A DNA stretch of 20,876 nucleotides, from IMG/VR virus record IMGVR_UViG_3300033146_001910, positions 1 to 20,876 of that record, one strand, 5' to 3'. Made by a program: the position numbers and the translations under genes. This DNA is from a virus. The notes beneath the pieces were generated by a model that saw only the letters and a program-made list of their open reading frames with translations, was not told the origin of the DNA and ran no database searches. Of this stretch, positions 1 to 20,876 are shown piece by piece. The first letter of the stretch is position 1. Every line of letters starts with the position of its first letter.

Positions 1-1
1 T

Positions 2-196
2 ATTATTTCTAAATTTACAGGGGATTATAACTTTGTAGCAGGAGCTAGTATCTCATGGGTTATAGGTTTAGTTAAAGAGCTAATTGAAAATAGAGGGAAT
101 GTTAAAGCTATTGGATATGACATGACATTAAACTTGTTTGGAATACTACTGAGTTTATTGCCTTGGTTTATTGAAGTAGGGTTGACATCACTGTGA
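2..196 (+). CDS. C-terminal end of a YfiM/DUF2279-like protein (partial)
   Basis: An open frame enters from the left edge and ends at TGA 194-196, giving about 64 C-terminal residues. The segment FVAGASISWVIGLVKELIEN, followed about 12 residues later by DMTLNLFGILL, has the arrangement of YfiM/DUF2279 proteins: a glycine- and alanine-rich hydrophobic helix, a KE pair, then an acidic residue before a second glycine-containing helix. In that family these proteins are small envelope lipoproteins of unknown function. The start and any lipobox lie outside the window. It sits just before the holin and endolysin genes, which suggests an envelope or lysis role; that is inference. Its last codons overlap the -35 region of the promoter at 182-210. 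The family call rests on pattern resemblance only. Confidence 0.45.
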   Translation: MISKFTGDYNFVAGASISWVIGLVKELIENRGNVKAIGYDMTLNLFGILLSLLPWFIEVGLTSL

Positions 197-210
197 GAAT
201 GTGTTATATT
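182..210 (+). promoter_or_regulatory. Sigma70-type promoter before the lysis genes (copy 1 of the repeated motif)
   Basis: TTGACA at 182-187, 14 nt, then TGTTATATT at 202-210. This gives a consensus -35, a 17-bp spacer and an extended -10 (TG at 202-203). The identical arrangement recurs at 3112, 5594 and 17464. The holin Shine-Dalgarno AAGGAG (211-216) directly follows the -10, and the start codon begins 14 nt after it, so a transcript from here would have a leader of only about 7 nt. Confidence 0.8.
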
Positions 211-223
211 AAGGAGATAAGAA

Positions 224-454
224 ATGTCAATAAAGTATTATAAAACGCTGACTGATATTTGGTTTAAGTTATTATCAAATTTAGTGAGCCAAAAGATTTG
301 GATTCTAGCAATCTCCAGTTTTATGTTGCGAGAAGGTTTAATCAGTGGGGTACAATGGATGACTGTAGTAGGGGCTTTATTTTTTGCAAGAGAAATTGCA
401 AAGACTGTTATTCCTACCTTTAAGCAAACTACTGCCCCAAGTATAGAAGAATAA
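224..454 (+). CDS. Small membrane protein, probable holin
   Basis: A 76-residue protein starting at ATG 224 with AAGGAG at 211-216. It has two hydrophobic stretches, about residues 25-35 (IWILAISSFML) and 44-55 (VQWMTVVGALFF), separated by a short loop with charged residues, and a polar acidic tail (TTAPSIEE). No signal-peptidase site is evident. Size, a likely two-helix hairpin topology and position immediately before an endolysin fit a class II-like holin, which would form lesions in the inner membrane to release the endolysin. Holins are too diverse for sequence proof, so the call depends mainly on context. The next gene begins 19 nt downstream. Confidence 0.6.
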   Translation: MSIKYYKTLTDIWFKLLSNLVSQKIWILAISSFMLREGLISGVQWMTVVGALFFAREIAKTVIPTFKQTTAPSIEE

Positions 455-473
455 ATTTAATAAGGAGAAGGAA

Positions 474-1154
474 ATGACACGAATTTTTTTGGATGTTGGA
501 CATTGGTTTGGAGCTAAACCAGGGGCTGAATTTGGAAATATAATAGAACCTGAATATAATGTTGAGATTCTAACCCAACTCTCAACACTCTGGAGAGCTA
601 GAGTTGCAATTGAGAATCTATTAAGTTTATCTAAACACATTGGAAAGATATTTAGAAATATGCGTGGAATAAACTCCTTGCCTTATGTTTTAGTCCAGAG
701 TGATGATACCACAGACTTTCTTATAGGTCGTTACTCAGAGAAAGCAAAAGAATTAAATGAACATGACCTTGCAGATGTTGTAATACAAATGCACCTTAAT
801 GCTGGAAGAGGCAGTTATGGCATGGTGGGTTTTGTGCAAGATGATGCATTTGAAAAAGATAGTTTTGAGATAGCAAAAATTGCAGCAGAAGAGTTAGAAA
901 GTATGTCTGACCAGTTTGGTGGAATTTTAAGCAAAGTTAGAGTTGATGGTTGTAGTAAATTTAGTGAGGAACCTTTTAGGCGCAGAATTCATTATTGTCT
1001 TAGAGATTATGAGAGACCAGCAATTTTAATGGAACCTATGTTTTTGGACAACCAAGAGCATAATGCTTTTTTAGATTCAGATGAAGGTAGAGAAGCAATG
1101 GCTGTAATGTATGCCAGAATTTTGGAGAGGGTTGCAGAGTACTTTAATGAATAA
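474..1154 (+). CDS. Endolysin, N-acetylmuramoyl-L-alanine amidase (Amidase_3 type)
   Basis: A 226-residue protein; ATG 474 is preceded by AAGGAGAAGG. The N-terminus IFLDVGHWFGAKPGAE carries the first zinc-ligand histidine (H10), followed by glutamates (E25, E27) that could supply the second ligand. VVIQMHLNAG gives H107, the usual third ligand in a 'H-x-N' motif, and ILMEPMFLDNQEHNAFL gives E187, the catalytic glutamate position. This order (H, E, H, E) is that of zinc-dependent Amidase_3 enzymes, which cut the amide bond between N-acetylmuramic acid and L-alanine of peptidoglycan. There is no signal peptide or SAR helix, so export would depend on the holin. The gene overlaps the next by 8 nt (ATGAATAA). 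Confidence 0.85.
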   Translation: MTRIFLDVGHWFGAKPGAEFGNIIEPEYNVEILTQLSTLWRARVAIENLLSLSKHIGKIFRNMRGINSLPYVLVQSDDTTDFLIGRYSEKAKELNEHDLADVVIQMHLNAGRGSYGMVGFVQDDAFEKDSFEIAKIAAEELESMSDQFGGILSKVRVDGCSKFSEEPFRRRIHYCLRDYERPAILMEPMFLDNQEHNAFLDSDEGREAMAVMYARILERVAEYFNE

Positions 1155-1863
1155 ACTATTCTCCAGTATAGTAATAGGTGTTCTCCTAGTTTTACTTCTT
1201 CAGGGGTTCTGCACACAGCGTTCCCAGCAAAAAGAGATTCAAGCTCTTAAAGAAGATGTTACTCTTCAGATAGATGAAGTACGAGAATTGACTGGGCAGT
1301 TCCCTGATTACACAGATGCTTTTACAAAGTTTAATGGTCAGTATCTTGTTTTAGCTGATAGGTTCGATTCCTTGTCTGCACAAATGGACAGGATTTATAT
1401 TCCTGCAGAAGGGTCTTATCAAATAACTACTGTCATAGACAGTACTAAACTAGTGGCTTATAATGAAGCAATAGAAGCTTTGTTAACCTTAGATGCTAAT
1501 GTCTCTGACGCTACTAGGGACTCTTTACAGCAAGAGATATTAAGCTTACTCTATGCAACTGTTAACCAAGAGATAGATGTACAGTATCGAGGCTTTACAC
1601 TTGCTCCTGAAGCAGGAATTTCGTATAACTCTTCAGGAGACTTTGAAGTTACTTTGGGAAGCCGAATAGCTTACTGGAATCACTGGGGACTGGGTGTTGA
1701 AGGGTCTATTGGTATAGACGACACACATGACCTGAGCCTTGGTCTTTACGGAGATTATCGTGATATATGGGGACTTAGAAACTTAGGAATAGGTATCGGA
1801 GTCCAGAGAAAATTTGCACCTAGAGAAACAAATTTCAACTTAGGTGTCCACAACTATTTTTAG
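1147..1863 (+). CDS. Membrane-anchored coiled-coil protein with beta-rich C-terminus; spanin-like candidate
   Basis: The start is placed at ATG 1147, inside the end of the endolysin gene (8-nt overlap), giving 238 residues; an in-frame ATG at 1111 would only add residues ahead of the membrane segment. Residues about 6-20 (SSIVIGVLLVLLLQG) form one hydrophobic helix followed by C22, but the residues before that cysteine do not make a good lipobox. Next comes a predicted coiled coil (about 28-80). The last about 85 residues alternate glycine and aromatic positions (for example GLGVEGSIGI, NLGIGIGVQRKF) and end in phenylalanine, as outer-membrane beta-strands often do. Position after holin and endolysin and the inner-membrane-to-periplasm topology suggest a disruption protein that links the two membranes. 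I do not recognise the family. Confidence 0.5.
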   Translation: MNKLFSSIVIGVLLVLLLQGFCTQRSQQKEIQALKEDVTLQIDEVRELTGQFPDYTDAFTKFNGQYLVLADRFDSLSAQMDRIYIPAEGSYQITTVIDSTKLVAYNEAIEALLTLDANVSDATRDSLQQEILSLLYATVNQEIDVQYRGFTLAPEAGISYNSSGDFEVTLGSRIAYWNHWGLGVEGSIGIDDTHDLSLGLYGDYRDIWGLRNLGIGIGVQRKFAPRETNFNLGVHNYF

Positions 1864-1872
1864 GAGAAGTAC

Positions 1873-2250
1873 ATGAATTTAACATTAGACTATGCCCTGC
1901 GAAGTAGGGAAACTGCAATTAGTTCCCCTAAAAATTTCTTTAGCGAAACTATAACTAAGACTCCTAGTGAGACTCTTAGTGGTACTCAGGTTTTTCCTGA
2001 CGCAACTGACAGTGTTGAGCTATCCCTTGGGACAATCACTGCTGGTGACTTTTTATACTTGAAATCAGATATTGATATTGAAGTCTTTGTAGGTGCTACC
2101 TCAACGACTCCTCAGTTTGGAACTTTACATCTCATTTCAATCACAGATGTAGCTAATGCATTTAGTGAAATTCATGTCCGCAACAACAATGGCGAGATGA
2201 ATGATGCTACAGTTGAGTACCTGATTGCTGGTGATACTCCATCTTCTTAA
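1873..2250 (+). CDS. Small beta-rich protein, possibly a virion component
   Basis: A 125-residue protein; ATG 1873 follows AGGAG at 1862-1866. It has no membrane segment, no cysteine, and is rich in Thr, Ser, Asp and short beta-strand patterns (for example FLYLKSDIDIEVFVG, TLHLISIT, ATVEYLIAGD). The composition resembles small tail or capsid decoration proteins, but there is no diagnostic motif, so function is unknown. It lies between the lysis cassette and the replication genes. Its 3' end contains GGTGAT at 2230-2235 and overlaps by 10 nt the proposed non-ATG start of the helicase gene, so the two may be translationally coupled. Confidence 0.6.
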   Translation: MNLTLDYALRSRETAISSPKNFFSETITKTPSETLSGTQVFPDATDSVELSLGTITAGDFLYLKSDIDIEVFVGATSTTPQFGTLHLISITDVANAFSEIHVRNNNGEMNDATVEYLIAGDTPSS

Positions 2251-3647
2251 CTGTAGATAACATCTATACCATAGTAGAAGAAGCTGATAAGGATGAATTA
2301 GATTCCTTATCAGCTTTACTGTCAATCAAGGCACACAACTATTGGTTTAGTAAAGCGTACAAAAAAGGGTATTGGGATGGCACCAAATATTTTTTAGAGT
2401 ATGATAAACAATCTAATATGCACTATTTTTTAACAGGCTTTTTGTCTCTTGTGGAAGCAGAGATGGATAATGTCTTGTATAGAAAGTCAAGAAGAACTCC
2501 AATTACTATTTCCCCTACACTTCTAAAAACAAAAAGTATGGAGGGGGAGTATGAATATCAACTTAATGCTATGCAACAAGTCCTGAATTCAAAACACGGA
2601 ATTTTAGACTTAGCAACAGGAGCTGGAAAGACTGCAATAGCAGCAGCTTTGTCCATAGTACTTCCAAAGAAAGTACTTTTTATTGTCCCAGGAATTGAAT
2701 TAATGTGGCAAACTCACGCCGCATTTGAAGAAGACACTGACTTAACTTTGACTTGCGCAGGAGGAGGAGAAATTCCTGACCCTGAAGCTGATGTTTGTAT
2801 TGGTGTTTACAAATCTGTGTGGATAAATGAAACAAAGAATAAAGGGTGGCTAAAGCAATTTAAGACAGTGTTCATAGATGAATGTCATAGAGCAACCACA
2901 AAGGATTATGTTGCAACCATTCTTTCTTGTTGTAACGCTGAGTATAAGATTGGATTATCTGGAACACCCCACGCAATAACTGAGGATAAAGTTATGCATT
3001 TAACTGGCTTAATTGGCCCAATACTTAGTACTGTAACTGGAAAGGTGCTTTCAGATTTAGGAGTTAATGCTAAACCTGTGATTAACTTACACTCATATGA
3101 ACAACTAGAGGTTGACAATGAGTGGCCAAAATGTTATATTGAAGGGGTGGTGACTAACTCAATCCGTAATCGCAAAGTTATTTCATTAGTTACTGCAGGG
3201 TTACAGGCTAACAAAATCTGTATGGTTTTAATTAAGCGAACCCAACATGGTAACCTTTTGCAGGACATGTTTTTACAACAAGGGTATGATGTTCCTTATA
3301 TTGATGGGTCAAGTTCTAAGAAAGACAGACGGAAGTACTTAACTGATTTGAGAGAAGGGAAGTTACGGGCTTTAATAATTTCACGGATTGGGGAGGAAGG
3401 GTTGGATATTCCACAATTAGATGTAATTGTTCGAGCGTCTGGTGGTTTATCCCCTATCTCAACAATTCAGGCACTGGGTCGTGGGTTACGTAGAAAAAAA
3501 GGTAAAGAAAATATTGTGAGTTATCATGACTTTTCAGATACTTCATGTAGAATTTTAACCTTGCAGACAGAACAGCGATTTTTAGATTATGAAAAGGAAG
3601 GGTATGGAGTTAGAATACATAAAGAGAGAGATGATACGGTGTTATGA
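2241..3647 (+). CDS. uvsW: UvsW-type superfamily 2 DNA helicase, probable AUC start
   Basis: The frame has no in-frame ATG, GTG or TTG before ATG 2418, yet it is open from 2235 and encodes a helicase-like N-terminal domain (FSKAYKKGYWDGTKYFLEYD, then FLTGFL) of the kind that precedes the motor in UvsW. I therefore place the start at ATC 2241, 5 nt after GGTGAT (2230-2235); ATA 2271 is an alternative, and ATG 2418 gives a shortened 409-residue protein. Motor motifs: Walker A TGAGKT (2616-2633), DECH box (2877-2888), SGTP motif III (2958-2969), motif VI QALGRGLR (3468-3491). UvsW unwinds branched DNA, reverses forks and dissociates R-loops, shifting T4 replication from origin to recombination mode. 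Helicase identity is firm; the start is uncertain. Confidence 0.85.
   Translation: MFLTVDNIYTIVEEADKDELDSLSALLSIKAHNYWFSKAYKKGYWDGTKYFLEYDKQSNMHYFLTGFLSLVEAEMDNVLYRKSRRTPITISPTLLKTKSMEGEYEYQLNAMQQVLNSKHGILDLATGAGKTAIAAALSIVLPKKVLFIVPGIELMWQTHAAFEEDTDLTLTCAGGGEIPDPEADVCIGVYKSVWINETKNKGWLKQFKTVFIDECHRATTKDYVATILSCCNAEYKIGLSGTPHAITEDKVMHLTGLIGPILSTVTGKVLSDLGVNAKPVINLHSYEQLEVDNEWPKCYIEGVVTNSIRNRKVISLVTAGLQANKICMVLIKRTQHGNLLQDMFLQQGYDVPYIDGSSSKKDRRKYLTDLREGKLRALIISRIGEEGLDIPQLDVIVRASGGLSPISTIQALGRGLRRKKGKENIVSYHDFSDTSCRILTLQTEQRFLDYEKEGYGVRIHKERDDTVL
2281..2316 (+). repeat. Perfect 13-bp inverted repeat (hairpin) at the start of the helicase gene
   Basis: AAGCTGATAAGGA (2281-2293) and its exact complement TCCTTATCAGCTT (2304-2316), with a 10-nt loop. 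Only TTT follows, so it is a poor intrinsic terminator. It lies 40 nt after the proposed AUC start and encodes in-frame helicase residues. Confidence 0.8.
3112..3140 (+). promoter_or_regulatory. Promoter motif inside the helicase gene (copy 2)
   Basis: TTGACA 3112-3117, 14 nt, TGTTATATT 3132-3140: the same 15 fixed positions and spacing as the copy at 182. It lies within helicase codons (DNEWPKCYI). GAAGGGG follows at 3141-3147, with an in-frame GTG at 3150, so a short helicase C-terminal product is conceivable; otherwise it would drive the downstream genes. Confidence 0.65.
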
Positions 3648-4194
3648 AATTGAAAAACGGAAACAATTTCCTTATTACAAGGTTTCAAAGAGACTACTTT
3701 CACATTTTACAAAACCAGCAGAAGTTTATCAAACACTAGTAAGTAAAGCTTCAGACATAGAACTTCTCATAAGGGCAGCTTTTATGGTGGAGTGGTGGAG
3801 TAAAGTTAAAGGGGAATGGGTTTCTTCTTCCACCCCTTACCCACGTCAGTTAAGTAATACACAGAAGTATGCAGCGGTCTTTACGAAGCTGTATCAAACT
3901 CCTGACAGTGGGTCAGGAAAAGCAACAATATTAAAAAATATTGTCAAAGCAAAATTACTACTAAAAGGAGTTTCTACTGAAGATTATTGGTCAGTCCTAG
4001 ATTACTTCTTGGAAAAAGATTTAGTTTCAAAATTTTATGTTTGTGTTGTTACTGAGTATATGCAGAAGTTAGAACGGGAATCAGTGTTGGATGACAAGAA
4101 GCTGACTTTGTTACGCCAATTACAAAAAGCAAAGCAAGAATTAATTCAGAAAAATTATTATTCAGATGTTGTGCAGATGGTGAGGTTAAAGTGA
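3604..4194 (+). CDS. Unknown protein between UvsW and DnaB
   Basis: The start is placed at ATG 3604, preceded by AAGGAAG at 3594-3600, giving 196 residues and a 44-nt overlap with the helicase gene. ATG 3631 with GAGAGAG upstream is a possible alternative; ATG 3589 lacks a good ribosome site. The protein is mostly alpha-helical by composition, with basic N-terminal and C-terminal parts (KRKQFPYYKVSKRL; LTLLRQLQKAKQELIQKN) and no recognisable motif or membrane segment. It ends in a GTGA overlap with the DnaB gene, so the two are probably translationally coupled. Position directly before a replicative helicase would suit a helicase loader or accessory factor, but nothing in the sequence demonstrates this. 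Confidence 0.65.
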   Translation: MELEYIKREMIRCYEIEKRKQFPYYKVSKRLLSHFTKPAEVYQTLVSKASDIELLIRAAFMVEWWSKVKGEWVSSSTPYPRQLSNTQKYAAVFTKLYQTPDSGSGKATILKNIVKAKLLLKGVSTEDYWSVLDYFLEKDLVSKFYVCVVTEYMQKLERESVLDDKKLTLLRQLQKAKQELIQKNYYSDVVQMVRLK

Positions 4195-5462
4195 ACGAAG
4201 TGGTAAAGTATCCCTTTGCAGCCGATTTTCAAGTACAGATTTTAGCGCTACTTTTAAGAGATAATTCTTTCTTAAAGAAAAATGTTAACATTATAGACCC
4301 AAGTTATTTTGATAATCCTTTATTTGCACAGTTTGCGAAGCTGGCAATAGAGTATTGTCACCAGTATGATACTGTTCCTTCTAAAGCTGTAATACCAGAA
4401 CTTCTCGTAATTACTGCTGAATCTCCTCAAGCATTATTATATGCTAGTATTTATGAACTAGACTTATCAGATGCTGAATTTATTGCGGATAGAGTAGTAA
4501 AATTTGCTAAATTTCAAGCTGTTAAGCGTCAATTAAAACTCTCAGAAAAATTACTTGCTAATGAACAATATGACTATATTGAAAAGGGTTTAGTAGAAGC
4601 TCTCCACACAGGTGATATGCATCACAACTCAGCCCATTCATTTTTTGATAATGTTGAAGGGTTAATAGATGGATTGTCAGAAGAGAACCTTGCTAGAATA
4701 ATTGTTCCAACTTGTATTAGAGAGATAGATGATGCCCTTAATGGTGGAGCTAGAGTTGGGGACTTAAATATTGTTATGGGAGTTCCTGGGTCTGGTAAAT
4801 CTGTCTTTTTAACTAATGCTGCACACGGTGCTTTATTTTACCAAAAGAATGTTCTTTACTTATCTATGGAAATGAGTGTAGCGGATGTTGAAGCTCGGCT
4901 TGCTAGTAGAATTTCAGGAGTAGAAATATCCAAACTTGTGGAATCAAAAGATGAAGTTCTTCAGAAAATACGAGACCGTGGGATTCATATGGGGGAAATG
5001 AGAACACAATTTTGGCCAGCAGGAACCCCTACCACTTCAGATATTAGAACTCTTATTGAACACTTGATTAGAGTTGATGGGTTTAAACCTGATTTAGTTC
5101 TTGTGGATTACTTAGAATTGATGCGAGTTCCTGGTAATACTGATGGTGACTATGTTGGACAAGGTATTATAGGCAAGGAACTTAAAGGCATGGCCGCGGA
5201 ACATTCATTTGCCCTTTGGATTGCAACTCAAGCTAAACGAGGAGCAATGGCTAAAACTCATCTTAAAATGGATGATAAAGCTGATAGTTTTAAAGTGATG
5301 CAGGACGCAGATGTAGTTTTGGGCTTAAAGCGAAATGAAGATAACATAGCTCTGTCTACAATTGATGTTTCTTTTGCAAAGTTACGACATAGTGGAGCCC
5401 CAGCTTTTGTTCAAACATTAAGAGGAAATTATGCAAAAATGTATATTGGGTCAAACTCATAA
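4191..5462 (+). CDS. dnaB: Replicative DNA helicase, DnaB type
   Basis: A 423-residue protein with a GTG start at 4191, overlapping the previous stop by 4 nt (GTGA). The N-terminal about 150 residues are helical like the DnaB N-terminal collar. The RecA-like motor follows: Walker A GVPGSGKS (residues 197-204), the stretch VLYLSMEMS with the conserved glutamate after it, Walker B LVLVDYLEL (about 302-310), and ATQAKR in the usual sensor/DnaB-box region. DnaB/gp41 helicases form hexamers that unwind the fork 5'-3' on the lagging strand. The primase gene follows and overlaps by 32 nt, which fits a helicase-primase pair encoded separately, unlike the T7 fusion. Confidence 0.9.
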   Translation: MNEVVKYPFAADFQVQILALLLRDNSFLKKNVNIIDPSYFDNPLFAQFAKLAIEYCHQYDTVPSKAVIPELLVITAESPQALLYASIYELDLSDAEFIADRVVKFAKFQAVKRQLKLSEKLLANEQYDYIEKGLVEALHTGDMHHNSAHSFFDNVEGLIDGLSEENLARIIVPTCIREIDDALNGGARVGDLNIVMGVPGSGKSVFLTNAAHGALFYQKNVLYLSMEMSVADVEARLASRISGVEISKLVESKDEVLQKIRDRGIHMGEMRTQFWPAGTPTTSDIRTLIEHLIRVDGFKPDLVLVDYLELMRVPGNTDGDYVGQGIIGKELKGMAAEHSFALWIATQAKRGAMAKTHLKMDDKADSFKVMQDADVVLGLKRNEDNIALSTIDVSFAKLRHSGAPAFVQTLRGNYAKMYIGSNS

Positions 5463-6432
5463 AGTACTAGGATTAGAAGAATGGTTAATGCAAAATCTTA
5501 GTAACCCAGTACTTAGACATACAGGGCGTGGCGACCAGCTCTATGCAGACTGTCCATTTTGCGGAAAAGAAAACAACCACTTTTCAGTGGGACTTGACAA
5601 TGGCTTGTTCAAGTGTTATATTTGTGGAAACGGGCGAGGTAAAGCTGGAGGGAATTATAAAGAGTTAGTATCACGAATTAGTCATATTCCATATAATAAA
5701 GTTGATGAACAACTTATTGAAGGAATACGAGCAACTTCCCTTTGGGATATAACTGATGTTCCTCCTTCTCATGTTATAGCAACTGCAGTCTCGTTTAAGG
5801 AAGTAAAGGGAACAGTTTCAATTTCAACACAGGAAGAGCCATTAGTAAGAAAAGCCCTTGAGTATTTAAAGGGCAGAGGAATACCCACATGGAGAAGCTT
5901 TAACCTTGGGGTTAGGGTTGGAACATCTGGTAGATACTTTGGTAGAGTTTTAATTCCAATTTATTTTAAGGGTGAAGTTATAAATTTTGTAGCTCGTAAT
6001 ATTTTAGATAGACCTGATGTACTGCGGTATACTGGCCCATCTTTATATGATGGTTGGACTCCAAAGTCTGAATGTATTTTTAATTATGATGCTATTCAAG
6101 AGGGTGACGAAATTCTTATTGTGGAAGGTATCTTTGATGCGCTTCCTTTATTTGATGACTTGAATGTTATTGCCCTTCTTGGTAAGAGTTTATCAGACAA
6201 GCAGTTATATCATATCTTAACTCTTAAACCAGCAAAGGTTACAATTATACTAGATGGGGATGTAGTTTCTGAGTTTGTACGAACTCCTGAATACTCCGTT
6301 AAGAAGTTAGCTAGTAGATTTTATGGTTTTGTGCCACATGTTCGGTATAATACTATGCCTTCAGGTATAGACCCTTCAGACTCACCCGCAAGTGCTAGAC
6401 AGAAGTATTTGACCGCAAAGGAGTTACAGTGA
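5431..6432 (+). CDS. DNA primase with zinc ribbon and TOPRIM domain
   Basis: A 333-residue protein. ATG 5431 has AGAGGA at 5421-5426; an in-frame ATG at 5488 is possible. The zinc-binding domain carries CPFC (C41, C44), H50 and CYIC (C62, C65), the CHC2-like pattern that reads the template initiation site. The TOPRIM domain has the acidic motif IVEGIFDAL (E232, D236) and ILDGD (D275, D277), which bind the metals for primer synthesis. DnaG-type and T7-like primases share this order. No helicase is fused to it, and the DnaB gene is adjacent, so the two probably form the phage primosome. A promoter motif at 5594-5622 lies in the codons for the second zinc cysteine pair. Confidence 0.9.
   Translation: MQKCILGQTHKVLGLEEWLMQNLSNPVLRHTGRGDQLYADCPFCGKENNHFSVGLDNGLFKCYICGNGRGKAGGNYKELVSRISHIPYNKVDEQLIEGIRATSLWDITDVPPSHVIATAVSFKEVKGTVSISTQEEPLVRKALEYLKGRGIPTWRSFNLGVRVGTSGRYFGRVLIPIYFKGEVINFVARNILDRPDVLRYTGPSLYDGWTPKSECIFNYDAIQEGDEILIVEGIFDALPLFDDLNVIALLGKSLSDKQLYHILTLKPAKVTIILDGDVVSEFVRTPEYSVKKLASRFYGFVPHVRYNTMPSGIDPSDSPASARQKYLTAKELQ
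5594..5622 (+). promoter_or_regulatory. Promoter motif inside the primase gene (copy 3)
   Basis: TTGACA 5594-5599, 14 nt, TGTTATATT 5614-5622, an exact match to copies 1, 2 and 4. It is read in the same codon phase as copy 2, here encoding DNGLFKCYI. No good start codon follows closely, so it would serve genes downstream of the primase. Confidence 0.65.
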
Positions 6433-7001
6433 ATTTTTCACATTTGGAAACAATACATAGTCAAACAAAAAAAGAAATTGCAAATGCCCCATACTATCAA
6501 GACTGTGCCTATGTTGAATCTATGATTTTACTAGAGGGTTTAGAGTATTCTTTACACTATGCTCTTGGCATAGTGCGGTCATATATGAGACTTGCTGAAT
6601 GGGGAGGGTTGTATGAATTATTAATAAGTAGGGTAAAAGATATAACTTCCCAGTATGGGTTTGAATCAGGGTTTCGACATGAACTTAGACGCACGAAAGA
6701 GATTCGAGAACGTACGGTTAAACGTCTTATGTATATTGCATACTATGTACGACATGAAAAAGCATTATACGGTTTACCTCAAGATGAAATTGGTCTTACA
6801 AACCATGGCAAGATAGTTAGATTCCTTGGACAGCTAACTGGCTTTCGCCATAGGCTAAACTACGCACCATTAACTACCAACCAGTTCAATGCTCTACTAC
6901 GAGCTGAACATAGATTAGGAATACATTGGCATGACTTACCTCCAAGTGAGAATGGTTTTGCCCCACGAAAGGATGAAGAAAGATGGAAGTTCGACTTATG
7001 A
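6429..7001 (+). CDS. Unknown basic helical protein
   Basis: A 190-residue protein with GTG start at 6429, overlapping the primase stop by 4 nt (GTGA). It is rich in Arg, His, Tyr and Leu (for example FRHELRRTKEIRERTVKRLM) and has no cysteine pair, Walker motif or membrane segment. The basic central helices could contact nucleic acid, but I recognise no family. It sits between primase and the three-part unknown protein before the polymerase and ends in an ATGA overlap, so it belongs to the replication operon. An 8-bp perfect hairpin (CACTATGC / GCATAGTG, 6555-6575) lies about 130 nt into the gene. Confidence 0.65.
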   Translation: MNFSHLETIHSQTKKEIANAPYYQDCAYVESMILLEGLEYSLHYALGIVRSYMRLAEWGGLYELLISRVKDITSQYGFESGFRHELRRTKEIRERTVKRLMYIAYYVRHEKALYGLPQDEIGLTNHGKIVRFLGQLTGFRHRLNYAPLTTNQFNALLRAEHRLGIHWHDLPPSENGFAPRKDEERWKFDL

Positions 7002-7894
7002 AACAGAAAATAGCTGATAGTATTAAAGGCTACCGTGTAGGTGAGGTAAGGCATATTGATTGGAAAATTTTGTTTGCTACTGCACCTTTTGTTGGTATGA
7101 AAGATTCAGAGTATACAGCTTTGCTTGAAGATACATTAAGTAACAGTTGCTTTGGAGTTTTGTTCCACGAAGACAGCATTGATTGTTTGGGTGCGCCCAA
7201 TGAGGCAAAGTGTAGAGATTTTTCTCTCTGTCAGTCAGTGTTTGAGTTTATTAATCACAGCTTACAAAATGTTGTGACAGTTCCTGAAGAAGTTACAACC
7301 CCTCTCCCTAAACCTGTTGAAGCTCCAAAAGTAGTGGCAAAAACTGTCTCTTTTAAAAAGACTGCAATTGCACTTCTTGAAGATATTATTCCACTCTTTT
7401 CTTCTAACATTAGTATTTCAACAATAACTCCAAAGACTGTTAAAGTCTTTGTGGATGATTCTGAAGCTATGACGCTAAACGCAAGAGGAATAAAGTTAAA
7501 GTATGATATCACTCCGAGTGAACTGGGACTAGACATAGAACCTGACCAACTTGTTTACAAACATTCTCAACTATTTTTAGCTAGTACTAAATTTACAGAC
7601 GATGTTGAGTTACTAAAGAGTGTTTTGTACAGGTATTTTCAGGTAGTCGCTCATGCAGGGTCTTCCCCAGTTGAGGAAGTTGCACCTGTAATAGAGGAAC
7701 CAGTGGAAGTTATTAAAAAAGTAGACAAGACTCATACCCATATAGTTCAGGAAGTATCAGTTGTAACTACTAAGAGTTCTATTACTTATAATGATGTGCT
7801 AGGATTTTTACGAGACCGCGATATTTATAGTATTCAGAAATCAGCTACAGACCCAACTCAGTATGTAGCACTTATGGAGGTCTCTTTTGGATAA
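6998..7894 (+). CDS. Unknown three-part protein with cysteine cluster and Pro/Val linkers
   Basis: The start is placed at ATG 6998 (ATGA overlap with the previous gene, GGAAG at 6985-6989), giving 298 residues; ATG 6983 is also in frame. Residues 1-90 form a first domain with four cysteines (C51, C63, C72, C78). A linker rich in Pro, Val and acidic residues (about 95-112) leads to a second domain (about 115-215). A second linker of the same type (PVEEVAPVIEEPVEV, 224-238) leads to a short C-terminal domain (about 245-298). This architecture of globular parts joined by extended linkers suggests a scaffold or tether. The gene lies directly between primase and polymerase and overlaps the polymerase start, so a replisome partner is likely but unproven. 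Confidence 0.6.
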   Translation: MKQKIADSIKGYRVGEVRHIDWKILFATAPFVGMKDSEYTALLEDTLSNSCFGVLFHEDSIDCLGAPNEAKCRDFSLCQSVFEFINHSLQNVVTVPEEVTTPLPKPVEAPKVVAKTVSFKKTAIALLEDIIPLFSSNISISTITPKTVKVFVDDSEAMTLNARGIKLKYDITPSELGLDIEPDQLVYKHSQLFLASTKFTDDVELLKSVLYRYFQVVAHAGSSPVEEVAPVIEEPVEVIKKVDKTHTHIVQEVSVVTTKSSITYNDVLGFLRDRDIYSIQKSATDPTQYVALMEVSFG

Positions 7895-10328
7895 CATTCA
7901 GGTAGTAATCTTAACCGAAACTCAGTCAATTGGTGGGGAACCTCTTGGGTTTTTAACTCCAACTATTGATGCTGTGATGTCAGGGTATACAACGGAGCCT
8001 ATTAATTGGGCTCCATTTGGGGTCTATCCTAAAAACCTACGCCCAACTACTGAGAATTACGACGATATCCTCAAGGAGTCTCATAAAAGGCTCAGAACCT
8101 ACCTAGATTCGCTCCCAAATCTAAAAGTAATAGTAACACTAGGGTCTGAGGTTACATCACTTGTAACGGGTTCTAAAGCGGCTAAAATTGGACAACCTAG
8201 TAAAGTCCGAGATTATATAGTGATTCCAACCCATAGTTTATTCCAGTTAGGGAATGACCCAAGTTTGTCTCCTGAAGCAGTAGGGCATGTTATATTAGCT
8301 GCCCGTATTATTGTGGGAGTGTTTCATAATATTCCTGTTGTGGATGCAGACTTTGCTTATTTGCAGGAAAACTATGAAGCCATTTTGACAACAGACATTT
8401 TATCCTATGATACTGAAACTAATTCTCTTGATGCTTACTCTGATGATTCTTACATAATTGGAGCTTCCCTTAGTTGGGAAGGGGACAACGCTTGCTTTAT
8501 AGGCTTAACCCATAATGATTTAGCGATTAGTCAGAGTGAATACGAAAATAGAATAAACTTTCTAAAGGCAATTTTAGAAGATTCAAATATTCCAAAAGTT
8601 GCTCAGAATGGGAAGTTTGATAGGCAGATGCTAAAGCAGATACTTGATATTGAAGTTAAGGGTGACTATGCTGATACTATGCTTGACCATTCTTTGTTAG
8701 CAGAGAGTGACTCTCATGCACTAACTACATTAGTTAACCAGTATCTTCCAGAATATGCAGGATACGATTCTCTAATGAACGCCCACATGAAAAAAGACCA
8801 CGATATGACTACCGTTCCTTTTAAAGATATTGTTGGGTATGCTAGTGGGGATGCTTTTGTAACTTACAAACTTCATAAAATCTTTGAAGCACTTTTAGTA
8901 AAGTCAGAACAACTCAAATTAGCCCGTGAGATGGTTTTACCTGCAAATTTAGTTTACACAAAAATGGAAGAGGCAGGGGTAGCCCTTGACATTCCATTGA
9001 TGAACAGTTATATTCCCTTGTACAGTGACCGAATCACTGAGTTAAATGAAAGGTTATATCACTTGGAAGTTGTGCAAGATTGGCATGCTGCTCAATTAAG
9101 CAGTCCTCTTTACTTAAAGCTTCAAAACTATGTTGAAGTAGGGTTAGCAACAGGGACATTTCCAGATGGTAAACGAGTAACGACATTCCGTATGGCTTCG
9201 GCAGAAAAGAAGGTTAGAGTGTTTGAGGAGAAAGCAGTTTTCAATCCTAAGTCCCCTAAACAAGTGATGGAAATGTACTACACTTTTTGTGGTCTTCCTA
9301 CACAAACTAAGTTCTCAAAAAATGCAGATGGGACAAAGAGTGAAAAAGTTAGTGGTGGAAAAGAAGCTCGTATAGCTTTACTTAAACTGACAGACCCTGT
9401 ATATAGCAAAGCCTTAAAGTTAGTTCAGCTAATGAATGAGTATAATAAAGTAACTAAACTTTATACTAGTTTTGTGAAAGACTACAGTAAGCATATTCGA
9501 GACGACGGATTAGTACATACTTCTTTTAATCAAGCCGTGACAAAGACTGGGCGACTTTCTAACTCAAACCCTAACTTGCAACAGGTTCCTAAGTTAACTA
9601 AAGCAGGAGACGACGAACCTGAGTACACTCAGTGGCTTGCAAGGCATAACTTAAAGAAAGCTTATATAAGTAAGTTTGAAAATGGTTTAATAGTTAATGC
9701 GGATTTCTCTCAGTTAGAACTGCGTTTAATGGCAACTCTTTCACAGGATAAGCTAATGTGTGATGCCTATATGTCAGGGGGAGATTTACATGCACAGACA
9801 GGTAGACTTTTACACCCTGACTATGATGATGTTTCAAGTGAACTACGAGCTAAGTATCGTGGTGAAGGAAAGACTAAGAACTTCGCTTCTGTTTATGCAA
9901 TGTCTCCTGACTTTTTGGAAATGTATCCTGAGTTGGGTGCGTGGGTAAACTTAACGAAAGGTTTTATTGTTGCTAATGATTTTTCCTATAACCCTTTTAA
10001 CAGGCATCGACACCTTCAAGATGTTCCATACCTTAATGATAAGATGAAGCAAGGTGTTAACGCAGTCATTCAATCGGCTGGTCATGACTTGTTGATACGA
10101 GCATTAGTTAAGATTTATAAACAGTTTGTAGACTTGGGGTTAAAATCACAGCTAATTTTTGAAGTACACGATTCAATAGTTGTTGATTGTTATGCTCCTG
10201 AAGTAGACACAGTAACTAAGATTTTGAAAGATACAATGGAAGCAACTGATGGGTTAAACTGGATTACAATTCCAATAGTTGTTGATGTAGAAGTTGGTGA
10301 CTCATGGGGTACAGTGGAACCAATCTAA
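7887..10328 (+). CDS. polA: Family A DNA polymerase with 3'-5' exonuclease and N-terminal UDG-like domain
   Basis: An 813-residue protein with a TTG start at 7887, chosen because GGAGG (7876-7880) lies 6 nt upstream. Residues about 1-150 resemble the uracil-DNA glycosylase fold (KVIVTLGSEVTSLVTG, then VIPTHSLFQL), without obvious catalytic residues. The exonuclease has Exo I YDTET (D175, E177), Exo II NGKFD (N241, D245) and Exo III YASGDAF (Y318, D322). The polymerase has TGRLSNSNPNLQQVP, motif A DFSQLELR (D606), motif B R658, K662, F666, Y670, and motif C EVHDS (H761, D762). Between Y670 and the conserved proline P681 there are 11 residues; E. coli Pol I and T7 polymerase have about 30. Both motif B glycines are alanine (A667, A671). 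No 5' nuclease domain is fused; that activity is encoded at 12708. Confidence 0.93.
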   Translation: MDNIQVVILTETQSIGGEPLGFLTPTIDAVMSGYTTEPINWAPFGVYPKNLRPTTENYDDILKESHKRLRTYLDSLPNLKVIVTLGSEVTSLVTGSKAAKIGQPSKVRDYIVIPTHSLFQLGNDPSLSPEAVGHVILAARIIVGVFHNIPVVDADFAYLQENYEAILTTDILSYDTETNSLDAYSDDSYIIGASLSWEGDNACFIGLTHNDLAISQSEYENRINFLKAILEDSNIPKVAQNGKFDRQMLKQILDIEVKGDYADTMLDHSLLAESDSHALTTLVNQYLPEYAGYDSLMNAHMKKDHDMTTVPFKDIVGYASGDAFVTYKLHKIFEALLVKSEQLKLAREMVLPANLVYTKMEEAGVALDIPLMNSYIPLYSDRITELNERLYHLEVVQDWHAAQLSSPLYLKLQNYVEVGLATGTFPDGKRVTTFRMASAEKKVRVFEEKAVFNPKSPKQVMEMYYTFCGLPTQTKFSKNADGTKSEKVSGGKEARIALLKLTDPVYSKALKLVQLMNEYNKVTKLYTSFVKDYSKHIRDDGLVHTSFNQAVTKTGRLSNSNPNLQQVPKLTKAGDDEPEYTQWLARHNLKKAYISKFENGLIVNADFSQLELRLMATLSQDKLMCDAYMSGGDLHAQTGRLLHPDYDDVSSELRAKYRGEGKTKNFASVYAMSPDFLEMYPELGAWVNLTKGFIVANDFSYNPFNRHRHLQDVPYLNDKMKQGVNAVIQSAGHDLLIRALVKIYKQFVDLGLKSQLIFEVHDSIVVDCYAPEVDTVTKILKDTMEATDGLNWITIPIVVDVEVGDSWGTVEPI
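8986..9014 (+). promoter_or_regulatory. Variant promoter motif inside the polymerase gene (copy 5)
   Basis: TTGACA 8986-8991, 14 nt, AGTTATATT 9006-9014. The -35, -10 hexamer and 17-bp spacing are identical to the other copies; only the first base of the TGT extension differs. It is in the same codon phase (LDIPLMNSYI). Confidence 0.5.
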
Positions 10329-10786
10329 GAGAATTATCAAAATTGAATATTCTACATGTAAAGTCAGAAGTACACGGGGATGTTGTTTTAGATGTAAATG
10401 ATTTTATTAGAATTAGAGGAAGTTATGAGGAGGAAATGCGTAATCATCCCTCTAACTTATTCTATATCAATGCTTTAAAGGATGATGTAACAGTAGATTT
10501 GAAATTATTAGAAACAGAGTTTATAGTATGGCAAGCAGACTTACGAAGCTATGCTATTAAAGAGGCTAGAGAGCTTTATGGGAAACAGGAACCCACAGTG
10601 GCAGATATTGAATCTATCTTGGCTACAAAACAAAACTGGGAGGATTATCATGAGAAAATAGCAGAGCTAGAAGGCACCTGTAAGATTTTGGGAGACCTTG
10701 CACAAGCCTTGGCACATAAGAAGAACATGTTAGAGCAGTTAGCTCAACATGAAAGATACCAACTTTCCCAATATAGTGATAAATAA
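10304..10786 (+). CDS. Unknown coiled-coil protein before the SSB gene
   Basis: An open frame of 160 residues from ATG 10304 overlaps the polymerase gene by 25 nt. The ribosome site there is weak, and TTG 10343 just after the polymerase stop is an alternative. The C-terminal half is a long charged helix (about residues 60-155, with KIAELEGTCKILGDLAQALA) likely to form a coiled coil; the N-terminal part is mixed alpha/beta. No family is recognised. It lies between the polymerase and a gp32-like SSB, so a role with those proteins, such as loading or bridging, is plausible but only inferred from position. Confidence 0.6.
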   Translation: MGYSGTNLRELSKLNILHVKSEVHGDVVLDVNDFIRIRGSYEEEMRNHPSNLFYINALKDDVTVDLKLLETEFIVWQADLRSYAIKEARELYGKQEPTVADIESILATKQNWEDYHEKIAELEGTCKILGDLAQALAHKKNMLEQLAQHERYQLSQYSDK

Positions 10787-10826
10787 TCACACAACAATAA
10801 TTAATAAATCATATGAGAGGATTATG

Positions 10827-11639
10827 ATGAACGCACAAGATATTATTAAAAAGTTACAGGAACAGGCTGCTACAGAAGCTGCTGCATCGAATTCAGGGTC
10901 AGGTGTAAAGAAGACTTATTTAGGTCTTGATGATGGTGACAGTTACACAATGAGATTTTTACCTCCAAAAGGTGGATTGGCTAAAAATCTTCCTTGGAGA
11001 GAGTTTTGGGGTCACTGGGTCACTACTGCTAAAGGAAAAGAGTTTGTTGTTTGTACACAGAGTTATGCAAACCCATTCCCTTGCCCTATGTGTGAGAAGG
11101 TAAAACGCCTTAGAGAAAGTGGTGCAAAAGAAGAAGCAGACCGTATGAAAGCTAAACACCGTACTGTTCTTTATGGTATAGACCGTTATGAAACAGTTGC
11201 TGAGGGAGAAACCCCAACTCTTCAAGTCTTTGAAATTGCTCAGTGGTTCTTCCGAGATTTTCGTAGTCTTCTTATTAGAGACGATGGTTTTGTTGGAATG
11301 GATACATTCAACAATGAAGCTGGGTACGATGTTGTAGTAGAGCGAACTGGCAAACAGACAAATACTTCTTATACCTTTACTTTGCGTCAGCATAAGACTG
11401 CGACAGGGATTGCAGCAACTAAGACTCCTTTGTTTGAGACTCAGGAAGAGATTGATAGTTTCATGGACTCAATTCCTGACATCCACAAGTTTAAGAGTAT
11501 TGAGTTTAGTGCAAGTGAGATTAATGCTATGTTAAATCTTGAGACTTCACAGAAGGCTCTTCTTGCTGCGCTCTTCAAAGCTAAGGATAATGAGAAAGCC
11601 TCAACAGATACTGCTACCTCTGGTCGGAAGGCTAGATAG
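10827..11639 (+). CDS. gp32-like single-stranded DNA-binding protein
   Basis: Two adjacent ATGs (10824 and 10827) follow GAGAGG (10815-10820); I chose 10827, giving 270 residues. The core resembles T4 gp32: SYTMRFLPP early in the OB fold, then a zinc site made of H63, C76, C86 and C89. The spacing 13, 10, 3 is the same as H64, C77, C87, C90 in T4 gp32, and starting at 10824 the numbers coincide exactly. The protein would coat ssDNA during replication and recombination and coordinate RecA/UvsX, helicase and polymerase. The C-terminus is basic (ATSGRKAR) instead of the acidic tail typical of SSBs, which normally recruits partners. The recombinase gene starts 2 nt after the stop. Confidence 0.85.
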   Translation: MNAQDIIKKLQEQAATEAAASNSGSGVKKTYLGLDDGDSYTMRFLPPKGGLAKNLPWREFWGHWVTTAKGKEFVVCTQSYANPFPCPMCEKVKRLRESGAKEEADRMKAKHRTVLYGIDRYETVAEGETPTLQVFEIAQWFFRDFRSLLIRDDGFVGMDTFNNEAGYDVVVERTGKQTNTSYTFTLRQHKTATGIAATKTPLFETQEEIDSFMDSIPDIHKFKSIEFSASEINAMLNLETSQKALLAALFKAKDNEKASTDTATSGRKAR

Positions 11640-11641
11640 TT

Positions 11642-12733
11642 ATGGGGAATGAACGAATTGTTTTACAAAAAGGTAGCAATAATCCTATTATTGCTACCTT
11701 ACTAGTAAAGCCACAAAAAGACGCTATCTGGTATGCAACAGGTAGTCATTCCTTAAACCTTGCTCTCAATTTTAGAGGGCAGGGGATTAAGGGTGGAAAC
11801 GCTGTAGAGCTTGCTGGAGAACCAGCTACAGGTAAGACACTAATTTCACTCAAGCTGGCTGAAAGTGCCCAAAAAAAGGGTGGAGTTGCATTTTTTATTG
11901 ATGTAGAAGGTAGACTTAATATGGAGTTTGCAAAGTCTCTTGGAGTAGACCTTGATAACCTTTACTACTATGGCCCAACTAAGACGGCAAAAGTTGATGG
12001 GGAGCTACAGAAAGTCTCTCTTACTTTGGATAATGTTTTTACTATTATAAACAATATCTTTGTTGATATGGCAAAACCAGAAAATGAAAAAATTCCTTTT
12101 GTCATTGTTTTAGATAGTTTAGGAATGTTAAACTCAGAGCGAGATTTAGGTATGAAGAAAACTTCTGAAAACGCTTATAAGACTGAAGATGGTGGAAAGC
12201 CTAAAGGTGACCAAGGTATGAGAGCTAAGTCACTAAGAGGTTGGATTAATAAAGTAGGGCCTCAGGTACAATCCTCTCAAGGCTTACTTGTTCTTCTTAA
12301 TCACTTGTACTCAAGTACTGACGGTTATTCTAACCAACCTAATACTAGAGGAGGAAGAGCCCCTAAGTATCTTGCAAGTGTTAGAATTTTCTTCACGAAA
12401 GTAGGAGACTCAGTTGTTAGAAATAAGGATGAAGATTCTATTGGAGAAATAATTCATGCTTATATTAAAAAGAGCAGTATTGGAAGACCTTACCAGAAGA
12501 CTACGATTAAAGTAGTCTTTGGAGATGAAGGTGAAGTTCACCTTGATAATTATTGGGGGCTACCTGATTACCTAAAGCGAAAAGGTTTCCTTGTGCAAAG
12601 TGGTAGCTGGTATAAAATACTGGGTACTAATTTTAACTGGCAAGGACAAGAAGCAGTAGTAGCTGCCTTGAACAGTGGTGAATTAAAATGGACTGGAGGT
12701 GAGTTGATTGGACAAGAGATTAAGACCAAGTAA
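11642..12733 (+). CDS. RecA/UvsX-family recombinase
   Basis: A 363-residue protein from ATG 11642, with GGAAGG 10 nt upstream. The ATPase core shows Walker A GEPATGKT (59-66), FFIDVEGRLN with the catalytic glutamate, and Walker B VIVLDS (154-159). The L2 region begins NHLYSS and continues through a GGRAPKYLASVRIFF stretch, as in RecA and UvsX where it touches DNA. The length is close to RecA (about 350) and T4 UvsX (about 390). It would form filaments on SSB-coated ssDNA and catalyse strand invasion for recombination-dependent replication and repair. The FEN gene overlaps its 3' end by 26 nt. A perfect 14-bp hairpin lies 28 nt after the start codon. Confidence 0.9.
   Translation: MGNERIVLQKGSNNPIIATLLVKPQKDAIWYATGSHSLNLALNFRGQGIKGGNAVELAGEPATGKTLISLKLAESAQKKGGVAFFIDVEGRLNMEFAKSLGVDLDNLYYYGPTKTAKVDGELQKVSLTLDNVFTIINNIFVDMAKPENEKIPFVIVLDSLGMLNSERDLGMKKTSENAYKTEDGGKPKGDQGMRAKSLRGWINKVGPQVQSSQGLLVLLNHLYSSTDGYSNQPNTRGGRAPKYLASVRIFFTKVGDSVVRNKDEDSIGEIIHAYIKKSSIGRPYQKTTIKVVFGDEGEVHLDNYWGLPDYLKRKGFLVQSGSWYKILGTNFNWQGQEAVVAALNSGELKWTGGELIGQEIKTK
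11670..11700 (+). repeat. Perfect 14-bp inverted repeat in the first codons of the recombinase gene
   Basis: AAGGTAGCAATAAT (11670-11683), loop CCT, and its exact complement ATTATTGCTACCTT (11687-11700). It begins 28 nt after the start codon, within the reach of an initiating ribosome. No T tract follows, so termination is unlikely. Confidence 0.85.
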
Positions 12734-13673
12734 CACTTGTGATGTGTTACTTCTTGACGGGTTAAACCTTATCTTTAGGGCGCACTACAGTCTTGGTAAA
12801 GTTGGCTTACACTCAGGTGGGATAGATACTGCTGTACTATACAGCAGTATCCGAACTCTTTTGTCATTGGCGAAAGAGTTTTACCCTAGAAACATTATCG
12901 TCTGCTGGGATGGGCGAAAAGGTAAGTATAGAAGAAAAGATATTTATCCTGCTTACAAAGAGGGTAGAAGTTCATTGGACGCAGATGTGCTGGATTCTTT
13001 GTTTAACCAAGTTGACCTATACAAAGAGTTCCTTGGGTACCTAAATATTGGGTCAGTCACTCTAGATACTTTTGAAGCAGATGATGTTCTTGTAGCTCTT
13101 TCACAGTGGTTTGAAGCAGAAGACTTAACTGCTCATATTGTTACCTCTGATAAGGATTTACAGCAAGCAATCACAGATAAAGTCTCGTGGTACGACCCTA
13201 TTCAACAAGTGTTTTTAACGAAACAAAAGTTTGAATTGGAATTTGGATACAGCCCACAAGCAGTTGTTGACTACAAAGTTATGGTTGGGGATTCCTCTGA
13301 CAACATTACTGGTGTTGCTGGAATTGGGAAGAAAACTGCGTCAACAATTCTTCAGGAATATGGCACTTTAGACAACTTCTTAAATACAGGCGTTTTAACG
13401 GGGCGTAAAGAGGTTTTCACCTTACCTAATACCAAAGCCCACATGAAACTAATTAGGTCTATTATAGACATCCCTGCGATGCAACCTGAGCATTTTCCAG
13501 AGACTTGCTTCTTTGAGTGGGAAAAAGGCTTGACTGAAGTTCAAGAACCAGAAATTTATGGTTTCTTGAGAAGATATAATATGAAGAGCTTAACTAAGCT
13601 TGAGGCGTATAAGGATTTTATTGCAACCATAAGAACTTTAGAACCAAATGAGGTGTTAAATGAGTGCAGCTAA
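12708..13673 (+). CDS. 5'-3' exonuclease / flap endonuclease (FEN family)
   Basis: A 321-residue protein with a TTG start at 12708, supported by GGAGGTGA at 12695-12702 inside the recombinase gene. The acidic metal-binding residues of the PIN/FEN fold are visible: D17 (LLLDGLN), D68 (CWDGRKGKYR, with the basic arch entry), E123, D125 and D126 (FEADDVL), D148 and D150 (TSDKD), D195 and D198 (GDSSDNI). The helix-hairpin-helix follows (GVAGIGKKTA, 202-211). It matches stand-alone T5 and T4 nucleases and the N-terminal domain of Pol I. It would remove RNA primers and flaps, supplying the 5' nuclease that the phage polymerase lacks. Two hairpins lie near its 5' end. Confidence 0.9.
   Translation: MDKRLRPSNTCDVLLLDGLNLIFRAHYSLGKVGLHSGGIDTAVLYSSIRTLLSLAKEFYPRNIIVCWDGRKGKYRRKDIYPAYKEGRSSLDADVLDSLFNQVDLYKEFLGYLNIGSVTLDTFEADDVLVALSQWFEAEDLTAHIVTSDKDLQQAITDKVSWYDPIQQVFLTKQKFELEFGYSPQAVVDYKVMVGDSSDNITGVAGIGKKTASTILQEYGTLDNFLNTGVLTGRKEVFTLPNTKAHMKLIRSIIDIPAMQPEHFPETCFFEWEKGLTEVQEPEIYGFLRRYNMKSLTKLEAYKDFIATIRTLEPNEVLNECS
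12825..12851 (+). repeat. Perfect 12-bp inverted repeat in the FEN gene
   Basis: GATACTGCTGTA (12825-12836), loop CTA, and its exact complement TACAGCAGTATC (12840-12851). It lies about 120 nt after the FEN start codon and is followed 2 nt later by a second hairpin. Confidence 0.8.
12854..12880 (+). repeat. Second FEN-gene hairpin, 8 bp extendable to 12 with G-U pairs
   Basis: AACTCTTT (12854-12861) pairs with AAAGAGTT (12873-12880). In RNA the stem extends inward through T12862-G12872, G12863-C12871, T12864-G12870 and C12865-G12869, leaving loop ATT. Confidence 0.55.
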
Positions 13674-13959
13674 AGAAAAGCCACAGAGGTATGAGTTAAC
13701 TTTCCATCTGGAATCTAGAGAAAAGTATACCTATGTAACAGATTATTTAACTGAGAAAGAGATAGCAAGTATTGCTGAGGACATATGTAATACTTGTTTT
13801 TATGGTAAAGATTTATTATTGACTTGTTTACCTAAAGAAAACTATCCGTTAGTAAATCAGTATCAAGTTATTGTTGCAACATCATTTGTAACTATACACA
13901 CCATAACAGTTCATGCTGATGATGGGGAATTAAACAGAAAGAGGATTATTAATGGCTAA
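13660..13959 (+). CDS. Unknown small protein downstream of FEN
   Basis: A 99-residue protein from ATG 13660, with GAGGTG just upstream, overlapping the FEN gene by 14 nt. It reads as mixed alpha/beta (YELTFHLES, a helix near EKEIASIAEDI, then QVIVATSFVTIHTITVH) and has no membrane segment or known motif. Two cysteines (C43, C46) in ICNTCF might pair or bind metal but no second pair is present. It overlaps the next gene by 8 nt, so it is part of the same operon. Function unknown. Confidence 0.65.
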   Translation: MSAAKEKPQRYELTFHLESREKYTYVTDYLTEKEIASIAEDICNTCFYGKDLLLTCLPKENYPLVNQYQVIVATSFVTIHTITVHADDGELNRKRIING

Positions 13960-14146
13960 TATAAGAGATATAAAATTTACATCTAGGGGAAAGATAAAAC
14001 GATATTTGGATACTTTACCTGCGCAAGTTCAGAATACAGCAGAGTTTACAGAAGCATTAGACGCTGAAATTGAGCGTCTCATTCTTAGGGCTGTTAATAG
14101 GTCAAAGTTGAATAAGCATATTAGACTTATGCGACAGGATGTATAA
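13952..14146 (+). CDS. Small protein resembling bacterial single-histone-fold proteins
   Basis: A 64-residue protein from ATG 13952, with AGAGGA upstream and an 8-nt overlap with the preceding gene. The pattern matches short bacterial histone-fold (DUF1931-like) proteins: a basic first helix (SRGKIKRYLD, 11-20), then AEFTEALDAEIERLILRAV (30-48) corresponding to the long central helix, NRSKLNKH, and IRLMRQDV at the end where histones have R-K-T-(V/L)-x-x-x-D-(V/L). In that family about 60-residue proteins dimerise and bind or bend DNA. A phage copy could organise phage DNA or act at the replication complex. The assignment rests on motif resemblance; the canonical RKT loop is changed to KHI. 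Confidence 0.55.
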   Translation: MANIRDIKFTSRGKIKRYLDTLPAQVQNTAEFTEALDAEIERLILRAVNRSKLNKHIRLMRQDV

Positions 14147-14539
14147 GTGAGTGTCCGAGCCTATGACATAAAGTTAAGCGACTACAAGAAAGCATTAAAA
14201 AAGCTTGCTCGATACTCTGTAACTATTATCCCCTCGGTTGGTTTATCTAACCGAGGGGAATGGGATATAAGGTACATTTATGTTGGAAAGTCACCTGATG
14301 ACATTTATAGGCTTAGTTTTTCTCTTGGGATTCCTACTTATGCAATTCATGGGTGGAAATCCAAATTTGGGTACTGTTATTACAAATTATCTAAGGCTGA
14401 GGGAACTTTGTTATTTCAAGTCTTTCAAGGTTTTAGAAAACCTTACAACTGGGGCATACTCTTTAGGTATGGTCTCCAACTAACTAAAAGTTATGCTTAT
14501 CAGAAGCGATTAGCATTAACTAAAATAAGGAAAAAATAA
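14147..14539 (+). CDS. Unknown small basic protein
   Basis: A 130-residue protein with a GTG start at 14147 directly after the previous stop; AGGA lies at 14135-14138. It is basic and rich in Tyr, with a C-terminal run of Lys and Arg (LALTKIRKK), and has no membrane segment or recognised motif. SNRGEWDIRYIYVGKS and KSKFGYCYYKLSK suggest beta-strands. Its stop codon overlaps the next ATG (TAATG). The codons for about IPSVGLSNRG contain a GC-rich perfect hairpin. A DNA- or RNA-binding role is possible from the charge only. Confidence 0.6.
   Translation: MSVRAYDIKLSDYKKALKKLARYSVTIIPSVGLSNRGEWDIRYIYVGKSPDDIYRLSFSLGIPTYAIHGWKSKFGYCYYKLSKAEGTLLFQVFQGFRKPYNWGILFRYGLQLTKSYAYQKRLALTKIRKK
14229..14259 (+). 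repeat. GC-rich 11-bp perfect inverted repeat inside the 14147 gene
   Basis: TCCCCTCGGTT (14229-14239) and its exact complement AACCGAGGGGA (14249-14259); the RNA stem can extend by a G-U and a G-C pair to leave loop TTTAT. It stands out in an AT-rich genome. No T run follows on either strand, so it is not a standard terminator. Confidence 0.85.
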
Positions 14540-17460
14540 TGCAATTTATAGCTATCGCTGACCCCCACTTTCATTTATACAAGAATCAAGCACGAGAGAC
14601 GCATAATGGCATCACAGATAGGCTGGAGGATGTTGGTAGATGTTTTGATACTGCACTTGAGTATGCTCGTGATAATAACATTAGAACCCTTGTTGTTCTT
14701 GGGGATGTTTTTCATTCCAAAGATATTCTTAATGTAGTTGTTTATAACTATGTATTTGCTCTTTTTGAACGCCTTTCACTATTTTTTAATAATATTGTTA
14801 TTTTGGCTGGAAACCATGACCAAGCACACAAGACTAATGATGCTGTTTCAATTCAGGGGCTAAGTCCTTTTGCCACCATTATTACTGATGCTACTGTTCT
14901 AGATATTGACGGAGTAACTTTTCATTGTTTACCTTACGTAGAGAAAGACTTTGTACAAAAGTGTACAGCGTTCCGACCAGTTTCCTCAACACCTAATGTT
15001 TTTCTTGGTCATGTTGGAATTGCTGGAGCTAAGTATAGTGGGTTTGAAACAAGAGCAAAGGGTGAAATTGAGTTAAAGGACATACAGACTGGGCAGTATG
15101 ATTTAAGTTTATTTGGACATTTTCATGAGTTTCAGGCATTAAGTCCCAAAGCTTACTATGTAGGAGCCCCAATGCAACATAATTTCTCAGATGTGGGGTC
15201 AGTACGGGGATTTTGTGCGGTAACTGTGACAGCAGGAAGACGGGGAGCTGACGTACAAGTTAAGCAGATTCCTGTTTGTACTACCCCTGAATTTTTGAGT
15301 GTAACTGAAGCTGAATATCTTGTTGCACCTGAATCTGATGATTTGTATATAAAATTAGTAGATGTTTCTAGGGCAAAGGCAACACAGTATATGAGTGAAG
15401 ACCCTAGAATTGTTGGAGCCAAAATAACCTTTAACGATAACACAAAATTAAAATCCTCTGTTACGCAAGCTACTACACCTGAACAGCTTATTGAAGCTTA
15501 CTTGGATTATATGAATGAGCAGATTGTAACTTTGAATCTGCCAAGACCTTTACTACAGAAGTATGGCTTATCTATCTTAAACAAAATTAAATCTGAACGC
15601 TTAGTAAGTAAACATTCGTTTACCTTTAAGGTGAACGGGGTAGGCTTTAAAGCTTTTGGTGATACAGGGTTTAGTATAGACTATTCAAAAGAAGGCTTAA
15701 CACTTATTCGAGGAGTTAATCATAGCTCAAATGGAAGAAGTAGTAATGGTACTGGGAAATCAACTTTACTTGAAGCGTTATTATTTGGGTTGTATGGAAA
15801 GTACGGTAAAGGTCTCAAAAAAGACATGGTTAATCTCAAAAGTCCTAAAGCTGAAGTAACAGTTGAGATTGTGAGAGACGGGGTAACATTTGGAAAAGTA
15901 GTTAGAACCGTGTATAAAAGCTCAACCCCAAATAAGTTAGCCTTTAGTATAGACAAGGAAGAGTTGTCTGGTAGTCTGGCTCAGATTCAAAACCAAATCG
16001 AACTCTTTTTAGGGTTGTCTAAAGATTCATTTCTTTTGTCGTTGTATTGTGCTGTTCCTGTAGGTCAATTAACTTCAGGTATTCTGGAAGGAATTTTTAG
16101 TGAAATTTTAGGGTTGCAAGCTTATGTTGAGGCTAGGGATTTAGTTAGTAAAGACCTTGGTGCTGTGCAGACCCGTATTACCCAACAAACTTTTGCAATA
16201 AACACAATACAACAAACTCTTTTGCAACTTGAAGCAGATTTACTTCTACAAGAAGAAAACTATAATACTCTTCATGATAGGCAAAATGCAGACGAAACTT
16301 TGAAGGTGTCTCAAGACCTACTACGTACACTACAAACGGATAGCCAACAAGCTAAAGAGGAACTTGCAAAGGTACAAATACAGCTTAATAATCAAGATGC
16401 TGCATATAAAAAAGAAACTTTAGTTCTTGGTACACTTCAAGAAGATGTGAATATGGCAGAAACTAATCAAGCTGTTTTACAGACTAAAGTGCAAACGCAA
16501 GAGACTGTGTATTTAAAAGTTAAACATTTAATAGCAGATAAGCATTGCCCTGCTTGTCAAGCTTCAACTGAGAGAGATGACCTGTATAAGGTCTTAGAGC
16601 AAGAGGCACTTCACTTAGAAAGACTTACTTCTGAATATCAAGGGAGCCAATTACTGTGTGCTGATGTTAAAGGTAAATACTATGAATACGAAGCAATAGT
16701 AGCTTCTTTGGAAAATGAGTTAAATACCTCTATTAGAGCTTTTAACGCAATTCAACAAGTTATCCAGCAAAAACAGCAGGAGATAATTCGTCTACAAGGT
16801 CAAGTCTTACTTGTGGAGTCTAAACAGGAACAGGCGAAAAGTGCCTGCAAAGAAGCTTATGATGCCGTTATTCACCTTGAAGAGCAGTATGATGAGTTAG
16901 ATGAGAAGTTAGGGCAACAAGAGCTTGTGAGAGGCTCTCTGTATGTCCAAGCTGAGATAAAAGAGTTTTGGCTTGTGGGTTTTGGTTCTACTGGTATACG
17001 CAATCTAGTTATTGATGGGGCGTTACCCGAATTAAATAAAATTGCAGCAAGTTATAGTGATGTCTTAATTGGAGGTGAAATAACTGTTGGATTTACAAGC
17101 ACCACAGAAACGGCTAAAGGGGAATCTCGCAACAAGTTAGCTGTAACCGTCGAAGATATTTATGGTCACTCTACGTATGAGGGTGCTAGCTCTGGTGAAC
17201 AGAGACGAATGAATATCATTTTAAGTTTAGCGTTGCAAAGATTTATCTCTCTTCGTCAAAACTTAGGTGTTATCTTATTAGATGAAATTTTTGTTAAGTT
17301 AGATGATACTGGAAGGGAATCTGTTGTTAAGTTACTTCGCTATGTGTTAAAGGATATCCCTAGTATCTTTATTGTTAGTAACCAAGAAGGTATTACCAGA
17401 GAAAATTTTGATAACATTATCACAGTAACTCGAAGAGGAGTTGAGTCCTACATTTCGTAG
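14539..17460 (+). CDS. Fused Mre11-Rad50 (SbcD-SbcC, gp47-gp46) nuclease-ATPase
   Basis: A 973-residue protein; ATG 14539 with AAGGA at 14527-14531. Residues 1 to about 340 are a Mre11/SbcD metallophosphoesterase: D8 and H10 (ADPHFH), D56 (LGDVFHS), GNHD (91-94), GHVG (H158), FGHFHEF (H194, H196). A Rad50/SbcC ATPase follows: Walker A NGTGKST (403-409), long coiled coils with a zinc hook CPAC (C670, C673), signature SSGEQ (884-888), Walker B VILLDE (D915, E916). In T4 and T5 these are separate genes forming a complex that resects DNA ends for strand invasion. Here one continuous frame encodes both in nuclease-then-ATPase order. Its coiled coils are shorter than in cellular Rad50. Confidence 0.92.
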   Translation: MQFIAIADPHFHLYKNQARETHNGITDRLEDVGRCFDTALEYARDNNIRTLVVLGDVFHSKDILNVVVYNYVFALFERLSLFFNNIVILAGNHDQAHKTNDAVSIQGLSPFATIITDATVLDIDGVTFHCLPYVEKDFVQKCTAFRPVSSTPNVFLGHVGIAGAKYSGFETRAKGEIELKDIQTGQYDLSLFGHFHEFQALSPKAYYVGAPMQHNFSDVGSVRGFCAVTVTAGRRGADVQVKQIPVCTTPEFLSVTEAEYLVAPESDDLYIKLVDVSRAKATQYMSEDPRIVGAKITFNDNTKLKSSVTQATTPEQLIEAYLDYMNEQIVTLNLPRPLLQKYGLSILNKIKSERLVSKHSFTFKVNGVGFKAFGDTGFSIDYSKEGLTLIRGVNHSSNGRSSNGTGKSTLLEALLFGLYGKYGKGLKKDMVNLKSPKAEVTVEIVRDGVTFGKVVRTVYKSSTPNKLAFSIDKEELSGSLAQIQNQIELFLGLSKDSFLLSLYCAVPVGQLTSGILEGIFSEILGLQAYVEARDLVSKDLGAVQTRITQQTFAINTIQQTLLQLEADLLLQEENYNTLHDRQNADETLKVSQDLLRTLQTDSQQAKEELAKVQIQLNNQDAAYKKETLVLGTLQEDVNMAETNQAVLQTKVQTQETVYLKVKHLIADKHCPACQASTERDDLYKVLEQEALHLERLTSEYQGSQLLCADVKGKYYEYEAIVASLENELNTSIRAFNAIQQVIQQKQQEIIRLQGQVLLVESKQEQAKSACKEAYDAVIHLEEQYDELDEKLGQQELVRGSLYVQAEIKEFWLVGFGSTGIRNLVIDGALPELNKIAASYSDVLIGGEITVGFTSTTETAKGESRNKLAVTVEDIYGHSTYEGASSGEQRRMNIILSLALQRFISLRQNLGVILLDEIFVKLDDTGRESVVKLLRYVLKDIPSIFIVSNQEGITRENFDNIITVTRRGVESYIS

Positions 17461-17463
17461 GGC

Positions 17464-17492
17464 TTGACAAGTGAGTCTAAAAGTGTTATATT
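17464..17492 (+). promoter_or_regulatory. Promoter after the Mre11-Rad50 gene (copy 4)
   Basis: TTGACA 17464-17469, 14 nt, TGTTATATT 17484-17492, an exact match to the copy before the holin. The TTG start of the next gene begins 14 nt after the -10, the same distance as at the holin. A short hairpin (GTCCTAC / GTAGGGC, 17445-17463) abuts it upstream. Confidence 0.8.
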
Positions 17493-17505
17493 ACTAAGGA
17501 GCAAA

Positions 17506-17817
17506 TTGAAAAAGAATATTTATAGAATTGTAGTAGTTAGTGCAGACTGGAAAGAACCTATGGAAAGACTCATAGTAGCAGAAGATATTGAGACTGCTAA
17601 AATATACGCCCGTGATGTATATGATTCAGACACCCCTGAAGGAACTGCAATGTCTGGAGTAGATATTATTCCAACAATCGTTCTCTCTGCAGAAGATGTT
17701 GGGGTGTGGGAATTTGACAAAGTTGGGAAAAATCTTTTAAGAGAGAGTGCTACCCAACTGGAGAAAATAGACCCGTCAACATTAAAAAGTGTAGAAACGG
17801 ATAGTGACCATGACTAA
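17506..17817 (+). CDS. Unknown small protein behind its own promoter
   Basis: The start is placed at TTG 17506, which has AAGGAG at 17496-17501; an open frame from TTG 17464 would begin inside the promoter and is unlikely. The product is 103 residues, with a beta-strand start (KKNIYRIVVVSADW), a helix (DIETAKIYARDVY), a strand (VDIIPTIVLS) and an acidic C-terminus (VETDSDHD). This alpha/beta pattern is found in many small phage proteins and is not diagnostic. It overlaps the nuclease gene by 8 nt. Function unknown. Confidence 0.65.
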   Translation: MKKNIYRIVVVSADWKEPMERLIVAEDIETAKIYARDVYDSDTPEGTAMSGVDIIPTIVLSAEDVGVWEFDKVGKNLLRESATQLEKIDPSTLKSVETDSDHD

Positions 17818-18388
17818 ACGAAAAGGTGTAAATGGAAAAGCTAAAGGAAGTACCTTTGAGAGGCGTGTTGCTAAATACCTTACTACTTGGCTGACCGAAC
17901 ACAACATTGATGGGGAGTTTACTAGAGTCCCTTCTTCAGGTGGCCTCAGATGGAAACAAAATGATAGTGTGGTTGGTGATATTACTTTAAGTTCACCCAC
18001 ACACGAGACTCTCTGTACTTTTGAATGTAAGAATCAAGAAAAGTGGAGTCTTTGGAAATTATTTGGTTATCACACTGTTCCTGCCAACCCTAAAGGCCCA
18101 AGTACCCTTCAAGGATTTTGGGGGCAAGCTTGTTCAGATGCAGCAAGAACTGAGACTAAATTTCCTACTTTGATTATGACTAAGAATCACAGACCAATTA
18201 TTTTAGTTATTCCCGAAAACATAAATGTAGTTTTAGCTCATAGAAATGAGTTACTTGATATTGGAATTAGAAAGCGTTTTGTACTTCACCCTGATATAAA
18301 GGGGACTCAGTATAATGATGTTATCATAGTTCCATTTTTGAAATTTTTAGATATTGTTGACCCCCAATTACTACTGGAGAAAAAATGA
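17810..18388 (+). CDS. PD-(D/E)XK nuclease, Holliday-junction-resolvase-like
   Basis: The start is placed at ATG 17810 (the GTG at 17804 is too close to any ribosome site), giving 192 residues. The N-terminal third shows the nuclease core: KGSTFERRVAKYL (E17), TRVPSSGG, VVGDI (D57) and FECKN (E72, K74). This order, glutamate helix, then D and ExK, is that of archaeal Hjc and related PD-(D/E)XK enzymes, which cut four-way junctions or other branched DNA with a divalent metal. The C-terminal half is unassigned. Its place after the Mre11-Rad50 gene fits recombination intermediate resolution or packaging-related trimming. It ends in an ATGA overlap with the next gene. A restriction-type or VRR-NUC-type nuclease is an alternative. 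Confidence 0.65.
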   Translation: MTKRKGVNGKAKGSTFERRVAKYLTTWLTEHNIDGEFTRVPSSGGLRWKQNDSVVGDITLSSPTHETLCTFECKNQEKWSLWKLFGYHTVPANPKGPSTLQGFWGQACSDAARTETKFPTLIMTKNHRPIILVIPENINVVLAHRNELLDIGIRKRFVLHPDIKGTQYNDVIIVPFLKFLDIVDPQLLLEKK

Positions 18389-18888
18389 CGGTGGCTAAAT
18401 CGACAGTGAAATCAAATATTCCTCCACCAAGTGAGGAAGCAGTTATTAAGTTGTTAGAGCTTGAGTACTTTGACCCAACTGTTCCAATTATGGAACCTTG
18501 CTCTGATACATTAAAGATAACAAAACTTTTGCGAGACAAGGGGTACATGGTAAGTGCAAGTACAAACCTTGTCTTTATGCCTGAACCAGAAGTAAGACGA
18601 GTAGATTTCTTTACGATACCTTATTTTCATGGTAATATAATTACTCGCCCACCTGTGTCTCTGATTACTAAATACCTCACTCATGCTTTAGCTATAATTC
18701 CTAAAGGAAGAAAAGTAGCTATGTTCTTACCAGCAAGCTACTTTGGTACGCATAATCATGAGTGTACAGTTACTTCCGCAACTCGTATCTATATCACACC
18801 TGACAGGGCAACTCTTTCTCAAAAAGGTGACTGGTATATTTGGAAAAAAGGCGTTGTAGGAAAGACTCAATTGCAGTGGTTGGAATAA
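18385..18888 (+). CDS. Degenerate adenine-methyltransferase-like protein
   Basis: A 167-residue protein from ATG 18385 (ATGA overlap; GGAGA upstream). The middle has the layout of a Rossmann N6-adenine methyltransferase: IMEPCSD (35-41) where the SAM-binding motif I 'EPSAGxG' is expected, LLRDKGYMVSAS (next strand), VDFF, then IITRPPVSLITKYLTHAL (85-102) in the place of motif IV 'NPP(Y/F/W)', then KGRKVAMFLPASYF (107-120). Both key sites are altered: the glycines of motif I are missing, and NPPY is TRPPV. So it probably cannot methylate DNA and may instead bind DNA or a partner. The fold call is by eye, and the function is unknown. Confidence 0.5.
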   Translation: MTVAKSTVKSNIPPPSEEAVIKLLELEYFDPTVPIMEPCSDTLKITKLLRDKGYMVSASTNLVFMPEPEVRRVDFFTIPYFHGNIITRPPVSLITKYLTHALAIIPKGRKVAMFLPASYFGTHNHECTVTSATRIYITPDRATLSQKGDWYIWKKGVVGKTQLQWLE

Positions 18889-18897
18889 GGAGTAAGA

Positions 18898-19089
18898 TTG
18901 AAGATTAGAATTAAGAAGAACGAAAAAGGGTTTTATGCCCAACGCCAGATTTTATGGTGCTTATGGTTTACAATTCACTTTGGGTTGTTCTACCAAGAGT
19001 ATTTTAAGACTAGGAAAGCATTACAAAAAGAGCTAGATAAATACACACCAAACTCAAAGAATATTATTTTACATCAAGGAGATTTTTAA
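18898..19089 (+). CDS. Unknown 63-residue protein
   Basis: A TTG start at 18898 is supported by AAGGAG at 18887-18892, 5 nt upstream. The product has a basic N-terminus (MKIRIKKNEKGF), one aromatic hydrophobic stretch (about 18-31, QILWCLWFTIHFGL) that could be a membrane or amphipathic helix, and a charged C-terminal helix. It ends at TAA overlapping the RNR start codon (TAATG). No family recognised. Confidence 0.55.
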   Translation: MKIRIKKNEKGFYAQRQILWCLWFTIHFGLFYQEYFKTRKALQKELDKYTPNSKNIILHQGDF

Positions 19090-20876
19090 TGAACCAAGAC
19101 TTTTCAAATATACACCAAGTAAAAGTGTTTAAAGACAGATATCAGCATGGGGAAGAGACTGTAGATGAAGCATTTAAACGTGTTGCAAGATGCTCAGTTA
19201 GAATTGAGGAGGAGGTTTTAGGTTTAACACCAGAAGCCCAGTATAAATTATTTTATTCAGGACTAAGTGAGTCTTTATTCTCTCCTGCTGGACGACCTAT
19301 TGCTAGTACTGGAGAAGGGTATAATAATATGCTTTTCAACTGTTTTGTAATAGGGGTAGCTGACTCAAGACAAGGAATCACAGGGAGTTTAGGTGACTTC
19401 ATGGAGATTGCAGCATTGGGTGGGGGCATTGGTAGTAGCTTTGGTAATTTAAGACCTAAAGGTGACAAAACTATAACAAGTAAAGGGACTGCTTCGGGGC
19501 CAGTTTCCTTCATTAATGTTTTTCAAGAACTAGCTACGACAATTAAACAGGCTGGTACTAGAGGGTTAGCAACCTTAGTTACTATGCCTATTTTTCACCC
19601 TGATATAGAAGAGTTTATTGTAGCAAAGTATGAAGAAGGTAAATGGCCTAATGCTAATATATCTATTGGGATTACACATGATTTTATGATAGCTGTGGAA
19701 AATGATTCTGCTTTTGACTTAACTTGGAAAGGTGAAGTCAGAAAAACAGTGAGAGCTAAAGACCTTTGGGAAAAGATTTGCACCCTAGCTCACAGGAATG
19801 GTGAACCAGGAATTTTATTTTTAGACACAATGAATGAAGACTCACCCTATCGTGGTTATGAATACTTGGATAGCACAAATCCTTGCATTACAGGGGATTC
19901 ACCTATACAAACCCCTAGTGGAATAGTATTAGCTAAAGATATTAAACAGGGTGACTTGATAGAGACTATAGCAGGGTATGAAACTGTGACTACTCTTGAG
20001 GTAACTCATGACAGGTACACTTATGAAGTTATACTTAAAAATGGTACTACTATTACAGCAACAGAATCTCATGTGTTTTATACTTTAGATAAAGAAAGAA
20101 ATTTAAAAGAAACTACTTTGGCAGAACTAGGTGCTATAAACGGGGATGGTGCATTTTTAGCAGTATCAAAGAAAAAAGTTGAGGACTTAGTGGAAGTTTC
20201 TGTAATAAAAGCTAGAGAGTCAAAAGCAGAGTGGGCAAGTACTGATTTTGAGTTTGTAGAAGTTGAAGATATTGTGTGGACAGAAAAAGCAGAGACAGTT
20301 TATGACTTTTACTGCGAGGGTAGTGATACTTATGTTGTAAATGGTGTTGTATCAAGAGGATGTGGAGAAGTTGCCTTACCTCATAACGGTGCTTGTAACT
20401 TGGGCTCAGTAATCCTTGGGTCTTTTATTAATAAACAGACTAAGGAAATTGATTTTGACGGGATTGCTCAAGCTGCATTTAGTCTAACTCTTTGGTTGGA
20501 TAACTTGATTGACATTAGCACTTTCCCAACTCCTGCTATAGAGGCAATGGTTAAGAAGTATAGACCTATTGGTGTGGGTTCAATGGGGTTAGCAGATTTG
20601 CTGCTGTATGCTGGACTTCCTTATGGGGACTATCCAGAATCCTTAGCCCTGTCTGATAAAATTGCTAAACTTATTCAAGATAGTTGTCAAGCTGCCAGTG
20701 AGAAACTTGCAGAACAATTTGGCCCATTTCCTGCTTATGACTCAGCTATTTCTGATTTTGCCCCTAGAAGAAACATAACTTTGACAGCGTATGCTCCTAC
20801 AGGAAGTATAAGTGCGTTGTTTGATGTTAGTAGTGGAATTGAATCAATGTTTGCACCAGTTATAAAACGAGACGAG
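19089..20876 (+). CDS. Class II-like ribonucleotide reductase interrupted by an intein (partial, runs off window)
   Basis: ATG 19089, with AAGGAG at 19076-19081; the frame stays open to the last base (596 codons), so the C-terminus is missing. Typical large-subunit features: an N-terminal cysteine motif (LFNCFVIG), ALGGGIGSSFGNLRPKG, GTASGPVSFINVF, HPDIEEFIVAK, then STNP before the intein and CGEVALPHNGACNLGSV after it. N-P-C-G-E holds the radical cysteine of class II enzymes, and ACNLG holds its partner. After splicing the enzyme would reduce ribonucleotides to deoxyribonucleotides; the NPCGE signature points to the adenosylcobalamin-dependent class, so no small subunit would be needed. PTGSIS and GIESMF near the end are also usual. 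The intein (159 residues) must be removed for activity. Confidence 0.88.
   Translation, partial: MNQDFSNIHQVKVFKDRYQHGEETVDEAFKRVARCSVRIEEEVLGLTPEAQYKLFYSGLSESLFSPAGRPIASTGEGYNNMLFNCFVIGVADSRQGITGSLGDFMEIAALGGGIGSSFGNLRPKGDKTITSKGTASGPVSFINVFQELATTIKQAGTRGLATLVTMPIFHPDIEEFIVAKYEEGKWPNANISIGITHDFMIAVENDSAFDLTWKGEVRKTVRAKDLWEKICTLAHRNGEPGILFLDTMNEDSPYRGYEYLDSTNPCITGDSPIQTPSGIVLAKDIKQGDLIETIAGYETVTTLEVTHDRYTYEVILKNGTTITATESHVFYTLDKERNLKETTLAELGAINGDGAFLAVSKKKVEDLVEVSVIKARESKAEWASTDFEFVEVEDIVWTEKAETVYDFYCEGSDTYVVNGVVSRGCGEVALPHNGACNLGSVILGSFINKQTKEIDFDGIAQAAFSLTLWLDNLIDISTFPTPAIEAMVKKYRPIGVGSMGLADLLLYAGLPYGDYPESLALSDKIAKLIQDSCQAASEKLAEQFGPFPAYDSAISDFAPRRNITLTAYAPTGSISALFDVSSGIESMFAPVIKRDE
19884..20360 (+). 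other. Mini-intein in RNR with non-canonical Arg-Gly C-terminus
   Basis: An in-frame insert of 477 nt (159 residues) lies exactly between NP and CGE of the RNR active-site motif. Block A CITGDSPIQTPSG starts with the nucleophile C1; block B has GTTITATESHVF (T and H of the TxxH motif); block F is TVYDFYCEGSDTYVVNG. The last residues are VVSRG, followed by the required C+1. Canonical inteins end in His-Asn. The size and lack of LAGLIDADG or HNH motifs mean there is no homing endonuclease. Splicing normally requires cyclisation of the terminal Asn (or Gln/Asp), so this element may be splicing-impaired or use another mechanism. Confidence 0.85.

Follow-up and report, generated by a model that had tools for sequence, protein, structure and literature searches.

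The stretch of viral DNA analysed here (the window; 20,876 nucleotides, IMG/VR record IMGVR_UViG_3300033146_001910) closes with an open frame at 19089-20876 on the plus strand, a single frame that runs off the contig end and encodes a class II (NrdJ_Z-type) RNR. At its NP|CGE site the frame carries an insert of 159 codons (19884-20360), which begins with Cys and ends in Ser-Arg-Gly, directly before CGE. A sequence-only reading of this DNA had described the insert as an intein that sits at NP|CGE of an RNR and ends in Arg-Gly, not His-Asn, and the codons aga gga at 20355-20360 bear this out. Once excised, the insert passes the Pfam Intein_splicing model (37.9 bits, cut-off 35.8), and the N-terminal intein model gives a weak match (20.4, cut-off 24.5); it holds no homing endonuclease (HEN). 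The frame itself, truncated and intein-carrying, reaches 354.6 bits with NrdJ_Z TIGR02504, for which the cut-off is 399.95. Inteins ending in Gly at this site are called G-type below, and those ending in Asn or Gln N/Q-type. The features of the locus are:

19089..19883, plus strand: N-extein of the class II RNR (NrdJ), ending ...DSTNP; the first redox Cys is frame residue 85 (NCFVI)
19884..20360, plus strand: G-type intein, 159 aa, no homing endonuclease, from Cys1 to Ser-Arg-Gly
19884..19886, plus strand: Cys1 codon tgc, N-terminal nucleophile, invariant (31/31 G-type)
19998..20000, plus strand: Glu39 codon gag, class-specific acidic residue (31/31 G-type, 0/74 N/Q-type at the same site)
20061..20072, plus strand: block B T-x-x-H (Thr60, His63), invariant
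20304..20306, plus strand: block F Asp F:4, residue 141 (VYDF), invariant
20325..20327, plus strand: Asp148 (position -12), at the place of the canonical His F:13 (31/31 G-type, 0/49 N/Q-type of the same spacing)
20355..20360, plus strand: Arg158-Gly159 (aga gga) at the end, where His-Asn is canonical; the Gly is invariant in the class
20361..20363, plus strand: Cys+1 codon tgt, predicted radical cysteine, followed by GE
20361..20876, plus strand: C-extein of the RNR, from Cys+1; ACNLGS holds the second redox Cys; the remainder is on contig L003

The window RNR keeps the first redox Cys, the N of TNP, Cys+1, the E of CGE and the second redox Cys. The last 114 bases of the window (20763-20876) recur without a mismatch at the end of IMGVR_UViG_3300033146_001964 (L003). 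On that contig lie the remainder of the RNR, with its C-terminal Cys pair intact, a terminase-like gene and a portal gene. The class II RNR motifs (catalytic Asn, radical Cys, Glu and redox cysteines) are present across the two contigs, which probably derive from a single phage genome that the assembly broke in two. Peptide patterns run over viral contigs returned no direct relatives of the window intein or of its N-extein, and the sole contig reached was the overlapping L003, via the C-extein. Elsewhere in this phage, the portal protein (L004 1-2610, minus strand; L005; contig IMGVR_UViG_3300033146_001964) holds a second intein with a LAGLIDADG domain, which looks class 3-like, having no N-terminal Cys, a W in block B (GHMW) and a Cys in block F (QCISV), and which ends in VTHN|T. 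At 9880-9960 of the window, a family A DNA polymerase seems to be about 25 residues short directly after KNFASVYAM, with the frame kept; the shortfall falls in the fingers (O-helix) region and may be a real variant or an assembly deletion.

Further inteins of this kind were sought in IMG/VR with a pattern made of a Gly codon before CGE and then CNLG at the RNR spacing. Twelve stretches were obtained, ten of which are RNR inteins ending in RG or QG (two of these loci, L006 and L016, share one identical intein) and two are chance matches. Over the GTDB genomes the same pattern matched 35 times, and 21 of these matches are real loci. Most come from Rokubacteria, Patescibacteria and DPANN archaea; Chloroflexi, Nitrospinota, Chloracidobacterium (Acidobacteria) and a haloarchaeon contribute one each. 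The G-type set comprises 31 distinct full-length inteins, including that of the window and two more from Rokubacteria, and none of its members comes from a cultured organism. The 30 beyond the window's share the NP|CGE site and an [RQM]-G end, Cys+1 and the exact NP|C site are kept in every member, and all four Gly codons are in use for the terminal residue across the class. The sequence-only reading had proposed comparing the terminal codons with those of relatives, and by this comparison the Gly end recurs in more than 30 independent records.

As an independent check, the F-block string D-T-W-I-T-[ED]-G was searched for by itself, whatever the protein and the ending. Besides known members it yielded three new inteins (L192, L199, L206), all at the RNR NP|CGE site, ending in RG or QG and bearing Glu39 and Gly23, and the same holds for the Rokubacteria loci L165 and L173. 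As far as found, class II RNRs are the only hosts of G-type inteins, always at the radical cysteine of NP|CGE. There are natural G-type mini-inteins of 131-132 residues, that of the Rokubacteria locus L110 being 132 aa. One phage RNR (L007 3937-8409) has two inteins: NP|CGE holds a G-type one, and a second, which ends in HN, follows RGMAC further upstream. In a Rokubacteria MAG (L164), an in-frame loss of about 37 residues runs across the F-G block of the G-type mini-intein into the beginning of the C-extein, and reflects either a pseudogene or an assembly error.

Other endings at the RNR site were surveyed in the same manner. Asn precedes CGE in 81 stretches and Gln in 16; no intein turned up with Asp, Glu, Ala, Val, His or Arg (CGN) there, and the GNN and CRN patterns gave inteins ending in G and Q alone. 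Among the codon classes scanned (those for Asn, GNN and CRN), N, Q and G are the only ends and therefore form three discrete states with no smear. The RNR inteins looked at in cultured phages and plasmids (SPBc2, Corynebacterium Zion, Moorella MTATph1, Bacteroides SJC03) end in GN, HN or SQ, none in Gly. Within one Rokubacteria order, the same RNR site holds a G-type mini-intein, an HQ intein or an HN intein, or is empty, and of the three kinds only the G-type is without both His. The Rokubacteria order of L161-L190 is intein-rich, with an intein profile matched in 54 of 60 genomes, often several times, and with inteins at more than one site in some RNR genes. Uninterrupted class II RNR-like frames with NP replaced were also seen (L134, L138, L113, L126), reading NV|CGE in the viral contigs L134 and L138 (GNN matches) and SG|CGE in Dehalococcoidia.

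The last 21 residues of G-type inteins align without gaps as V/T-Y/F-D-L/F-x5-S/T-D-T/E-W/Y-x3-G-x-V/I-S/Q/N-R/Q/M-G, and this F-G block aligns, again without gaps, to N/Q-type inteins of the same spacing. Cys1, TxxH and Asp F:4 are each found in all 31 G-type members, Cys1 and TxxH being invariant in the N/Q-type too. F:13 is Asp in 31/31 G-type and in 0/49 N/Q-type inteins of the same spacing (Fisher p = 7e-23, for related sequences that are not phylogenetically independent), His G:6 is replaced by Arg, Gln or Met, and Asn/Gln G:7 by Gly in 31/31. The proposed roles of the F:13 and G:6 His are to activate the Asn and to stabilise its cyclisation (PMC4031507). By the alignment, the three Asn-cyclisation residues (His F:13, His G:6 and Asn G:7) changed together, and since both His and the Asn are replaced, it is the apparatus of precisely the Asn-cyclisation step that is gone. 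Two further residues mark the class among these related sequences, which are not independent events: Glu39, present in 31/31 G-type inteins and in 0/74 N/Q-type ones of this site, and Gly23, in 31/31 against 2/74. A hand alignment had suggested Glu39 as the counterpart of Hedgehog Asp46, a pairing that was dropped after hhalign, in a weak profile alignment, left the two residues unpaired. Both LAGLIDADG Asp are kept in all 20 of the HEN-bearing G-type members.

The AlphaFold model of the window intein has a HINT fold (pLDDT 82.6), and its best PDB matches are splicing inteins, with a Foldseek probability of 1.00 against gp41-1. The model of the Rokubacteria L110 mini-intein, likewise a HINT fold (pLDDT 92.4), superposes on the Ssp DnaB mini-intein with Z 21.0 and an rmsd of 2.1 A over 135 residues, and on the Hedgehog autoprocessing domain 1at0 with Z 19.4. 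By VIA-align, its stretch from Cys1 to Gly matches solved inteins over their whole length, the Gly falling on gp41-1 125, Mxe GyrA 198 and Mtu RecA 440, which are their last residues; on this model-based alignment the Gly therefore occupies the position of the terminal Asn. A search by sequence found no solved structure of any G-type member.

A tree was built from about 90 N-terminal columns, with the C-terminal columns that hold the trait left out. All 31 G-type inteins lie on one side of a single branch (SH-aLRT 94), as one change; Q and N ends interchange several times on the tree, and G arose once. The deeper forks are unsure because the tree columns are few. The window intein is the most diverged member, its nearest relative showing 40% identity. 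For the Rokubacteria G-type mini-inteins the median pN/pS is 0.25, against 0.21-0.23 in the flanking extein, with synonymous sites near saturation; by these substitution ratios they are under purifying selection. Among 20 cellular MAGs, the interrupted gene holds all class I/II RNR matches in 15, three have other RNR genes and two are ambiguous, although a second RNR could be missed because these genomes are incomplete; class III NrdD occurs in 1 of the 20. All-against-all comparison over the phage, bacterial and archaeal loci brought out no clear recurrent neighbour gene besides RNR, the other shared clusters being seemingly overlapping RNR frames or mostly confined to close relatives.

How do these elements compare with known systems? 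Intein C-termini are given as Asn, Gln, Asp or Glu alone (PMC4031507, PMC7664689). Of the features that define class 1 inteins, G-type members have the position-1 Cys, TxxH, Asp F:4 and Cys+1, and in place of a cyclising C-terminal Asn, Gln, Asp or Glu they have Gly in 31/31; a G-type intein is thus of class 1 type but for one defining feature, which is clearly absent. We found no Gly-ending intein class in the open literature, and an earlier mention in InBase or in subscription papers is possible. Assignment to class 3 (no Cys1, W-C-T motif) was ruled out by the presence of Cys1 and of Asp at F:4, and assignment to the type B BIL domains by a block G that is ungapped apart from the changed residues, by the fixed RNR site and by Cys+1.

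The closest known relatives are the class 1 HN inteins of the same RNR site (solved relative NrdJ-1, PDB 8ubs). They share the HINT fold, Cys1, TxxH, Asp F:4 and Cys+1 with the G-type, many carry a LAGLIDADG endonuclease as G-type members do, and their class II members sit at NP|CGE; the bnrdE intein of phage SPbeta occupies the homologous class Ib site. Against this background the G-type replaces His F:13, His G:6 and Asn G:7 and adds Glu39 and Gly23, both invariant. Inteins with a terminal Gln, as in the RNR of Chilo iridescent virus and the Pol II of Pyrococcus abyssi, likewise end in a residue other than Asn, but Gln is able to cyclise and Gly is not; the Rokubacteria HQ inteins lie in the same gene and site as the G-type but keep both His. 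Replacement of a whole catalytic step has a precedent in the intein lineage without an N-terminal nucleophile, which keeps the terminal Asn, and the G-type is its mirror case, with Cys1 kept and Asn lost. Type B BILs resemble the G-type in having the HINT fold and N-terminal motifs without a normal block G; unlike it, they have no conserved host site or +1 nucleophile and are reported to cleave, not splice. The Hedgehog autoprocessing domain shares the HINT fold and thioester chemistry at Gly-Cys without Asn but, unlike the G-type, has no C-extein and no ligation, and its Gly-Cys bond is on the N-terminal side.

On balance, we consider it reasonably likely that G-type inteins are a functional splicing class that works without cyclisation of the terminal residue, a reading drawn from sequence comparison. 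What suggests splicing is that they are conserved at a residue indispensable to the enzyme, in an RNR gene that is often the only one. The sequence-only reading had offered three options, namely a split or inactive RNR, a different cleavage chemistry and a decaying intein, and the family evidence favours the second; an inactive or split RNR is unlikely given that the rest of the enzyme is intact and that 15 of the 20 cellular genomes apparently have no other class I/II RNR. A related proposal, that these elements cut one or both junctions without ligating and that a two-chain RNR works as a complex, is one we regard as unlikely. Type B BILs without block G do cleave without splicing (PMC4031507), and split phage RNR genes exist in Aeromonas phage Aeh1 (nrdA) and Thermus phage phiYS40 (nrdJ) (PMC3653736). 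However, a break exactly at the radical Cys would turn that residue into a free N-terminus within the active site; BILs occur in variable regions and have no +1 nucleophile, whereas NP|C and Cys+1 are kept throughout the G-type; and the retention of both catalytic Asp in HEN-bearing members is expected of a mobile element that needs clean removal. Decay, in which an ancestral Asn was lost and the RNR is being inactivated or tolerates the insert, has in its favour the inability of Gly to cyclise, the missing homing endonuclease of the window and the deletion across the junction in L164. It is improbable nonetheless, as the R/Q/M-G end is fixed in a monophyletic family of Bacteria, Archaea and phages, with one origin, an invariant alternative residue set, purifying selection, intact HEN motifs and open frames throughout, often in the sole RNR found; moreover, decay predicts varied ends, and the codon classes scanned gave N, Q and G alone.

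Dependence on a factor acting in trans, for example a protease or ligase dedicated to the task, would account for the missing C-terminal catalytic set, and C-terminal cleavage by type B BILs has been termed atypical (PMC7765530). We think this quite improbable, seeing that no neighbour besides RNR clearly recurs across the loci, although a factor could be encoded elsewhere. Nor does the junction seem to be misplaced. The sequence-only reading had allowed for a C-terminal junction elsewhere with a normal Asn, which fails for want of a suitable Asn close to the end; the only pair near the intein end that joins Asn, Gln or Asp to a following Cys, Ser or Thr is the D-T at -12/-11, whose T is E in two members. 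A junction at Asp148|Thr149 (Asp cyclisation, Thr as +1, 11 residues left in the RNR) would use a known intein end and a dipeptide present in 29/31 members. It was rejected as very improbable, given Asp-Glu in L007 and L014, a model-based alignment in which the last residue of solved inteins is matched by Gly and not by Asp148, and a product with an 11-residue insert beside the radical Cys. An error of sequencing or assembly that turned His-Asn into Arg-Gly has a negligible chance: no independent contig covers the window junction, but an error there is not credible when Gly occurs in more than 30 independent records through all four Gly codons, with correlated changes elsewhere in the intein, and the idea is already refuted.

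If G-type inteins do splice, the N-terminal half of the reaction would be standard, with Cys1, the block B Thr and His and Asp F:4 giving a thioester with the N-extein. The C-terminal half would be altered: with F:13, G:6 and G:7 replaced and Glu39 invariant, the Gly-Cys+1 bond would have to break without side-chain cyclisation. In Hedgehog, a Gly-Cys bond is converted to a thioester by an N-to-S acyl shift, and Gly suits thioester exchange. By analogy, an N-to-S acyl shift at Gly-Cys+1 could free the Cys+1 amine, which would attack the N-extein thioester, and the intein's Gly thioester would then be resolved by water, a cellular thiol or its own freed Cys1. Given splicing, this is tentatively the most likely route, favoured by the Hedgehog Gly-Cys thioester, by the aptness of Gly for thioester exchange and by the proposal, made for type A BILs, of a free amine attacking the N-terminal thioester (PMC4031507). 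Direct hydrolysis of Gly-Cys, with Glu39/Asp148 activating the water, comes close to it in likelihood, again given splicing, and accounts better for these class-specific acids. More speculatively, the G-type might be a fourth mechanistic class of intein, with thioesters at both Cys1 and Cys+1, the Cys+1 amine joining the exteins, and the Gly thioester closing on Cys1 into a backbone-circular intein (or being hydrolysed).

The window insert is a member of a family, unrecognised until now and conserved widely, whose members all end in Gly and probably leave the host protein by chemistry so far undescribed. An old clade spanning domains without a cyclising end would mean either a new way of cleaving the C-terminal junction within the HINT fold, or an essential enzyme that tolerates an insert which cleaves without ligating at its radical cysteine. 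Should the intein leave with an unmodified or thioester-activated C-terminal Gly, it would be useful for protein ligation and cyclisation.
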